Positions 1 to 64,000 of a stretch of 64,000 bases of DNA are shown here, in pieces. Under the pieces are notes generated by a model. The model did no database searches, was not told the DNA's origin, and saw nothing but the letters and a program-made list of their open reading frames with translations. Source of the DNA: Natrinema salaciae. GTDB lineage: Archaea; Halobacteriota; Halobacteria; Halobacteriales; Natrialbaceae. Position 1 is the first letter of the stretch. Each line of letters begins with the position of its first letter. Both the position numbers and the translations under genes were made by a program. The stretch lies in assembly GCF_900110865.1 (NCBI RefSeq), contig NZ_FOFD01000003.1, positions 682,001 to 746,000 of the forward strand. The letters run 5' to 3'.

Positions 1-843
1 AGCGAGGAACAGAAAGAGGAGTGGCTGCCGGCGATGGGGCGGGGCGAGGCGATCGGGTGCTTCGGACTGACGGAGCCCGAACACGGCTCGAACCCGTCGG
101 CGATGGAGACCTACGCCGAGCGTGACGGCGACGGCTACGTCCTGCACGGCTCGAAGACGTGGATCACGAACTCGCCGATCGCCGACGTCGCCATCGTCTG
201 GGCGCGAGACCGCTCGGCCGAGGACGACTCCGTGCGCGGGTTCTTGGTCGAAACCGACCGCGACGGAATCACGACCAACAAGATCACCGAGAAGCTGTCC
301 CTGCGCGCCTCGATCACGGGCGAGATCGGACTGAACGGCGTGCACGTCCCCGAAGAGAACGTTCTGCCCGGCGTCTCCGGGATGAAGGGGCCGCTGTCCT
401 GTCTCACGCAAGCCCGCTACGGAATCGCCTGGGGCGCGGTCGGTGCCGCCCGGGACTGCTTCGAGGAAGCGCGCCAGTACGCGATAGACCGCGATCAGTT
501 CGGCGGTCCGATCGGTCGCTTCCAGCTGCAACAGCGCAAGCTCGCCGAGATGGGCACGCAGATCACGCTGGCTCAGCTCCTGGCCCACCGACTCGCCGAA
601 CTCAAGGAACGCGGCGAAATGCGACCGCAGCACGTCTCGATGTCGAAGCGAAACAACGTTCGAACGGCCCGTAACCAGGCCCGGATCGCCCGCGAGATGC
701 TCGGCGGTAACGGTATCACCACCGACTACTCGCCGATGCGCCACATGGCCAACATGGAGACGGTCTACACCTACGAGGGAACCCACGACATCCACACGCT
801 CGTCCTCGGAGAGGAGTTCACCGGGCTTCAGGCGTACCAGTAA
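1..843 (+). CDS. acyl-CoA dehydrogenase, glutaryl-CoA dehydrogenase-like (5' truncated by window edge)
   Basis: The frame is open from base 1, so the N-terminus lies outside the window; 280 residues are visible. It is a flavin-dependent acyl-CoA dehydrogenase, which oxidises an acyl-CoA to the enoyl-CoA and passes electrons to an electron-transfer flavoprotein. The visible part has the FAD/substrate segment GCFGLTEPEHGSNP, the middle beta-domain, and the C-terminal helical domain ending in TYEGTHDIHTLVLG. The Glu of YEGTHDIH is the expected catalytic base, and this motif is typical of the glutaryl-CoA dehydrogenase subgroup; the substrate itself is not proven. An IclR regulator follows 162 bp downstream on the same strand, a common partner of acyl-CoA or aromatic catabolic genes. 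Confidence 0.88.
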   Translation, partial: SEEQKEEWLPAMGRGEAIGCFGLTEPEHGSNPSAMETYAERDGDGYVLHGSKTWITNSPIADVAIVWARDRSAEDDSVRGFLVETDRDGITTNKITEKLSLRASITGEIGLNGVHVPEENVLPGVSGMKGPLSCLTQARYGIAWGAVGAARDCFEEARQYAIDRDQFGGPIGRFQLQQRKLAEMGTQITLAQLLAHRLAELKERGEMRPQHVSMSKRNNVRTARNQARIAREMLGGNGITTDYSPMRHMANMETVYTYEGTHDIHTLVLGEEFTGLQAYQ

Positions 844-1005
844 CGCCCGACCCGCTGGGCCGCTTTTTTCGACTGCGTCTCCCACGGCGACGACCGCTCG
901 GTTTCGGGATCGGCTCACGGTCGAAACCGGGACGACTGTTCGTTATGCCGACACGGTCGTCCCGACATCCGGAACATTGATTGCGCAGTGCGAACAGCAT
1001 CGGAT

Positions 1006-1776
1006 ATGAACACGGATCGGGACGAACTCGAGGCCGACGGCGCGGGCGTTTCGACGACGCGGAAAACGTTCGAGCTGCTCGAGGCGCTCAAAGCCGAGGA
1101 GGGGCTCTCGATCGCGGAGCTCACCCAGCGGACGGCGCTCCCGAAGAGTACGGTCTACCGCCACCTGCAGACGCTGACCGATCTGGGCTACGTAATCGAG
1201 CGCGACGGCGACTACTACGTCGGCTTCCGGTTCGTCGAACTCGGTGAACAGGCGCGGTCCCGGAAGGTGGGATACACGGCCGCCAAGCGAGCGGTGTTCG
1301 AACTCGGGCAGGAGACCAACGAGCGCGCGGTATTCATCGTCGAAGAGGACGACGAGGCCGTCTACGTCCACCGCTACGGGAGTCTCACGAACACGATGAT
1401 CGGCCAGCGACGGCCGCTGCACTCGATGGCCTCGGGCAAGGTCATTCTCGCGGAGTGGGACGACGACGCGGTCGAGACCTACGTCGAGGATGCGGGGCTC
1501 GAGGCGACCACGACCAACACGATCACCGATTCCGACGCCCTGTTCGACGAACTCGAGCGGATCCGCGACCGGGGGTACGCCGTGAACAACCAGGAACACA
1601 TGGAGGGGCTCCGCGGCGTCGCCGTTCCCGTCTATACGCCAGCCGACGACTTTCTCGGGTCGCTGGCCGTGTTCGGGCCGACCAGCCGGTTCACCGACGA
1701 GTACGTCCACGGCGAGTTGCCGACCACCCTCCGAGACAAGGCCGGCGAGATCAAAGTTACGCTCGCGTACGGCTGA
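1006..1776 (+). CDS. IclR family transcriptional regulator
   Basis: This 256-residue DNA-binding regulator has an N-terminal winged helix (about residues 15-80, with SIAELTQRTALPKSTVYRHL as the helix-turn-helix) and a C-terminal IclR effector-binding domain. The latter contains GQRRPLHSMASGKVILA and an ending typical of the family. I chose the ATG at 1006; an in-frame GTG at 988 would add six residues. It follows the acyl-CoA dehydrogenase and probably controls that catabolic locus, but no operator is obvious in the short gap. Length is normal for the family. Confidence 0.9.
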   Translation: MNTDRDELEADGAGVSTTRKTFELLEALKAEEGLSIAELTQRTALPKSTVYRHLQTLTDLGYVIERDGDYYVGFRFVELGEQARSRKVGYTAAKRAVFELGQETNERAVFIVEEDDEAVYVHRYGSLTNTMIGQRRPLHSMASGKVILAEWDDDAVETYVEDAGLEATTTNTITDSDALFDELERIRDRGYAVNNQEHMEGLRGVAVPVYTPADDFLGSLAVFGPTSRFTDEYVHGELPTTLRDKAGEIKVTLAYG

Positions 1777-2019
1777 CGGGGTCGAGACGCTGTGATCCGC
1801 GGCCCGCGACGACCAGCCGAACCGAACCCGTCCCGTCCGTTTGCGTTTCACTGGACGAAACGGACTCCCACAGGATAGATCGTTCCGGTCGACCGGCGAT
1901 CGAAACGTTCGGTATTCGGAACGACGAATCCGGATAGTGAACACCGGCCTTCGAATACTGAAACGACCCCGTCATTCTCACCGAAACGACTTTCCGGGGC
2001 TTCCGGGATATCGTAGTCG

Positions 2020-2634
2020 ATGACCGAGCAGCACACGGGACCGGGACCGGACCCGAAAGTTCTGCGACTCGTTCGGAAGTACGAACTCGAGGGCGTGGGT
2101 GACGAACTCGAGGCTCGATGGACTCGGTCCGAGAACCGTGCGAGTCTGCGAACGCTCGCCGACTCGTTCAACGAACGCCTCCTTCGGGCCGCGCTCGCCG
2201 ACGCCGGCGTCGACACGATCACCGACGATGTCAGCCGACTGTACGCCCTCTTGGACGGCACCGAGGGAAGCCGCGGCGAGCGAACCGCGGCCAGGCGGCG
2301 ACTCGAGCGGGCGGGCGTCGACGTCGAGACGCTGACGAACGAGTTCGTCTCCTACGGGGCGATTCGATCGTACCTCACGAAGTACCGGGGCGCATCGGTT
2401 CCGGATACGGACGACTGCGTTCGGGAGACGGAGGGGCGGACCATCGAAGGGCTCCGCCAGCGGACGGTGGCGGTGACGGAAAGCAAACTCGCCCGGCTGC
2501 AGGCGACCGACCGGCTACGACTCGGCTCGCACCGCGTCCTCGCCGACGTGCGAGTCCTCTGTGAGGACTGCGGCCGGCAGTACGACGTCGCGACGCTGCT
2601 CGAGCTCGGAGCCTGCGACTGCGACGACCCGTAG
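2020..2634 (+). CDS. rdfA: rod-determining factor RdfA
   Basis: The 204-residue protein matches the haloarchaeal RdfA family, known from Haloferax volcanii as required for the rod cell shape. Visible marks are an N-terminal helical region (KVLRLVRKYELEGVGDELE, residues 13-31), a central helical segment, and a C-terminal CEDCGRQYDV...CDCDD cysteine motif that may bind zinc. The ATG is 243 bp after the IclR gene, so it is probably a separate unit. An inverted repeat, CATAACA/TGTTATG, lies 32 bp after the stop. Confidence 0.75.
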   Translation: MTEQHTGPGPDPKVLRLVRKYELEGVGDELEARWTRSENRASLRTLADSFNERLLRAALADAGVDTITDDVSRLYALLDGTEGSRGERTAARRRLERAGVDVETLTNEFVSYGAIRSYLTKYRGASVPDTDDCVRETEGRTIEGLRQRTVAVTESKLARLQATDRLRLGSHRVLADVRVLCEDCGRQYDVATLLELGACDCDDP

Positions 2635-3160
2635 TCGACCGGCCACGGACGAGTTGCCGCCGGGGCATAACAACCGTACTACTGTTATGGGTTCGTGTTC
2701 GTTCTCGAGTCAAACCGGATCGACCGACAGTATCGCTCCGATAGATGTACGATTCACAAATTAGTAATCACAATTATGTGTAAGTGCGAAACGGGAACAA
2801 CCGGTGAAAACCGTCCCCGCGCAGTCGATTCACGTTATTGGCGATATCGGCGCCGAAACGCCTTCTGTGAGTGAACTAACGCTGTCGACTCTTTTCAGAC
2901 TGACGTCACCGTGGTTGCAGATTTCAGACCTGTATAAAACGTATAAAATCACATCCGAGTCGCTTACGATCGCTCGGGTGCGTTGGGTCCTCTTCACACC
3001 GGCCTCCGATATGCAATTGAAATTTCGAGTATACAATTCGGTAAATGAGAGATATACATCACGTACCTCGGTGGATCGAACCGAAATCGGCCGGGCGAGG
3101 TCGATCGGGCGCGACCGGCCCGTCCGAGGGTTTATCAGACAACCCGCGGCCAACGAGGGT
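2635..3160 (+). promoter_or_regulatory. AT-rich intergenic region with inverted repeat and tandem TATA-like boxes
   Basis: I see no convincing gene here. CATAACA (2666-2672) and TGTTATG (2683-2689) form a 7-bp inverted repeat with a 10-bp spacer, and TGACGTCA (2901-2908) is a perfect palindrome. GTATAAAA occurs twice in tandem (2932-2939, 2941-2948), as doubled archaeal TATA boxes would. The reading frame of the next gene is open back to a GTG at 2804, but the twin-arginine signal argues for the start at 3161. Base composition is clearly more AT-rich than in the flanking genes. Confidence 0.4.
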
Positions 3161-3562
3161 ATGTCGAATCGGATTCGATCGTCGCGGCGAACCGTCCTGC
3201 AAACAGTCGGCGTCCTCGGTTCGATTGGAGTCGCCGCCGTCTCGACCGCCGTCGCGCGGATCGACGAAACGGACCGGGACGACGATCCGTCGCTCGCTCC
3301 GTCCTCGAGCGGCACCGACGACCCGCCGACCGAGGCGAGCCGATACATCGGCGTCGTCGATCGGATCGTCGACGGACAGCACGTCGTTCTCCTGTTAGAG
3401 GACTGTGAGACGGTCGTCGACCAGCTCGTCGTTCCGGTCACCCGCTTCGACGGGATCGCGGAGGGCGATATTTTGCTGGCCGTCGTCAGGAACGACGAAC
3501 TGCTGACCTATCAGCGGCTGCCGGAAAAACCGACCGACTGTCCGCTCTCCGGGACCGAGTGA
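3161..3562 (+). CDS. Tat-exported DUF3006 domain protein
   Basis: The 133-residue protein starts with a twin-arginine signal (SSRRTVLQTVGVLG followed by a hydrophobic alanine/valine stretch), then an acidic, Ser/Pro-rich linker. The last 60 residues resemble DUF3006: a short beta-barrel-like repeat of the form GVVDRIVDGQHVVLLLE with a second half ending GDILLAVVRNDEL. It is predicted to be exported folded and to sit outside the membrane. Function is unknown. The ATG at 3161 is chosen because it places the RR motif at residues 9-10. Confidence 0.65.
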   Translation: MSNRIRSSRRTVLQTVGVLGSIGVAAVSTAVARIDETDRDDDPSLAPSSSGTDDPPTEASRYIGVVDRIVDGQHVVLLLEDCETVVDQLVVPVTRFDGIAEGDILLAVVRNDELLTYQRLPEKPTDCPLSGTE

Positions 3563-3729
3563 TAGTCGCCGATCGGCGGGGGCGACGCGGTTCGTCTCGA
3601 GGTGCCCGCCGGCCGCAATTTCGCGTCGCCGGTCGCCGCTGCGATCGCCGGTTTGTGGATGACTACCGTCCCACACGCCCATAATCCGCAAGTAACACGC
3701 CTACCCCGCGGAAACCCGTTCGTTCTCGT

Positions 3730-4089
3730 ATGACGATCACGAGCGCGTCCGAACGGCGGTTGGATCGGCCGGGGACCAGCGGACTCCGAGCCACCTTTTT
3801 CGGCGTCTGGTTCGTCGACCTCGTGGCGACGGTCCTGTTCTTTACCGTCCCGTACGCGTACGAACTGAATCCCGTGACGGTTTTCCTCTACGATCTCTTC
3901 GGGCTCGCTGGCGTCGTTCTCGCCGCCCTCATCTACGCTGGATTCGTGATCGGTATCGGGTACGTCCTCTCGAGACCGCTCGACGTCGGCTTCGTGGTGA
4001 GCGTCGTCGTCCTCTACGCACTCTTCGCGAGCAACAACGTCGTCCTCCTCGTGTCTCGCGAACCGTTGCTGGCCCCGATCGTCCCGTAA
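3730..4089 (+). CDS. small membrane protein, unknown function
   Basis: The 119-residue protein has a charged N-terminus of about 20 residues and three predicted transmembrane helices (about residues 22-40, 52-75 and 84-105). PYAYELNPVTVFLYDLFG lies between the first two. No catalytic motif is visible. It resembles small conserved haloarchaeal membrane proteins, but I do not recognise a named family with certainty. It stands alone, 167 bp after the DUF3006 gene. Confidence 0.6.
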   Translation: MTITSASERRLDRPGTSGLRATFFGVWFVDLVATVLFFTVPYAYELNPVTVFLYDLFGLAGVVLAALIYAGFVIGIGYVLSRPLDVGFVVSVVVLYALFASNNVVLLVSREPLLAPIVP

Positions 4090-4245
4090 CCGGACGCCGG
4101 ACGAACTGCAGCGGTCCGACGTCGATTCGGGGATCTCTCGGCAACCGTTCGACCGTCGGCAGGCCGAGGGGCCCGGTCGTCGGCGCCGCCGCTACGGACC
4201 TCCTGAGCGGTATGTTTTAATACCGACTAGTGAGGACGGATCGGT

Positions 4246-4287
4246 ATGTCCGGAGACGTCGATTCGCCGGTGGAGGCGAGACGATGA
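4246..4287 (+). CDS. possible 13-residue leader peptide
   Basis: ATG at 4246 opens a 13-codon frame (MSGDVDSPVEARR). Its TGA overlaps the ATG of the next gene as ATGA. A TATA-like TTTTAATA lies at 4215-4222, centred about 27 bp before this ATG, the normal distance for a leaderless haloarchaeal transcript. The peptide may therefore be the first cistron, with translational coupling to the membrane protein behind it. It is very short and could be a chance frame. Confidence 0.4.
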   Translation: MSGDVDSPVEARR

Positions 4288-4505
4288 GCGCGTACGAGGA
4301 GTTTTGGACCATCGTCTGCGATCACGCGGCGATCTTCTATCTCATGCTCGTCGCTGTCACCGTGATGGGGGTGTTGAACCTGGCGGCGATGGTACTCGGC
4401 GATCAGTCCGAGGGGGCGTTCGTCGTCTCGGTGATGGTCTTCGCCATTCTCGGCGTCACCTGGGTCGGGCTCGCCGTCGTTCTCCGCCACTGCAATCGGC
4501 TCTGA
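4284..4505 (+). CDS. two-helix membrane protein, unknown function
   Basis: The 73-residue protein has two clear transmembrane helices (about residues 14-36 and 46-67). I start it at the ATG at 4284, which overlaps the stop of the 13-codon frame upstream; a GTG at 4230 is also in frame. No functional motif is visible. The promoter is probably TTTTAATA at 4215-4222. Confidence 0.55.
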   Translation: MSAYEEFWTIVCDHAAIFYLMLVAVTVMGVLNLAAMVLGDQSEGAFVVSVMVFAILGVTWVGLAVVLRHCNRL

Positions 4506-4607
4506 GGAGCGCGTCCGCCGCTCGTCCGCGCCGACCAGTCCGATCCCACCTCTCGTTGGCGAGTTGAACCGTAGCGTTCTTTTACCTGTAGCTGGTGTGC
4601 GCTAGCT

Positions 4608-5534
4608 ATGCCCACACAGGTTCCGGACGACGAGCCTATCCTCGAGACTGCACGGAACGAGCCCGAAAACGTCGATATCGACAGGGTCGTCGCGCTGCTC
4701 GACGCCGACCAGGGGCAGGTCCGCAACGTTGCGTTGCGGTGTCTACTCCTCGTCGCGAACGACGACGCCGACCGCGTGGCGGCGATCGCCGACCGCGTCA
4801 TCGACTGTCTGGACGACGAGTTTTCCGTGGCGGGGAGCACCGCCACTGCCGTCCTCGGGACGATCGCGGCCGACCGTCCCGACGCGGTCCGGCCGGCGCT
4901 CCCGACGCTGGTCGAGACGCTCGACGAGCACCCGCCACGAACCGGCTACAGGGCGGCACGGGCGCTGGGGCCGTTGCTCGAGTCGGATCCGGCCGGGTTC
5001 GTGCCGGAGGCGGATCGGCTCCTCGACGTGCTGGTCGATCCGCCGACGGTGTGGGCACCCGATGCGACGGAACTGCAGGACGTTCCCGAGGAACGGCGAG
5101 CGTCGATCGCGAACCTGCTGGCGTCCCGACGCGACGAGATCGCGAAAGACGAGGCGCGAACGAGGGGGATACGGGAGTTCGCGGCGCACGCGCTGGTCGA
5201 AGTCACGGCGCTCGAGCCCGACGCGATCGCCGACCGGATCGACGAACTCGCGCCCGCCCTCTCGAACGACCCGCCCCTCGCTCGCGCGGCGACGATCGAC
5301 GCGGTCGCGAACGTCGCCAAAGCCGATCCGACAGTCGTCGAGCCGGCGATCGGCCCGTTGATCGACCGACTCGAGGACGACGCCGAGTTCGTCCGCGCAC
5401 ACGCGGTCCGTGCGCTGGGCTTCGCCGAGGCGACGGACGCGGTCGGACCGCTTCGAGACGTGGCCGATGACGGCGACGGTGAGCTCGGTGAACTGGCCGC
5501 GGACACCGCCGATTGGCTCGCCGAGTCGTCCTGA
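4608..5534 (+). CDS. HEAT-repeat protein
   Basis: The 308-residue soluble protein is made of alpha-helical HEAT/PBS-lyase-type repeats. Units such as DVDRVVALLDADQGQVRN, PLIDRLEDDAEFVRAHAVRAL and DAVGPLRDVADDGDGELGEL recur about every 35-40 residues. Such proteins are scaffolds for protein-protein contacts; no enzyme motif is present, so the partner is unknown. It is monocistronic. TTCTTTTACC (4576-4585) lies about 27 bp before the ATG, consistent with leaderless transcription. Confidence 0.75.
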   Translation: MPTQVPDDEPILETARNEPENVDIDRVVALLDADQGQVRNVALRCLLLVANDDADRVAAIADRVIDCLDDEFSVAGSTATAVLGTIAADRPDAVRPALPTLVETLDEHPPRTGYRAARALGPLLESDPAGFVPEADRLLDVLVDPPTVWAPDATELQDVPEERRASIANLLASRRDEIAKDEARTRGIREFAAHALVEVTALEPDAIADRIDELAPALSNDPPLARAATIDAVANVAKADPTVVEPAIGPLIDRLEDDAEFVRAHAVRALGFAEATDAVGPLRDVADDGDGELGELAADTADWLAESS

Positions 5535-5670
5535 ACGGGGGCGTTCGCCGTCGCTGGTTTCGTTACCGCGTCTCGTGTCGTCGAACGGGCCGGGACGTTC
5601 GGTGTGCGGTGCGACACGCCACTGTGCGCCCCCGCAATATAGTTCCCCTTAACACATCCCTACACTTATG

Positions 5671-5682
5671 TATGTTCAACAT
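5671..5682 (+). promoter_or_regulatory. putative TrmB-type operator in the ABC operon promoter
   Basis: ATGTTCAACAT (5672-5682) is a palindrome around a central C. It sits directly after a TATA-like CTTATGTA and 15 bp before the start of the solute-binding protein. TATGTTC (5671-5677) also occurs in the palindrome in front of the TrmB-family gene at 14375. The shared half-site suggests one regulator for both promoters; this is inference. Confidence 0.4.
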
Positions 5683-5697
5683 TGACTAAGGGACCGT

Positions 5698-7410
5698 ATG
5701 GTTCGCAGCCAAACAAGTGGGGACTATAGCGATATAGTATCCCGAAGAGAATTCGTATCGCTCACGGGTGCGACTGGTGTCGCTGCGGTCGCCGGCTGTC
5801 TCGGCGGCGGTAGTGGTGATGACGGCAACTGGTTCGTCGGTACCCAGGCCGACTTTCCGGCCAGCAACTATCACTGGAACCCTCTCGTCGGCTGGGAGAT
5901 TCCGCACGACGAGTTCGGGCTGTTCGCCCAGTGGACCCAGTATCTGGTCGACGACGACGAGTTCCACCCGCACCTCGTTCGCGAGTGGACACACGACGAC
6001 GGCGAACTGACGCTCACGCTCTCCGAGGAGTTCACGTGGGGCAGCGGTGACGACGTCACCGCCGAGGACCTCGTCTTCCAGCTCGAGGTCCTCGAGGCGG
6101 CCGATCAGCCGGTCTGGCAGTTCATCGACGACGTCGAAGCGACCGGCGACTACGAGCTGACGGTCTCCTATCCCGAGGGAACGAACCCGGACCTCATCGA
6201 GTACGCGCTGTTGCCCGAACGGGCGGCGTACTCGCCGGCAACCTTCGAGGGCGAGAACTGGGAGGAGGATCCCGCAGGTATCGAAATCGACGAACCCGAT
6301 CCGTCGGGGCCGATCGCGCTGACGGAACACAACGACACGTACTCACAGACCGAGCCCCGCGACGGACTCGACGACTACGCCGATCACCACCTGGCCGACC
6401 GGTACAACTGGGACGGCTACCGGGTCGAGTTCCGCGACGGGAACAACAGCGCCCACGAGTCGCTGATCAACGGCGAAACCGACGGGCAACACAGCCTGTT
6501 CGCTCCCCCGGAGGTTCTCGAACAGTTCCCGGACGACATCCACGAGTTCCGCGTTCCCGGGGGCTTCGGGATGGCTATCTGGTTCGATCACGACGAGGAG
6601 CCCTGGGACCAGCGGGCGGTCAGACAGGCGCTGTACCACTCGATCGATCGCGAGGGGGTGATCGGAACGATCGGTGAGAGCACGAAGGTCAGCCACCATC
6701 CCGCACCGACCGGACTCACGTGGGCCAGCGTTGACGACTGGCTCGGCTCCACCGAGCCGGACGGGTTCACCGTCTACGAGTACGATCCCGACCGCGCCGA
6801 AGAACTGCTCGACGAGGCCGGCTACGAGATGGGCGAGATCGGGATCGAGCTGACGTACCCGCAGACCTGGTCCGACTGGGCGGACGCGGCCAGAATCATC
6901 GTCGACCACCTCAATCAAGCCGGCTGGGACGCGTCGACCGATCCCCGATCCGAAGGGCCGGGGAGCTACGCGGGGTCCGGTCCCGACCTCTTCGTCGACC
7001 AGCACACGGAGGGGGGTGCGCCGCGCATGAACCACCCGTACTTCTCGCTGGATTACATTCTTCGCAACCGGCTGCGCGATACCGACGGTCACTTCGCGAA
7101 CTACCCGTCCGAGGTCGACCTCGACGGGGAGACGATCGATATCGAAACGGAACTGGACACGCTCGCGACGACGACGGACGAATCCGAGCAACGGGAGATC
7201 GTCGAACGGTTGGCTCGTGTCGTCAACGAGGACGTGCCCTGTATCTACGTCATGGAGAAGTACGAGCAGTCGTTCGTCAACGGCGATCGGTTCGAGATCC
7301 CCGACGACTCGCCGCACTGTTACTCCTACTGGCCGATGTGGTGGCTCCCGAAGGTCGACGAGAGCCTCGAGGGGTACGACACGCCCGGCCTGATGAAGTT
7401 CGACGACTGA
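5698..7410 (+). CDS. ABC transporter solute-binding protein, family 5 (Dpp/Opp class)
   Basis: The 570-residue protein is the extracellular receptor of a peptide/oligosaccharide-type ABC importer. A Tat signal with R16-R17 (SRREFVSLTG) ends in the lipobox AVAGC with Cys34, so it should be a lipid-anchored protein exported folded, as usual in haloarchaea. The rest is a family 5 binding protein, with LTLSEEFTWGSGDDVTAEDL early and QAGWDASTDPR in the second lobe. It heads a same-strand cluster with two permeases, two ATPases and a beta-glucosidase. The ligand is therefore more likely a beta-linked oligosaccharide than a peptide; that is context inference. Confidence 0.88.
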   Translation: MVRSQTSGDYSDIVSRREFVSLTGATGVAAVAGCLGGGSGDDGNWFVGTQADFPASNYHWNPLVGWEIPHDEFGLFAQWTQYLVDDDEFHPHLVREWTHDDGELTLTLSEEFTWGSGDDVTAEDLVFQLEVLEAADQPVWQFIDDVEATGDYELTVSYPEGTNPDLIEYALLPERAAYSPATFEGENWEEDPAGIEIDEPDPSGPIALTEHNDTYSQTEPRDGLDDYADHHLADRYNWDGYRVEFRDGNNSAHESLINGETDGQHSLFAPPEVLEQFPDDIHEFRVPGGFGMAIWFDHDEEPWDQRAVRQALYHSIDREGVIGTIGESTKVSHHPAPTGLTWASVDDWLGSTEPDGFTVYEYDPDRAEELLDEAGYEMGEIGIELTYPQTWSDWADAARIIVDHLNQAGWDASTDPRSEGPGSYAGSGPDLFVDQHTEGGAPRMNHPYFSLDYILRNRLRDTDGHFANYPSEVDLDGETIDIETELDTLATTTDESEQREIVERLARVVNEDVPCIYVMEKYEQSFVNGDRFEIPDDSPHCYSYWPMWWLPKVDESLEGYDTPGLMKFDD

Positions 7411-7435
7411 CCGACGGTTGCTCTCTCCCTTCGCT

Positions 7436-8452
7436 ATGAACTGGTATCTCAAGCGGACCGGACAAGCACTGTTCACGCTCTGGGCGGTCGTGACGATCGC
7501 GTTTGTCCTGGCGTGGAACGTTCCAGGATCCCTGGTCGATCACATGGTCGACCGGATCGTCCAGAACAGTAACATCGACCCGGAGGTCGTGCGGCAATCG
7601 ATCGAGAGCCGGCTCATGTTCGACCCGGACGCGTCGGTGGTCGAGGCGTACGTGACGTACATGTCGGCACTGCTCGACGGCAACCTCGGTTACTCCTTCG
7701 TGGCCGGTCAGGACGTCACCGCGACGCTCTCCGAGGCCGTCCCCTGGACGCTCCTCGTGATGTCGCTCGCGACCCTCGGGATGTTCGCCGTCTCCCTGGC
7801 GCTCGGCGCGATCATGGCCTACCGGGAAGGATCGTGGTTCGACCTCGTGAACACATTCGTGGGGATCGTCACGACCTCGATACCCTACTTCGTCGCCGCG
7901 TTCCTGTTGATCCTCTGGGTCGGCCACAGCGACGCGCCGATCCTCGAGCTGTTCCCGCCGCGCGGACGGCAGCCGCCGCGAGTCGACCCCGGCTTCACCC
8001 TCGCGTTCGTCGGGGGGGCGCTCAGACACGCGACGCTGCCGGCGCTGTCGTATATCGTCACCGGCTACGGACTGCTCGCCCTCTCGATGCGGGGCAACAG
8101 CATCCAGACCCTCGGGGAGGACTACGTCAGGGTCGCCGAACTTCGCGGCCTCTCCTCGCGACGGATCGCGCTCCGATACGTCGGACGCAACGCCATCCTC
8201 CCCCTCTACACCAGCCTGTTGCTCTCGATCGGGTTCATGCTGGGATCGTCGGTGGTGCTCGAGCAGATCTTCCAGTACCACGGCGTCGGCTACTGGATGT
8301 ACGAAGCGATAGACGCCAACGACATCCCACTGATGATGGGCACGTTCATCGTCATCACGGTGTGCGTGGTGATCGCCACGTTCGTTGCGGACATGACCTA
8401 CAGTATGCTGGATCCGCGGATCAAATCGGGTGAGCAAGGTGAAGCGTACTGA
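7436..8452 (+). CDS. ABC transporter permease, DppB-like
   Basis: The 338-residue integral membrane subunit has one N-terminal helix, a large external loop and a five-helix core. It carries the cytoplasmic coupling (EAA-type) segment GEDYVRVAELRGLSSRRIAL. It forms the channel with the DppC-like subunit that follows. I use the ATG at 7436, 25 bp after the binding protein; a TTG at 7418 is in frame. The 3' end overlaps the next gene by 23 bp, implying translational coupling. Confidence 0.9.
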   Translation: MNWYLKRTGQALFTLWAVVTIAFVLAWNVPGSLVDHMVDRIVQNSNIDPEVVRQSIESRLMFDPDASVVEAYVTYMSALLDGNLGYSFVAGQDVTATLSEAVPWTLLVMSLATLGMFAVSLALGAIMAYREGSWFDLVNTFVGIVTTSIPYFVAAFLLILWVGHSDAPILELFPPRGRQPPRVDPGFTLAFVGGALRHATLPALSYIVTGYGLLALSMRGNSIQTLGEDYVRVAELRGLSSRRIALRYVGRNAILPLYTSLLLSIGFMLGSSVVLEQIFQYHGVGYWMYEAIDANDIPLMMGTFIVITVCVVIATFVADMTYSMLDPRIKSGEQGEAY

Positions 8453-9554
8453 GGACGGTCGCGGCGACGCGGACGGCGACCGTCGCACCGACGGCGGCTC
8501 CGGCGGCATGTTCGGCGACTCGGCGGCCACGGTCGTCACCCGTCGCCAGCGCGCTCGGGAAACCGTCGACGAGTCGGTCGTCGCCCCGTTCAAAGTGGCG
8601 TGGTCGGACTGGCGAACGAAAGTCGCGCTGATCATCCTCGGCGGATTCGTCGCGACAGCCGTCCTCGTCTGGCTCCACCAAGCCGGTTACACTCTGCTGA
8701 ACGACGTGCTTCGGGTCGTCGGCTCCCCCTGGGAACTCGAAGCGCCGCGGAGTCCGGTCGGGGTCGACGAGGAACGGCGCAGCGTGCGGCCGTTCCGGAA
8801 CTGGCAGCACCCCTTCGGCACGTTCGACAACGGCGTCGACATCCTCTCGGCCATCCTCTGGGCGACGCCCAGCATGTTGCAGATGGTCCTCGCCGGCGGC
8901 GTCTTCTCGACGATGATGGCCACGGTGGTCGGAACCGTCTCCGGCTACAAGGGCGGGACCGTCGAGTCCGTCTTGAACACGATCGTCGACATCGCGATGT
9001 CGATCCCCGGCCTGCCGCTGGTCGTCGTGCTCGTCGCGATCATCCAGCCGTCGTCGCCGTACGTCGTCGGAATTCTCATCACGATCAACATCTGGGCCGG
9101 CCTCGCGCGGACGATCCACTCGCAGGTGCTGTCCCTGCGCGAGAAGTCCTACGTCGAGGCCTCGCGCACGATGGGGATCTCCACCCCGCAGATCATCCGG
9201 AAGGACATCCTGCCGAACCTGATGCCGTACATCACCGTCAACTTCGTCTACGCGGCCCGACGGGTCATCTACGACAGCATCGCGCTGTACTACCTGGGGC
9301 TGCTCGGCGGCGGGATGGCCGAGAACTGGGGCGTGATGCTCGACTGGGCGTACAACCTGTACAACGCCCTCACCGTCTCGGGCAAGGCGTACATGCTCGT
9401 CGCCCCGATGGTTCCGATCGTCCTGTTGTCGATGGCACTGATCCTCCTCTCACAGGGGACTGACAGGCTGTTCAACCCGCGCGTCCGAACGCGCCACGCG
9501 GGCGAGACAGTCCGGGAAGACGACACCGACCACGAAGTCAATCCACCGGCCTGA
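8430..9554 (+). CDS. ABC transporter permease, DppC-like
   Basis: This 374-residue membrane subunit starts with GTG inside the end of the upstream permease gene. A hydrophilic N-terminal tail of about 60 residues precedes the first helix (about residues 65-85). The binding-protein-dependent transport domain contains the coupling loop EKSYVEASRTMGISTPQII. It pairs with the DppB-like subunit. Its stop is 3 bp before the ATG of the first ATPase. Confidence 0.9.
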   Translation: MSKVKRTEDGRGDADGDRRTDGGSGGMFGDSAATVVTRRQRARETVDESVVAPFKVAWSDWRTKVALIILGGFVATAVLVWLHQAGYTLLNDVLRVVGSPWELEAPRSPVGVDEERRSVRPFRNWQHPFGTFDNGVDILSAILWATPSMLQMVLAGGVFSTMMATVVGTVSGYKGGTVESVLNTIVDIAMSIPGLPLVVVLVAIIQPSSPYVVGILITINIWAGLARTIHSQVLSLREKSYVEASRTMGISTPQIIRKDILPNLMPYITVNFVYAARRVIYDSIALYYLGLLGGGMAENWGVMLDWAYNLYNALTVSGKAYMLVAPMVPIVLLSMALILLSQGTDRLFNPRVRTRHAGETVREDDTDHEVNPPA

Positions 9555-9557
9555 ACA

Positions 9558-10667
9558 ATGACCGAGCAAGAGACACAATCCACGCGGACGACACACGGCA
9601 CAGACAGTACGGACAGTACGAGCGACCGAATCATCGAGATCCGCGACGCCCGGGTCTCCTTCGAGATGGAGCGGGGCGTCTCCCGCGTTCTGGACGATGT
9701 CGACCTCGACGTCCAGCGCGGCGAGATCCTCGGCGTCGTCGGGGAGAGCGGCAGCGGCAAGTCGATGCTCGCGTCCGCGATGCTCGACGCGGTGGTCGAC
9801 CCCGGCGTCCTCTCCGGCGACATCACCTACTACCCCGACGACGGCGACCCCGTCGGCGTCCTCGGGCTCAGCGATCGACAGCTGAAACGGCTGCGCTGGG
9901 AGCAGATCTCCATGGTGTTCCAGGGCGCGATGAGCTCGTTCAACCCGACGATGGGCGTCCGCGAACACTTCGTCGAGACCCTCGAGGCCCACGACGACGA
10001 CGTCGAGGCGGGGATGGAGCGGGCGCGGGAACTGCTCTCGGACCTCTACCTCGAGCCCGAGCGCATCCTCGATTCCTACCCGCACGAACTCAGCGGCGGC
10101 ATGCAACAGCGGGCGCTGATCGCCCTGTCGCTGGTCCTCGAGCCGGACGTGCTCGTGATGGACGAGCCGACGGCGGCGCTGGACCTGCTGATGCAGCGGT
10201 CGATCCTCTCCCTGCTCGAGAACCTCCGGGAGAAGTACGATTTGACGATGGTGTTCATCACGCACGATCTGCCGCTGGTCGCCGAACTCGCGGATCGGAT
10301 CGCCGTGATGTACGCCTTCGAACTGATCGAGATGGGGCCGACCGACGAGATCCTCCGGCACGCCGCCCACCCCTACACGCGGGCGCTGTTGAACGCGACG
10401 CCGAACCTCGACGCGCCGCTCGAAGAGATGCAGTCGATCGAGGGAGCCGCGCCGGACCCGGTGGACGTCCCGCAGGGATGTACGTACGGCCCGCGGTGTC
10501 CGCTTGCCGACGAGACCTGCGTCGCCGACGAGCCGGCGTTCACGCGGGCCGGTCCGGACCACGACGTCGCGTGTTTCCACTGGGAAGACGCGGCCGAGGC
10601 GGTCCCCTTCACCGGCGAGAGGCTCGACGAGGACCCGGGGGCGTCGATCACGGAGGAGCGCCGATGA
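9558..10667 (+). CDS. ABC transporter ATP-binding protein, DppD-like
   Basis: The 369-residue cytoplasmic ATPase has Walker A GESGSGKS, the signature LSGGMQQR and Walker B VLVMDEPTAALD. The C-terminal oligopeptide/dipeptide-transporter tail carries a Cys-rich motif (CTYGPRCPLADETC). It energises the two permeases. The start lies 3 bp after the DppC-like stop, and the end overlaps the next ATPase by 4 bp (ATGA). Confidence 0.92.
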   Translation: MTEQETQSTRTTHGTDSTDSTSDRIIEIRDARVSFEMERGVSRVLDDVDLDVQRGEILGVVGESGSGKSMLASAMLDAVVDPGVLSGDITYYPDDGDPVGVLGLSDRQLKRLRWEQISMVFQGAMSSFNPTMGVREHFVETLEAHDDDVEAGMERARELLSDLYLEPERILDSYPHELSGGMQQRALIALSLVLEPDVLVMDEPTAALDLLMQRSILSLLENLREKYDLTMVFITHDLPLVAELADRIAVMYAFELIEMGPTDEILRHAAHPYTRALLNATPNLDAPLEEMQSIEGAAPDPVDVPQGCTYGPRCPLADETCVADEPAFTRAGPDHDVACFHWEDAAEAVPFTGERLDEDPGASITEERR

Positions 10668-11758
10668 GCGGGGCCCCGCTCGTCTCGCTCGAGGAGTGCG
10701 AGGTCCACTTCGAGGAGAGCCAGGGCCTGTTCGACTTCGGCGACCCCGAAGTCGTCAGGGCCGTCGACGGCGTCTCGCTCGACATCGAGGAAAACGACGT
10801 CATCGCCCTCGTCGGGGAGTCCGGCTGCGGGAAGACCACGCTCGGGAAGACGACGATCGGGCTCCAGCGGCCGACCGGCGGGAGCGTCCGCTATCGCGGC
10901 CAGGACATCTGGGACGCGAAGGACGGCCGCGGCAACGTCGACATCCCCTACGACGAGATCCGGCGGTCGCTCCAGATCATCCACCAGGACCCCGGCAGCG
11001 CGCTCAACCCGAACCGCCGAGTGATGAAGATCCTCGAGGCACCACTCAAGCGCTGGCAGTCCGGGATGAGCGCCGGCGACCGTCGCCGAGAGGTGCGATC
11101 GATGCTCGAGCGGGTCGGGATGACGCCGCCGGACGACTACGCCGGGCGGTACCCCCACCAGCTCTCGGGCGGCGAGCAACAGCGGGTCGCGCTCGTCCGC
11201 GCGCTGCTGATGGACCCCGACCTGATCCTGGCGGACGAGGCGATCTCGGCGCTGGACGTCTCCCTGCGCGTCGAGATGATGGACCTGCTGCTCGAGTTGC
11301 AGGGGCAGTTCGACACGTCGTTCGTGTTCGTGTCTCACGACCTCTCGAACGCGCGATACCTGGCCGCTCACGCCGGCGGCCGAATCGGCGTGATGTATCT
11401 CGGCCAGCTGGTCGAGATCGGCCCCGCAGAGCAGGTCATCAATAACCCGAAACACCCCTACACGAAGGTGCTCCGGTGGGCGACGCCGGATCTCCACGCC
11501 GGGACCGACGCGGCGGAGCCGCCGGTTCGAACGATCGACGTTCCCGATCCGACGGACCCGCCGAGCGGGTGCCGGTTCCACACGCGGTGTCCCGAGGCGC
11601 GCGAAGCGTGCCGGCGAGCCAGCCCCGCCCCCGTCGATGCGGGCTCCGACCACGAGGTGGCGTGCTTCCGCGAACTCGACGACCACGAGTACTGGTCGAC
11701 GCCGTCGCTCACCGGAGCGGACGAACCGACCGACGGGCCGTCCGCATCCTCCGATTGA
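10664..11758 (+). CDS. ABC transporter ATP-binding protein, DppF-like
   Basis: The 364-residue second ATPase of the importer has Walker A GESGCGKT, signature LSGGEQQR and Walker B LILADEAISALD. It also has the family tail CRFHTRCPEAREAC. The start is the ATG at 10664, overlapping the previous stop as ATGA; a longer upstream frame exists but would run through the DppD gene. DppD- and DppF-like subunits form the nucleotide-binding heterodimer. Confidence 0.92.
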   Translation: MSGAPLVSLEECEVHFEESQGLFDFGDPEVVRAVDGVSLDIEENDVIALVGESGCGKTTLGKTTIGLQRPTGGSVRYRGQDIWDAKDGRGNVDIPYDEIRRSLQIIHQDPGSALNPNRRVMKILEAPLKRWQSGMSAGDRRREVRSMLERVGMTPPDDYAGRYPHQLSGGEQQRVALVRALLMDPDLILADEAISALDVSLRVEMMDLLLELQGQFDTSFVFVSHDLSNARYLAAHAGGRIGVMYLGQLVEIGPAEQVINNPKHPYTKVLRWATPDLHAGTDAAEPPVRTIDVPDPTDPPSGCRFHTRCPEAREACRRASPAPVDAGSDHEVACFRELDDHEYWSTPSLTGADEPTDGPSASSD

Positions 11759-11785
11759 GGTCGCCCCGGCGGGCCCGCGACACCT

Positions 11786-11794
11786 AATTTTAAG
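11786..11794 (+). promoter_or_regulatory. TATA box of the beta-glucosidase gene
   Basis: AATTTTAAG lies about 30 bp before the ATG at 11821, the spacing of a leaderless haloarchaeal promoter. The glycosidase may therefore be transcribed independently of the ABC genes. No copy of the ATGTT half-site is seen here. Confidence 0.5.
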
Positions 11795-11820
11795 AGCCGT
11801 CCGGACGACTGAAAAACCGA

Positions 11821-14040
11821 ATGACCGGTTCAGAGACCGCTTCCCAGAGCGAGGACTGTCCAGTACCCGATCTCGAGCGCATGACGCTGGCCGAGAAGGC
11901 CGGACAACTCGTCGGCGCGTTCGTCGGATCGATGGGCGACGTCGACCTGAACGTCGATGACGCGGCGGCGCTCGTCCGCGATGCGGGCGTCGGAACGATC
12001 GCTGCGTTCGGAATCGGCGTCTCCACGTATCACGATCCAGAGCGGGTCGCCGAGATCGCAAACCGGCTCCAGCGGGTCGCACTCGAGGAGACGCGCCACG
12101 GAATCCCCCTGTTGCTCCCCGTCGACGCCGTTCACGGACACGCGTACGTGGACGGGGCGACGGTGTTTCCCCATGGGCTCGGGGTTGCCGCGACCCGCAA
12201 CCCCGCGCTCGCGCGGACGGCCGGCGAGATCACGGCGGCAGAGATGCGGGCGACCGGCGCGACGCTCAACTACGGTCCGACGTGTGACGTGGCCCGGGAC
12301 CCGCGCTGGGGACGAACGTTCGAGACCTACGGCGAGAGCCCGCTGCTGTGCGGGACGTTCGCCCGGGAAACGGTCCGCGGCCTCGAGTCCGACGAGGGGA
12401 GTCCGCGCGTCGCCGCGACGGCGAAACACTTCCCCGCCTACGGCGACCCCGCGGGCGGCGAAGACGCCGCGGCGGTGGACCGGTCCCCGAGCACGATCCA
12501 CCAGCTGTTCGTCCCGCCGTTCGTCGAGGCGATCGACGCCGGTGCGTCGGTGGTGATGCCGTGTTACAACTCGATCGACGGCGAGCCGGCCCACGGCTCG
12601 CGGCGGTATCTGACCGAACTCCTGCGCGAGCGGCTCGGATTCGACGGCCCCGTGGCCTCGGACTGGGGCGGGATCGACCACCTTCACGAGGACCACCGCG
12701 TGACGGCCACCCAGCGCGACTCGGCGCGGACGACGATCGAGGCCGGGCTCGACCTGATCTCGATCGGCCGCGAGGAGTACGCGGCCCACGTTCGGGACCT
12801 CGTCGAGTCGGGCGAGCTCTCGGAGGAGCGACTCGACGAGGCCGTCGCTCGGATCCTCGCGCTCAAGGCGTCGCTCGGCCTCTTCGAGGACCCGTACGTC
12901 GACGTCGAGACGGTCCGGACCACGATCGGCTCGTCGGCCCACAGGGCGGCCGCGCTGCGAGCGGCCCGCGAATCCCAGACGCTCCTCGAGAACGACGGCG
13001 TGCTCCCGCTGTCCGCGGACGTCGACTCGATTCTGGTCGCGGGACCGAACGCTGCGTCGCTCCGCAACCAGTACGGCGGGTGGAGCGTTCAGGAACCGGA
13101 CCCGGCGTCCGGATCGACGATCCTCGACGGACTCGAAACGCGGGCCGGCGACGAGCTGACGGTCCGCTACGAGCAGGGCGCAACCCTCCGGGAACGACGG
13201 GACCTCGACGCGGCCGCGGACGCGGCGGCCGACGCGGACGTGGCGGTCGTCGCCGTCGGCGAAGGGTGGTACTACCACGAGTTCGGTCCGCGGGAACTCG
13301 TCGGGCCGACCGGAAGCTTCCCGACCCGATCCCAACTCGAGTTGCCCCCAGCCCAGCGCGACCTGCTCGAGGCGGTCCACGAGACCGGGACGCCGCTGGT
13401 GGTCGTCGCGATCGCGGGGCGGCCGCTGTCGCTCTCCTGGAGCGCCGCCAACGCCGACGCGCTGTTGTACTCCTACTATCCGGGAAGCGAAGGCGGGGAG
13501 GCCATCGCGGACGTCCTGTTCGGGAACTACAACCCGTCGGGTCGACTCCCGATCAGCGTTCCGCGCTCGGCGGACGATCTCCTGACGACGTTCAACCACT
13601 TCGCGCACCCGACGCCGATCGGTGCCGACGAACACCCCGACACGTACGATCCCCTCTACGAGTTCGGCCACGGCGAGAGCTACACCGAGTTCGTGTGTTC
13701 GGACCTGTCGGTCGCGGACTCGCGGATCGGCCCCGCCGAATCGATCGCCGCGTCGATCACCGTCGAAAACGTCGGCGACCGGCCGGGCGATCGCTCGCTC
13801 GACTTCTTCCTGCGGGACGAGGTGAGTTCGCGGGTTCGCCCCGTCTGCGAACACGTCGGGTTCGCACGGGTCAGCCTCGCGCCCGGTGAGTCGACGACCG
13901 CCGAGGTGACGATTCCCAACGACGCGCTCGCCGTGACCGATTCCAGCGGACGAACGGCGGTCGAGCCGGGGACGTTCGAACTCTCCTGTGAGGGCTGTTC
14001 GGCGACCGTCACGGTCGAGTCGAGCGCCGAGCGACGGTAA
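11821..14040 (+). CDS. glycoside hydrolase family 3 beta-glucosidase/beta-xylosidase
   Basis: The 739-residue protein has the three family 3 parts: a TIM-barrel domain (about residues 20-350), an alpha/beta sandwich (about 370-600) and a C-terminal fibronectin type III-like domain (from about 630). Asp281 in PVASDWGGIDH is the expected nucleophile, and KHFPAYG carries the conserved Lys-His. There is no signal peptide, so it should act in the cytoplasm on sugars imported by the adjacent ABC system. Beta-glucosidase and beta-xylosidase activity cannot be told apart from sequence alone. Confidence 0.9.
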   Translation: MTGSETASQSEDCPVPDLERMTLAEKAGQLVGAFVGSMGDVDLNVDDAAALVRDAGVGTIAAFGIGVSTYHDPERVAEIANRLQRVALEETRHGIPLLLPVDAVHGHAYVDGATVFPHGLGVAATRNPALARTAGEITAAEMRATGATLNYGPTCDVARDPRWGRTFETYGESPLLCGTFARETVRGLESDEGSPRVAATAKHFPAYGDPAGGEDAAAVDRSPSTIHQLFVPPFVEAIDAGASVVMPCYNSIDGEPAHGSRRYLTELLRERLGFDGPVASDWGGIDHLHEDHRVTATQRDSARTTIEAGLDLISIGREEYAAHVRDLVESGELSEERLDEAVARILALKASLGLFEDPYVDVETVRTTIGSSAHRAAALRAARESQTLLENDGVLPLSADVDSILVAGPNAASLRNQYGGWSVQEPDPASGSTILDGLETRAGDELTVRYEQGATLRERRDLDAAADAAADADVAVVAVGEGWYYHEFGPRELVGPTGSFPTRSQLELPPAQRDLLEAVHETGTPLVVVAIAGRPLSLSWSAANADALLYSYYPGSEGGEAIADVLFGNYNPSGRLPISVPRSADDLLTTFNHFAHPTPIGADEHPDTYDPLYEFGHGESYTEFVCSDLSVADSRIGPAESIAASITVENVGDRPGDRSLDFFLRDEVSSRVRPVCEHVGFARVSLAPGESTTAEVTIPNDALAVTDSSGRTAVEPGTFELSCEGCSATVTVESSAERR

Positions 14041-14285
14041 CACCTCGTCGAGACCGCGTTCGCATCTTTTCGTTCCGACGCCGGCCGACGGTACCGACCG
14101 CGTTGTAAGCCATCGAGTACTCACGACGTAACTCCCGCTGAACCAGCCGTTTACTCGCACAACGGTCGTCTTCCGAGACTGATCCGGTTCGCCGACTTGC
14201 AAATACGTTTGTGTATCGGCTAGTGGAAAACGAATATCCGTACGCAAATCGAGGGACGGAAGCGGAATGTCCGGTACAATCATCG

Positions 14286-14316
14286 TATATAATATATGTT
14301 TGGAACATATGTTCTA
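14286..14316 (+). promoter_or_regulatory. TATA box and palindromic operator before the TrmB-family gene
   Basis: TATATAA (14286-14292) is followed by the perfect 12-bp palindrome GAACATATGTTC (14303-14314), which would cover the transcription start. A further half-site, AGAACATAG, lies at 14334-14342. The ATG is at 14375. The arrangement suits repression, probably autorepression, of the regulator. The rest of the 14041-14374 gap shows nothing else. Confidence 0.55.
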
Positions 14317-14374
14317 TCAACAACGAGTCTAGCAGAACATAGATTTTTGTACGACCGGAAACGAGACACAATCT

Positions 14375-15436
14375 ATGGATACACAGATGCTCCGAGGGGC
14401 GCTCGAGGACGCCGGGTTGACCGGCCAGCAGGCGGAGGTGTACCTGACGCTGCTCGAGGCGGGCTCGTCTCCAGTCGTCGAAATCGCACACCAGTCGTCG
14501 GTCTCGTCCTCCCGGATATACGACGTCGTCCGGTCGCTGGAGGAGGAGGGGTTCGTGGAGACGCTCGAGCGCGATCGATTGTTCGCTCGACCGCGCGAAC
14601 CGGTCGACGTCCTCAATCGACTGCGACGGAAAAGCGAAATGTTCGCGGACGCCGCCGGCGAGATCGAAGACCGCTGGGAGCGGCCGGATCCCCAGGACTC
14701 GCGGATCAGCGTCCTGAAACGGACCGAAACGGTCCTCCGGAGCACCGGGGACGCGATCGCCGAATCGTCCGTCTCCGTCGCGCTGGCCGCGACACCGGAG
14801 CAACTCGAGGAGTTACGGCCGACGATCGAGACCGCGGCCGAGAACGGCGTGCTGATCCAGATCGCGATCTACGACGCCGGCGAGACGGACGTTCCCGACA
14901 TCGACGGCGTCCTCGAAGTTCGGCGCTGCCCCATTCCGGGGCCGTTCCTGGCGATCGTCGACCGCCGGTACGCGTTCTTCGCCCCGAACGTCCACAGCGA
15001 CCGCTCCTACGGGATCACGATCGGCGACGAGATCCTCTCGTTTATCATGCACTGGTACTTTCGGACGTGTGTGTGGGCGCACAACGAACGGCTCCACGTC
15101 GATCGAACCCAGGTGCCGACCTACGTGAGCATCGAGCGGTTCGTCCACGACGCCGCCTCGCTGCTCCGCGACGACGCGGGGATGACGCTGCGGGTGATCG
15201 GCCATCGGACGGCGACCGGCGAGCGCGTCGAACTCCACGGCGAGCTCGTCTGGGCGACGTGGGGCAGTCGACTCGGCCTGCCCAACGAACCCACGTACAC
15301 GGATCTCGCCGGACAAGTCACGCTCTTTCTCGAGACGGAGGGGAAGGTCGTCTCGATCGGCGGCTGGGGCGCGCTGTACGAGGACGTCGAGGCCGAGATC
15401 ATTCGGGTCGAGGGGATCGACTTTCCGGACCCGTAA
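14375..15436 (+). CDS. TrmB family sugar-responsive transcriptional regulator
   Basis: The 353-residue protein has an N-terminal TrmB winged helix (about residues 1-80, with EIAHQSSVSSSRIYDVVRSL as the recognition region). A short coiled segment and a large C-terminal domain like the sugar-binding part of TrmB follow (about 115-350). TrmB proteins control sugar uptake and metabolism genes in archaea. Position after an ABC importer and a beta-glucosidase points to control of that cluster. A perfect palindrome lies in its own promoter. Confidence 0.85.
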   Translation: MDTQMLRGALEDAGLTGQQAEVYLTLLEAGSSPVVEIAHQSSVSSSRIYDVVRSLEEEGFVETLERDRLFARPREPVDVLNRLRRKSEMFADAAGEIEDRWERPDPQDSRISVLKRTETVLRSTGDAIAESSVSVALAATPEQLEELRPTIETAAENGVLIQIAIYDAGETDVPDIDGVLEVRRCPIPGPFLAIVDRRYAFFAPNVHSDRSYGITIGDEILSFIMHWYFRTCVWAHNERLHVDRTQVPTYVSIERFVHDAASLLRDDAGMTLRVIGHRTATGERVELHGELVWATWGSRLGLPNEPTYTDLAGQVTLFLETEGKVVSIGGWGALYEDVEAEIIRVEGIDFPDP

Positions 15437-16762
15437 CCCGCGTCCGTCGGGCCGGCGAACCGCGACGTTGAGCGCCACACCGATCTGGGACCGGGACGAC
15501 GGGGGACGCCGGTTCGCCAACCGAGGCGATCGAGTCGATCTGGCGATTACATGTATATGGCTGTAATTTAACTGTGAAACTGACGGTCGGTCGGATCACG
15601 GGCTGTGCAACGCCCGCTCGTCTCGCGCGAGGAAGAGCCGCACGAATCCGGGACGCGCGTCGATCGGTTCCCCGGTTTCCGAGCGGCCGCACGAGTTCGT
15701 CGGTCCGAACCGCCGATCCGCTCTCGCTCGGTGACGACTCGAGACGAACCCTCTCGACGCGATGGTGGGTCGGTAGCGGAGACCGATCGAGTTCGATTCC
15801 ACCAACGATAGTGGAGTGCCACTGTCGTTGGTTCGCTGCTTCGAGCGTCCGTTCGTTCGATCACGCGAGCGCTGCACTCGAAATAACATATGAAAATAGA
15901 CCATATTGGGAATATATTCGAAATTTTGTAATTGTCTCTGCCCACCTCTCGAGACCGCCGGTTCGGTCGAGGAAGAGACCGAAGTGCCTGCGAGAAGCCG
16001 AAAAACTGCGATAATGGCGATGTGGGTGCCGATCAGGGACGTTCGGAACGAGTACGACGACGGAACTCGGTCCCGTCGTGTGTCCGCGTACTCGATTCCG
16101 ACTTTCCGACCGATTTCGGGCGGTAGTAGCGTACTACGCGCATTTTCGACAGCGGCCGCCAGTTCGTGCGGCCACCTTTCGACCGAAACGGACGGCGCAC
16201 GTCTCATACACTATTCACAATATGTTTATTTCAATAGTAGTATTCAGATCGGGTAGGTTCGGGAAACGACGGTGTCAAAAATGACGTCCCGGCTACACGC
16301 GTCTGCAGGTCGTTCCAGCACGGTGCGGTGGCCGAGGTGATCGGACCGGTCACACCGGCCACCGAAGCCGGTCGGTCCACCCCCGGCGTTCGCTCCCGCG
16401 ACGTCTCTCCGTCGGTCCGAATCGAACGAGAACGCTGTCTTCAGCGCCATACAGGCCAGTTATCGATCGCCGACAGTTCGACCGCTTTCCGACGGCCCGC
16501 CGGCAAACGGCGGCGACTGCCGGGCGGAGGTGACCCCACTCGAGTCGCTCGAGCCGATTCCGATCGAGCAAATCCCGGCCCGTGTACGCCGCTGGAACGG
16601 TGTGTCCGATCGGGTATCGGAACGGAGTCCCCTCCGAGAGCTCGCTCGTACGGGAACCTGGTAGTACCGAGTTCCCGGACTCTAGTGGCAATCGTTTTGT
16701 CAGCGCCAGCCGAAGCTGCCAGTCGGTAACGTGATTACTGATACCGGGGTACATGGGACACG
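15437..16762. other. 1.3-kb gene-poor gap
   Basis: No frame here has a recognisable protein; overlapping frames on both strands look like chance. It holds an inverted repeat ATTACA/TGTAAT (15546-15551 and 15562-15567) around a TATA-like stretch, a strong hairpin at 15801-15832, and the palindrome GAATATATTC (15910-15919). Two AT-rich islands lie near 15880-15930 and 16200-16260. It may carry an untranslated RNA or old mobile-element debris. Confidence 0.4.
15801..15832 (+). ncRNA. 32-nt perfect hairpin, possible RNA element
   Basis: ACCAACGATAGTGG (15801-15814) pairs with CCACTGTCGTTGGT (15819-15832) around the tetraloop AGTG. The single difference is a G-U pair if read as RNA from the plus strand, and an A-C mismatch from the minus strand. 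A plus-strand transcript is therefore favoured. No gene lies within 900 bp downstream on this strand. Confidence 0.35.
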
Positions 16763-18430
16763 ATGATCGACGACACACGCTTGGACGCGTATCACTTCTA
16801 CGACGACGAGTGGGACAGCTACGAGCAGCTTCGGGCGGCCTTCGAGTGGGAGGTACCCGATCGGTTCAATATGGCGACGTACGTCTGTGACCGGTGGGCG
16901 ACGGACAAGGGTCGAGTCGCCCTGTTCGCGGACGACGGGGACGGAGAAACGACGACGTACACGTTCTGGCAACTCCGGAACATCACGAATCGGCTCGCCA
17001 ATTATCTGCGAGCACAGGGCGTCGAAGCGGGCGACCGGATCGGCGTCAACACTCCGCAGCGACCGGCGGCCGTGTTCGCCCACGTCGCGTGCTGGAAACT
17101 CGGCGCGATGTCCGTCCCGCTGTCGACCCTGTTCGGCCCCGACGCCGTTCGGTACCGTCTGGCGGACTGCGACGCGGTCGCGGCCGTCGTCGACGAGTCG
17201 AACGTAGAGACCGTCCGTGAGGTCCGACCGGACCTTCCCGACCTCGAGACCGTCCTGACCGTCGGCGACGTCGACCAGCAGGCGGACGAGACGGATCTCT
17301 GGGACGCCATCGAGGACTACTCCCGCGAGTTCGACCCCGTCGCGACCGACGCCGAGGACGACGCGATCCTCATCTACACCTCGGGGACGACCGGCGATCC
17401 GAAGGGCGTCCGCCACGCACACCGGATGCTGTTGGGGCATCTGCCGCTGTTTCTCACCACCTTCGGTAACATGGAACTGCAGGCGGGCGACGTCTTCTGG
17501 ACGCCGGCCGAGTGGGCCTGGATCGCCTCGCTGTTCGACGTCGTCGTTCCGGCCCTGTTCTACGGCAAGCCGGTCGTCGCGTACAACGGTGGCCAGTTCG
17601 ACCCGGAGGCGGCGTTCGAACTCCTCGAGCGGTACGGGGTCACGAACTTCTTTGCGCCACCGACGGCCCTGCGGATGATGATGCAACTCGAGGAGACGGA
17701 CGGCTACGACGTGGGCTCGGTGCGGACCATCGCGGGCGGCGGCGAGTCACTCGGCGGGACGATCGCCGACTGGGCCGCAGCAACGTTCGGCGATGCGGTC
17801 GTCCACGAGGGGTACGGGCAGACGGAGGCCAACATGCTCGTCGGCGAGTGTACCGCCCTCGCGGCGTCCCGCGAGGGATCGATGGGGCTGGCCGGTCCCG
17901 GCCACGAGGTCGAAATCGTGGACCCCGATACGGCCGAGGCCACGGTGGAGCCCGGCGACGTCGGTGAAATCGCCGTGCGCTACGCGGACGATCCGGTCTG
18001 CTTCAAGGAATACTGGAACGAGCCCGAAAAAACCGATCGGAAGGTCCGGAACGGCTGGCTTCTGACGGAGGACCTCGGCACGATGGACGCCGACGGCTAC
18101 GTCTCGTTCACGGGGCGCAAAGACGACGTGATCATCTCCGCCGGGTACCGAATCGGCCCGGAGGAAGTCGAGGACAGCATCGCCGGTCACGACGCGGTCG
18201 CCGACGCCGCCGTCATCGGCGTTCCCGACGACGAGCGCGGCGAGGTTCCGAAAGCCTACGTCGTTCTCTCGTCCGGGCAGGAACCGAGCGACGACGCTCG
18301 AGCGTCGATCAAACAGCACGTCCGGGACCGACTGGCGAAGTACGAGTACCCACGGGAGATCGAGTTCATCGACGAACTCCCGAAAACCGCGACCGGGAAG
18401 GTCCGCCGCGCCTCCCTCGAGGAATCGTAG
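16763..18430 (+). CDS. AMP-dependent acyl-CoA synthetase (acetyl-CoA synthetase-like)
   Basis: The 555-residue enzyme activates a carboxylic acid to acyl-AMP and then to the CoA thioester. The phosphate-binding loop is YTSGTTGDPKG, followed by the adenine-binding region (EGYGQTEANM), the hinge WLLTEDLGTMDADGYVSFTGR, and the C-terminal catalytic lysine motif PKTATGKVRR. Length and motifs fit the medium-chain or acetate-like synthetases common in haloarchaea; the acid is not predictable. It stands alone between two large gaps. Confidence 0.9.
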   Translation: MIDDTRLDAYHFYDDEWDSYEQLRAAFEWEVPDRFNMATYVCDRWATDKGRVALFADDGDGETTTYTFWQLRNITNRLANYLRAQGVEAGDRIGVNTPQRPAAVFAHVACWKLGAMSVPLSTLFGPDAVRYRLADCDAVAAVVDESNVETVREVRPDLPDLETVLTVGDVDQQADETDLWDAIEDYSREFDPVATDAEDDAILIYTSGTTGDPKGVRHAHRMLLGHLPLFLTTFGNMELQAGDVFWTPAEWAWIASLFDVVVPALFYGKPVVAYNGGQFDPEAAFELLERYGVTNFFAPPTALRMMMQLEETDGYDVGSVRTIAGGGESLGGTIADWAAATFGDAVVHEGYGQTEANMLVGECTALAASREGSMGLAGPGHEVEIVDPDTAEATVEPGDVGEIAVRYADDPVCFKEYWNEPEKTDRKVRNGWLLTEDLGTMDADGYVSFTGRKDDVIISAGYRIGPEEVEDSIAGHDAVADAAVIGVPDDERGEVPKAYVVLSSGQEPSDDARASIKQHVRDRLAKYEYPREIEFIDELPKTATGKVRRASLEES

Positions 18431-18674
18431 CGGCCCCGCCGTCAGCCGGGTTGCGTTTCCCACTGTCGGGGACCACCGGATTCTGACACCGCTCACGAGC
18501 GCGGCTCGAGGCGGTCCGACCAGGCGGAACGTTCGGGAATCCCCCGATCGAACGCAACCGAGCAGTATCCATCTCCGAAACCATCTCGCGGGGATTCTCT
18601 CGAGCTGCGCCGTAGATCTGCGTTCGGATCGAGTCGCACGGTGGATTGATAGCCGTTCACACGAAACCACGGCT

Positions 18675-20090
18675 GTGACAGTATCCAGTGTCGGCTTTCA
18701 CTCGCTGACCACCGAGGTCACCGATCACCGCCCGCCGGTCGAGGGCTCCGTCCCCGACTGGCTCGTCGGGACGCTGGTTCGCAACGGCCCGGCTCGGTTC
18801 GAGGTCGGCGACCGCCGCGTCAACCACTGGTTCGACGGGCTCGCGATGCTCCGGCGCTATGCCTTCGACGACGGGCAGCTCCGCTATTCGAATCGGTTCC
18901 TCCGCACCGATGCCTACGAGGGGGCGATGGACGGCCGGCTGACCGGCCAGTTCGGCACGGATACGCGCGGGTGGCGGCGGCTCCTCGAGACGGTGACCTC
19001 GCTGGGATTGCCGGACCCGACCGACAATGCGAACGTCCACGTCGCCCGCATCGACGGCGAGTACGTCGCGCTCACCGAGGCCCCGTGCCGGGTCGCCTTC
19101 GACCCCGAGACGCTCGAGACACGCGGACGCTTTCGATTCCGCGACGACCTGCCCGAGCACATCACGGCGGCGCATCTCGTGGACGACCCCCACCGCGACG
19201 AACTGGTCGGCTTCACCACGCAGTTCGGCCGGACGCCACAGTACCACCTCTACCGCCTCCGACGGGACAGCCGCACGCGCGAGCGCATCGCCGCTCTCGA
19301 CGCGACGGGGCCGGCGTACATCCACGACTGCAGCGTCACCGCCGACCACGTCGTCATCGTGGAGTCGCCGCTCGTCCTCTCGGTGCTCCGGGCGCTCAAT
19401 CCGCTTTCGGAGGGGGTGACTGACATGCTCGACTGGCGGCCGGAGGGCGAGACGCGCGTGTTCGTGGTCGACCGCGACACCGGTGCTATCGTGGCCGACC
19501 CGACGCTCGATCCGGCGTTCACGTTCCACCACGTCAACGCCTACGTCGACGGTGAGACCGTCGTCCTCGACCTCGTGGAGTTCCCAAACGGCGACATCGT
19601 CGATTCGATGTCGCTGTCCGAACTCGAGGGAGAGGGGTTTCCGGCCGTCCCCGACGCCCACCTGATGCGGTATCGCATCGACCCCGACGCGAACACGATC
19701 GACCGGCGGCGACTCTACGATGGCGGGATGGAGATGCCACGCGTCGCCCGTTCGGTCGTCGGCCGACACCACCGGTACGCGTACGGCCAAGCGACCCATC
19801 GCGACGGAGCAAATGGACTCGTCAAAGTCGACTGCGAGACCGGCACCGCCAGAGAGTGGTGGGAACGATCGGTCTACGTCGAGGAACCGATACCCGTCCA
19901 GCACCCCGATGCCGACGCCGAAGACGAGGGGGTCGTGCTCGCGACGGCACTGGACGTCGAACGCGAGCGGACGGTGCTCGTGATCTTCGACGCAGCGACG
20001 TTGGACGTCCGGGCGCGGGCCGTTCTCCCACACGCGGAGCCGTTCGGCTTCCACGGCCGGTTCTTCCGGGGCGTCTATCGTGGCAACTGA
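18675..20090 (+). CDS. carotenoid cleavage oxygenase family protein
   Basis: The 471-residue protein belongs to the RPE65/carotenoid oxygenase family, whose members cleave carotenoid or related double bonds with a non-haem iron. The four iron-binding histidines are visible in order in ITAAHLV, YIHDCS, TFHHVNAY and FGFHGRF. The N-terminal signature GTLVRNGPARFEVG is also typical. The start is GTG at 18675. In a haloarchaeon it could act in retinal or apocarotenoid formation, separate from the membrane Brp/Blh route; this is inference. Confidence 0.88.
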   Translation: MTVSSVGFHSLTTEVTDHRPPVEGSVPDWLVGTLVRNGPARFEVGDRRVNHWFDGLAMLRRYAFDDGQLRYSNRFLRTDAYEGAMDGRLTGQFGTDTRGWRRLLETVTSLGLPDPTDNANVHVARIDGEYVALTEAPCRVAFDPETLETRGRFRFRDDLPEHITAAHLVDDPHRDELVGFTTQFGRTPQYHLYRLRRDSRTRERIAALDATGPAYIHDCSVTADHVVIVESPLVLSVLRALNPLSEGVTDMLDWRPEGETRVFVVDRDTGAIVADPTLDPAFTFHHVNAYVDGETVVLDLVEFPNGDIVDSMSLSELEGEGFPAVPDAHLMRYRIDPDANTIDRRRLYDGGMEMPRVARSVVGRHHRYAYGQATHRDGANGLVKVDCETGTAREWWERSVYVEEPIPVQHPDADAEDEGVVLATALDVERERTVLVIFDAATLDVRARAVLPHAEPFGFHGRFFRGVYRGN

Positions 20091-20161
20091 AACGATTTGT
20101 ACACTGATCGCAATGCTGTCGTGCGATCAGGTGTGCAATGACTGTCAGTTGCTACGATAGC

Positions 20162-20824
20162 TCAGGCGAGGTCGGCGAGCGTTCCCGCCGTGACGGGACT
20201 CGCTGGCGGGGTTGCCATCGTCGCCAGCCGGTAGGTCGCGGCCGCCGCTCGGTCGACGGCGATGGGTCGAGCGTCGCCCAGTCGGCGTGCAACGGGCTCG
20301 ACCGCTCCGATCGCGGTACACAGCCAGTTCACCGCCCGCGGGAAGTGGGGTTGATCGGGACCGTACACCGGTCCAAAACGCGGGACGACGATCGCCATGT
20401 CGAGGTCCGCGATAGCACGTTCGGCGCGCCGCCGGGCAGTGATGTACGCCCGCCCGACCAGCGGCGGCTTCGCGACGGAGGAGATGTAGACGAACCGGTC
20501 GACGCCGGCCCGCTCCGCCTCGAGCGCAGCTACGATGGCGGAATCCCCGTTGGTTCGCTCGAAGGTGACCCCGGCGTCGGGGGTCTCGGAGATGGTGCCG
20601 ACGGCGTGGACGACGCAGTCGACACTCCGCAGCGCATCGCGCCACGTGTCAGGGCTGAACACGTCGGCGGTCAGCCACGTGACGTCGGCGGCCCACGGCC
20701 CGCGATGACGCTGTGCGGGCGGTCCGGTTCGTGCGACGCTCGTCACTTCGTGGCCGTCCGCGACGGCACGGTCGCACAGTCGGCGGCCGATAAAGCCGTT
20801 GCCGCCAGTGACCAGTAGGTGCAT
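20162..20824 (-). CDS. NAD(P)-binding Rossmann protein, NDUFA9-like extended SDR
   Basis: The 220-residue protein begins with the dinucleotide-binding fold MHLLVTGGNGFIGRRL. It continues as an atypical extended short-chain dehydrogenase, with DCVVHAVGTI, RFVYISSVAKPP and a proline-rich loop (RFGPVYGPDQPHFPR). The classical YxxxK is replaced by a YITARRRAE segment, as in the complex I NDUFA9-like group of structural or lipid-linked SDRs. The ATG at 20824 puts the GGNGFIG loop at residues 8-14. It converges with the carotenoid oxygenase gene. Confidence 0.8.
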   Translation of the reverse strand: MHLLVTGGNGFIGRRLCDRAVADGHEVTSVARTGPPAQRHRGPWAADVTWLTADVFSPDTWRDALRSVDCVVHAVGTISETPDAGVTFERTNGDSAIVAALEAERAGVDRFVYISSVAKPPLVGRAYITARRRAERAIADLDMAIVVPRFGPVYGPDQPHFPRAVNWLCTAIGAVEPVARRLGDARPIAVDRAAAATYRLATMATPPASPVTAGTLADLA

Positions 20825-20960
20825 TGAACCTGCTACGGACCGTACGGGGAAAACCACGGTGGGCGGGGAACGACTGGACGGCCGATTCAGCGGCGTTCAC
20901 GGACTCCGGGTTGGATACGCTCGTCCATCGATCCGTCCTCGGTGCGGTCGAGCGATACTC

Positions 20961-21143
20961 ACGGCTCACGAGGTTGTACCCCGCAAAAGTATGGGCCAAC
21001 TCGGATTCGAACCACCGGAAGACGGTCTCACTCGCTCCGCTCGTGAACGTGCGACGTCCGTAATTCAAATCCGAGTAGGATTATATATTCGCGGCTCGCG
21101 AGGTTGCTCGCCGCAAAAGTATGGGCCAACTCGGATTTGAACC
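20961..21143. repeat. direct duplication of the tRNA-Ile 3' end and its flank
   Basis: A 53-bp segment at 20961-21013 is repeated at 21091-21143 with 47 identities. The second copy covers the 3' part of tRNA-Ile and the bases just after it; the first is a fragment only. Between them TTCAAATCCGAGT (21064-21076) is an inverted copy of the T-arm. This pattern is what a deleted or decayed integrative element leaves at a tRNA attachment site. Confidence 0.6.
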
Positions 21144-21195
21144 GAGAGCCTCCACCTTATCAGAGTGGCGCTCAACCTAATTGAGCTATTGGCCC
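21122..21195 (-). tRNA. tRNA-Ile(GAT)
   Basis: On the minus strand the 74-nt gene folds as a cloverleaf. The acceptor pairs GGGCCAA with TTGGCCC plus discriminator A. The anticodon loop is CTGATAA with anticodon GAT, and the T-arm contains GGTTCAAATCC. CCA is not encoded and no intron is seen. A GC-rich inverted repeat (GCGGC/GCCGC) lies just beyond the 3' end, near 21091-21115. Confidence 0.93.
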
Positions 21196-21271
21196 GCGTC
21201 GCCTCCTCTGCACTCGGTAGTTGCTCGGTGGAACGTTTAAGCGTTTCTTTCTCCCGGACCCGTGCGAACCG

Positions 21272-21871
21272 CTACCGAGCGAGGGGATCGTCGTCGTCTC
21301 GGTCGTCGTCCGCATCGTCCGTCCGCTCGTCGTCGAAGTCGATGGTGTACGCGTCCTCGTCGTTCCCGTTCACGGTGTACGCGTCGTCGCCGAGGTCGTA
21401 GGTTCCGCCGGCGGTCGACTCGGCGCTCTCGCCCGCCGTCTCCTGATTCGGGAAGCCGAACGTCCAGACCTGTCCGCTGGCGAACCCGCCCGTCTTCTTG
21501 TCGGCGTACGGTACGATCACGAACCGCTTGAGTGCGGCACGGATCGGAATCCGCGTCAGCGGAACGGCGAGCAGGAACCCGATCGCGTCGGTCACCAGCC
21601 CGGGTGTCAGCAGGAACGCGCCGGCGGCGATCAACAGCCCACCGTCGAGCAGTTCGTCGGTCGGCGGTTTTCCCTGGGCCATCGACCGCTGCATCTTCCG
21701 GATCGTCCGTCGTCCCTCGGCACGGACCAGGAGCATGCCGATCAGGCCCGTCAGGACGACGAGCAGGATCATCCCGACCCAGCTGAGGAACCCGAACTGG
21801 GTGACGATGACCGCGAGCAACACGGCGTCGAGGAACGGGATGAGCAACAGCGCGAAGATCCACCGGAGCAT
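21272..21871 (-). CDS. fxsA: FxsA family membrane protein
   Basis: The 199-residue protein has the FxsA core: four hydrophobic segments (about residues 4-22, 28-48, 78-92 and 96-112) with LDGGLLIAAGAFLLTPGLVTD, the family signature. FxsA was named in E. coli for suppressing F-plasmid exclusion of phage T7; its molecular role is unknown. The C-terminal 70 residues form a highly acidic tail, as often seen in halophiles. Confidence 0.88.
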   Translation of the reverse strand: MLRWIFALLLIPFLDAVLLAVIVTQFGFLSWVGMILLVVLTGLIGMLLVRAEGRRTIRKMQRSMAQGKPPTDELLDGGLLIAAGAFLLTPGLVTDAIGFLLAVPLTRIPIRAALKRFVIVPYADKKTGGFASGQVWTFGFPNQETAGESAESTAGGTYDLGDDAYTVNGNDEDAYTIDFDDERTDDADDDRDDDDPLAR

Positions 21872-22015
21872 ACCCGAATATAGCTACCGAAGCGTGAAAA
21901 TCCTTTACTCTCGTTCCAGCAACGGAATGCCGACCGCTCGAGCACGCGATCCGCGGCTCGGGGCCGCGGCGCGTGCGAACGAAGGGCTTACCCTCGGGAC
22001 GTGCGTCGGTCCGGT

Positions 22016-23662
22016 ATGGACGACACGACCCGCGTCGAGTGGCGCGAGTGGGGACAGGCGGCCTTCGACGACGCCGCGGCGGCCGACGTTCCCGTCCTGC
22101 TCTCGCTGACCGCGACGTGGTGCGATCACTGCCACGAGATGGACGAGGAAACGTACGCGGAGCCCCGTATCGCGGCCAACGTCAACGACAGTTTCGTTCC
22201 CGTCCGGGTCGACGTGGACCGCCATCCGCGGGTTCGCGACCGGTACAACATGGGCGGGTTCCCGTCGACGGTCTTTCTCGCGCCCGACGGGACGGTCCTG
22301 ACCGGTGCGGGCTATCTCGGTCCCGACGGGATGCGGCAGGTGCTCGACAGCGTTCGCACGATGTGGCAGACGAAAGGCAGCGGCGCGGCCCGCGTTCCGC
22401 GCCCGCTCCGGGAGGACAACCCGCCCGCCGGCGAACTGACACCCGACATCGAGTCGGCCATGCTCGGACAGCTCACCGAGACCTACGACGAGACCGCCGG
22501 CGGCTGGGGGCAGAGCCCGAAGTTCCCCCTGCCCGACGCCCTCGAGTTCGCCCTCAAGCGCGACCGGGAGATGGCGCTGCGCTCGTACGATGCGGTGGGC
22601 GCGAACCTGCTCGACGAGTACGACGGCGGCTTCTACCGCTTCGCGACCGACCGGGACTGGTCGGGCGTCCAGCGGGAGAAACTGCTCGACTCCAATGGGG
22701 CGCTCGTGCGCGCGTTCGCCAACGCCTATCTCCACACGGGGAGAGACGAGTACCGCGAACCCGCCGAGCGAACGGTCGAGTTCCTGACCACGACGCTGTG
22801 GAACGCCGACGCCGACGCGTTCGCGAACAGTCAGGCCCCCGGCGAGGACGACGCCCACAGTCTCGACGCGACCGATCGAGCGGCCGCCGACGAACCGTCG
22901 GTCGATCGGGGCGTCTTCGCCGGGCCGAACGGGCTGGCGATCGAGGGACTGCTCACCTACTACGCCTACACCGACGACGAGCGGGCCCGGCGGTACGCCG
23001 AACGCGCGCTCGCGACCCTCCGCGGGGACCTGCTCGCGGACGGTGTCGTCGCACACGCACGCGAGGCCGTCGAACGCGACGACGACGGCGAACCGGTGTG
23101 TCTCCTCGCGAACCAGGCCCGCGCCCTGGCGGCGCTGACGACGGCCGCCAGCACCCTCGAGACGGACGCGCTCGAGGACGCGACGGCGGTCGCGGAGGCG
23201 ACGATCGACCGGCTCCACGACGAGGACTCGTTCCTCGACGGCCCCGCGGCGGGCGTCGGGCTGCTCGACCGGTCGCTTCGACCGCTCGATTCGAACGTCG
23301 CGTTCGCGGATGCGCTGATCGAGCTGGCCGTCCTCACCGGCGACGACCGCTACCGCGAGTTCGCGCGGGAGACGCTCGAGGCCTTCGCGGGGGCCAGCGA
23401 CCGCTTCGGCGTCCAGATCGCCCGGTACGCGACGGCGGTCTCGCGACTGCTCGAGGGCTCGCTGGTGATCCGGGTCGCCGCAGCCCCCGGCGCGGACCTC
23501 CACCGCGCGGCGCTCCGGCTCGCGGACCACGAGAAGATCGTCGTCCCCGACGCCGACGCGCTCGAGCCGGGAACGGCGCGAGCCGAACAGGGGGACCGCG
23601 TGTCAGCGATTGCCGAAACTCCGGCCGAGTTGAGCGAACGCGTACAGGCCCTTCTCGACTGA
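22016..23662 (+). CDS. DUF255 thioredoxin-domain protein (SSP411/YyaL-like)
   Basis: The 548-residue protein has an N-terminal thioredoxin-like DUF255 domain (about residues 5-160) with TATWCDHCHEMDEETY, where the CxxC is C-D-H-C. An (alpha/alpha)-barrel part resembles N-acylglucosamine epimerase and cellobiose epimerase folds (about 170-530). Homologues are widespread (spermatogenesis-associated protein 20) but without a proven reaction. I use the ATG at 22016; a GTG at 22001 is in frame. The bacterial-type length is about 600-700, so this is a short form. Confidence 0.85.
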   Translation: MDDTTRVEWREWGQAAFDDAAAADVPVLLSLTATWCDHCHEMDEETYAEPRIAANVNDSFVPVRVDVDRHPRVRDRYNMGGFPSTVFLAPDGTVLTGAGYLGPDGMRQVLDSVRTMWQTKGSGAARVPRPLREDNPPAGELTPDIESAMLGQLTETYDETAGGWGQSPKFPLPDALEFALKRDREMALRSYDAVGANLLDEYDGGFYRFATDRDWSGVQREKLLDSNGALVRAFANAYLHTGRDEYREPAERTVEFLTTTLWNADADAFANSQAPGEDDAHSLDATDRAAADEPSVDRGVFAGPNGLAIEGLLTYYAYTDDERARRYAERALATLRGDLLADGVVAHAREAVERDDDGEPVCLLANQARALAALTTAASTLETDALEDATAVAEATIDRLHDEDSFLDGPAAGVGLLDRSLRPLDSNVAFADALIELAVLTGDDRYREFARETLEAFAGASDRFGVQIARYATAVSRLLEGSLVIRVAAAPGADLHRAALRLADHEKIVVPDADALEPGTARAEQGDRVSAIAETPAELSERVQALLD

Positions 23663-23743
23663 CGTGCGGCCCGTACCGGCCGAGGCCGTCCGCGCGTCAA
23701 ACTACCACAGTGTTTATGTTTCTTCGGTGGGTTGCTTCCTGAC

Positions 23744-24547
23744 ATGGCCAACCTCAGGGACCTCGGGCTCTCCGAGTACGAAGCTCGAGCCTACCGTTCG
23801 CTACTCAACACCGGCCCCACAACGGCCAAAGAGTTGTCCCGGGCGAGTGACGTCCCGATGGGGCGGATTTACGACGTGTTGAACAGCATCGAACAGTACA
23901 ACCTGGTCCGGAGCCAGACCGCGAGCCGGCCGAAGAAGTACGTCGCCGTCGAGCCCGCGACGGCGCTGGACCGGCTGCTCGAGGACAAGAAGCGCGAACT
24001 CGAGGAGAAGGCCGACCAGTACGAGTCGATCGTCGACGATCTGGCCGACGAACTCGACGCGGCCGAGCCGGTCGAAGAACAGTTCTGGACCGCCGCCGTC
24101 GGTCCCGAGGAGACGATCGATCTCCTCCTGGAACGGCTCGCGGCGGCCGACCGCGATATCGTGATGGTGTCGTCGCACCCGTCCCCGCAGTGGGACATGC
24201 AGGCCGTCAGCGAGGAGATCAACGCCCAGCTCGAGGACGCCCTCGATCGTGGCGTGTCGGTCGACCTCCTGATGACCCGCGAGATGGTCGGCTCGCTCTC
24301 GGAAACGGTCGGGAAGCGCTACCGAGACACCTTACAGCAGCGCGAGGACTTCGACGTGCGGACCCACGACGACGTGACCGGCTCGTTCAACATCATCGAC
24401 GGCGTCGAGGTCTGTATCCAGGTGCCGAATCCGCTCTCCTCGGGCGAGGCGTTCGGCATGATCGATCTCAAAGATCCGGAGTTCGCCGCGAACGTCCACG
24501 AGGAGTTCGCCCCGCGGTGGGACGAGGCGGCACCGCTCGAGTTCTAG
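23744..24547 (+). CDS. TrmB family transcriptional regulator
   Basis: The 267-residue protein has an N-terminal TrmB winged helix ([35 protein letters not shown]), a coiled-coil linker (about residues 80-110) and a C-terminal TrmB effector-like domain. Sugar-type specificity is not shown; some haloarchaeal members of this subgroup respond to redox. A TTTATG box near 23714 is about 28 bp upstream, so the transcript is probably leaderless. Its TAG stop shares the palindrome CTAG with the stop of the convergent mptA gene. Confidence 0.85.
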
Positions 24548-25470
24548 TCGGCGATCTCCTCGCGCAGCGTCTCCATCTCGACGATTCGCTCGGCGTGGGC
24601 GTTGTGCTGGTGGATCGACTCGTCGTTGGATTGGCTCATCGTGATCACGGCGTCGCCGGGCAGGTGATCGAACTCGTCGACGACGCCCTCGGCCAGCGCG
24701 CGGACGCAGTCCTCGACGAACTTCGCGTCGGCGTGGGCCTCGTAGGTCATGTGGTCCTCGTCGGGTCGCTTCGCGAGGTTGTAGATCCGCGCGCTCATCG
24801 AGTCCCGAGCGATGTCGATGATATCGTTCAGGTCGACCGACGGATCCCCGTTCGCTTCGACGGTCAGCGTCGCGTGGCCCCGCTGGGAGTGGCCCGGCTG
24901 GGGCACCTCGTCCAGGAATTCCGTGATCGTCTCCTCCTCGACGCCGAGGTCCTCGAGGGTCTGCTTGGCGCGGGCGGTCGACATCCCCTGCGAGCAGGGA
25001 CAGACGGTCATGCCGGTGACCCGCGCACCGATCTCCTCGCGGGTGCCGTCCTCGGTCGCCGTCGCCGAGGCCACGATGTCGACGGTGTGCTGGGTCTCCC
25101 GGTCGCTCGCGGGCGTCTTCTCGCGGCGCATGAACTCCGCCTCCATCGAGACCTCCGCCCTCGAGGTGTAGTCGTGTCGCTCGAGCAGCCGTTCGGCGGC
25201 CTCGCCACAGACTTCTTCGACCTGATAGGCCTCCTCGCGGGTCGCGTCCTCGAGGATCTCGTCGATGACCTCCATGTTGCGGCTCATGTCAGCGCCCTTG
25301 CGCCACCCTGGGAGGTCGACGAAGACCTCGAACTCGGCGGTGAGCACGATCGGGCGCTTGTCCTCGCGGGCGATCTTGACGAGCTTGTCGACGCCGGTGA
25401 CGCCGACCTGGCTCAGGCCGACGGTGACGTCGGGCGATGTCGCCTGCACGTCCGGCAGCTGATGACTCAT
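24544..25470 (-). CDS. mptA: GTP cyclohydrolase MptA
   Basis: The 308-residue enzyme opens GTP to 7,8-dihydroneopterin 2',3'-cyclic phosphate, the first step of archaeal pterin (methanopterin/folate-type) synthesis. It is the archaeal FolE2-type cyclohydrolase IV. Characteristic segments are [20 protein letters not shown], the metal-site motif [10 protein letters not shown] and the His-rich [15 protein letters not shown]. The ATG at 25470 gives MSHQLPDVQ, the usual haloarchaeal start; an ATG three codons upstream (25479) is possible. Confidence 0.93.
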
Positions 25471-25572
25471 TGCCCGCATTCAGGGCAGCGGGCGATTCAA
25501 CCTTTCGGAACCGGGAGTCGCTTGCGCGGCCCCGTTCTCGTCGATGACGAATCCCTGTTCGGGCTGTCGATT

Positions 25573-25620
25573 CTTTCCGTACCTCTGGTCACAAGGTGAA
25601 GCGATGACGGGAAGTCGTCG
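25573..25620 (+). repeat. dispersed CTTT-GTCACAAGG element, copy A
   Basis: CTTT at 25573 is followed 15 nt later by GTCACAAGGTGAAG. After this comes a hairpin, CGATGAC (25602-25608) with GTCGTCG (25614-25620) around the loop GGGAA. Three further copies lie at 29928, 30069 and 31115 with identical spacing. Confidence 0.6.
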
Positions 25621-25713
25621 TTCTTCCACGGTCAGTTTGCCAGCGGTGCGTTCGGCTCGGCTTCGACCCTTCGCCCGAGAGGTACGTCGCCCGCATTCAG
25701 GCGAGCGGGCGAC

Positions 25714-25917
25714 TTACGAACCGAACGAGCGGCCGAGAAGTCGATCCGCTATCTCCCACAGAACGGAGAACACGGACAGAAAGAGGAACGTCGCCCCGAT
25801 CTCGGTGACGAAGCCGTCCGTGAGATGTAGTGCGAAAAAAACTCCCAACCCGGCGGTGGCGACCCTGGTGACTCGGTTTAGGTCCCATTCGAGCAGTGCG
25901 GTGCGGAGGGCGAACAT
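25714..25917 (-). CDS. small two-helix membrane protein, unknown function
   Basis: The 67-residue protein has two hydrophobic helices (about residues 18-36 and 39-58). Its function is unknown. AACTATAATTC on the minus strand (25938-25948) is a good TATA box about 26 bp before the ATG, which supports a real, leaderless gene. It lies between dispersed-element copy A and the AT-rich region before the TetR gene. Confidence 0.5.
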   Translation of the reverse strand: MFALRTALLEWDLNRVTRVATAGLGVFFALHLTDGFVTEIGATFLFLSVFSVLWEIADRLLGRSFGS

Positions 25918-26290
25918 ATTGTAGCGGTCGTCGAGCCGAATTATAGTTCTGGGGGTTGCGGGCTCCGCGTCGACGGCGCGGCTCGGATACTCTCGTTCTC
26001 GAGCCGATCGTTCGGTGCTGTAGGCTCCAATTCGACGGTCGAGTCAATCGACCCCCTGAAGCGTGAGGCGTCTGAATCTCCTGCCCCAAAATCGCCGATT
26101 CGGGCAACTACTGGGTAGTATTTGCACAACATATGGGGGTATGGCGCGATAATTTGCCAAAGTGAACTATCAGAAACACTCGTTGGTATCTTCCCAGCAG
26201 AGATGATCTGGTTATGAACGTCTGAACGAAATATTCATATGTTCAGAGAGCACAGATCCAATAGTCACGAAGCAATTCCCGCTACCAACT
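25918..26290 (+). promoter_or_regulatory. intergenic region with TetR-type operator
   Basis: The left part shows no gene. At the right, TCTGAAC (26221-26227) and GTTCAGA (26241-26247) form a perfect 7-bp inverted repeat around a 13-bp AT-rich spacer. The repeat sits 44-70 bp before the TetR start. It fits an autoregulatory operator overlapping the promoter. Confidence 0.5.
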
Positions 26291-26920
26291 ATGCCTTCAT
26301 TTTCAGAGGAGAAACGAGATCGAGTCCGAGAATCGCTCCGTGATACCGGTCGAGATCTGTTCACTCGACGGGGAATACGCGCGACAACGATATCAGAGCT
26401 CACTGAACCAGCGGGCATCGGCACTGGTACCTTCTACCAGTATTTTGACTCTAAAGAAGCGCTCTATATCGATATCCTCGAACAGGAGAGTAAAGAGGTA
26501 ATTCCCCGATTGTTGCGGGAATCGTTTGAGGCACATGATGATCCAGAGACTGCAATCATCGCACTACTCGAACAGTCTCTCAACGAGATCGAGTCTAACC
26601 CGATATTCCGCCAAGTCCTCATCGAAGAACAGGAACTTGCCCGTATACGCGAACAGGTTCCGGACGAGGAAGCATCTGAGAAACGAGAGAGTGCGATCGA
26701 ACACTTCCTTCCGTACATCGAGAGCTGGTACGATGAAGGCAGAGTTACTGGATCGGACCCGAAAACGATTGCCCATACGATCAGGGCTGTCGTTCGGCTG
26801 GCCCACGAAAAAGACCGAATCGGGGAAGAACGATATCCCGCGGTTCGAGAGACACTCATCGAGGCCGTCGCAGCCGGGTTGACGCGAGAGCAGGACTCTG
26901 TAGAGGTCTCAAATGAATGA
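26291..26920 (+). CDS. TetR/AcrR family transcriptional regulator
   Basis: The 209-residue protein has a TetR DNA-binding domain at residues 10-60 ([26 protein letters not shown]) and an all-helical ligand-binding domain. The family mostly represses resistance or efflux genes until a ligand binds. Its end overlaps the next gene by 8 bp, so the two form an operon. Codon choice is richer in A/T than in the surrounding genes, suggesting transfer with the downstream gene. Confidence 0.88.
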
Positions 26921-29606
26921 AACCGGCGGAGAACGATTGGATGGACCGGCCGTCATCTCGTTGAGCGATCCTGAAGCGACTGATCGTGAGCTTGTCGGCG
27001 GTAAAGGGGCAAACCTCGCTCAGCTAGCGACATCGGGATTTCCGATTCCGGACGGGTTCTGTGTGACGACGGTCGCATATCAACAGCTCATCGATACTCC
27101 GACGAGAGAGGCGATTGCTTCGCTATCCGAACTCGAACCGACGGATTCAGAACCGATTGCAGACGCTGGTGTGACCTTGCGAAAGCGGATACAGGAAGCA
27201 GAGTTCCCAGACGAAGTTCGGAACTCCATCAGAGGAACGCTCAAAGCGTCAACGGAAACGTACGCAGTACGGTCGAGTGCGACCGCCGAAGATCTCCCTG
27301 TGGCCTCGTTCGCCGGGCAACAGGAGACATTCCTGAACGTACGGGGGGTGGATGAGGTTATCAATCGTGTCCGTGACTGTATGGCGAGTCTGTTCACTGA
27401 TCGGGCAATCGCGTATCGAGCGGAGAACGGTATCTCGCACGCGGACGTCTCACTTGCTGTCGTCGTCCAACAGATGGTTTCTCCGGACGTTTCGGGGGTG
27501 CTTTTCACAGCGGACCCGATGACGGGGAATCGTCACATTTCATCCATCGAAGCATGTCTCGGGCTCGGCGAGCCGCTTGTCTCCGGAGCGGTGAATGCAG
27601 ACAACGTCAAAGTCGATGCTCGCACAGGCGAAATCATCACCTACGAAGTAGGAGACCAGCGGATTGCAGTTCGTCGTCGGCCCAGCGGAGGCACCGAGAC
27701 CGTTGAGCTCCCGAACGCCGGTCAGTCGGATCAGGTACTCACCGACGAACAGGTGCATACGTTAGTTGAGGTCGGAAGCGAGATCGAAGCACTCTTCGAC
27801 CGACCGCAGGACATCGAGTGGTCATTGACGGGCGGCAACGTCATCATCCTTCAGGCCAGGCCAATCACGTCGTTGTTTCCACTCCCCTCGCCGGCTCCAG
27901 ATGACGACCGTTTCCATGTCTACATCAGCATGGGGCACGGACAATCGTTCGCCGAAGCGATGCCTCCTCTCGTGTTGGACGTCTGGAAATCGTACGTTCA
28001 AACGCTGTTTACCGAATACGGGTTTGATCCCGAGACGCAGTGGGGAGTCGAGGCAGGCGGGCGTATCTACATCGACGTTACGACCCCACTCCGGTTCGGT
28101 CCAATGCGAAAGCGATTTCCTGAGAGAATGGGTGAGGCGAACGAACAGATGGGTGTCACTATTGGCGACCTTCTCGACCGACGGGACGAGGAGTTTCGAC
28201 AAGACCGGACTCTTCGGGAACGAGTTGCTTCAGTACCCTCCGTTGCGAGTTCGGCAGGGACCCTTCTGAGACGATCCCTTCCTCAACTAATAACGGTGTT
28301 CGGTGGATTCTTTGGCGCGTTCACTGGTGAACCGCTCTCTCCAGAGCGGGAGGAGGCAAGATGGGGAACGTGGGGAAAGAATATCGCCTCCCAAGTGCGA
28401 ACTCCTGACGACGTTGCTGGGCAAGTCCGTGCCGTCTTCGACGTTCCGAGAGAGGCCACGCATTATCCATCGATGGGCGGACTCATCGCGGGAACTGTTG
28501 CGCAAGGGATGCTTGAGAAACGATTTCCTGACGCTCCTGAAGACGTCAATGCCGTCGGGCGAGGGCTGCCCCACGAGATGCTGACGAAAATCAATCTCGG
28601 AATCAGTGACCTCGCAGACATTGCACGTGAGCACCCTTCCGTGGTGGACGCACTGAATCGAGGTGCGTCGCTCGAGGAGATCAGATCGGTGGAGGGTGGG
28701 GAAACGTTCCTGTCTGCGGTTACCGAGTTTCTCGATGTCTTCGGCCACCGGGCGACTGGAGAACTGGATATTAGCCGGCCTCGGTGGCAGGATGACCCCT
28801 CCGTGTTGCTCTCCATTGTTCGATCTACTGTTAATTCGAGTGAAAAAAGTGGCCACCGCGATCACTTCAGAGAATTGGAACGGACGGCAAATGCGGCAGC
28901 CAAACGGCTTGAACGACGAGCTGGGCAGCGATTCCTCGGTTCGTTCCGCCAACGGCTAGTACGGCAACTTGTCCGTACGTATCGTGGTGGTATCCAAACC
29001 AGGGAGTATCCAAAACACGGTGTGGCATATTTTCTGACGGCGTGGCATGACGTGCTACGCGATGCGGGTGACCTCCTGGCTGCGAACGGAGCGCTATCTA
29101 ACGCTGAGGATGTCTGGTTTCTTCGGAAGGAGGAACTCTTCGACGTGGTCGATGGTGAATCCATTACCGTCGACATCGCTGCCCGACGAGCCGAGTTTCA
29201 ACGTCACGCTTCGCTGGATGCACCGCCGGTGGTAACGAGTGAGGGCGAAGCCCTGAGGGGCGATATTACACGCGAAGAGATATCGGAAGGTGCGCTCGTC
29301 GGAACAGGTGTTTCGGACGGTACTGTCGAAGGCGTCGCTCGGGTCGTCCGGAACCCCAGTGAAGAGACGATCGAAAAGGATGAGATTCTCGTCGCACCAT
29401 CTTCTGATCCCGGTTGGACGCCCCTCTTTCTGAATGCAACGGGGGTCGTCGTGGAAGTGGGTGGACAAATGAGCCACGGCTCCCTTGTCGCACGAGAATA
29501 CGGAATCCCGGCTGTCGTTTCTGTCCATGATGCAACCCGGCAAATACAGTCGGGCCAACGGATTCGTGTCGATGGAACAAACGGGATAGTTGACCTATTA
29601 GAGTAG
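26913..29606 (+). CDS. PEP-synthase-like phosphotransferase, probable rifampicin phosphotransferase (Rph) relative
   Basis: The 897-residue protein has an ATP-grasp PPDK/PEP-synthase N-terminal domain (about residues 20-320, with [10 protein letters not shown]). A divergent central domain (about 330-770, beginning [18 protein letters not shown]) follows, then a C-terminal swivelling His domain with [13 protein letters not shown], His855 being the predicted phosphocarrier. Order and length match rifampicin phosphotransferases (about 870 residues) better than the 750-800-residue haloarchaeal PEP synthases. It is translationally coupled to a TetR regulator. The true substrate is open, because archaeal RNA polymerase is not a rifampicin target. 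Confidence 0.7.
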
Positions 29607-29927
29607 CTTCAACTGCACAGCCTTGCTGTACTCGCCCGCTGTGGTCAGCACGCCTCCCTCGAGCGGACCTGAGGAATTCTGATGAAACAGGTCGCGGTAC
29701 GCGAAGCCCACGCGGTAACTACTCTCGCGTTCGACCACCGAACAAACGCAAAACAAATCTCAAAATCGGAGTCGTTCGATCGACAGTCACCGCGCTGCCG
29801 GTCGATTCCAAAGCGGTGCTCTGGCGGGACGTCGTCCGCCACGGGCATCCGTACTGGCCAGCGATGGCCACGAGGTCCGCGCTCGGTCCGACTGATCTTC
29901 GAGTCCGACCGAGAACTGTCCGCCGTT

Positions 29928-29975
29928 CTTTACGTGCTTCTGATCACAAGGTGAAGCGATGACGGGAGGTCGTCG
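29928..29975 (+). repeat. dispersed CTTT-GTCACAAGG element, copy B
   Basis: CTTT at 29928 is followed by ATCACAAGGTGAAG at +15. A hairpin CGATGAC (29957-29963)/GTCGTCG (29969-29975) with loop GGGAG follows. It is nearly identical to copy A over its 3' half. Confidence 0.6.
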
Positions 29976-30068
29976 TTCTCGGGCATCTGAATGCGATAGC
30001 AACGGCCACGAATCCGTCGGCAGCCGCGACGATTACCGAGCGTCGTTCGTCCTCGAGCACCCGCCGTT

Positions 30069-30115
30069 CTTTAACTACCTCTAGTCACAAGGTAAAGCTA
30101 CGAAGGGCATTCGTC
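30069..30115 (+). repeat. dispersed CTTT-GTCACAAGG element, copy C
   Basis: CTTT at 30069 is followed by GTCACAAGGTAAAG at +15. A hairpin of different sequence, ACGAA (30100-30104)/TTCGT (30110-30114), has loop GGGCA. The stem has changed on both sides compared with copies A and B. It ends 47 bp before the nucleotidyltransferase start. Confidence 0.6.
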
Positions 30116-30161
30116 ACCCGGCCTTTTCGGGTTTCGATTCCGATTCCCTCGAGCCATAGCT

Positions 30162-31082
30162 ATGACCGCCGTCCCGGAACACGTCCGCGAGACCATCGAC
30201 GAGCACCTGACCGTGATCGAACGTGACCACGACGTGGCGGTCGCGCTGGCGGCCGCCCGCGGCAGCTACGCCTGGGGTACAGCGAGCCCCGACAGCGACT
30301 ACGACGTGGGGTTCGTCTACGCGCCGACCGACCTGCGCCGGTACGCGCACCTCGCGGGTGTCGAGGAGGTCATCGTCGAGGACCGCGGCGAGTTCGAGTA
30401 TCAGGGCTGGGACGTGCGGACGTTCGCGCGCCTGCTGGTCGACTCGAACGAGGGCGCGATCGACCTGCTTCGGAGCCCAATTTGCTACCGGGCCGCGTAC
30501 GATCCCGCCGACCTCGTCGCGTACATCCGGCGGACGTACAACCCGATCGACCTCTATCACACGTGGCGCGGGATCGCGACGAGCAACTACCGAAAGTACA
30601 TCTCGCACCACCTGGTCCGCAGCGACGACGCGGTCTTTCCGATCCTCGAGACGAACGACGACTCGTACGTCGTCGAGACCGACGACGGCACGACGACGGT
30701 CCCGATTGACGACGAGCGCTTCGCGGAAACGCAGACGAAACCGACCGTCAAACGAAACCTCACGATCTTCCGGGCGGCCATGTCCGCGCGCTACCTCAAA
30801 GCGACCGGGGAACGCGGCGACCACGACTTGCCGGCGCTCGCGTTCGACCGGTTCCTGCGCGAGCAGGCACCCGCGGTCTTCGACGCCGACCGGATCGACC
30901 GCGCTCGCGAGTTGCTCGAGCGGAAACGGGCGGGCGACGGGGACAGCGAGATCGGCGACACCGTCGGTCGCGAGTTCGCACACCCGGCGCGGGAGATCGA
31001 TCCCGCGATCCACGCCCGAGACGGACCCGAAACTGACCGGGTAGACGGTTTCGTCGACGACCTGATCGCCGCGGTCCAGTGA
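30162..31082 (+). CDS. nucleotidyltransferase, YcgL/RlaP-type (COG3541)
   Basis: The 306-residue protein has a polymerase-beta-like nucleotidyltransferase fold with GS at 34-35 and the metal aspartates D46 and D48 in SPDSDYDVGFVY. A long helical C-terminal region matches the YcgL/RNA-repair-ligase-associated (RlaP) group. These proteins are suspected RNA-end nucleotidyltransferases, and the substrate is unknown. No RNA ligase gene lies next to it. Element copy C ends 47 bp upstream and copy D starts 33 bp after the stop. Confidence 0.8.
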   Translation: MTAVPEHVRETIDEHLTVIERDHDVAVALAAARGSYAWGTASPDSDYDVGFVYAPTDLRRYAHLAGVEEVIVEDRGEFEYQGWDVRTFARLLVDSNEGAIDLLRSPICYRAAYDPADLVAYIRRTYNPIDLYHTWRGIATSNYRKYISHHLVRSDDAVFPILETNDDSYVVETDDGTTTVPIDDERFAETQTKPTVKRNLTIFRAAMSARYLKATGERGDHDLPALAFDRFLREQAPAVFDADRIDRARELLERKRAGDGDSEIGDTVGREFAHPAREIDPAIHARDGPETDRVDGFVDDLIAAVQ

Positions 31083-31114
31083 CCCCGCCGGACTCGCCTC
31101 GTATCCGATCCGCC

Positions 31115-31160
31115 CTTTAAGTGGTTCTGGTCACAAGGTGAAGATACGAAGGGCTTTTCG
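31115..31160 (+). repeat. dispersed CTTT-GTCACAAGG element, copy D
   Basis: CTTTAAGT at 31115 is followed by GTCACAAGGTGAAG at +15. A short stem CGAA (31147-31150)/TTCG (31157-31160) with loop GGGCTT follows. The gene for RNA polymerase epsilon starts 133 bp downstream. Confidence 0.6.
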
Positions 31161-31292
31161 CGGATCGAACTCGCTGCGACGAAGCGACGCCGCTCCCCAT
31201 CGCTCGAGACCTGTTAGAACGCCTTTCTGTCCGGTCCCGGAGGACACTGTGGGAGCGAGCCTTTTTCACTCTCCCTCTCCGAGCGACAGACG

Positions 31293-32036
31293 ATGCAAGA
31301 CGACGGTGCCGACCCTGGCCCAGAGCCCGAACGCGACGCGGCCGTTCCCGACGGCGAGCGCCGCCTCGAGACCCGGCCCGGGTCCGGGTCGCTCTCGCGG
31401 GCGGACGTTCAGCGCGACTCGACGGTCCGTCGATGGGGCGTCGTCACGCCGAGCGCGACGGTCATCGGCCGCGCGGAGTCGCCCGACGCGGACCTCTCGG
31501 AGAGCGTGCGCCGTCTCCACGACGAACAGCACGCGGCGACGCCGGGCTACAGCGAGCGTGCCCACCACTTAGACCGGCTGCGGACGACGCAGGCGCTGTG
31601 TAACGCCCTCGAGGTGACGCCGTGGCAGCGCGATCTGGCGCTAGGCGTCATGGACGAGATCGACCTCACCGAGTTCGGCAGCCAGCGGGCGATCCCGAAG
31701 GTCGCGCTGGTGGTGATCCGCCACGTCGTCGACGTCGACCGACAGCAGTACTTCGGACTCGACGAGATCGACGCACAGGCGCTCTCGGCCGACCGGATGG
31801 AGGAGCTGTTCGCCCAGTACCGATCCCACGACATCACCGACGAGGAGACCTTCAAGCGGCTCGCGGCCGACTACGGGCTCGACACGACGAGCCTGAATCG
31901 ACTGCGCCGCGTCCTGAAAGCGCAACTCGAGGACGAGCTGCCGGCCTACGGCCGGAACCCGTACCGGGACCCGAACCTGCCGGACGCGGCGGAGTTCGAC
32001 GCCGACGGTGCGGCAGCCACCGGTTCGGAGAGCTAA
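31293..32036 (+). CDS. haloarchaeal DNA-directed RNA polymerase subunit epsilon
   Basis: The 247-residue protein matches the family annotated in haloarchaea as RNA polymerase subunit epsilon. An acidic N-terminal part (1-40) is followed by the conserved block STVRRWGVVTPSATVIGRAE. A helical core (about 75-200) contains RTTQALCNALEVTPWQRDLAL and FGSQRAIPKVALVVIRHVVD. The core is reminiscent of the cyclin fold of TFB. The role is inferred from family annotation rather than a visible motif. Confidence 0.65.
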   Translation: MQDDGADPGPEPERDAAVPDGERRLETRPGSGSLSRADVQRDSTVRRWGVVTPSATVIGRAESPDADLSESVRRLHDEQHAATPGYSERAHHLDRLRTTQALCNALEVTPWQRDLALGVMDEIDLTEFGSQRAIPKVALVVIRHVVDVDRQQYFGLDEIDAQALSADRMEELFAQYRSHDITDEETFKRLAADYGLDTTSLNRLRRVLKAQLEDELPAYGRNPYRDPNLPDAAEFDADGAAATGSES

Positions 32037-32137
32037 CGGCGCATCCTCGACCGTCCGTGCACCGTCGTCTCGAGCCCGTTCCCCGACTCGTCTGCCGGTG
32101 GCCGGCGACTTTTCCGTCCTACCGTCCTAGCGAGGCT

Positions 32138-32794
32138 ATGGCCGACGCTGACACCAACGCCGACGACGCGCCGACGCCCGGCGATCGACTCACGATCTAC
32201 GCCGACTACGTCTGTCCGTTCTGTTACCTGGGAACGCGTTCGCTCGAGCAGTACCGCGAGGAACGCGACGAACCGCTGGACGTCGAGTGGCATCCGTTCG
32301 ATCTGCGGCGCGGGAAACGAAACCCCGACGGCTCGATCGACCGCGAGGCCGACGACGGGAAAGACGACCAGTACTACGAGCAGGCGAGACAGAACGTCCG
32401 CCGGCTACAGGCGGAGTACGACGTCGAGATGGCTCAGGAGATCGCGACCGACGTTGACTCGTTCGACGCGCAGGTCGCCTCGTGGTACGTCAAGCGCGAG
32501 TATCCCGAGCAGTGGGACGCCTTCGACGAGTCGATTTACACGGCGCTGTGGCAGGACGGACGCGACATCGGCGACGTCGACGTGCTGGCCACCCTCGCCG
32601 CGGACGCCGACCTGCCGACCGACGAGATCCGCGACGCGGTCGCCGACGAGGGCATTCGAGCGGCGCTCGAGGACCGATTCGCGGCGGCACAGCAGGCGGG
32701 GATCACCGGCGTGCCGACGTTTCTCTCGGACGGCCACGTCGCCCGCGGCGCGGTCCCGCCGGAACACCTCGAACGACTCGTCGAGGGGCAGTAG
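32138..32794 (+). CDS. DsbA family oxidoreductase (FrnE-like)
   Basis: The 218-residue protein has a thioredoxin fold with a helical insertion and the motif YADYVCPFCYLG (C26, C29). The late segment GITGVPTFLSDGHVARGAVP carries the cis-proline and is typical of FrnE/DsbA-like proteins. No signal peptide is present, so it should act in the cytoplasm, probably in thiol redox balance. The ATG at 32138 is chosen because the frame upstream runs through the previous gene. Its stop abuts the stop of the convergent NAD kinase gene. Confidence 0.85.
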   Translation: MADADTNADDAPTPGDRLTIYADYVCPFCYLGTRSLEQYREERDEPLDVEWHPFDLRRGKRNPDGSIDREADDGKDDQYYEQARQNVRRLQAEYDVEMAQEIATDVDSFDAQVASWYVKREYPEQWDAFDESIYTALWQDGRDIGDVDVLATLAADADLPTDEIRDAVADEGIRAALEDRFAAAQQAGITGVPTFLSDGHVARGAVPPEHLERLVEGQ

Positions 32795-33631
32795 TTACTC
32801 GAGTTTGTCGAGCCCGTCGAAGAAGTTCGCTTGCGGCCCGACGAGCCGGACGGACTCCTCGGCGAGCGAGACCGCGACCGTCGCGGGCGGCTCGAGGTGC
32901 TGTCGGTTGCGGCCGTCGCTGATCGCGTAGGCGCTCTCCGATCCGGAGATGGTGAGCGTGATTTCGGTTTCGGGTTCGACGACGAGCGGCGGCATCGCCC
33001 GGGTCGCGGCCATCTGCGTGACGACGAGCGTCTCCGCGGCGGGGTGGACCAGCGGCCCGCCCTCGCTCAGATTGTAGGCGGTCGACCCCGTCGGCGTAGC
33101 CACGAGAACGCCGTCCGCGTGGCTCTCGGTGTACCGTTGCCCGTCGATCCCGATCTCGACGGTCGCGCCGCCGCCGCTGCCCCGACGCGGCCCGTGGACG
33201 AGAACCTCGTTCAGCGCGGGCTCGAGCGACCAGTCCGCGTCGACGCCGCTCGCCCGAAGCCGCGCCAGGTCCCGCCCCTCGACGGTCCCCGTTTCGTTGA
33301 GTTCCGTCACGAGCGCGGTGACGACGCCGAGCGCGTCGTCCGGCGCGACGGCGTTGAGAAAGCCGACCTCGCCGAGGTTGACGCCGAGGATCGGCGTGGA
33401 GCCGACTTCGCGGGCCACGAACAACAGCGTCCCGTCGCCGCCGATGCTCACGACGAGCTCTCGACCCGCCATCGCGTCGACCGGAACGGCGGCCGCCTCG
33501 ACCGCCTCGCCGGTCGCCTCGTCGACGACGACGCTCGCGCCCTCGCGCTCGAGGGCGTCGACGAGACTCGCGGCGAGTGTCTGTGCACGCTCGTTGTCAC
33601 GCTGGGCAACGATTCCGACGTCGACGTCCAT
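32795..33631 (-). CDS. nadK: NAD kinase
   Basis: The 278-residue enzyme phosphorylates NAD to NADP. The family motifs are all present: GGDGT at 64-68, LNEVLVHG, and TPTGSTAYNLSEGGP. Its 3' end abuts the DsbA-like gene end to end. NadE at 40651, which makes NAD, is in the same region but not in an operon with it. Confidence 0.94.
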   Translation of the reverse strand: MDVDVGIVAQRDNERAQTLAASLVDALEREGASVVVDEATGEAVEAAAVPVDAMAGRELVVSIGGDGTLLFVAREVGSTPILGVNLGEVGFLNAVAPDDALGVVTALVTELNETGTVEGRDLARLRASGVDADWSLEPALNEVLVHGPRRGSGGGATVEIGIDGQRYTESHADGVLVATPTGSTAYNLSEGGPLVHPAAETLVVTQMAATRAMPPLVVEPETEITLTISGSESAYAISDGRNRQHLEPPATVAVSLAEESVRLVGPQANFFDGLDKLE

Positions 33632-33868
33632 CGTCGGCGGCTACCCGCCCCGTCGTCAAAAAGCCACGCTTGTCCGGTCGCCGGCAACAAAGTTAATCCG
33701 GGTGGAACGATTCCGGTCACGTGAACTCCCGCGACGACCCCGTCGCAGTGTCCAGTATGGCGTCCGTTCACTCGCGTACACGACCCGTCGCGTCGCCGGC
33801 GATGCCAGCGGCCGGACTACCCGGCGAGTTCCGGTCCGCCGTTCGGCGTCGATCGATAGGTGATCGCC

Positions 33869-34984
33869 GTGAGTGACGACGCCGACGGTGACGACGCCGA
33901 CGACGACGACGCCGACGACTGGTTCGAACGCGCACTCGACGAGGACGAGGCGAGCGCGGGGTCCGGCGCTGACGCACCCGCCGTCTCGGGGGTCGACGCC
34001 GAGGACGGCAGCGACGAGACTGACGACACCGACGGCGACGGTCCGACCGGACGCGAAGGGGAGGAGGACGGGGACGGGGACGGGGATTCGTCGGCGACGG
34101 ATGGCACGTCCACCGACGGCTCCCTGTTCGACGAGGACTTCGGTTCGGCGTTGCAGGGAGTCGACGCGCCGGCAGTCGACGTCGCCGAAGAGCAGACGGC
34201 GGCCGCCGGACCCGAAGGCTTCGACGACCTCGACTTCGTATTGGGGGGCAGCGACGACCCCGACTTCGACGAGGAGATCGACTCGGAACTCCCGCGGCTG
34301 GACCTCGGCATCGAGGGGCTCGACCGGATGATCCAGGGCGGCGTTCCCGAGCGCTCCCTGATCGTCGCGATGGGCAGCGCCGGGACCGGCAAGACCACGT
34401 TCGGCCTCCAGTTTCTCAACCGCGGGCTCGAGCAGGGTGAGCGCGCGGTGTTCATCACGCTGGAGGAGAGCCGCGAGCGCGTCATCAACAGCGCGACCGA
34501 GAAGGGGTACCCGTTCGACGAGTACGTCGCCGACGGACGGCTCGCGGTCGTCGACGTCGACCCCATCGAGATGGCGAACAGTCTGGCGTCGATCCGCAAC
34601 GAACTCCCCGCGCTCGTCGAGGAGTTCGACGCCTCGCGGCTCGTGCTGGACTCGGTTTCCTTGCTCGAGATGATGTACGACGATCGGGCGAAACGCCGCA
34701 ACGAAATCTACGATTTCTCCCGAAGCCTGAAGGAGGCGGGCGTCACCGCGCTGTTGACCAGCGAAGCCTCGGAGGGATCGCCCTACGCCTCCCGGTACGG
34801 GATCGTCGAGTACCTCACTGACGCCGTCTTCGTCCTGCAGTACGTTCGGCCCGACGACTTCCGCGAAACCCGGTTAGCGGTCGAGATCCAGAAGGTCCGC
34901 GACGCGAACCACTCCCGGGAGAAAAAACCCTACGAGATCACGGACGAGGGGATTTCGGTCTATCAACAGGCTAACCTGTTCTAA
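33869..34984 (+). CDS. KaiC/RadA-like ATPase domain protein
   Basis: The 371-residue protein has a very acidic, low-complexity N-terminus (about 105 residues of mainly Asp, Glu, Gly, Ser and Thr). One KaiC-type RecA-fold ATPase domain follows, with Walker A GSAGTGKTTF, a Walker B-like RLVLDSV and the opening LPRLDLGIEGLDRMIQGGVP. Single-domain KaiC-like proteins are common haloarchaeal signalling ATPases, not clock proteins. The GTG at 33869 follows a full Shine-Dalgarno AGGTGAT at 33858-33864; a GTG at 33860 is in frame but overlaps that site. Confidence 0.83.
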   Translation: MSDDADGDDADDDDADDWFERALDEDEASAGSGADAPAVSGVDAEDGSDETDDTDGDGPTGREGEEDGDGDGDSSATDGTSTDGSLFDEDFGSALQGVDAPAVDVAEEQTAAAGPEGFDDLDFVLGGSDDPDFDEEIDSELPRLDLGIEGLDRMIQGGVPERSLIVAMGSAGTGKTTFGLQFLNRGLEQGERAVFITLEESRERVINSATEKGYPFDEYVADGRLAVVDVDPIEMANSLASIRNELPALVEEFDASRLVLDSVSLLEMMYDDRAKRRNEIYDFSRSLKEAGVTALLTSEASEGSPYASRYGIVEYLTDAVFVLQYVRPDDFRETRLAVEIQKVRDANHSREKKPYEITDEGISVYQQANLF

Positions 34985-35115
34985 CGTCGTGTTTCGTACT
35001 CGTTTCCAGCAGCTTCCCCGCAGTAGAACGTTACAGCATGTTTCGCTCGAGTAACAGCGACTTATCGTGCCGTTCGCTGCCCATACTTTTGCGGGCAGCC
35101 GTCCGAGATTTCCGC

Positions 35116-35355
35116 ATGGCGCAACGGACGACAGCCGACGAGACACTGCCGCGAGAGGAACTCGCCGCGTACCTCCAGGAAATCGCGACGGAGTTCGACA
35201 GCGAGAGTGAGGTGGTCTCTATCCCGGTCGGGAACAAGGACGTATCGCTCAACCCGCCCCACAACGTCGACATCTCGGTCGAGGTCGTCGAACGCTCGTC
35301 GATGCTCCGGGGGGACCGTGAGACAGTCGAAATCGAACTGAGCTGGAAACCCTAA
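35116..35355 (+). CDS. amphi-Trp domain protein
   Basis: The 79-residue protein matches the amphi-Trp family, small domains with an amphipathic pattern ending in a tryptophan strand (here VEIELSWKP). Function is unknown. An in-frame start at 35038 exists, but it would run through the 7-bp stem-loop at 35076-35099 (GCTGCCC/GGGCAGC), so I prefer 35116. The stop is 1 bp before the next ATG, so the two are cotranscribed. Confidence 0.8.
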   Translation: MAQRTTADETLPREELAAYLQEIATEFDSESEVVSIPVGNKDVSLNPPHNVDISVEVVERSSMLRGDRETVEIELSWKP

Positions 35356-35356
35356 C

Positions 35357-35719
35357 ATGGCTGCAGCGGACTCCATTCTCATCTTCGTCCTGAGTTTGCT
35401 CGTGGGGACGATCGCCATCCTCGCCGGCGCGCGGCTGGTGTTGGACAGGGACGCGAGCTTCGTGAACGCGGCGGTGACCGCCCTGATCGGCGCGGCCGCG
35501 TGGGCGATCACGAGTTTCTTCGTCGGCTGGGTCCCCATCCTGGGCGTGTTGCTGATGCTGCTCATCTGGGTCGGCGTCATCAACTGGCGGTACCCCGGCG
35601 GCTGGGGATCCGCCGCCGCGATCGGTTTCGTCGCCTGGATCGTCGCGGTCGGCATCCTCTACGCGCTCGCGGTGTTCGGCCTGGTGACGCCGGACGCGCT
35701 CGGCATCCCGGGGGTCTGA
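35357..35719 (+). CDS. four-helix membrane protein, unknown function
   Basis: The 120-residue protein has four predicted transmembrane helices (about residues 6-25, 37-57, 60-76 and 85-108). It contains a conserved-looking INWRYPGGWGSAAAIGF loop. No catalytic residues are seen. It directly follows the amphi-Trp gene and resembles small haloarchaeal membrane proteins. Confidence 0.65.
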   Translation: MAAADSILIFVLSLLVGTIAILAGARLVLDRDASFVNAAVTALIGAAAWAITSFFVGWVPILGVLLMLLIWVGVINWRYPGGWGSAAAIGFVAWIVAVGILYALAVFGLVTPDALGIPGV

Positions 35720-35817
35720 GATCGCTCCAAGAGTACCGCCCCGACCTGGAATTCCCGCGCGGAGAGAACGTGGGACAGTCCTTTTTGCGTTCGCTCGAGT
35801 CTTTCACCTAGACACCG

Positions 35818-36246
35818 ATGTACGAGACGATCCTGTTTCCGACGGACGGCAGCGACCACGCGGCGACCGTCGCGGACCACGCGGTCGCTATCGCGGCTGC
35901 CAGCGACGCGACCCTCCACGTCCTCTCGATCGTCGACGACCGCGCCTTTCTGGTGCTCGACGACGACCGCGTCGAGCGCGTTCGCGACGACCTCGAGGCG
36001 AGCGCCCGCGAGGCGATCGACGACGCGGCGACGCGCGCCGCCGGCTCCGGCGTCGAAACGGAGACCGCCGTCGATACCGGCCACCCGGCCGAGCGTATCG
36101 TCGAGTACGCCGCGGCTACCGACGTCGATCTGATCGTCATGGGGACCAGCGGCGACGAGTACGAGCGCAACGTCGTCGGCAGCGTCTCCCAGCGCGTCGT
36201 CCGCGACGCCCCCGTCCCCGTTACCACCGTCGGTCCGGACGTGTGA
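35818..36246 (+). CDS. universal stress protein (UspA family)
   Basis: The 142-residue single-domain protein begins MYETILFPTDGSDHA, the UspA start. It carries the ATP-binding pattern near the end: VMGTSGDEYERNVVGSVSQR. UspA proteins bind ATP and help survival under stress; a specific role is not shown. It is monocistronic. Confidence 0.92.
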   Translation: MYETILFPTDGSDHAATVADHAVAIAAASDATLHVLSIVDDRAFLVLDDDRVERVRDDLEASAREAIDDAATRAAGSGVETETAVDTGHPAERIVEYAAATDVDLIVMGTSGDEYERNVVGSVSQRVVRDAPVPVTTVGPDV

Positions 36247-36342
36247 CCGACCGGCCTCGAGTACCGCCAGGTCGGCGTTCGCTCGCGTAACCACCGGCGA
36301 TACACGTGGTTTGATGTACGCGCCGTCGCTAGTGATGGGAAG

Positions 36343-37821
36343 ATGCGCCGTTCGCTAGTGATCGCAGCCGTCTTGCTCGTCCTCGCGTTCCTGCTCGTCG
36401 GCGGGCCGTCGCTGTTGTTGTCGGTGACCACCGACCAGACCGCAACCGACGCGACGACGCGGACCCAATCCCAATCCCAATCTCAATCTCAATCGACCCC
36501 GGAACTCGTCACGCTCGAGGACTCCGAGAGCAGCTTCTGGGAGTATCTCAGTCCGAAACAGACGTTTCAGAAGCGGAGTCCGATCAACGTGATCGTTCGG
36601 GGCGACACCGAGGACGTCGAGCGGATACTGGCCGACCCCGACGCCGGCGGCGACTGGTCCGAGATCAACGAGTCCGAGGAGGAAGCGCTCCCGGACACCT
36701 ACTCGCTGACCGGCGGCAACGCCTCCGACAACGGAACGCGACCGGAGAACGAGACGATCGACGAACCGATGGCGAACAACTCGTCGCGGAACGCGACCAA
36801 CGAGACGCCGACCGAACCGGACGGTCCCCTCCCCGATCTCGACTGGGGGAACGCCGACGGCGGCACCCGCTACGCGTACGTCAACCCCGGCCCGAACGAG
36901 AGCGGGTACTGGACGACCGAGACCCGACAGCTCGAGGACGGCGACTACTACGGACAGCGCTACCACATCCGGCTCTACGAGAGCCCCAACGAGAACGACG
37001 ACTGGGTCATCATGCAGACCCACTCCGAACACTTCGACTGGTTCACGCTCCGCCACCGCGTCCACGGTTCGCAGGACGCCCAGACGAAAGTCGAGGCCGA
37101 CTTCATGAAACACCCGCGGGTCGACGTCCAGGACGACGTGCGACGCATGTACCTCGCCAACAGGAACTCCGCCGACGCCGACGGCTGGGCGACCGTCGTC
37201 GAACTCGCCGGACTGCTGGTCGTCCCCACGTTGGTCGGCGCGAGAGCCCGCAGGCGCACCGCGAGAGCGTCCAGCCAAACCGAGAGCGCGGGCGAACAGA
37301 TCGCCCAACGGGCTCCCGATGCGATCGACGACCACTTGACCGACGTCGACCGCCAGCGACTCGCCGCCGCCTACGCTCGCCTCGAGGCCGGCCACATCTT
37401 CCTCGTCTTTACCATTCTGGCGCTGTACCTCGGCGTCCGGATGAGTGGCCTCGTCCTCGAGCGACAGGCCGGATTCCTCACGCCCCACCAGATCGCCGCG
37501 CTGCTGTACCCGGTGATCGGGGTCGGGATTCCGCTCGCGACCTACCTGGTCGCACGCGGGCTCACGCGCCGACTCGACGCCGCCGTCGTCGCCGCGGGGT
37601 CGCTCGCGGTGGCGATCTGGCTCGACTACAGTCTGCTCGGTGTCAGCGCGTTGCCCGTCGACGTCGTCGCCCAGCGGATGCTCGTCGTCGTCGCGCTCGG
37701 CCTGATCGCCGGCGGCGCGGCCAAGCGGGCCGCCCGAAGCTCGAAGTTCAACGACATGTTACTGGTCGGGACGGCGATGTGGGTCCTGGTACTCGCCGGA
37801 ACCCTCCTCGGCTACCTGTGA
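36343..37821 (+). CDS. large conserved membrane protein, unknown function
   Basis: The 492-residue protein has an N-terminal hydrophobic segment (about residues 5-27) and an external domain of about 250 residues rich in Asn-Thr/Ser (N-glycosylation-like sites around NNSSRNATNETP). Five or so C-terminal helices follow (about 285-490). The Ser-Gln repeat at residues 42-50 is coded by five tandem copies of CAATCN. It resembles a haloarchaeal membrane family of unknown role. The external domain suggests a surface or assembly function. Confidence 0.6.
   Translation: MRRSLVIAAVLLVLAFLLVGGPSLLLSVTTDQTATDATTRTQSQSQSQSQSTPELVTLEDSESSFWEYLSPKQTFQKRSPINVIVRGDTEDVERILADPDAGGDWSEINESEEEALPDTYSLTGGNASDNGTRPENETIDEPMANNSSRNATNETPTEPDGPLPDLDWGNADGGTRYAYVNPGPNESGYWTTETRQLEDGDYYGQRYHIRLYESPNENDDWVIMQTHSEHFDWFTLRHRVHGSQDAQTKVEADFMKHPRVDVQDDVRRMYLANRNSADADGWATVVELAGLLVVPTLVGARARRRTARASSQTESAGEQIAQRAPDAIDDHLTDVDRQRLAAAYARLEAGHIFLVFTILALYLGVRMSGLVLERQAGFLTPHQIAALLYPVIGVGIPLATYLVARGLTRRLDAAVVAAGSLAVAIWLDYSLLGVSALPVDVVAQRMLVVVALGLIAGGAAKRAARSSKFNDMLLVGTAMWVLVLAGTLLGYL
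36466..36495 (+). repeat. tandem hexamer (CAATCN)x5 within a gene
   Basis: CAATCC, CAATCC, CAATCT, CAATCT and CAATCG follow each other and code for alternating Gln-Ser. Copy number could vary by slippage without breaking the frame. Confidence 0.75.
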
Positions 37822-37929
37822 GGCCGTCTTTCGCCGTTTCGGCATCGATCGCGCTGTGGACTCGTCCGGTAAACCGCGATCATCTTGTGCCGAGCCCTTA
37901 AGTTCTTGCGCCGTCGTTATCAAGACGAA

Positions 37930-38895
37930 ATGGCAAGCCCCACCCGTCAACGCGAACGAGATCCTGAAACGACAGAACAAACGCAGGAACCGGAGCGTGA
38001 GCGGGTGTGTGACGAGTGTGACGGGGGAACGCTCGTCAAGAGCGAGGATCAGGGCGAACTCGTCTGCGATCAGTGCGGTCTCATCGTCGAAGGGTCGAAC
38101 ATCGACCACGGCCCGGAATGGCGCGCGTTCAACCACTCCGAGCGACAGAACAAGTCCCGCGTCGGCGCGCCGACGACCCAGACGATGCACGACAAGGGCC
38201 TGACGACGTCCATCGACTGGAAGAACCAGGACGCCTACGGCCGCTCGATCTCCTCGGACAAACGCAATCAGATGCGCCGACTCCGCAAGTGGCAAGAGCG
38301 CATCCGAACCAAGGACGCCGGCGAGCGAAACCTGCAGTTCGCACTCTCGGAGACCGACCGGATGGCCTCCTCGCTGGCGATCCCGCGATCCGTCCGCGAA
38401 GTCGCCTGCGTCATCTACCGCCGCGCGCTCGACGAGGACCTCATCCGCGGGCGCTCCATCGAGGGCGTCGCGACCAGTACGCTCTACGCCGCCTGCCGCA
38501 TGGAGGGCATCCCCCGATCTCTCGAGGAAGTCGCCGCCGTCTCGCGGGTCGAGCGCAAGGAGATCGGCCGCACCTATCGCTACGTCGCGCAGGAACTCGG
38601 CCTCGAGATGGAGCCGGTCAACCCCAAGAAGTACGTCCCGCGGTTCTGCTCGGAGCTCGAACTCTCCGAGGAGGTACAGGTGAAGGCCAACGAGATCATC
38701 GACACGACGACCGAGAAGGGGCTCCTCTCGGGCAAGTCGCCGACCGGCTACGCCGCGGCCGCGATCTACGCCGCCTCGCTGCTCTGTAACGAGAAGAAGA
38801 CCCAGCGCGAAGTGTCGGACGTCGCGCAGGTGACCGAAGTGACGATCCGAAACCGGTATCAGGAGCAGATCGAAGCGATGGGCATTCACGAGTAA
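37930..38895 (+). CDS. tfb: transcription initiation factor IIB (TFB)
   Basis: The 321-residue factor recruits RNA polymerase to TBP-bound promoters. It has an N-terminal zinc ribbon (C27, C30, C46, C49), the B-reader/linker region ([16 protein letters not shown]), and two cyclin repeats (about residues 125-215 and 220-315). The last segment, [20 protein letters not shown], is the helix-turn-helix that reads the BRE. CTTAAG at 37897-37902 serves as its own TATA box, about 28 bp before the ATG. Haloarchaea carry several TFBs; which one this is cannot be told here. Confidence 0.95.
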
Positions 38896-39087
38896 GGCAG
38901 CCACCTCCTGCGGTATCGATCGTTATTCTCTCGGTTTTGGGCGCACTCGAGCGACGAGCCGTCAGCGTCCGACGACGATCAGATCGACGCCGACCTGCAG
39001 CAGGGGCTGAATGTCCCGGTCACAACGTGTGGTGCCGTGCTCTCTGACGGCAAATCACTTCCTGACGTGAGGACGTGTTAGAAGCAA

Positions 39088-40101
39088 ATGCTCTCCGACC
39101 AGTCACGCCGACGGCTTCTCTTCGGTGTCGGTAGTGTCCTATTCGGCGGCAGTGTCGCAGTGTTCGGCGATGAGACCATCATCACCAATTTGGGATCCGC
39201 TGGCGGTTCCGACCAACTCGGCGCTGACGATCTCACTGCCGGGACGATTCCGGCGAGTGCGGACACGCTCGCCGTGGTTCAGGTCGACCGTGCGGAGCCG
39301 CCAGCGGTGGTCAGCGCCGTCGCTGGATCGATCGCCGAATCCGCCCCGTTTGCGGCCGTTCCCACTCAACTTCGCGGACTGGTGTCCAGCGATTCGTCTG
39401 CGACTGTCGATCCATCGCGTATCGGGAAGCTCGCGTTCGTCGGTTCGGCCGACGGTCGCGGTGCAGTCGTCGTCTGGGCCGACTGGACGGAAGATCACTT
39501 TGCTGACCTCGTTAGCTCGAGTGACTCAAACGACCGGCGGACTCAAACGCGCCACGGCAGGCCGATGTACACTGCCGGAGACACAGCCGGGGGCGTGCTC
39601 GCAGAGACGACGTTCGTCGTCGGACATCCGTCCGTCGTCGTCGATACTATCGGGGTCTGGCATGGTGACGAGGAACCGGTCGGTGGCTCGACGCTCTCGA
39701 CGTACGACCTGACCCGACGGCAGTCTCCGTTTCGATTCACTCTCGGCGACGTTCAACTACCGTGCGACTGCGCCACAGCTGTTCGGCAGCCGCCGGTGTA
39801 CGACCACGTTACACGTCGGTACGGGTCTCTCTCGAAGGCGGGAGTGCTCCGTGTGTCACTGGCGCTGGACTCGAAGAACGCCGAAGATACCGCGGCGCTC
39901 GCGACTGCTCTCCGTCGAGACCTTGGTCTCGCGGAGGGGGTGTCTGCCCGGATCGAACTTCCGAACGAGGCCGTTTCGGGACTCTCCGTCCACGAGGGGT
40001 CCGACGCCGTGATGATCCGCTTTTCTCCAGCGGACACACCACATCCGAGCACCCTCACCGAACTCTTCGGCGGCCTCGAACACCTCGTCTCTGGACAGTG
40101 A
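39088..40101 (+). CDS. secreted protein with Tat-like signal, unknown function
   Basis: The 337-residue protein begins with a twin-arginine-like signal (SRRRLLFGVGSVLFGG, residues 6-21). The rest is soluble, with no enzyme motif I recognise; segments such as LGKLAFVGSADG-like repeats suggest a beta-rich fold. Codon use is a little less GC-rich than in its neighbours. It is monocistronic between tfb and tRNA-Gly. The 273 bp behind it (40102-40374) hold nothing I can identify. Confidence 0.6.
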   Translation: MLSDQSRRRLLFGVGSVLFGGSVAVFGDETIITNLGSAGGSDQLGADDLTAGTIPASADTLAVVQVDRAEPPAVVSAVAGSIAESAPFAAVPTQLRGLVSSDSSATVDPSRIGKLAFVGSADGRGAVVVWADWTEDHFADLVSSSDSNDRRTQTRHGRPMYTAGDTAGGVLAETTFVVGHPSVVVDTIGVWHGDEEPVGGSTLSTYDLTRRQSPFRFTLGDVQLPCDCATAVRQPPVYDHVTRRYGSLSKAGVLRVSLALDSKNAEDTAALATALRRDLGLAEGVSARIELPNEAVSGLSVHEGSDAVMIRFSPADTPHPSTLTELFGGLEHLVSGQ

Positions 40102-40374
40102 CTACGGCGGACTTCCACCAGGGCTGGCAACAATTTCAATCACACGATAGACACTCGTGCGGAATTTAGCACGAGTACGCTGTGGCTCACCGCCACCGCC
40201 CCGCGTCGTCACCGTCGGATACTGGCCCGTCTCGATTACGTGGGTGGACGGACGAGCAGGCGCAGGCTTCACACAGTCGAGCCGGCCGATCGCTCTCCTC
40301 GAGTCAGTGCAGTCTGATAGCCGAACCATCACTCGATACTGTACCCAAAAAGCTCGCCGAGCAACTCGTGCCCA

Positions 40375-40445
40375 TGCGCCGGCCGGGAATTGAACCCGGG
40401 CCGCGAGCTTGGGAAGCTCGAGTCCTACCACTGGACCACCGGCGC
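40375..40445 (-). tRNA. tRNA-Gly(CCC)
   Basis: The minus-strand 71-nt cloverleaf has an acceptor of GCGCCGG with CCGGCGC plus A. The anticodon stem is CGAGC/GCTCG with loop TTCCCAA (anticodon CCC), and the T-arm carries GGGTTCAATTCCC. CCA is not encoded. No intron or integrated element is seen. Confidence 0.93.
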
Positions 40446-40650
40446 TCGTACTGACCTATTCGACGACTACACTTCAACGTAGCGCTCTCGAGCGGTTCCC
40501 GCTCGTCCCCGGACTTCCCGTTGTCGTGTTCACGACGCCGAGTCCGCTGCTACCGCCACCTCGAGCCGCGAGTGGCTGACGAACGAGACGTTCGGTCACT
40601 TTTTTCCGGAGAGGGGAGGCTATTTGCCCACGCCGGCCGTACTAGCCCCC

Positions 40651-41445
40651 ATGATCGACCTTCGATTTTCGGAGGCGGAGCTCGAGCAGCGGCGCGAACA
40701 CATCACCGGCTTCATTCGGGAGCGGGTCGACGAGGCGGGGGCCGACGGCGTCGTCCTCGGGTTGTCGGGCGGGATCGACAGCACGCTAGTCGGCTATCTC
40801 TCCGTCGAGGCGCTCGGGGCCGAGAACGTCCACGGCCTCGTCCTGCCGGCGACCGTCAGCAGCGAGGGGAACATGAGCGACGCCGAGCGGGTCGCACAGG
40901 ACCTCGAAATCACGTACGACGTACTCGAGATCGAGCCGATCGTCGACTCGGTGCTATCGGCCTATCCCGAGGCCGAGGGCGACCACGAGGCGGTCGGGAA
41001 CGCGCGCGCTCGCGTCCGAGCGGTCCTGAACTACCTCGTGGCCAACCACGAGCGTCGGCTGGTCGTCGGGACCGGGAACCGCAGCGAGGCCGCCGTCGGC
41101 TACTTCACCAAGTACGGCGACGGGGCCGTCGACTGCCACCCGATCGGGAACCTCTACAAGGGACAGGTCCGGCAGCTCGCCCGTCACGTCGGCGTCCCCG
41201 AGGAACTCGCCGCGAAGACCGCGACAGCGGAGCTGTGGGCCGACCAGACCGACGAGGACGAACTGGGAATCAGCTACGATACCCTCGACTCGATCCTCGC
41301 GACTCACATCGACGGCCCGCTCTCGGTCGCCGCGACCGCCCGGTTGCTCGAGGTCGACGAAGAAACGGTCGAACGGGTCCGCGAGATGTACGAGCGCAGC
41401 GAACACAAACGAAACGTCCCGCCGGCACCGGACCCGCTGCCGTGA
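40651..41445 (+). CDS. nadE: NH3-dependent NAD+ synthetase NadE
   Basis: The 264-residue enzyme amidates nicotinic acid adenine dinucleotide to NAD with ammonia. It has the PP-loop LGLSGGIDSTL (SGGIDS 39-44), the conserved GTGNRSEAAVGYFTKYGDGA and the C-terminal KRNVPPAP. The ATG at 40651 is preferred over a frame extension from 40624. It belongs to the single-domain, ammonia-using class, as no glutaminase domain is present. Confidence 0.93.
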   Translation: MIDLRFSEAELEQRREHITGFIRERVDEAGADGVVLGLSGGIDSTLVGYLSVEALGAENVHGLVLPATVSSEGNMSDAERVAQDLEITYDVLEIEPIVDSVLSAYPEAEGDHEAVGNARARVRAVLNYLVANHERRLVVGTGNRSEAAVGYFTKYGDGAVDCHPIGNLYKGQVRQLARHVGVPEELAAKTATAELWADQTDEDELGISYDTLDSILATHIDGPLSVAATARLLEVDEETVERVREMYERSEHKRNVPPAPDPLP

Positions 41446-41587
41446 GCCGTGGCCGGTTCCGCGCGGTAGTTGGCGGCCGCTGAACTCGCGTCGATCCGGT
41501 CGCCCGTTCGGCCGCGCCGCCGACGCGGGGCGTGGAGTGCGGGATGCGGGCGGCGAGCGGCCGCGTTCTCGAGCCGGCCGGACCGAG

Positions 41588-41596
41588 ATATTTTAT
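41588..41596 (+). promoter_or_regulatory. TATA box of the multi-PAS kinase gene
   Basis: ATATTTTAT-type sequence about 30 bp before the ATG at 41623. It supports that start over the longer open frame beginning at 41470. Confidence 0.5.
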
Positions 41597-41622
41597 TATC
41601 CGAGTCTGTGTATCTGTGTAGA

Positions 41623-44600
41623 ATGGGTGCGTCTTCGCCTCCCGACGCGAACCTCCTCGCGCGTCTCGAGCGCCAGGAGATCGTCACCGACCTCAGCCAG
41701 CGAGCGTTGGAAACGGACGATCTCGACCAGTTTCGACGTGACGCGGCGGCCGCAGTCACCGAGACGCTAGCGACTGACTACTGTGTGCTTCTCGAGTCGC
41801 TGCCGGACGGAGAGAACGCGGTTCTCCGGCAGTGTGTCGGCTGGGAACGGGACGGCGAGCGGACGACGATCGAGATCCACCCGGATTCGCAGACGGGACG
41901 GACGCTTCGGACGGCGGAGCCGGTCGTCGTCGACGATCTGGACACCGACGAGGGGTTCGCCGCTCCCGAATTTCTCCCCGATCGCGACGTCAGAAGCAGT
42001 CTCAGCGTCCGCGTTGGTCCGGCCGACGATCCGTGGGGCGTGCTCGGAGTGTACGCCGCGGAGCGGCGGGCGTTCTCCGATGTGGATGGCGACTTTCTCC
42101 GGCGCGTCGTGACCGTCCTCGAGTCGGCCATCGAGAACGAACGGGACAGAACGCGCCGGGAGCGTCGCTTCGACGCGATCTTCGAGGACCCGAACGTCCT
42201 CGTCGGGCTGCTCGAGCCGGACGGGACGGTCGTCGACGTCAACGAGACGGCGATGGAGTACGTCGACGCCGATCGCGAGGCGGTGACTGGCGAGCCGTTC
42301 TGGGCGCTCCCCTGGATGGGGACAGACGACGGGATCCGGTCCGTGGGAAGGCAGTGGATCGAACGAGCCGCAACCGGTGAGAACGTCGACTTCGAGGTGG
42401 GCCTCGGCCGATCGGGCGACGAGCGGGCGGCGTTCGAGGGCGTCTGCAGACCCGTGACGAACGACGAGGGAGCCGTCGTCTCCGTCGTCGTCTCGGCCCG
42501 CGACGGCACCGTGCCCACGGACCACGAGCCCGAGCTCGCGACGCTCATGGACAACGTTCCGGGAATGGTCTATCGCTGTCGGAACGAGCGCGGGTGGCCC
42601 ATGGAGTTCGTCAGCGATGCCTGCGACGCGCTGACCGGGTACGATCCCGACACGCTCGAGAGCGGCGATATCGAGTGGGGGAGCGACGTGATGGTCCAGG
42701 CGGATCGCGAGATGGTGTGGGAGACGGTCCAGCGCGAAACGAGGGCGGAAGCGACGTTCTCGGAGACCTATCGCATCGAGACCGCCGACGGCGAAATCCG
42801 GTGGGTCAGAGATTACGGCCGCGGCGTCTTCGACGACGACGGCGACCTCGTCGCCGTCGAGGGCATCATCGCCGACATCACCGAGCGCAAGCGGCTCGAA
42901 TCCGACCTCGAGCAGTACAGGGAGTACACGGACGCGATTCTCGACACCATCGACGACGTCTTCTACGTCGCTGACCGGGAGGGATCGCTCCAGCGATGGA
43001 ATCAGCGTCTGGTCGAGGTCAGCGGGTATACGGACGCGGAGATCGCGTCGATGGAACCGCTGGCCCTCTTCGACGGCGACGACGAACGAGCGGTCAGCGA
43101 CGCGATTCGCGAGGGGTTCGAGACGGGGACTGCCACCGTCGAACTTGCGCTGCGAACGAAAGACGGGACCGCCGTCCCCTTCGAGTTCACCGCCTCCAGA
43201 CTCGAGGATCCCCGAGGAAACACGGTACTGGCAGGCATCGGCCGCGACATCACCGACCGTCTCGAGCGCGAGCGCCGACTCGAGGAGTCCGAGCGCCGGT
43301 ACCGGACGCTGGCCCAGCGCTTCCCGAACGGTGCCGTCGGCGTGTTCGACCGCGACCTGACGTACACGCTCGCCGAAGGCGCGGAACTCGGCGAGACGCT
43401 CCCGTCGGCCGATCGACTCGAGGAGGATCGAATGCCGGATATTTTCCCCGACCACACGGCCGACGACCTCGAGCCGCTGTTCCGGGCGGCCGTCGAGGAC
43501 GGCGAAACCGACAGCGTCGAGACGGCGTTCGACGGCCGGATCTGGCGCGTGTGGGCGACGCCGCTCCGCGACGAGGACGGCGAGATATTCGCCGGGCTGA
43601 GCTTCGCCCAGGACGTGACCGAGCGGGTCGAGCGAAAGAAGCACCTCGAGCGCTACGAGACCATCGTCGAGGTGGTCAACGACGGCGTCTACGTCGTCAG
43701 CGAGGACGGACGGTTCACGATGGTCAACGAGACCTACGCCTCGATGCTCGGCGCCGCGCCGTCGGACCTCGTCGGGACCGATGCCGGCGCGGTCGTCGAC
43801 GACGCGGTGCTCGAGCGCATCGCGGAACTCGAGGCCGCCACGGCGGCGGGACCGATCGAGTGGCCGACGATAGAGGCCGACCTGCAGACGGCCGGTGGCG
43901 AGACGCTCCCGGTCGAGGCGACCTTCGAGATATTGCCCACGGACGACAGCGCGTGGCATCGGGTCGGCGTCGTTCGGGATATCAGCGAGCGCAAGGACCG
44001 CGAGCGCCGACTCGAGGAGTCCGAGCGCCGGTACCGAACGCTCGTCGAGAACTTCCCCGAGGGTGCCGTGGGGCTGTTCGACGAGACCCTGGCGTACACG
44101 GCCGTCGGCGGCCAACTCTACGACGAGGTCGGTATCGCCACGGACGACCGCGTCGGGAACAGCGTGTCCGATATCTACCCGGAGAGCGTCCTCGACGAGA
44201 TCGAGCCGTACTTCGACGCGGCCCTCGAGGGCGAGACGAACGCCTTCGAGATCGAATTTTACGGGCGTCACCTGTACGCCCATACCCTGCCGGTCAGGAA
44301 CGCCGACGACGAGATCTTCGCCGGCATGGTCGTCGTTCAGGACGTCACGGAGCGCCGGGAGTACCAGCGCAAGCTCGAGGCGTCCAACGAGCGACTCGAG
44401 CAGTTCGCGTACGCCGCCTCCCACGACCTGCAAGAGCCCCTGCGGATGGTCACCAGCTACCTCCAACTGCTCGAGCAGCGGTACGGCGACGCCTTCGACG
44501 AGGACGGCGAGGAGTTCCTCGCGTACGCCGTCGACGGCGCGGAACGCATGCGCGAGATGATCGACGGCCTCCTCGAGTACTCGCGGATCGAAACCCGGGG

Positions 44601-45054
44601 CGACCCGTTCGAACCCGTGGATCTGGACGCCGTTCTCGAGGACGTCCTCGCGGACCTGCGGCTCCGTATCGAGGAGACCGACGCCGATATCACGACGGCG
44701 GAACTCCCCCGCGTGGCGGGCGACCCCAGCCAGTTGCGGCAGGTCCTCCAGAACCTCCTCAGTAACGCGATCACCTACAGCGGCGACGATCCGCCGCGGA
44801 TTCGCGTCGGTGCCGAGCGGCGAAACGGCGAGTGGGTGCTCTCGGTCACGGACGAGGGAATCGGCATCGATCCGGAGGACCAGGATCGGGTGTTCACGGT
44901 CTTCGACCGCCTCCACAGCCGCGAGGAGTACGCGGGAACGGGCATCGGCCTCGCGCTCTGTGAGCGGATCGTGGAACGCCACGGCGGCGAGATCTGGGTC
45001 GACTCCGAACCCGGCGAAGGCGCGACGTTCTCGTTTACGCTTCCCGCCCGATGA
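41623..45054 (+). CDS. multi-PAS/GAF sensor histidine kinase
   Basis: The 1143-residue cytoplasmic kinase has no transmembrane segment. An N-terminal GAF domain (about residues 15-170) is followed by six PAS-type domains (to about 915), most ending in a DITER or DVTER-type linker. Then come HisKA (His934 in AASHDLQEP) and HATPase (QVLQNLLSNAITYSG, DEGIGI, GTGIGLALCERIVERHGG). No receiver domain is attached. The ligand is unknown, and such kinases often sense redox, light or small molecules. It is closely related to the kinases at 57774 and 61288. Confidence 0.92.
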   Translation: MGASSPPDANLLARLERQEIVTDLSQRALETDDLDQFRRDAAAAVTETLATDYCVLLESLPDGENAVLRQCVGWERDGERTTIEIHPDSQTGRTLRTAEPVVVDDLDTDEGFAAPEFLPDRDVRSSLSVRVGPADDPWGVLGVYAAERRAFSDVDGDFLRRVVTVLESAIENERDRTRRERRFDAIFEDPNVLVGLLEPDGTVVDVNETAMEYVDADREAVTGEPFWALPWMGTDDGIRSVGRQWIERAATGENVDFEVGLGRSGDERAAFEGVCRPVTNDEGAVVSVVVSARDGTVPTDHEPELATLMDNVPGMVYRCRNERGWPMEFVSDACDALTGYDPDTLESGDIEWGSDVMVQADREMVWETVQRETRAEATFSETYRIETADGEIRWVRDYGRGVFDDDGDLVAVEGIIADITERKRLESDLEQYREYTDAILDTIDDVFYVADREGSLQRWNQRLVEVSGYTDAEIASMEPLALFDGDDERAVSDAIREGFETGTATVELALRTKDGTAVPFEFTASRLEDPRGNTVLAGIGRDITDRLERERRLEESERRYRTLAQRFPNGAVGVFDRDLTYTLAEGAELGETLPSADRLEEDRMPDIFPDHTADDLEPLFRAAVEDGETDSVETAFDGRIWRVWATPLRDEDGEIFAGLSFAQDVTERVERKKHLERYETIVEVVNDGVYVVSEDGRFTMVNETYASMLGAAPSDLVGTDAGAVVDDAVLERIAELEAATAAGPIEWPTIEADLQTAGGETLPVEATFEILPTDDSAWHRVGVVRDISERKDRERRLEESERRYRTLVENFPEGAVGLFDETLAYTAVGGQLYDEVGIATDDRVGNSVSDIYPESVLDEIEPYFDAALEGETNAFEIEFYGRHLYAHTLPVRNADDEIFAGMVVVQDVTERREYQRKLEASNERLEQFAYAASHDLQEPLRMVTSYLQLLEQRYGDAFDEDGEEFLAYAVDGAERMREMIDGLLEYSRIETRGDPFEPVDLDAVLEDVLADLRLRIEETDADITTAELPRVAGDPSQLRQVLQNLLSNAITYSGDDPPRIRVGAERRNGEWVLSVTDEGIGIDPEDQDRVFTVFDRLHSREEYAGTGIGLALCERIVERHGGEIWVDSEPGEGATFSFTLPAR

Positions 45055-45066
45055 CCTCGCCCCGGC

Positions 45067-45500
45067 TCACCCCTCGCGCCACTCGTCCTCGAGGAGTCCG
45101 TACCAGTGGACGTCCCGATGCTCCCGTCGATGTATTCGGCGTCACGATGAACGCCCTCTCGACTGAATCCCAGCGACTCGAGGAGTCGCTTCGACGGCTC
45201 GTTGCGCTCGAATACGCGGGCGGAAGTCCGGTAGCGCCCGAGCTGGTCGGAGGCGTACCGGACGACGCGCGCCGCCGCTTCGGAGCCGTAGCCCCGTTCG
45301 TGATGCTCGGGTGCGATCCAGTACCCGATCTCGGCCGTCCGTGCCTCCCAGTCGAACTCGAAGAGGCCGATCGTCCCGACGGGCGTCGAATCGGTGACGA
45401 TCAGGAGGTCGACGCTGTCGTCCACACGGACCTGCTTCTCGAAGAACTCGCGCTCTTGCTCGCCGGTGACGGGTCTGGAGCGCCCGATCGTTCGTCGCCC
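45067..45500 (-). pseudogene. broken GNAT (RimJ/RimL-type) acetyltransferase
   Basis: The middle of the protein is intact (IGRSRPVTGEQEREFFEKQV, then VGTIGLFEFDWEARTAEIGY and the acetyl-CoA loop HERGYGSEAA). After AEYIDG the frame must shift to reach EHRDVHWYGLLEDEWREG and the stop at 45067. One base is missing in the CCC run at 45123-45125. The usual first 30-35 residues are also absent, because the enoyl-CoA hydratase gene occupies that position. Without the shift the frame would run on antisense into the kinase gene. One lesion could be a sequencing error; two point to decay. Confidence 0.65.
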
Positions 45501-45520
45501 CCGTCGTCCGAGCGACGGTC

Positions 45521-46225
45521 CTACTCGAGCAGCGCGTCGACGTCGGTGGCGTGGGCGGCGACGAGATCGGCGAAGGCCGCAGCCTCGCGGCGCTCCTGCG
45601 TCGCTCGCTCGCCGTCGTCCCGGATCCGGCGTTTCAGGGCGGCCAGCGCGTCGGCCGCGTTATCGGCGATCGCCACGGCGACGGTCCGCGGGTCGTCCTC
45701 GATACGCGACACGAGCCCCATCCGCAGCGCCTCCTCGGCGTCGATCGGTCGCCCCGAGAGCGCGAACTCGAGGGCGTCGCCCTCGCCAACCACGCGCGGC
45801 AGCCGGACGGTGCCGCCCCAGGCACCGAACAGGCCGAAGCTAACCCCCGGCTCGCCGTAGGTCGAGTCCGGCGTCCCGACCCGCACGTCGCAGGCCAGCG
45901 CCAGCTCGAGGCCGCCGCCGCGCGCGGGGCCGTCGATGCCCGCCACGACGACCGCGGGCGAGTCCTCGATCGTTCGAGCCACGCGCTGGCCCAGCCGTGC
46001 GAACTCGGCCGCGCGGTCGCGGTTCCCCTCGAGGGCCGCGACCTCGTTGAGATCCGCTCCGGCGGAGAACGCCGGCCCGCGTCCGCGGAGATAGATCACC
46101 GGCTCGTCGGCGTCCTCGATCGCCGCCTCGAGCGTCTCGAGGCCGTCGACGGTGAGCGCGTTGCGCGCCTCGGGCCGGTCGATCGTTACGGTGCGTATCG
46201 GGCCGTTCACGTCAACATCGATCAT
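45521..46225 (-). CDS. enoyl-CoA hydratase/isomerase family protein
   Basis: The 234-residue crotonase-fold protein has the first oxyanion segment AFSAGADLNEVAAL and the second GIDGPARGGGLELALACDVRV. A glutamate lies in STYGEPGVSFGLFGAWGGT. It probably acts in fatty-acid or aromatic acyl-CoA beta-oxidation. It is a little short (usual 255-265) because the C-terminal helix is trimmed. The stop is next to the remains of the acetyltransferase gene on the same strand. Confidence 0.88.
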   Translation of the reverse strand: MIDVDVNGPIRTVTIDRPEARNALTVDGLETLEAAIEDADEPVIYLRGRGPAFSAGADLNEVAALEGNRDRAAEFARLGQRVARTIEDSPAVVVAGIDGPARGGGLELALACDVRVGTPDSTYGEPGVSFGLFGAWGGTVRLPRVVGEGDALEFALSGRPIDAEEALRMGLVSRIEDDPRTVAVAIADNAADALAALKRRIRDDGERATQERREAAAFADLVAAHATDVDALLE

Positions 46226-46285
46226 AGCCGCAGTCGATCGGGCGTTTCCAAAGGTCTTTGCCTCCCCCGTCGTAACCCCCCGCTA

Positions 46286-47053
46286 ATGGAGAAGGCCGAC
46301 AGCTGTCGGCGTGCCGCCGCCGAGGCCGTCGCGGACGTCGAACCACCACAGCTACACGACTACATCGAGGGAACTCTCGATCGCGCATCGATGCTCCCCG
46401 GCGCGCTCACCCTCGAGAGCGCCGCGGCGATGGCGTCCGAGGGACGCGTCTTCGGCGGGGAGTCCGAGCAGGGGTTCACCGAGGCCGACGCCGATCGATC
46501 GCGAGGGGACGGCCGCAACCGCGGGAGCGACGGCGAACCCGACGGTATCGTCACCCACGCGGCCGGCGTCCAGCTCATCTACGAGGGACTGCGACTGACC
46601 CGCTCGCTCGCTCACGACGAGCCGTGGACGGCGGCCGACGGGGACGCCGGCGACGGCGACTTCGCCATCCTCGCGGCCGACATCCTCGTCGCCCGCGGCT
46701 TCTACCTGCTGGCCCGCACCGACGCCGCCGGCAAGGCCGTCCGAACCGTCCAGTCGTTCGGTCGCGACCAGACCCGCCGCACCGACCTCGCCGTCGAGGG
46801 CGGCACCGACCCCGCCGCGATCGACGCCAACCTCGAGCGCGACGTGCTCGAACTCGCCGTCCGCACCGGGGCCGTCGCCGTCGGCGAGACGCCCTCGCCG
46901 CGGCTGCTGGCCGTCGCCGAGGACCTCGCCGACGCCGTCGGGACCTCCTTTCCCCCGGTCGAGGACTGTCTCACAGGGCTCGAGCCGAGCGCTCGAGACC
47001 GGTCGCTCGAGGATCACACGACCGATCGAGCGACGTCGGCGACGGACCCCTGA
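46286..47053 (+). CDS. conserved haloarchaeal helical protein, unknown function
   Basis: The 255-residue, all-helical, acidic protein contains HAAGVQLIYEGLRLTRSL, DGDFAILAADILVARGFYLL and SFGRDQTRR. The last two recall helices of the isoprenyl-synthase-like fold (helper subunit of heptaprenyl diphosphate synthase), but the catalytic DDxxD pair is missing. No function can be assigned. It is divergent from the enoyl-CoA hydratase gene and followed by tRNA-Thr. Confidence 0.7.
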   Translation: MEKADSCRRAAAEAVADVEPPQLHDYIEGTLDRASMLPGALTLESAAAMASEGRVFGGESEQGFTEADADRSRGDGRNRGSDGEPDGIVTHAAGVQLIYEGLRLTRSLAHDEPWTAADGDAGDGDFAILAADILVARGFYLLARTDAAGKAVRTVQSFGRDQTRRTDLAVEGGTDPAAIDANLERDVLELAVRTGAVAVGETPSPRLLAVAEDLADAVGTSFPPVEDCLTGLEPSARDRSLEDHTTDRATSATDP

Positions 47054-47153
47054 GCCGGCGATCGCGACCGTGGGAGGGGACTACGATAACCCGGCTCACG
47101 GCCCGATCGAATCGAAACCCATAAAGACGACTCCGGTCAACGAAGAAGTACGC

Positions 47154-47225
47154 GCCTGGGTAGCTTAGCGGTAAAGCGCGTCCTTGGTAAGGACGAGAGC
47201 CCGGGTTCAAATCCCGGCCTAGGCT
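47154..47225 (+). tRNA. tRNA-Thr(GGT), attachment site of an integrative element
   Basis: The 72-nt cloverleaf has GCCTGGG with CCTAGGC and discriminator T. The anticodon stem is CGTCC/GGACG with loop TTGGTAA (GGT), and the T-arm is GGGTTCAAATCCC. Its last 35 bases (47191-47225) are repeated exactly at 52499-52533. The gene stays intact because the element brings its own copy of the 3' half. The hairpin TGCGCC/GGCGCA at 47226-47240 may end the transcript. Confidence 0.94.
47191..47225 (+). repeat. attL (3' half of tRNA-Thr)
   Basis: These 35 bases start at GGACGAGAGC in the anticodon stem and end at the tRNA 3' end (CCTAGGCT). They are identical to attR at 52499-52533. The next base differs, which sets the limit of the repeat. 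Confidence 0.9.
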
Positions 47226-47655
47226 TGCGCCTGCGGCGCAGACTGTAATTCGCAGACAGCGCCCTTCTACCTTAACACTATCGCCGATTAGAGCAGGAAA
47301 GGCTACCCGTTTCTCGGCGAGTTTCACCGGCAAACAGTACTCGTAAAGGACACCCGTGAGCACAGTCCGGCGACCGTGTGCGGCGATTCTACGAAAGGAC
47401 GCCGAGCGCGGCGAGTCGAATGCGGCGGGAACGTGCCCGTCCATCCCGGGAGGTCGATAACTCTCGGGTATCCCCTATGGGGGCGGTTTGTAGAACTTCG
47501 TAAGGGCCTTCCAGAGTGGCAGAAATGTAGGCTCTCCCATTTCCTATGACGCCGCCGTAGTGTGGTTTCGTCGGAACCGGCGATACAGATATATACTCCG
47601 ACTAAGTCGTGATGGGGGATGCGGACGAGAGGGCTCGTTCTCCCCGTGACTACCT
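47226..47655. other. gene-free left end of the integrative element
   Basis: No coding frame is convincing. A 6-bp hairpin (47226-47240) follows the tRNA. The TATATA at 47590-47595 is probably the promoter of the gene at 47656. The rest shows no clear repeats. Confidence 0.4.
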
Positions 47656-48324
47656 ATGAGCGAAACAGACACCAGTCATACGTATAGCGATCTGCACCAC
47701 TGCGACACGAACTATGCGACCAAGTTCTACCCGTGGGAGAAGGGGGTTGATGAGTATTGGAACGGCGATGAGACGTGGATGGATCCCGATGCGTTCCGCT
47801 TCTCGAACAAGAAAGCACAACTCACCTATCTGGAGCAACTTCATCGGGGTATCCGAAACGGCAAGCGGACGAACAAGCCCTACTTCACCCGCGCAGATAA
47901 TGTCGATCTCATCGGGAACGTCGCGTTCCAAATCGGGCTCACGTCCGCACAGGCGTCCTGTGCCAAGTCTGCGTACTTCTACGTCCATCCAGACCGAATC
48001 AAGGGGGAACGTAAGGACGTGACTGCTGTGGCCGTCTGCTTGTACGTGGCTGTCAAAGCAGGCCGGCCTTTCCATCCACAGAAGCACGATGAAAACGGCG
48101 TTCCACTGGCCGACCGCTATGGTCGGATGTTCGTCTGTGACCCGAGCGACATCGTAAGCCGATATGGCAAGGTACAACACCATCTCCGAAACGGAATCCC
48201 CAACTTTGCGGAGGAAGCCGAGCGCGAGCCGAAGTCAATACTCTCGATCGGCGAAGACCCCTTCCACGATGAAGTAGGCATCGGGGAGGGGGGTATATAT
48301 GGGTTTGACCATTCCTCTTGGTGA
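47656..48324 (+). CDS. possible one-cyclin-box TFB-like protein
   Basis: The 222-residue protein has no firm family. Residues of about 85-145 (IGNVAFQIGLTSAQASCAKS, AYFYVHPDRIKGERKDVTAV, AVCLYVAVKAGRP) follow the pattern of a TFB cyclin repeat. The chromosomal TFB at 37930 has the parallel run [40 protein letters not shown]. No zinc ribbon is present. Mobile elements of archaea sometimes carry variant general factors to steer transcription; here that is inference from pattern only. TATATA at 47590-47595 is upstream. Confidence 0.5.
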   Translation: MSETDTSHTYSDLHHCDTNYATKFYPWEKGVDEYWNGDETWMDPDAFRFSNKKAQLTYLEQLHRGIRNGKRTNKPYFTRADNVDLIGNVAFQIGLTSAQASCAKSAYFYVHPDRIKGERKDVTAVAVCLYVAVKAGRPFHPQKHDENGVPLADRYGRMFVCDPSDIVSRYGKVQHHLRNGIPNFAEEAEREPKSILSIGEDPFHDEVGIGEGGIYGFDHSSW

Positions 48325-48381
48325 GGACAAGGGGAAGTCGGTGAGAGTCCCCGGAACTTCTCCTCATATAACGCCCAAACC
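48302..48381 (+). ncRNA. structured RNA-like segment downstream of the TFB-like gene
   Basis: Nested pairing is visible: GGTTTG (48302-48307) with CAAACC (48376-48381), TGAGGA (48322-48327) with TCCTCA (48361-48366), and GAAGT (48334-48338) with ACTTC (48356-48360). The loop carries CGGTGAGAGTCC, and GGGAAGTCGGTGAGAGTCC (48332-48350) resembles the conserved core of cobalamin riboswitches. The rest of that riboswitch is not clear. TATATAT at 48293-48299 could be its promoter. It overlaps the last codons of the upstream gene. Confidence 0.4.
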
Positions 48382-48545
48382 TGCGAGAACGCGCTCCTTC
48401 AATCCGAAACTCTCCCGATTGGGTGTTCAAATCCTGCAAGAACGCGCCCGCCGACTCGGAGGCCCGGTTAAAGTCAGGGCTTCCCGCCGTTTCAGAGTCG
48501 ACAAGGCGAGACAGATTAATACTCTCGTTGCTGACTCATCCTCGA

Positions 48546-48854
48546 ATGACCATCCAAATCGTTCCTGAGGACTACAATTGGCGAAGTGAGACGGCTCGTG
48601 TCGGGGAGCAATTTACTCTCCCATACTACTCTACCGGTATCTCGATTTTCCCTGCCGACGATACCGGCGAGATCGTGACCGTGACGTATCTGAAAAAGCC
48701 CGACGAGGATGATGATGAAGGAAACGATTTCACGGTCAGACGAGATACTCTCAACTCTCCTGAAGACACTGTCGGCCTTCCTCACTATTCCTTGGGCGAG
48801 ACAGTTTGTCCCGGGCCCGACGGTGAAGGGGCGACAGTCTATTGGCTCGGATAA
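48546..48854 (+). CDS. small acidic protein, unknown function
   Basis: The 102-residue protein has a beta-rich look (FTLPYYSTGISIFPADDTGE, GLPHYSLGETVCPGPDGEG) and an acidic EDDDEGND stretch. I recognise no family. ATTAATAC at 48514-48521 is about 28 bp before the ATG and suits a leaderless start. It is in the cargo of the integrative element. Confidence 0.5.
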   Translation: MTIQIVPEDYNWRSETARVGEQFTLPYYSTGISIFPADDTGEIVTVTYLKKPDEDDDEGNDFTVRRDTLNSPEDTVGLPHYSLGETVCPGPDGEGATVYWLG

Positions 48855-48983
48855 GGCTCCTTTCGCGCCCGGCAAAATGGCCCATTTTCTCGAACGGGGT
48901 TACGTACTTGTTCTGCTCGTGGCCGGATTAGTGTAATAACCGCCGTTGAGTCGCCTGTTCCTGCTGTACGTGGCGATCTCCGA

Positions 48984-50516
48984 CTAATCGAACAACTCTG
49001 CCGAGTCTACATCGAGAGCCGCTTCGTCCATCCTCTCGCCAATCTTGTCGATACTCAACCCAGTTCTTTCGGCTAAATCCATGTATGCGACGACGGATGC
49101 GCCCATGAATCGGCGCGCTTCAGCCACTACGTCTTTCGGATGGTCAAACTCCTGATCTAACACCTTCAGCCGACTGTTTTGGTCTAACACATCTGCGAGA
49201 TACTGATTCTCGTGAACAATGTCCCCCCTCAGCGAGTAGATGTCCTGTAGGAACTTCTGGATGTACTCTCTTTCGTACGGTAACCTATCGTGCAATATCT
49301 GACCACCACGCAATTTGAGTCGAAGGGTAATCGAACTCCCTGGCCCGACTCCTTGGAGAAGGAGCCCTTCCAGCCCGATGAGACAGTCAAGGAGTTGATC
49401 TTCGTAGAACCGTTTCGACCAGATTTCGTTGAACCGCTGAATTGAACGGGTGAACTGACCGTCCTTGTCAAGACGAATCCGTTGGCAGTGACGCTCCCAA
49501 AACTCAGTAAACTCTTCAACCGAATCTGGATACAGCAGGTATGCTTCTTGCCGTTGTGTTCGGTCTTTGTGCGCGTCTCCGATCACCGTGAAATCCGGAA
49601 TACCCTCTCTGAATTCTAGCCAGTTGGGCTCTCGCCGGAAGGTAGTGCCAACGACCAGATCTCCTGTTTCTGGGTCAGGGTCAAAGAGCCGAAGTGCTGT
49701 CGCTAATCGCTCTCCAACTTCTTCACCGGGGTCATAGAGAGTTCCTTCAGGTTCTCGTGCTGCTACCTCTGCATGGATTTTGTACTCACAGGCGTCAACG
49801 GGGTTTAGATTGAACTGCTCCCCTCCACCTGCTGAGGATGTATGGATTCCCCGCCTTTCCGAATCAGTGATAGGGCAGATATGAAGCGACTCGACCCGAT
49901 AGTAATTGTGCCGTCTTCGACGGAGTTCAAATTCCGAAGATAACTCAATAACTGACTCGTCGTCCCCGGGGATATTGAAAAGGTGAAGTGGAATTATGAT
50001 TTCGAATGTATCCAGCCCGGTGTCGTACTTCGGAAGCCAATGTTCCTCGTATGCCCGATTGAACCCGTCCTCCGTGACTACGTAGCCTCCTGAATAATCC
50101 ATCACTGTGCCAGCGAAGTTGAAAAGCGCGTTAACGTAGGAGAACAGGTTAGGCTCCTCAGGGGGCTCATAGTCTTCCGGTGCCCCGAGATATACGACTT
50201 CTTCGTCGTCGGGGTCAGCAGGTTCATCAAGACCAAATCCGTTCTCAGTCTCGTGCATCCACTCTGCGGTCTCTTTGAAAAACTCCTGCTGGCGTGAGGA
50301 GTAGAACGTGATAATCCGAGAAGGCTCGTCGATGATCTTCTCTTTTCTGTCCATCCGATCTCCTGCGGCAATTCGAAGTTTAGGAACGAAATCCTGCTCC
50401 TCACGAACGGTTCCAACAAAATCTTCCACACACTTTCTAATCCGCTCTTTCAATTCGCTATCCGAACTGCCCATAGGAGGACAAGTAACCAATTTGTCTT
50501 CAAACTGTGTTCCCAC
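48984..50516 (-). CDS. Apea-like HEPN domain protein
   Basis: The 510-residue protein has a long N-terminal region without known motifs. The C-terminal part (about residues 360-470) has the pattern of Apea-like HEPN domains: RFYEDQLLDCLIGLEGLLLQ, LRLKLRGGQIL, and SLRGDIVHENQY. The last holds the R-x4-H motif that forms the RNase site in HEPN toxins and defence effectors. It is divergently transcribed from the HD hydrolase in the same element. The start is GTG at 50516 or ATG at 50474; an 11-bp inverted repeat lies 8 bp before the former. Confidence 0.7.
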   Translation of the reverse strand: MGTQFEDKLVTCPPMGSSDSELKERIRKCVEDFVGTVREEQDFVPKLRIAAGDRMDRKEKIIDEPSRIITFYSSRQQEFFKETAEWMHETENGFGLDEPADPDDEEVVYLGAPEDYEPPEEPNLFSYVNALFNFAGTVMDYSGGYVVTEDGFNRAYEEHWLPKYDTGLDTFEIIIPLHLFNIPGDDESVIELSSEFELRRRRHNYYRVESLHICPITDSERRGIHTSSAGGGEQFNLNPVDACEYKIHAEVAAREPEGTLYDPGEEVGERLATALRLFDPDPETGDLVVGTTFRREPNWLEFREGIPDFTVIGDAHKDRTQRQEAYLLYPDSVEEFTEFWERHCQRIRLDKDGQFTRSIQRFNEIWSKRFYEDQLLDCLIGLEGLLLQGVGPGSSITLRLKLRGGQILHDRLPYEREYIQKFLQDIYSLRGDIVHENQYLADVLDQNSRLKVLDQEFDHPKDVVAEARRFMGASVVAYMDLAERTGLSIDKIGERMDEAALDVDSAELFD

Positions 50517-50523
50517 CGATACG

Positions 50524-50553
50524 CCGCAATCCTTTGCTTATGAAGGATTGCGG
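50524..50553. promoter_or_regulatory. 11-bp inverted repeat before the HEPN gene
   Basis: CCGCAATCCTT (50524-50534) and AAGGATTGCGG (50543-50553) are perfect inverted copies with an 8-bp spacer. The spacer reads CATAAGCA on the minus strand, a weak TATA-like site about 25 bp from the GTG at 50516. It could be a repressor operator over the promoter, or a hairpin in the transcript. Confidence 0.5.
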
Positions 50554-50770
50554 AGAGGGACGGGGCGAGCCAGATGATAGTAGCCCACCTGTACTTATTG
50601 AAGCCACTCACCACATCGGGGCGGGTTCTCACCAGCGGATTCAGAGTAAAACAGCCGCTCAGTAGGTGTGCGAACCTCACAAGGTCAAAGAGTGAGCGCG
50701 TAGTCGTTGGGTCAGTCAGCAAAGGCATCTCAGGCAGTTCGCGTCAAAAGTAACTTAATAGCGTATCCGC

Positions 50771-50786
50771 TCTCTAGTTATAGAGA
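50771..50786. promoter_or_regulatory. palindrome covering the start of the HD hydrolase gene
   Basis: TCTCTA (50771-50776) and TAGAGA (50781-50786) flank GTTA and end on the A of the start codon. With CTTAATA at 50755-50761 as TATA box, the palindrome lies between TATA and a leaderless start, a usual place for a repressor in archaea. Confidence 0.45.
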
Positions 50787-51331
50787 TGAGAGGTCTAGAA
50801 GAAGATGAAGAAATCGAACGAGCTATTCGATATCTGGTGCATTCGTTCGAATCTTCGGGAGATAACCCGAAGCCGGTGATTCTCCACAGTACAAGGGTGG
50901 GAATGAATCTTTACGACAGGGAGTATGAAAAGCGCATTGTTATCTCTGGCCTTCTCCACGACCTATTAGAGGATACAGATGTGACTTCCGAGGAGATTCG
51001 TTCGAAGTTCGGGACGGACGTTGCAGAAATCGTGGAAGCCACTAGCTTCGACGACAATATCGACGACTATCTCGAACGGTGCTACGATATCTATAAAAGA
51101 TGCTTTGAACTGGGAAGAAGTGCGGTAGTCGTTAAAGCTGCGGATATTTTAGATAACAGTGATTACTACAGCTTGGGAGACTCAGAAGAGCTACAAAAGA
51201 ACCAACTCAAAAAGATGGAATACTTCATTGACAAATCGGAACCATATATCGGGGAGGAAGACATATTTCAGGAACTCAATGACAAGTTCCCTATTGTGAA
51301 GAAACAGATGAAGAAAAACATCGAAAGTTGA
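50786..51331 (+). CDS. HD domain protein, SpoT/MESH1-like hydrolase
   Basis: The 181-residue protein has the HD metal site in the order seen in (p)ppGpp hydrolases: H34, HD at 58-59 with the following ED at 62-63 (HDLLED), and D120 in KAADILDN. There is no synthetase or TGS domain, so it is a stand-alone small alarmone-hydrolase type. Other nucleotide substrates, including cyclic or NADPH-like ones, are possible. Strong AT-rich codon use sets it apart from the host genes. It is divergent from the HEPN gene. Confidence 0.78.
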   Translation: MRGLEEDEEIERAIRYLVHSFESSGDNPKPVILHSTRVGMNLYDREYEKRIVISGLLHDLLEDTDVTSEEIRSKFGTDVAEIVEATSFDDNIDDYLERCYDIYKRCFELGRSAVVVKAADILDNSDYYSLGDSEELQKNQLKKMEYFIDKSEPYIGEEDIFQELNDKFPIVKKQMKKNIES

Positions 51332-51426
51332 CACTTGATTTGAATCAGAATAGGTTCCAGCTGGCTACCGAGTCAACAGTGGTAATTTGCTGGTCTATAC
51401 TTACCATCGAAAAGCGGGAGACCGGC

Positions 51427-52434
51427 CTAAATGTCCTTGACGTAGTCCCGCCGTCTCTCGGCTTTCTCCGCGCTTGACCCCTTATCATAGTGCTTGTCAA
51501 GCACTTTCCCGCTCATATTGACTCGCTCCCCAGTCACGTCCTTGGGCTGTCCCGCGTTCCGCGCCGCCGTGACGTAGCCCCGACGAAGGGCGTGCGGGCT
51601 GACCGAGCCGGGACACTTGCAAGAGGTATTCCACGACATAGCCTCGCAGTTCTCAGGTTCCCTGTCAAACGGGCAGTTCCCGCCGTTGTAGTAGCAGGGA
51701 CGGGTCGCCGTGTAGACGTACCGCTGAATAGTCGTCTCCACGATGTGCCCGCTCTTGGACGTCAGTAGCGGCTCTCTGCCGTGGTCGTCGGTGACGTCCT
51801 TCCGGTTCATACCTATGTAGTCGCAGACGACGTCGGCCACCTCTGGGGTTATCAGCACGTCCCGCTCGCTCCGCTCCTTGTTCTTGAGCGGCGTTCCTTC
51901 CGTAGGTCGATGGCGGAGTTCCAGCGCCGGACGGCCTTCGTCAAAGTCCCCGAGGTCGAGCGCCCGGAGACCGCTAAGACGCATCCCGGTCTTCCAGAGG
52001 AGTAGTAGAGTGACGTGCCGGTTACTGGCGTATTCGTACTTTTCGAGGAAGTCCAGCATCTCGGTGGCTTCGTCCCGCGTGACGAGGTCGTCACAGATTT
52101 CGTCGTTCTCGCTGACTGAGGGTATCCGAACCATATTGGCCATCCCGCGCGGGACTGCCGCGATGTGTTCGCAGAACTCGATGAACTGCTTGATGGTCAT
52201 CATATCCTGCCGAGCGGTGATGACCTTGACCTTGGACAGCCGGAACTCCTTGTACCGCTGGATGAGTTCGCTGTCGAGGTCGTTCAGATTCGTGAGTTGC
52301 TGGTCGTCCAGCCAGTCACAGAACTGGCGCAGGGACGTCCGGTAGTTCTTGAGCGTCTTCCGGGTGACGCCCGGCTTCTTGTCGTTGAGGAATCGGTTCT
52401 TGGCTTCGTGCGGCGGCGTCGGTTTCAGGCTCAT
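51427..52434 (-). CDS. tyrosine recombinase/integrase
   Basis: The 335-residue integrase has an N-terminal SAM-like core-binding domain (about residues 15-105) and a catalytic domain. The latter holds the first Arg in KTGMRLSGLRALDL, the His-x-x-Arg box SPHALRRGYVTAA and the nucleophile Tyr in LDKHYDKGS. A Cys cluster (CYYNGGNC...CEAMSWNTSCKC) before the HxxR box is typical of haloarchaeal integrases and may bind zinc. The gene is uninterrupted and lies beside attR, so the element may still be mobile. The ATG at 52434 is chosen; an upstream extension would run through attR. Confidence 0.92.
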   Translation of the reverse strand: MSLKPTPPHEAKNRFLNDKKPGVTRKTLKNYRTSLRQFCDWLDDQQLTNLNDLDSELIQRYKEFRLSKVKVITARQDMMTIKQFIEFCEHIAAVPRGMANMVRIPSVSENDEICDDLVTRDEATEMLDFLEKYEYASNRHVTLLLLWKTGMRLSGLRALDLGDFDEGRPALELRHRPTEGTPLKNKERSERDVLITPEVADVVCDYIGMNRKDVTDDHGREPLLTSKSGHIVETTIQRYVYTATRPCYYNGGNCPFDREPENCEAMSWNTSCKCPGSVSPHALRRGYVTAARNAGQPKDVTGERVNMSGKVLDKHYDKGSSAEKAERRRDYVKDI

Positions 52435-52498
52435 AGGCTGTCTGGGTACAGCCTGCGTAAACGGGTCTTCCGGGTACACAGGGCGTGAAACGCCCGGT

Positions 52499-52533
52499 GG
52501 ACGAGAGCCCGGGTTCAAATCCCGGCCTAGGCT
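52499..52533 (+). repeat. attR (duplicate of the tRNA-Thr 3' half)
   Basis: It is an exact 35-bp copy of 47191-47225, from GGACGAGAGC to CCTAGGCT, without the 5' half of a tRNA. It marks the right end of the integrative element. Confidence 0.9.
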
Positions 52534-53232
52534 CTTCACATTTTGTCGGCAGTCGCACGCAGAACTAGCTGTGAATGTCCTCTGCGTTCCCCTTCTCGCC
52601 GGTGGAAGTAGATGGGGTGGTTCAACGACCGCCCGCTCGTGAGAGACGACCACTGGACCGCGCACAACGGTGTTCGGCGTGTGGTCCCGCTCGAGCTACC
52701 CGGTAGCAGCGCTTGACACCCGCGGTCGAACCGCGAGCGTTGCGGACGAACGACGGCACGAACCGATCGAGGATCGGTCCGCCACCTGTCGAGGGCGGTG
52801 TGCTGCATACAGCGAATCTATGCAGCAGATCAGCATTGTTTGTTTCGCCCACCCGGAAACGAAACAACGGTAAAATCGAGCGTTCCTTGCGGGGAAAACG
52901 ATCCCATGGGAGGTCATAATCGGGATCGACATTCGCGAAACCGATGCGGTGATGATCACCGACGCGCTCGAGCCAGCGCGGGCTGTTGGCCGAACACATG
53001 GTCCGTTCTTCGAGCACCTGTTTCCGGATGTCCACGATCAGATGCGTCCTCCCGCTCTTGAGGAGGACGATCGGTCTCCAGCAGAGTCGGATTCCAATAA
53101 AATCCGTCATAGAGCGGCGGCCGCAGCGACGACCAGCCCGCCAATCCGACGCCGAGACCGGTTCGACCGCCCAATTCGACGCTTGGACGACAATCCTTTT
53201 TCTTTCCCGACACCACTGTCGAGTCGTACCGA
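52534..53232. other. 700-bp gap right of the integrative element
   Basis: I find no convincing gene. Overlapping frames exist on both strands (around 52620-53110 minus and 52900-53230 plus), but none reads like a known protein. The stretch may hold gene remnants left by earlier insertions at this tRNA. Confidence 0.35.
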
Positions 53233-53562
53233 ATGGCAGGGCTCGTTCCGGGTTTCGTCACGATGGCCGTTGCACTGACGCTCGCCCAGCAACTCGAACA
53301 GACCATCAGTTTCGGAATCTTCCTCCTCGGCGCGGCGTTAGCATTGCTTAGCGCGGTGGCGTGGCGACGGGAACGCGACCGTCGCATGGCCGTCGTCGCC
53401 GTCGGCTATCTCATGTTCTCGATCTATGGGTTCGTCGTCTTCCTCGAGTACTACCTCTTCCCGTATCTCCCCGTGCAGACCGTTGAGTTGCTCGAGCACA
53501 GCGCGGCGGCACTCATCCTTGTAGGACTGCTCGCGTTCTTTATCGCGTTGACTCGGGACTGA
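53233..53562 (+). CDS. three-helix membrane protein paired with a wHTH regulator
   Basis: The 109-residue protein has three hydrophobic helices (about residues 5-45 as a long pair region, 52-72 and 85-105), with a WRRERDRRMAV cytoplasmic loop. Its stop is 2 bp before the regulator gene, so the two are cotranscribed. Small membrane proteins paired this way with winged-helix proteins are common in haloarchaea; a sensor or anti-regulator role is inference. Confidence 0.65.
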   Translation: MAGLVPGFVTMAVALTLAQQLEQTISFGIFLLGAALALLSAVAWRRERDRRMAVVAVGYLMFSIYGFVVFLEYYLFPYLPVQTVELLEHSAAALILVGLLAFFIALTRD

Positions 53563-53564
53563 CT

Positions 53565-54104
53565 ATGACGGACTCCGACCCCGACGCGGACCCGCCACTG
53601 GAACTGGAATCGCGGCGGACGATCTACCAGCATGTCCGCGACAATCCCGGAAGCCACTTTCGGGCCCTCCTCGCGGACCTCGAGTATGCGCAGGGAACGC
53701 TGCAGTACCACCTCCGCCAGCTAGAAGCCCAGGGATCGCTCGAGAGGTCGGATGATGGGAAGTACACGCGGTACTACCCGGCGGAGGAGTTCGACGCGGT
53801 TGATCAGGCCGTAATGAATGCGCTGCGACGCGAGTACGCCCGCCGGATCGTCGCCCACCTCGCCGTCGAAGGGGCGCTGTCGACTGCGGATCTGAGCGAT
53901 CGCCTCGGGCGGTCGCCATCGACGGTGTCGTGGCACCTCTCGAAACTCGAGGACGCGGATCTCGTGACCAAGGAGCGGCAGGGTCGCAGCGTCGACTACG
54001 AGCTACGCGATCCAGAGCGCGTGCAGTATCTCTACACGATCCACCGACGGACGTTCACCGATCGAGTCGTCGACCGGCTGTTCGACCTGTGGGACAGCTA
54101 CTAG
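53565..54104 (+). CDS. winged-helix (ArsR-like) transcriptional regulator with two wHTH domains
   Basis: The 179-residue protein has two winged helices: one around residues 18-70 (HFRALLADLEYAQGTLQYHL) and one around 100-150 (STADLSDRLGRSPSTVSWHL). Both have the YHL or WHL ending of ArsR-type recognition helices. No metal-binding cysteines are seen. It follows the membrane protein gene directly and converges with the ferric-reductase-like gene. Confidence 0.85.
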   Translation: MTDSDPDADPPLELESRRTIYQHVRDNPGSHFRALLADLEYAQGTLQYHLRQLEAQGSLERSDDGKYTRYYPAEEFDAVDQAVMNALRREYARRIVAHLAVEGALSTADLSDRLGRSPSTVSWHLSKLEDADLVTKERQGRSVDYELRDPERVQYLYTIHRRTFTDRVVDRLFDLWDSY

Positions 54105-54650
54105 CTACTGCCTCGTCGTCGCGGGCGTCGACAGCCGTCCACTTGCAGCCAGCAGGCGCAATAGCAGGACGTAGGCGAGGAAAACGAGTGCCGGACCGAA
54201 GATCGGACGGATCAGCCCCGCGACGTCGGTTCCGATGGCAGCGGCATGAATCGTCGCGAACACGAAGCCGCCGTAGGCGAACGCGTGGACGACTCGCGGA
54301 CCCCAGGGACGGTCGAACCGCTCTGTATCGAGAAAGCCAAGCACCGCGACGACGAGCACCTGCAGCGCTCCGACGCCGACCACGACGCCGGCGAGCAGGT
54401 ACGTCGTCGAGTACGCAGGCTGGGGTGCTGATCCGGTGACGATGAACCAGGTGTCGAGGATGCCGAGGACGCCGTGAAGGAGCGTCACGAGCATCGCGAA
54501 CACCGACACTTCGATGTGGATTTTGCGGGCGAGTCGGGAGAGCGGGCCGAACGACCGGGCAGTATAGAGAATCCCCGTCAGGACCGCAAGATACAGCGCG
54601 GGATAGGCGACGAGTGCCGCGCTACGGTCGAGGTACCAAATAATCTCCAT
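54105..54650 (-). CDS. ferric reductase-like transmembrane protein
   Basis: The 181-residue protein has about five transmembrane helices. Two of them carry histidine pairs spaced for two haems b: HIEVSVFAMLVTLLH and HAFAYGGFVFATIH, with 14 and 13 residues between the His. This is the ferric-reductase/YedZ-like pattern without the NAD(P)H domain. It should move electrons across the membrane. Its ATG overlaps the stop of the upstream small gene (ATGA), in an operon with apbE. Confidence 0.75.
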   Translation of the reverse strand: MEIIWYLDRSAALVAYPALYLAVLTGILYTARSFGPLSRLARKIHIEVSVFAMLVTLLHGVLGILDTWFIVTGSAPQPAYSTTYLLAGVVVGVGALQVLVVAVLGFLDTERFDRPWGPRVVHAFAYGGFVFATIHAAAIGTDVAGLIRPIFGPALVFLAYVLLLRLLAASGRLSTPATTRQ

Positions 54651-54937
54651 CACGAGGCCCCTGTCGTCTCGACGACGTCCGGACAGCCGTCGCCGTCCTG
54701 AAAGCCGTTCGTCGTCTCCGGTCGCGTCGGGCACTGGTCCGCGTTGTCCCGAATCCCGTCGCCGTCGTAATCGTTCGGTGCCTGTCTCGTCGGTACCGTC
54801 GAGTCGACGAGGTCCGCCTGCTCGCGGTCGACCGCCTGCGTCTCGCGAACGTCAGCGATTCCCCACAGTACCGGAACCGTGGCGACGAGTAGCACGACCG
54901 CGACGACCGTGATCGTCCCGCTATGTGACGTGTGCAT
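54650..54937 (-). CDS. membrane-anchored thrombospondin type 3 repeat protein
   Basis: The 95-residue protein has an N-terminal hydrophobic anchor (about residues 8-26). An external acidic part carries calcium-binding thrombospondin type 3 repeats: DYDGDGIRDNADQCP and GFQDGDGCPD. Its start overlaps the end of apbE by 17 bp and its stop overlaps the next start. It could present a protein surface or bind calcium outside the cell. Confidence 0.7.
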   Translation of the reverse strand: MHTSHSGTITVVAVVLLVATVPVLWGIADVRETQAVDREQADLVDSTVPTRQAPNDYDGDGIRDNADQCPTRPETTNGFQDGDGCPDVVETTGAS

Positions 54938-55790
54938 CGAATCCCTCCGTCGTCCGAAAGACGCCGTCGTGAACCACGAACGCTTCGAGGCCCGGCCACG
55001 CCGCTGCGCGCTCGAGCGCGTCCGAGAGCGGCAGTGCGGCGAGCGTCGTCGCGAGCGCGTCGGCCTCCATGCAGTCGCGCTGTGCGACTACGGTGACCGA
55101 CTCGTGGCGCGCGCCGAGTCGCTCCGTCGTCGGATCGTAGACGTGGTCGACGCCGTCGCGCTCCCGGCGATAGCCCCCGGAGGTGGCAACGTTCCAGTCA
55201 GTCTCGAGAACTTTGAGCGGACGCAAATCCCCGTAGGGGCTTTCGACGGCGATCGGCCCGGTCGGCGGCGACATATCGCCACCGCCGCTGACGAAGCCGC
55301 GGCGGCCCGGCCCCGCCGCGGCGGCGGTCGCACGGTCGACGATATACCCCTTCGCGAGGCCGTTCAGGTCGAGTTCCGTCTCGGTGACAACGCAGTCGCC
55401 GTCGACACGCACTGACCCGGTTTCGAACGCCGGTGAAATCGATTTCCGGTCGCCACGGAGGTACGCTTTCAGGTCGTGTTCGACCGCTCCTTGCCGGATG
55501 TCGAAGACGCCGCCGGTGCGCTCACTGTACTCGAGGCCGCGCCGAACTAGGCGAGCAACGTGTTCGTTCTCGACGCGTCCGGTTCGGTTGAGACACGCGA
55601 CTGTGCTTTCCGGATCGAACGCGTTGAGTTCGGCCTCGAGCGACAGCGCGGTCTTCCGGGCGCGCTCAGCTGCGTCGTCGGCGTGATACCCCGTCATCCG
55701 AACCACGAAGTCGGTATCACAGCATCGAAACTCCAGACTAGTGTCACCGAGTCGCATGCGGGCGGCAGTGAGGGTGTTCGCCAAGCTCAT
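54921..55790 (-). CDS. apbE: FAD:protein FMN transferase (ApbE)
   Basis: The 289-residue enzyme links FMN covalently to Ser/Thr of target proteins, using FAD. Family marks are an NAFDPESTVACLN segment, DLNGLAKGYIVDRAT, GFVSGGGDM and HVYDPTTER. No clear signal peptide is seen. The start is ATG at 55790; a GTG at 55793 shares a base with the TAG of the acidic-protein gene. The neighbours suggest a membrane electron-transfer unit in need of flavinylation, but no FMN-binding target domain is found in the cluster. Confidence 0.87.
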   Translation of the reverse strand: MSLANTLTAARMRLGDTSLEFRCCDTDFVVRMTGYHADDAAERARKTALSLEAELNAFDPESTVACLNRTGRVENEHVARLVRRGLEYSERTGGVFDIRQGAVEHDLKAYLRGDRKSISPAFETGSVRVDGDCVVTETELDLNGLAKGYIVDRATAAAAGPGRRGFVSGGGDMSPPTGPIAVESPYGDLRPLKVLETDWNVATSGGYRRERDGVDHVYDPTTERLGARHESVTVVAQRDCMEADALATTLAALPLSDALERAAAWPGLEAFVVHDGVFRTTEGFDAHVT

Positions 55791-55792
55791 CA

Positions 55793-56071
55793 CTAGTCGT
55801 CCTCCTCTTCGTGTTCCTCGTATTCGTCCTCGTATTCCTCGTGTTCTTCATATTCGTCGTCCTCGTATTCACCTCCGCTTTGGACTGCCGGAGTAAAATC
55901 CTCGTTTGGCGTCGGTGCATCGCTCGCGACCGCTGGGTTCTCGTCATCGGTCAGCGAATCGACGCCGAACCCGATCCCAGGGGCTGCAAGCGCAAGTGCA
56001 ACGATACCGGTCAACACCGCGCCAGCGAGCGTGAGCGAAACGAGTCTGTTCGTTGGGAGTGGGGATCTCAT
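55793..56071 (-). CDS. secreted small protein with acidic Tyr/His/Glu/Asp tail
   Basis: The 92-residue protein has a hydrophobic N-terminal segment (about residues 9-33) and a 25-residue tail of only Glu, Asp, Tyr and His (EYEDDEYEEHEEYEDEYEEH and on). The tail could bind metal ions; the histidines and aspartates are regularly spaced. It is the first gene of the apbE operon. It has no known family. Confidence 0.6.
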   Translation of the reverse strand: MRSPLPTNRLVSLTLAGAVLTGIVALALAAPGIGFGVDSLTDDENPAVASDAPTPNEDFTPAVQSGGEYEDDEYEEHEEYEDEYEEHEEEDD

Positions 56072-56184
56072 AGGACAGGTGCAGGTAGCCTACGGCCTTA
56101 TCTATCGTTTCGCGTCCATCAATCGAATGTTCGTCCAACCGTCGAATCGTCCGGATCGATCGCCGACGATTCTTCCTTCCTCTC

Positions 56185-56498
56185 TTGAGTATCCTGGTCC
56201 CTGCTCACAGGGCTCTCTTAGTTGGCACACGAGTCAAATCGTTCGAGCCAGCGCGGGCGTTCTACGAGGAGTCGGTGGGACTTCCCATCCGTGAGCACGG
56301 GGACGACGAACTCGTTGCTGCGGGCGACGAGACCGATCTCGTGCTCCGTCAACTGAGCGGGCTCCCCCGGGGTGGCCTGCACACTATTCGTTCTCGATCC
56401 TCAAATCCGATTCCGATGACTGGAGGGATCGATCCTCGGAGTTGTACGCCCCCGAGGAGGCCCAAGAGGGACGCCTACGTACGATAGCGAAACAGTAG
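56185..56498 (+). pseudogene. VOC (glyoxalase/bleomycin-resistance) family remnant
   Basis: FEPARAFYEESVGLPIREHG and ETDLVLRQLSGLP match the first half of a VOC domain. At about 56383 the frame breaks. In another frame YSFSILKSDSDDWRDRSSEL and a stop at 56496-56498 continue the family pattern for about 35 residues before the rest is lost. The start region also lacks the usual opening strand. The inverted repeat CGATAGC/GCTATCG (56482-56504) lies at the end. Confidence 0.5.
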
Positions 56499-56750
56499 CT
56501 ATCGCTACGAAACCAACTGTAGAGTGATCACCAACTTCGCAAATCGCGTCGAATCTGGTACTACATTTGCGCTCTGTATGCAGTAGCGTGAGAGCAGTTC
56601 TGCACCGCCGCTGCCATCTGTCGTCGTCTCCGCTCAAAATGTCCTTCGGCAAGCTAAACGGGTAGTTCCGGAACTCTCTCCTTGCACGTCTCGAATACGC
56701 GACGCTGGCCCGTCGAGTACCTAAAAAAGCGACGTCGGTTCGGGACCCAG

Positions 56751-57281
56751 TTAGTAGAAGGACTGGCCACCGCCTCGTGGCGACGGCGTTTGGCCCCTCA
56801 TCTGCTGTGATTGGCCCTGCTGTGCGACCTGCTGGCTCGCCTGGGTGATCGTCTGGGAAATCTGCTGAGCCTGTTGGATCACCTGCTGGACACCCGGAAC
56901 CCGCGACTGCTGGAGTTGCTGGGTGCTCTGCTGGATCGCTTGTTGGGTGCACTGGCCGAACGTCTGCGCCAAGTCGGATTGCCGCAGCAGGAGGGTCTTC
57001 TGGAGGTGGATGATCTGGGAGATGTCAGCCAGCTTCCCGGCGGTGAACCGGTCGCCGGCGTTCATCGCCTGTCCATGTGCCCACTCGGCGTCCGATTCGA
57101 GCTGCTCGAGCTTGTAGATGGCCTGCGAGACCTGCTGCGGGACGGCCTGGTCGAACGACTGGGGCTGCTGTTCAGTCTGTTGCTGAGGCTGCTGTCCAGT
57201 CTGTTGCTGAGGCTGCTGCTGCCCGACTTGCTGTTGCGTTGGCTGTCCCACTTGCTGTTGCGGTGGCTGTTGGTGTGACAT
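56751..57281 (-). CDS. Gln-rich protein, unknown function
   Basis: The 176-residue protein is about one third Gln. The first 45 residues are GQQ/PQQQ-type repeats coded by tandem DNA repeats. The middle (IYKLEQLESDAEWAHGQAMN, ISQIIHLQKTLLLRQSDLAQ) is amphipathic helical, and the end is again Gln/Ser-rich. No family is recognised and there is no signal peptide. The composition is unusual for a halophile, whose proteins are normally acidic. Confidence 0.6.
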   Translation of the reverse strand: MSHQQPPQQQVGQPTQQQVGQQQPQQQTGQQPQQQTEQQPQSFDQAVPQQVSQAIYKLEQLESDAEWAHGQAMNAGDRFTAGKLADISQIIHLQKTLLLRQSDLAQTFGQCTQQAIQQSTQQLQQSRVPGVQQVIQQAQQISQTITQASQQVAQQGQSQQMRGQTPSPRGGGQSFY

Positions 57282-57770
57282 GGTTCTCTGAACCGTCTCC
57301 TACGAGGTCGGGAATCGGCAGTGCGTTGCCTCGTAGGGCATGCGACCAATCCAGTCGGTCCAGTAAATACATGGACTACTGTTTCTCCCACTTACACTAC
57401 TGCTTCTCCCACCCGACCTCCCGATGTGGCTGTACACGTCCATTCGGGCTTCCCGCCCGTGCCTCCCGACCATCCAAGAGATCGTTACTGGACTGTTCAC
57501 GCGGTATATTACTGTCACGCTGTATATCACGCTGCTAACTCGAGTCGCGTGCGTCGTCGTTCGGGGCGCCAGCGGGATTTCCCGGACAGTGGACGGAATG
57601 CGATTCCCCGACGTCGACGGCCGTACCTCCGACTCCCGCGCTCGGCCGGTCAAACCTATCGAGAACGCACGTCCAAACGCCCAGATTCGACGCGTAAACG
57701 CCCCGTGCTCGAGACGAAACCTGTAAGAAATTGAAACAAAACACCCATTACCGTCCTCACTCTTACACGG
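57282..57770. other. 490-bp gap before the second histidine kinase
   Basis: No convincing gene. CTACTGTTTCTCCCAC and CTACTGCTTCTCCCAC (around 57374-57415) form a short tandem repeat. The rest is unremarkable. Confidence 0.35.
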
Positions 57771-57773
57771 GTG

Positions 57774-59888
57774 ATGGGTTCCGGGAAACGCGCGTTCGCG
57801 ACTATCGGTCCGAGACGCTTCACCGGCGGTCTGGGGGTGCTCTACATCGCCTTCGCCGCCGTCCGAGCGGTCGTCCGGTTTACGTCCGGAACGCCGATCG
57901 GTAACGTTCTCATCGTCACACTGCTAATCGCCGCCCCCGGTTTTGTTCTCGCATCTGGGTCGCGGTGGCTGTCGAAAGCCGATATTCACCCCGAGTTCTT
58001 CCCGGACATCGCCGCGTGGTGTCTCGCCGGGTTTGCCGCCATGGTCGGTATCCTCCTCCTCTATCACGTCCAGCCCGATGGCGGGATTTCCAGCCCAGCG
58101 ACGGCGCCGCCGATCCTGACCGCCCTGGGGAGTCTTGCAGGCTTTGCCGTGGGGATGTACGACGGGCGAGCAAAGACGCACGCGCGGCAACTCGAACGCC
58201 GGAACCGAGAACTGCAGCAGACCCAGGAGGAGTTAGAAGCGACCGTCGATCGGCTCGAAAACACCGAGCGACGGTACCGGATCCTCACGGAAAACCTGCC
58301 GAACGGAGCTGTCGCGCTTCTGGACGACGAGTTACGGCATACGCTGGTCGCCGGTCAGGGGTTCGAGCAATTCGACTTCACGGCCGGCGAGCTTCGGGGC
58401 GAGCGAATACAGGATACGTACTCGCAGGAACTCTTGGACGCAGTCGAGCCGCACTACCGTGCGACGCTCGATGGTGAATCGACCGTGTTCGACGTAGCGG
58501 TACAGGATCGGATATTCGAATTCCGGACGCATCCGTTGACCGGCGACGCTGACGACGTGTACGCCATGTTAGTGATGTCTCAAGACATCACGGACCGGAA
58601 GGTCCGTGAACGGGACCTCGCAAAGCAGGCTCGCCAGCAACGGACCGTGGCCGACCTCGGACAACTCGCGCTCGAAACCGACGAGCTCGACGAACTCATG
58701 TACGACGCAGCCCGGCAGGTGGCGGATGTCCTCGACACCGACTACTGCAAAGTACTCGACCTCGATGCGGAACGGGAAGAGCTGCTCCTCCGACAGGGAG
58801 TCGGGTGGAAACCGGGTATCGCCGGCGAGGCGACCGTGTCGGCGCACGAATCCGATTCACAGGCGGCATACACGCTATCGAACAATCATCCGATCGTCGT
58901 CGAAGACTTCGAGACGGAAACACGATTCAGTGGTCCGGAGTTACTGCGGAGTCACGATGTCCGTAGCGGTATCAGTACCATCATCGGTCCGTTCGACGAG
59001 CCGTGGGGTATCTTGGGGACTCACGATACTGCTCCTCGTACTTTCACCGAGGAGGACATCAGTTTCGTCCAGAGCGTCGCTAACATCGTCGCAGAGGCGA
59101 TCGAACGGCATCAATACCAGCACGAACTCGAACAGTTGGTCGCCAATTTGGAGCGATCGAATGCGCAATTAGCGGAGTCCAACAAGCGGCTGGAGCAATT
59201 CGCGTACGCCGCGTCGCACGACATGCAAGAGCCGCTACGGATGGTGTCGTCGTATCTCCAACTCATCGAACGACGCTATGCGAGCGAGTTCGACGAGGAT
59301 GGACGCGAGTTCCTCGGATTCGCTATCGACGGCGCGAACCGGATGCGATCGATGATCGACGGCCTGCTCGAGTACTCCCGCGTGGAAACGCAGGGGGAAC
59401 CGCTGGGGCCGGTAGATCTGGAGCGCGTTCTCGAAGACGCTCAGAAGGACCTCCACGGTACGATCGAGGGCCACGACGCGACGATTACAGCCGATCCGCT
59501 CCCTCGCGTCGACGGTGACGAGAACCAATTACGGCAGGTATTCCGGAACCTCCTGGAGAACGCGATCGAGTACAGTGGGGACGAGCCACCGGCGGTTCAC
59601 GTCTCCGCGACGCGGGACGGGTCGCGGTGGATCGTTTCAGTCGAGGACGAGGGTATTGGGATCGAGCCCGACTATCACGACCGCGTTTTTGAAGTGTTCG
59701 AACGAGTGCACGGCCGCGCCGATGGCGCTGGTACCGGAATCGGGCTCGCGCTCTGTGAGCGGATCGTCGAACGTCACGGCGGCGACATCTGGGTCGACTC
59801 CGAACCAGGGGAGGGTACAGCGGTTTCGTTTACGCTGTCTGCTGTCAGTGACCAAGACGAGAGTCCAGTCAGAGCCCGATCGAGTTGA
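57774..59888 (+). CDS. membrane PAS-GAF histidine kinase
   Basis: The 704-residue kinase has four N-terminal transmembrane helices (about residues 18-125), a coiled segment, a PAS domain (about 165-280), a GAF domain (about 285-435) and HisKA (His482 in AASHDMQEP). HATPase follows (QVFRNLLENAIEYSG, DEGIGIEP, GTGIGLALCERIVERHGG). The GAF-to-kinase part is strongly similar to the kinase at 41623. The ATG at 57774 is next to a GTG at 57771. A receiver protein on the other strand may be its partner. Confidence 0.92.
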   Translation: MGSGKRAFATIGPRRFTGGLGVLYIAFAAVRAVVRFTSGTPIGNVLIVTLLIAAPGFVLASGSRWLSKADIHPEFFPDIAAWCLAGFAAMVGILLLYHVQPDGGISSPATAPPILTALGSLAGFAVGMYDGRAKTHARQLERRNRELQQTQEELEATVDRLENTERRYRILTENLPNGAVALLDDELRHTLVAGQGFEQFDFTAGELRGERIQDTYSQELLDAVEPHYRATLDGESTVFDVAVQDRIFEFRTHPLTGDADDVYAMLVMSQDITDRKVRERDLAKQARQQRTVADLGQLALETDELDELMYDAARQVADVLDTDYCKVLDLDAEREELLLRQGVGWKPGIAGEATVSAHESDSQAAYTLSNNHPIVVEDFETETRFSGPELLRSHDVRSGISTIIGPFDEPWGILGTHDTAPRTFTEEDISFVQSVANIVAEAIERHQYQHELEQLVANLERSNAQLAESNKRLEQFAYAASHDMQEPLRMVSSYLQLIERRYASEFDEDGREFLGFAIDGANRMRSMIDGLLEYSRVETQGEPLGPVDLERVLEDAQKDLHGTIEGHDATITADPLPRVDGDENQLRQVFRNLLENAIEYSGDEPPAVHVSATRDGSRWIVSVEDEGIGIEPDYHDRVFEVFERVHGRADGAGTGIGLALCERIVERHGGDIWVDSEPGEGTAVSFTLSAVSDQDESPVRARSS

Positions 59889-59957
59889 GTCTCTGGTGGT
59901 CGACGATCGCTGCTACTGGCCGCTGGTTGCAGCTCGTACTGTCGACTGCTGCGACAC

Positions 59958-60401
59958 TCATTGCTCGCCGTCCGGTATCCGGACGATCGAAAACCAGAGG
60001 TCCTCGAAGGTCCTGATCGTTTCGATGAACTCGACGGGATCGACCGGCTTCGTGAGATACGCGTTCGCGCACGGACCGTCCGATTTCAACGCGTCCTGGT
60101 GGCGCTTCGAATTCGTTACCACGATCACTGGGATCGTCCGAACGACGGGATCACCCGTGATTTCTGCGAGCACCTCGTCGCCGTTCTTCCGGGAGGAATC
60201 GAGGTCGAGCAGAACGACCGCTGGCCGGGGCGCATCGGCAAACTCCCCGCGCTGATGCAAGAACTCGAGCGCCTCGTCGCCATCCTCGACGACGTGGATC
60301 GGATTCTCTATACAGTCACCTTCGAACGGTTCCCGAGTGAGGCTGCTATCACCGCGGCTGTTCTCGACGAGGAGGATGTCGACCGACTCGTAGCCAGTCA
60401 T
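59958..60401 (-). CDS. response regulator receiver domain protein (Rcp1-like)
   Basis: The 147-residue protein is a lone receiver domain. The phosphoacceptor region reads VVLLDLDSSRKNGDEVL, with the conserved Thr and Lys in VVTNSK and YLTKPVD. The acidic pocket usually reads EDNPGD, but here is VENSRGD, so one acidic residue is changed. The ATG at 60401 fits the family; an upstream ATG at 60434 would overlap the neighbouring gene. Confidence 0.87.
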   Translation of the reverse strand: MTGYESVDILLVENSRGDSSLTREPFEGDCIENPIHVVEDGDEALEFLHQRGEFADAPRPAVVLLDLDSSRKNGDEVLAEITGDPVVRTIPVIVVTNSKRHQDALKSDGPCANAYLTKPVDPVEFIETIRTFEDLWFSIVRIPDGEQ

Positions 60402-60417
60402 CTCGTCTCTCTCGGAA

Positions 60418-61056
60418 TCATGGTTGGTTCGCATCGGTCGACGAAGATGGCCCCCTGTATCGGACGCTGGTCGCCCGGTAGTCGTAGTCGATGAGTCCGT
60501 CGTCCGCGAGTTCTGGCAGGTGTATATGGTGAAGACGGAGTCGGAGCTCGTCGGCTGGTCGATCGTGGGACTCGTCCAGGCTCGTCGCCGCGTATCTGGC
60601 GAGGTCGGCGAGTGTCGCCGTCTCGGCGACTGATTCGTCGAAGTACTCTAACACGCTACGGCGGAGACCGGCGGCGAGGGACGGCTCCCGGACGGATCCT
60701 GCACGCTCGTCGCGCAACTCGGTACCGGCGGACTGGGAGGGCACGTCTGCGAGTGAGACCAGCTGCGACCCGGGGTCGTACTCAACGACGCCGGTTTCTT
60801 CCAGTTTCGGAAGGTGGATGTGGTGAAGTTCGGCTTCTACGCGGCGTCTCGTTCCGTCACTGGTGGCGTCACGATCCGTTTCTCGAGCAACGATCTCTGC
60901 TGCGACGGTCGAGCGATCGACTGGGGAGGTCCGTTCCGAGAGGACGTCGAGTACTCGCTGGTGTCGCTCGTCCGCGAGCGGTTCTCGCCGTTCGCTTGTA
61001 GTCGGTTCCGGTTCTCTCACGCGTTCCACCTCGGTTTCGTTTTCATCGAACGACAT
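60418..61056 (-). CDS. duplicated DUF7344 (winged-helix-like) protein
   Basis: The 212-residue acidic protein holds two copies of a haloarchaeal helix-turn-helix-like domain. They end in LHHIHLPKLEETGVVEYD (about residues 78-95) and LHHIHLPELADDGLIDYD (about 178-195). Such proteins are thought to be transcriptional regulators. It lies directly upstream of the receiver gene on the same strand, so the two probably form an operon with the flanking kinases as signal sources. Confidence 0.75.
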   Translation of the reverse strand: MSFDENETEVERVREPEPTTSERREPLADERHQRVLDVLSERTSPVDRSTVAAEIVARETDRDATSDGTRRRVEAELHHIHLPKLEETGVVEYDPGSQLVSLADVPSQSAGTELRDERAGSVREPSLAAGLRRSVLEYFDESVAETATLADLARYAATSLDESHDRPADELRLRLHHIHLPELADDGLIDYDYRATSVRYRGPSSSTDANQP

Positions 61057-61287
61057 TGGGGGTATTCCAGGGCGACCGCAGCCTTTCGATACGACATGGA
61101 AAGAGCCCCGTTTTCCTAAGGGTGGTCTAGAACTGATTAGCCCCTTTGCCGACGCTAGCTGCGGTCAGTCCGTGAAACACGGGATAAATAGATCTTATTT
61201 TTCATAACGCTGATCCGCTCCGAAGCGCGGACCGAACGACACTCCATCGACGGAAAGTACATACGGCGGAAACGGATACCAGGGACA

Positions 61288-64000
61288 ATGAGTTCGGGAG
61301 CACTCACGGACGCCCTGCGAGAAACGCTCACCCTTTTCGAAGAATCGGGAGAACCCCGGACCACGACGGAGGTTGCCGAGGAACTCGACCTCGGCAGACG
61401 GAGCACGTACGCCCGCCTGGAACGACTCGTCGAGCGGGATCGGCTCGAAACGAAGAAGGTCGGCGCGAACGCGCGCGTCTGGTGGCGGTCCCCGGCGCGG
61501 CCCCCGGCGATGGCCGAGACGGCGATTCCGGACTGGTCGGCCGCAGCGGAGTCCCTCGTAGACGACGTCCTCAACGACGTCGAGGCTGGCATCTTCGTCC
61601 TCGACGAGAACTTCGACGTGGTCTGGATCAACGAACCGATCGAACGGTACTTCGGGCTCGAGCGAGAGCACGCCGTCGGCCGTGACAAGCGCACGCTCGT
61701 CGACGAACGGATCGCAGCCGCCGTCGAGGAGTCCACGGCGTTCGCGGAGACGGTGCTAGCGACCTACGACGACAACACCTACACCGAGCAGTTCGAGTGT
61801 CGAGTGACCGCCGGGGACGGCCGCGATGGCCGGTGGCTCGAACATCGAAGCAAGCCCATCGAGACTGGGGCGTACGCAGGGGGCCGAGTCGAACTCTACT
61901 ACGACGTCACCGATCGAAAGCAATCGGAGCGGAGCCACCGGAAAGAACGGCGGGAATTCGAGTCCATCGTCCAGGCCGTCGAGGGGTACGCGATCTTCAC
62001 GCTCGATCCGGACGGGCGCGTCCAGACCTGGAATCCCGGCGGCGAGCGCATCGGGGGGTACGAGGCCGACGAAATTCTCGGTGAACACGTTTCGGTGTTT
62101 TACACCGAAGACGACCGCGACGCCGGCGTTCCCGAGGAGAATCTGGCAGCGGCCGCCGAACGCGGTTCGATACGAGACGACGGCTGGCGTGTCAAAGCGG
62201 ACGGATCGTGGTTCTGGGCGACCGTCACTATGACGGCGATTCACGATATCGATGGCGAGCTGCAGGGCTACGTGAAAGTCGTCCGCGACATGACCGAGCG
62301 GAGGCGCGCGGAAACCGAGCGCGAACTGGTATACGAAGCGACACGGTCCATCGCGGAAGCCGAGACGTTCGAAGCCGGGCTACAGGCAGCACTCCGAGAC
62401 GTCTGCGAGATGACCGACTGGGAGTACGCCGAGGCGTGGATTCCGACCGACGACGGGGTGCTCCGGCGCGCAGAGGCGGACTACTACGCGGACGACCTGA
62501 CCGAGTTCGCCGCATTTTCGGAATCGTTCACGTTCGCCCGTGGCGAGGGGCTTCCCGGTCGCGTGTGGGCATCCGGGGAGTTCGAGTGGGCGGCCGATCT
62601 CTCGAACGGATCGCGCGACGAATTCCCGCGACTGGACGAGGCGTTGGACGTCGGTCTGCAATCCTCGGTTGGGGTACCAGTCGTCAGTGACGACACGGTC
62701 GTTGCCGTGCTCACGTTCATCGTACGAACGCCTCGAGAGACCGACGAACGACTCGTCAAGTTGGTATCGTCGATCGCCGGGGACCTCGGAGAACTGATCG
62801 CGCGCAGGCGCGCCGAAGAGCGACTGGAGCGCGAACGAGAGCTCATCGAACAGGTCTTCGAGACGGCCCCCGTCGGGATCGCGGTCTTCGGGCCGGACCG
62901 TCAAATAGTGCGTGCAAACGAAGGGATGGCGGACCTCATCGGTTCCGCGGGTGGCGACGAAGACGGGTACACGGCCGGTGACCTGACGCTCGTCGGTGAA
63001 GACGGCGAACCGTTGCCGTTCGAGGAGCGTCCGGTCGGCCGCGTCTTCGAAACCGGTGAATCCGTCTTCGGGCAGGAGGTCAAGCTAGTCCATCCGGACG
63101 GATCGTCCCACTGGGTATCGGTCAACGCGGCCCCGTTCACCGACGTGGACAGTCAGGTGGGCCACGTTATCGCCACCACTACGGACGTCACACGGCTCAA
63201 AGAGCAGACCAAGCGCCTCGAACGCAGACGTGAAGACCTGAAAATGGAACTGGAGGAAATCTTCGCGCGCGTCGACGACGCGTTTTACGCGCTCGACGAC
63301 GAGATGCGGTTCGAGTACGTCAACGATCGTGCCGAGGAATTGCTCGGGTATCCCGAATCCGAGTTGCTCGGACGGAACGTCTGGGAAGCACTCTCCACGG
63401 CCGACGACGATCCGATCCGCGATCGATTTCAAACGGCGATGGCCACCCAGGAGCCCGTTACGTTCGAGCGGTTCTCGGAGCCACTCGACATCTGGGAGAT
63501 CGTTCGGATTTACCCGTCGGAATCCGGTCTGTCGGTGTACTTCACGGACATCACTGAACGGAAAGAGCGCGAGTTACAACTCGAACTGTACGAGACGATC
63601 GTCGAGACCGTCGAGGACGGCGTCTACGCGGTCGATTCGGACGCGCGATTCGTCATGGTAAACGACGCGTTCTGCGAGATGACCGGCCGGAACCGAGCGG
63701 AACTCCTCGGGCGACACGCCACGACGATCCACGACGACCATCTCACGCCCCGCGCCGAACGATTGACTGCGGCGGTCGAACACGGGGAGCGCGAGACCGC
63801 AAGCATCGAATTCGACGTACGTACGAAAGACGGAGAACGGTTACCGGCCGAGAGTCGGGTAACCCAGTTTCAGTTCGACGACACCTCCGGCCGCTGTGGC
63901 GTCGTCCGAGACGTCTCGGAACGCAACGAGCGTGAACGGAAACTCGGAAAGCGAATCCGCCAGCAGGAAGTCGTTACCGAGCTCGGTGAGCGCGCCCTCA
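61288..64000 (+). CDS. HTH-fused multi-PAS/GAF sensor protein, 3' end outside window
   Basis: The frame is open from the ATG at 61288 to the last base (904 complete codons seen). It begins with a winged helix (about residues 1-70, TTTEVAEELDLGRRSTYARL). PAS (about 95-200), PAS (205-330), GAF (335-500) and three further PAS domains (510-625, 640-750, 760-880) follow. A new GAF-like domain starts with RQQEVVTELGERAL. The same opening precedes the GAF domain of the kinase at 57774, so a histidine kinase end is likely but not visible. A DNA-binding-like head on such a sensor is a haloarchaeal speciality. Confidence 0.85.
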   Translation, partial: MSSGALTDALRETLTLFEESGEPRTTTEVAEELDLGRRSTYARLERLVERDRLETKKVGANARVWWRSPARPPAMAETAIPDWSAAAESLVDDVLNDVEAGIFVLDENFDVVWINEPIERYFGLEREHAVGRDKRTLVDERIAAAVEESTAFAETVLATYDDNTYTEQFECRVTAGDGRDGRWLEHRSKPIETGAYAGGRVELYYDVTDRKQSERSHRKERREFESIVQAVEGYAIFTLDPDGRVQTWNPGGERIGGYEADEILGEHVSVFYTEDDRDAGVPEENLAAAAERGSIRDDGWRVKADGSWFWATVTMTAIHDIDGELQGYVKVVRDMTERRRAETERELVYEATRSIAEAETFEAGLQAALRDVCEMTDWEYAEAWIPTDDGVLRRAEADYYADDLTEFAAFSESFTFARGEGLPGRVWASGEFEWAADLSNGSRDEFPRLDEALDVGLQSSVGVPVVSDDTVVAVLTFIVRTPRETDERLVKLVSSIAGDLGELIARRRAEERLERERELIEQVFETAPVGIAVFGPDRQIVRANEGMADLIGSAGGDEDGYTAGDLTLVGEDGEPLPFEERPVGRVFETGESVFGQEVKLVHPDGSSHWVSVNAAPFTDVDSQVGHVIATTTDVTRLKEQTKRLERRREDLKMELEEIFARVDDAFYALDDEMRFEYVNDRAEELLGYPESELLGRNVWEALSTADDDPIRDRFQTAMATQEPVTFERFSEPLDIWEIVRIYPSESGLSVYFTDITERKERELQLELYETIVETVEDGVYAVDSDARFVMVNDAFCEMTGRNRAELLGRHATTIHDDHLTPRAERLTAAVEHGERETASIEFDVRTKDGERLPAESRVTQFQFDDTSGRCGVVRDVSERNERERKLGKRIRQQEVVTELGERAL

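Follow-up and report, generated by a model that had tools for sequence, protein, structure and literature searches.

P4 and the PICIs are satellites of tailed phages. For the haloarchaeal virus HF2, a Haloferacalesvirus, the class II intergenic repeats are reported to be late-type promoters that are active in Hfx. volcanii without virus factors and whose mapped transcription starts lie 26 bases past the first T (PMC8707807; Russ et al. 2021). The authors expect virus-encoded factors to act on the repeats, and candidates are only named (PMC8707807). In SNJ2, a haloarchaeal integrative element, a hairpin downstream of the rep gene is described as the origin (PMC13107129). Literature searches, with subscription journals largely outside their scope, returned nothing joining Haloferacalesvirus and a satellite, and nothing that, judged by title or opening of the abstract, describes elements of the kind presented here.

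Here we describe a 5.3-kb element of Natrinema salaciae, contained in a window (the whole 64-kb stretch of DNA analysed). Its best explanation, which we consider probable, is a satellite-like element in which a promoter of the virus late type sits where a virus-related regulator gene ends and would transcribe a gene-free region. The preliminary description of the stretch at 48293–48381 had instead proposed a nested hairpin with a cobalamin-riboswitch-like core.

A probable late-type promoter at the end of a gene

The TATATAT box, noted only in passing in that description, emerges as the strongly supported feature of the 48293–48381 stretch. It is part of a 39-base segment, 48288–48326, that overlaps the last codons of the gene at 47656–48324 and is probably a promoter of the hafunavirus late type, resembling the class II intergenic repeats of HF2. 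On the forward strand, a G-run (48288–48293) precedes the TATA box and takes the position of the BRE sequence CGAAA proposed for haloarchaea (PMC4983044). It is followed by the TATA box itself (TATATATG, 48294–48301; weight-matrix score 36.2, leave-one-out 31.6), a CATT element (48310–48313; A17 conserved in 38/40 and T19 in 36/40 loci) and a predicted transcription start at 48320, placed 26 bases after the first T of the TATA box as in the HF2 class II repeats.

Several comparisons support this assignment. First, in loci with a homologous gene, oriented to gene direction, the same element comes right after the stop codon. A weight matrix built from 40 loci, with HF2 not included, scores 15 or more at the stop codon, either across it or directly behind it, in 40 of the 54 distinct loci from haloarchaea (one duplicate, L076 = L029, left out), compared with 0/54 within the gene, 0/54 upstream, 0/53 at +400 and 0/54 on the other strand. 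When training sites were left out in turn, 35/40 still scored 15 or more, four scored 12.6 to 14.5 and one, out of register, scored −24.8. The ungapped consensus of the 40 loci is a G-run or C-run followed by TATATAAACCC..TT..CATT..GTGAGG, and the TATA box is directly abutted by a G-run or C-run in nearly all of them. In the 64-kb window, the matrix finds a single site scoring 6 or more, at 48290. The remaining 14/54 loci have no promoter after the stop; in nine of these, three-frame translation shows an ERKS/ERKA motif in the following frame, and loci of this type are arranged as in HF2, with a TFB-like gene and then an ERCC4-type nuclease. At six loci (L017, L021, L028, L085, L090 and L098) the TAA stop of the gene lies within the TATA box, so that gene end and promoter are fused, and three others (L080, L086 and L101) carry a pair of TATA boxes there, spaced by 20 bp.

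Second, in the right arm of HF2 only two sites score 8 or more, and both are annotated class II intergenic repeats (33.0 and 32.4); the left arm has no site. There is one site in HRTV-27, one in HRTV-25 and two in HSTV-2, and none of 8 or more in HFTV1, BJ1, HCTV-1 or HVTV-1 (the latter two over their first 49.9 kb each). The elements and the HF2 class II repeats share the TATATAAA box, three AT blocks with CCC and CC between them, CATT at equal offset, a start (predicted in the elements) 26 bases past the first T and a virus-family setting. The window copy has the TATA box, the CATT block and the spacing of class II. However, it is a variant (TATATATGGGTTTG, not TATATAAACCCTTTA), with GGG where HF2 class II has CCC: it and its relative L031 carry GGGTTTGAC at the core, where many other loci have CCC. 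Because it lacks the CCC spacer and CCCTTTAC core, we call it class II-like and not a member of the class. The setting differs as well, as the promoter here occurs in integrative elements, behind a cyclin-fold gene and facing a gene-free stretch.

Third, a strict form of the promoter pattern matched nine times in 293 genomes, and its reversed control never. Six of the nine matches lie beside the cyclin-fold gene family; the other three have an integrase or a replication-like gene in the fetched stretch. A search of plasmids returned weak bacterial matches only, and an IMG/VR tailed-virus contig carries the same promoter in its structural operon. Two elements (L108/L119 and L111/L120) have the promoter and gene-free stretch but lack a cyclin-fold gene within the 18 kb that were fetched, and L119 has an HF2-type integrase; these elements might depend on a factor of another element or virus. 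At L114/L121 a small gene comes next after the promoter, and behind it one that we judged by eye to be replication-protein-like (PHEHVYFWID), with an HRTV-25-type integrase nearby.

The hairpin and the cobalamin-riboswitch likeness

The letters quoted in support of the riboswitch, GGGAAGTCGGTGAGAGTCC, are present at 48332–48350, as is TATATAT at 48294–48300; the stable nested hairpin and the cobalamin identity did not survive analysis. An outer pairing can be drawn between GGGTTTG (48301–48307) and CAAACC (48376–48381), and an inner one between AGGGGAAGT (48330–48338) and ACTTCTCCT (48356–48364), but the minimum-free-energy fold of 48293–48381 differs from the simple nest of three stems closing in order that had been described. 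Folding was close to that of dinucleotide shuffles for 48285–48390 (z −1.23; 26/200 shuffles as good or better) and 48293–48381 (z −0.83; 39/200), as for the transcript from the predicted start, 48320–48450 (z +0.54; 143/200 shuffles). The 5′ arm of the outer stem lies within the promoter, upstream of 48320, and would thus be missing from that transcript; it would remain in read-through from the upstream gene. The inner part, a local hairpin AGGGGAAGT...ACTTCTCCT (48330–48364, forward strand), is predicted in both the window and L031, is not better than shuffles and may be due to chance. Promoter symmetry, together with this one local hairpin, largely accounts for the nested hairpin.

A diverged cobalamin riboswitch, or another ligand-binding hairpin, retains practically no probability. 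In its favour are the short likeness of GGGAAGTCGGTGAGAGTCC and a covariance-model score for RF00174 of 10.7 bits (E 1.9, local), which is far under the gathering score of 31.5 and comes from a forced alignment with a 55-base insert. At gathering scores, Rfam finds nothing in the whole 64-kb window except three tRNAs, and 20 related loci gave no match to cobalamin RNA at E up to 5. A 411-base DNA query against 195 genomes of the order found one full relative of the region besides the window's own genome, 91% identical, in Halobaculum gomorrense DSM 9297 (L031). In this one relative the core-like sequence is broken, reading GTCGGTG-GAGCCCC, with GGTGAGAGTCC replaced by GGTG-GAGCCC. Stem changes in H. 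gomorrense are one-sided (G–C to G–U) and none is compensatory, a comparison that rests on two sequences in the window's subfamily, as downstream stretches are unalignable between subfamilies. With folding no better than shuffles, we rejected the riboswitch.

A cyclin-fold protein linked to the promoter

The gene whose 3′ end falls inside the claimed hairpin stretch (47656–48324, forward strand) encodes a 222-aa protein of PHROG_12649, a family of unknown function (E 2.4e-8; 24/24 alignment members belong to this family). AlphaFold predicts one confident five-helix domain (core pLDDT about 90). In VIA comparisons the model matches TFIIB (5fyw_M; Z 11.8, rmsd 2.0 over 94 residues), Pyrococcus TFB (1d3u; Z 10.7) and cyclin A (Z about 10), whereas Foldseek reaches no better than E 0.1, for Brf2, and ranks TFIIB, TFB and cyclins below it. 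Pfam gives no match at E 0.1 or better (TFIIB, E 0.29). The model thus shows a cyclin fold that comes closest to TFB repeats. The protein thus shares one five-helix cyclin-fold repeat with archaeal TFB and eukaryotic TFIIB. It differs in having that single repeat, with no match to a second repeat or to a zinc ribbon, and cyclins score nearly as well; lacking the second repeat and zinc ribbon, it is not a TFB member.

A single-sequence search across 391 genomes of the class finds homologues in 26, and a profile at E 1e-15 finds them in 21/170 and 15/125 genomes of two families. Weaker chromosomal matches to a profile of the element protein (E about 1e-4) were considered as host TFBs, a reading rejected on the five that were fetched from many listed (L136–L140): these are about 260 aa long and match over about 60 residues, and the three of them that were scanned have no Pfam or NCBIfam name. 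Proteins of this look are called RNA polymerase subunit epsilon in haloarchaea, and the five are possibly a host relative.

In viruses, the same family accompanies the promoter. The window protein, used as query against viral contigs, plasmids and phages, found nothing; the viruses were reached only through its HF2 homologue, HrrHF2_215, the single one in that genome (E 7.5e-30). A tblastn search with HrrHF2_215 of 50,697 phage records gave 53 matches, all haloviruses. Among the best 60 of 194 blastn matches to the promoter, 49 are halovirus records, every one of which is among the 53 with the protein, and the others are bacterial phages with 70% or less query cover. BLAST missed the promoter in four protein-bearing records, two each of HRTV-25 and HRTV-27; the weight matrix finds it in both viruses (32.9 and 21.4). 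Four haloviruses outside the 53 (two complete, two to 49.9 kb) have no promoter site of 8 or more. The 53 records represent one family, many of them near-identical or duplicate, so the number of independent linkage events is small. Taken with the 54 loci, sequence comparison makes a link of the promoter to this cyclin-fold protein family, in elements and viruses, well supported. The hafunavirus hypothetical proteins (PHROG_12649/HrrHF2_215) form one protein family with the element proteins; the virus copies are about 160 aa and are followed by an ERCC4 nuclease gene, whereas most element copies are 200–270 aa and are followed by the promoter. In HF2 itself the HrrHF2_215 gene is far from the late promoters.

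The activity of class II repeats in Hfx. volcanii without virus factors means that the cyclin-fold protein is not required for promoter activity. It also fits a rather unlikely reading in which the segment is an ordinary strong mobile-element promoter of haloarchaea, unrelated to the neighbouring protein, and the hairpin is chance. As that reading would have it, replication-like genes in L114 and a structural operon in L107 also follow this promoter. However, at 40 of 54 loci the promoter adjoins one protein family, promoter and protein co-occur in viruses, and away from this family the strict pattern hardly occurs in the 293 genomes. A protein family that accompanies the late promoter in both viruses and small elements is a direct candidate for a late-gene factor.

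The gene-free stretch and its repeats

Downstream of the promoter, the forward-strand stretch 48320–48545 is gene-free and, from comparison of contexts, predicted to be transcribed as a non-coding leader or non-coding RNA. Such a stretch follows the promoter in nearly all 19 contexts, and the next genes differ in kind and strand. A strong promoter facing a gene-free stretch makes a non-coding transcript from 48320 likely. The earlier, weaker suggestion that this may be some other RNA, perhaps belonging to the element, thus holds in part, as such a transcript is likely, but the predicted start falls inside the hairpin.

The stretch holds two copies of a repeat on the forward strand: CTGCGAGAACGCGC at 48381–48394, invariant in L031, and CTGCAAGAACGCGC at 48434–48447. 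In reverse complement, the repeat is similar to a motif of the HRTV-25 terminase leader, with a match score of about 11 (the value for the near-identical L031), under our threshold of 14. At two loci, L026 and L094, the protein occurs along with a repeat of the window type (motif i), but no promoter is detectable after the stop.

In the viruses, the distance from promoter to first late gene is 212–387 bases, and in several that gene is annotated as a putative terminase small subunit. Seven of 40 downstream stretches match terminase leaders of viruses at 14 score units or more; the controls give 0/40, 0/40, 1/39 and 0/40. The clearest shared repeat, CTCGATGCGGTGAATCA, occurs in haloferacalesvirus leaders and in elements L018 and L071. 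A motif dispersed over HF2 (L117 and L118), CTCGATGYGGTGAATCA (motif ii), has 28 sites within 4 mismatches in that genome, compared with an average of 1.9 for shuffled patterns, and seven within 2 mismatches, with none in the other viruses scanned. Its non-coding copies lie in leaders after several repeat promoters, and three sites are in sense: between IR1c and HrrHF2_215, between IR5c and ribonucleotide reductase, and between a class II repeat and a terminase-type gene. We attributed motif matches in the coding sequence before the promoter to codon likeness and disregarded them.

These shared motifs could mark a helper packaging site (pac- or cos-like), at which motif copies bind the hafunavirus terminase and the element is packaged. 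In the viruses, motif-bearing leaders separate the late promoter from the terminase small-subunit gene and are no more than about 1.4 kb from the genome end; elements have one to three copies; and L018 and the HCTV-7 leader share 18 consecutive bases. However, motif ii is found throughout HF2, which led us to downgrade this reading to unlikely, and its three sense sites run from promoter to gene, more like an operator or leader element. Motif copies also occur in both orientations.

Alternatively, the non-coding transcript could be a regulatory RNA against the virus, titrating a factor or pairing with virus mRNA. The promoter is of the virus late type, the window repeat runs antisense to the leader motif of HRTV-25, as L014 does to that of HSTV-2, and L018 matches in both senses. 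We regard this as distinctly improbable: L020, L071, L103 and L022 match leaders in sense, the window matches are short, and there is no strand-specific structure. Across the 40 loci, downstream regions are richer in dyads and repeats than controls, but the folding excess is equal on both strands (downstream versus reverse complement, p 0.47) and the window's own z is +0.2, and folding was therefore set aside as a sign of RNA.

A surplus on both strands alike is what DNA sites would give, and the gene and repeat-bearing stretch might instead form a replicon, with the cyclin-fold protein or another factor acting at an iteron or hairpin origin and the promoter merely transcribing through it. Inverted repeats are present in 17/40 downstream regions versus 4/40 in the gene, and direct repeats in 19/40 versus 9/40. 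SNJ2 offers a precedent, being a haloarchaeal integrative element in which a key gene is followed by a hairpin-bearing non-coding region, with the hairpin as the origin (PMC13107129). By contrast with SNJ2, whose Rep is of a distinct endonuclease family, the window protein is not recognizably an endonuclease and has no Pfam match at the E value given above; the part conserved across loci is the promoter; and in mean direct repeats the +500 region equals the downstream region (0.64 vs 0.60), although in fewer loci (12/39). We therefore hold a replicon to be quite unlikely, and favour the promoter with a non-coding transcript.

A 5.3-kb element with virus-like parts

The promoter and its gene lie in an element bounded by tRNA repeats. 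At the left end, a tRNA-Thr (GGT) gene (47154–47225, forward strand; Rfam tRNA, 70.4 bits) is the attachment site, and its last 26 bp form attL (47200–47225), a direct repeat 100% identical to attR (52508–52533), the second copy of the tRNA 3′ end, found by repeat search on the same strand. The annotated probable attP of HF2 is a tRNA-Thr too and shares GGTAAAGCGCGTCCTTGGTAAGGACGAGA with the window tRNA. At the other end, a tyrosine integrase gene recognized by Pfam (51427–52665, reverse strand; real start codon probably downstream of the ORF start) is of HRTV-25 (Laminvirus) type, the HRTV-25 integrase being its nearest among the viruses compared (32% over 332 aa, E 8e-60); it has no BLAST match to the HF2 integrase. 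Integrases of HF2 type are found in three motif-ii elements (L018, L020 and L023). As evidence of a helper, 32% identity is weak, since tyrosine integrases are widespread.

Between these ends, the gene-free stretch is followed by a small gene of unknown function (48546–48854, forward strand; 80% identical in L031 and 31% in L051) and by two cargo genes. One encodes a 510-aa protein of unknown function (48984–50516, reverse strand; 93% identical in L031) with no Pfam or PADLOC match, in which RGDIVH presumably resembles the HEPN R-x4-H motif. The other encodes an HD-domain protein (50786–51331, forward strand; PF13328, E 1.8e-8), also with no PADLOC match, and a role as defence cargo was accordingly set aside. 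Elsewhere, elements L039, L047 and L048 carry large cargo methylases 65–69% identical to HrrHF2_460 of HF2, which suggests gene exchange between elements and viruses.

No ORF of the window element matches virion proteins of HF2, HRTV-25, HRTV-27 or HSTV-2 (the last three to 49.9 kb). Among 1249 ORFs of 25 contexts there is no capsid, portal or terminase relative, a count in which distant virion genes could be missed because most contexts span only 14 kb; one ORF of L121 is similar to hypothetical late-region proteins of three viruses. The tRNA-Thr repeats, virus-like integrase, regulator relative, late promoter and absence of detected virion genes together indicate that the 5.3-kb element is probably a satellite-like passenger of hafunaviruses.

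Comparison with known satellites

On this reading, the promoter at 48288–48326 would start a transcript at about 48320 that runs into the gene-free stretch with its two repeat copies. During hafunavirus infection, the promoter, tuned by the cyclin-fold protein, would switch on the non-coding region; transcription, control by the protein, dependence on a helper and the role of the non-coding region are inferred. A broader proposal is tentative, and we lean somewhat against it: that haloarchaea hold a broad family of hafunavirus satellites, each with a cyclin-fold relative, a late promoter and a region matched to terminase leaders, and that PHROG_12649 is the missing late-gene transcription factor. 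If true, PHROG_12649 would be a TFB-like factor with a single cyclin fold, working with a TATA box flanked by a G-run or C-run. Shared motifs would let helper and satellite be paired by sequence, and a haloarchaeal satellite system would extend a theme known from bacteria.

As expected of a virus satellite, the window element has an integrase, an attachment site and no detected helper virion genes. Like P4 and the PICIs, it is small, has its integrase at a tRNA and carries virus-like regulatory DNA. Unlike them, it is archaeal, has only a putative helper and places a non-coding region under a promoter of the virus late type.
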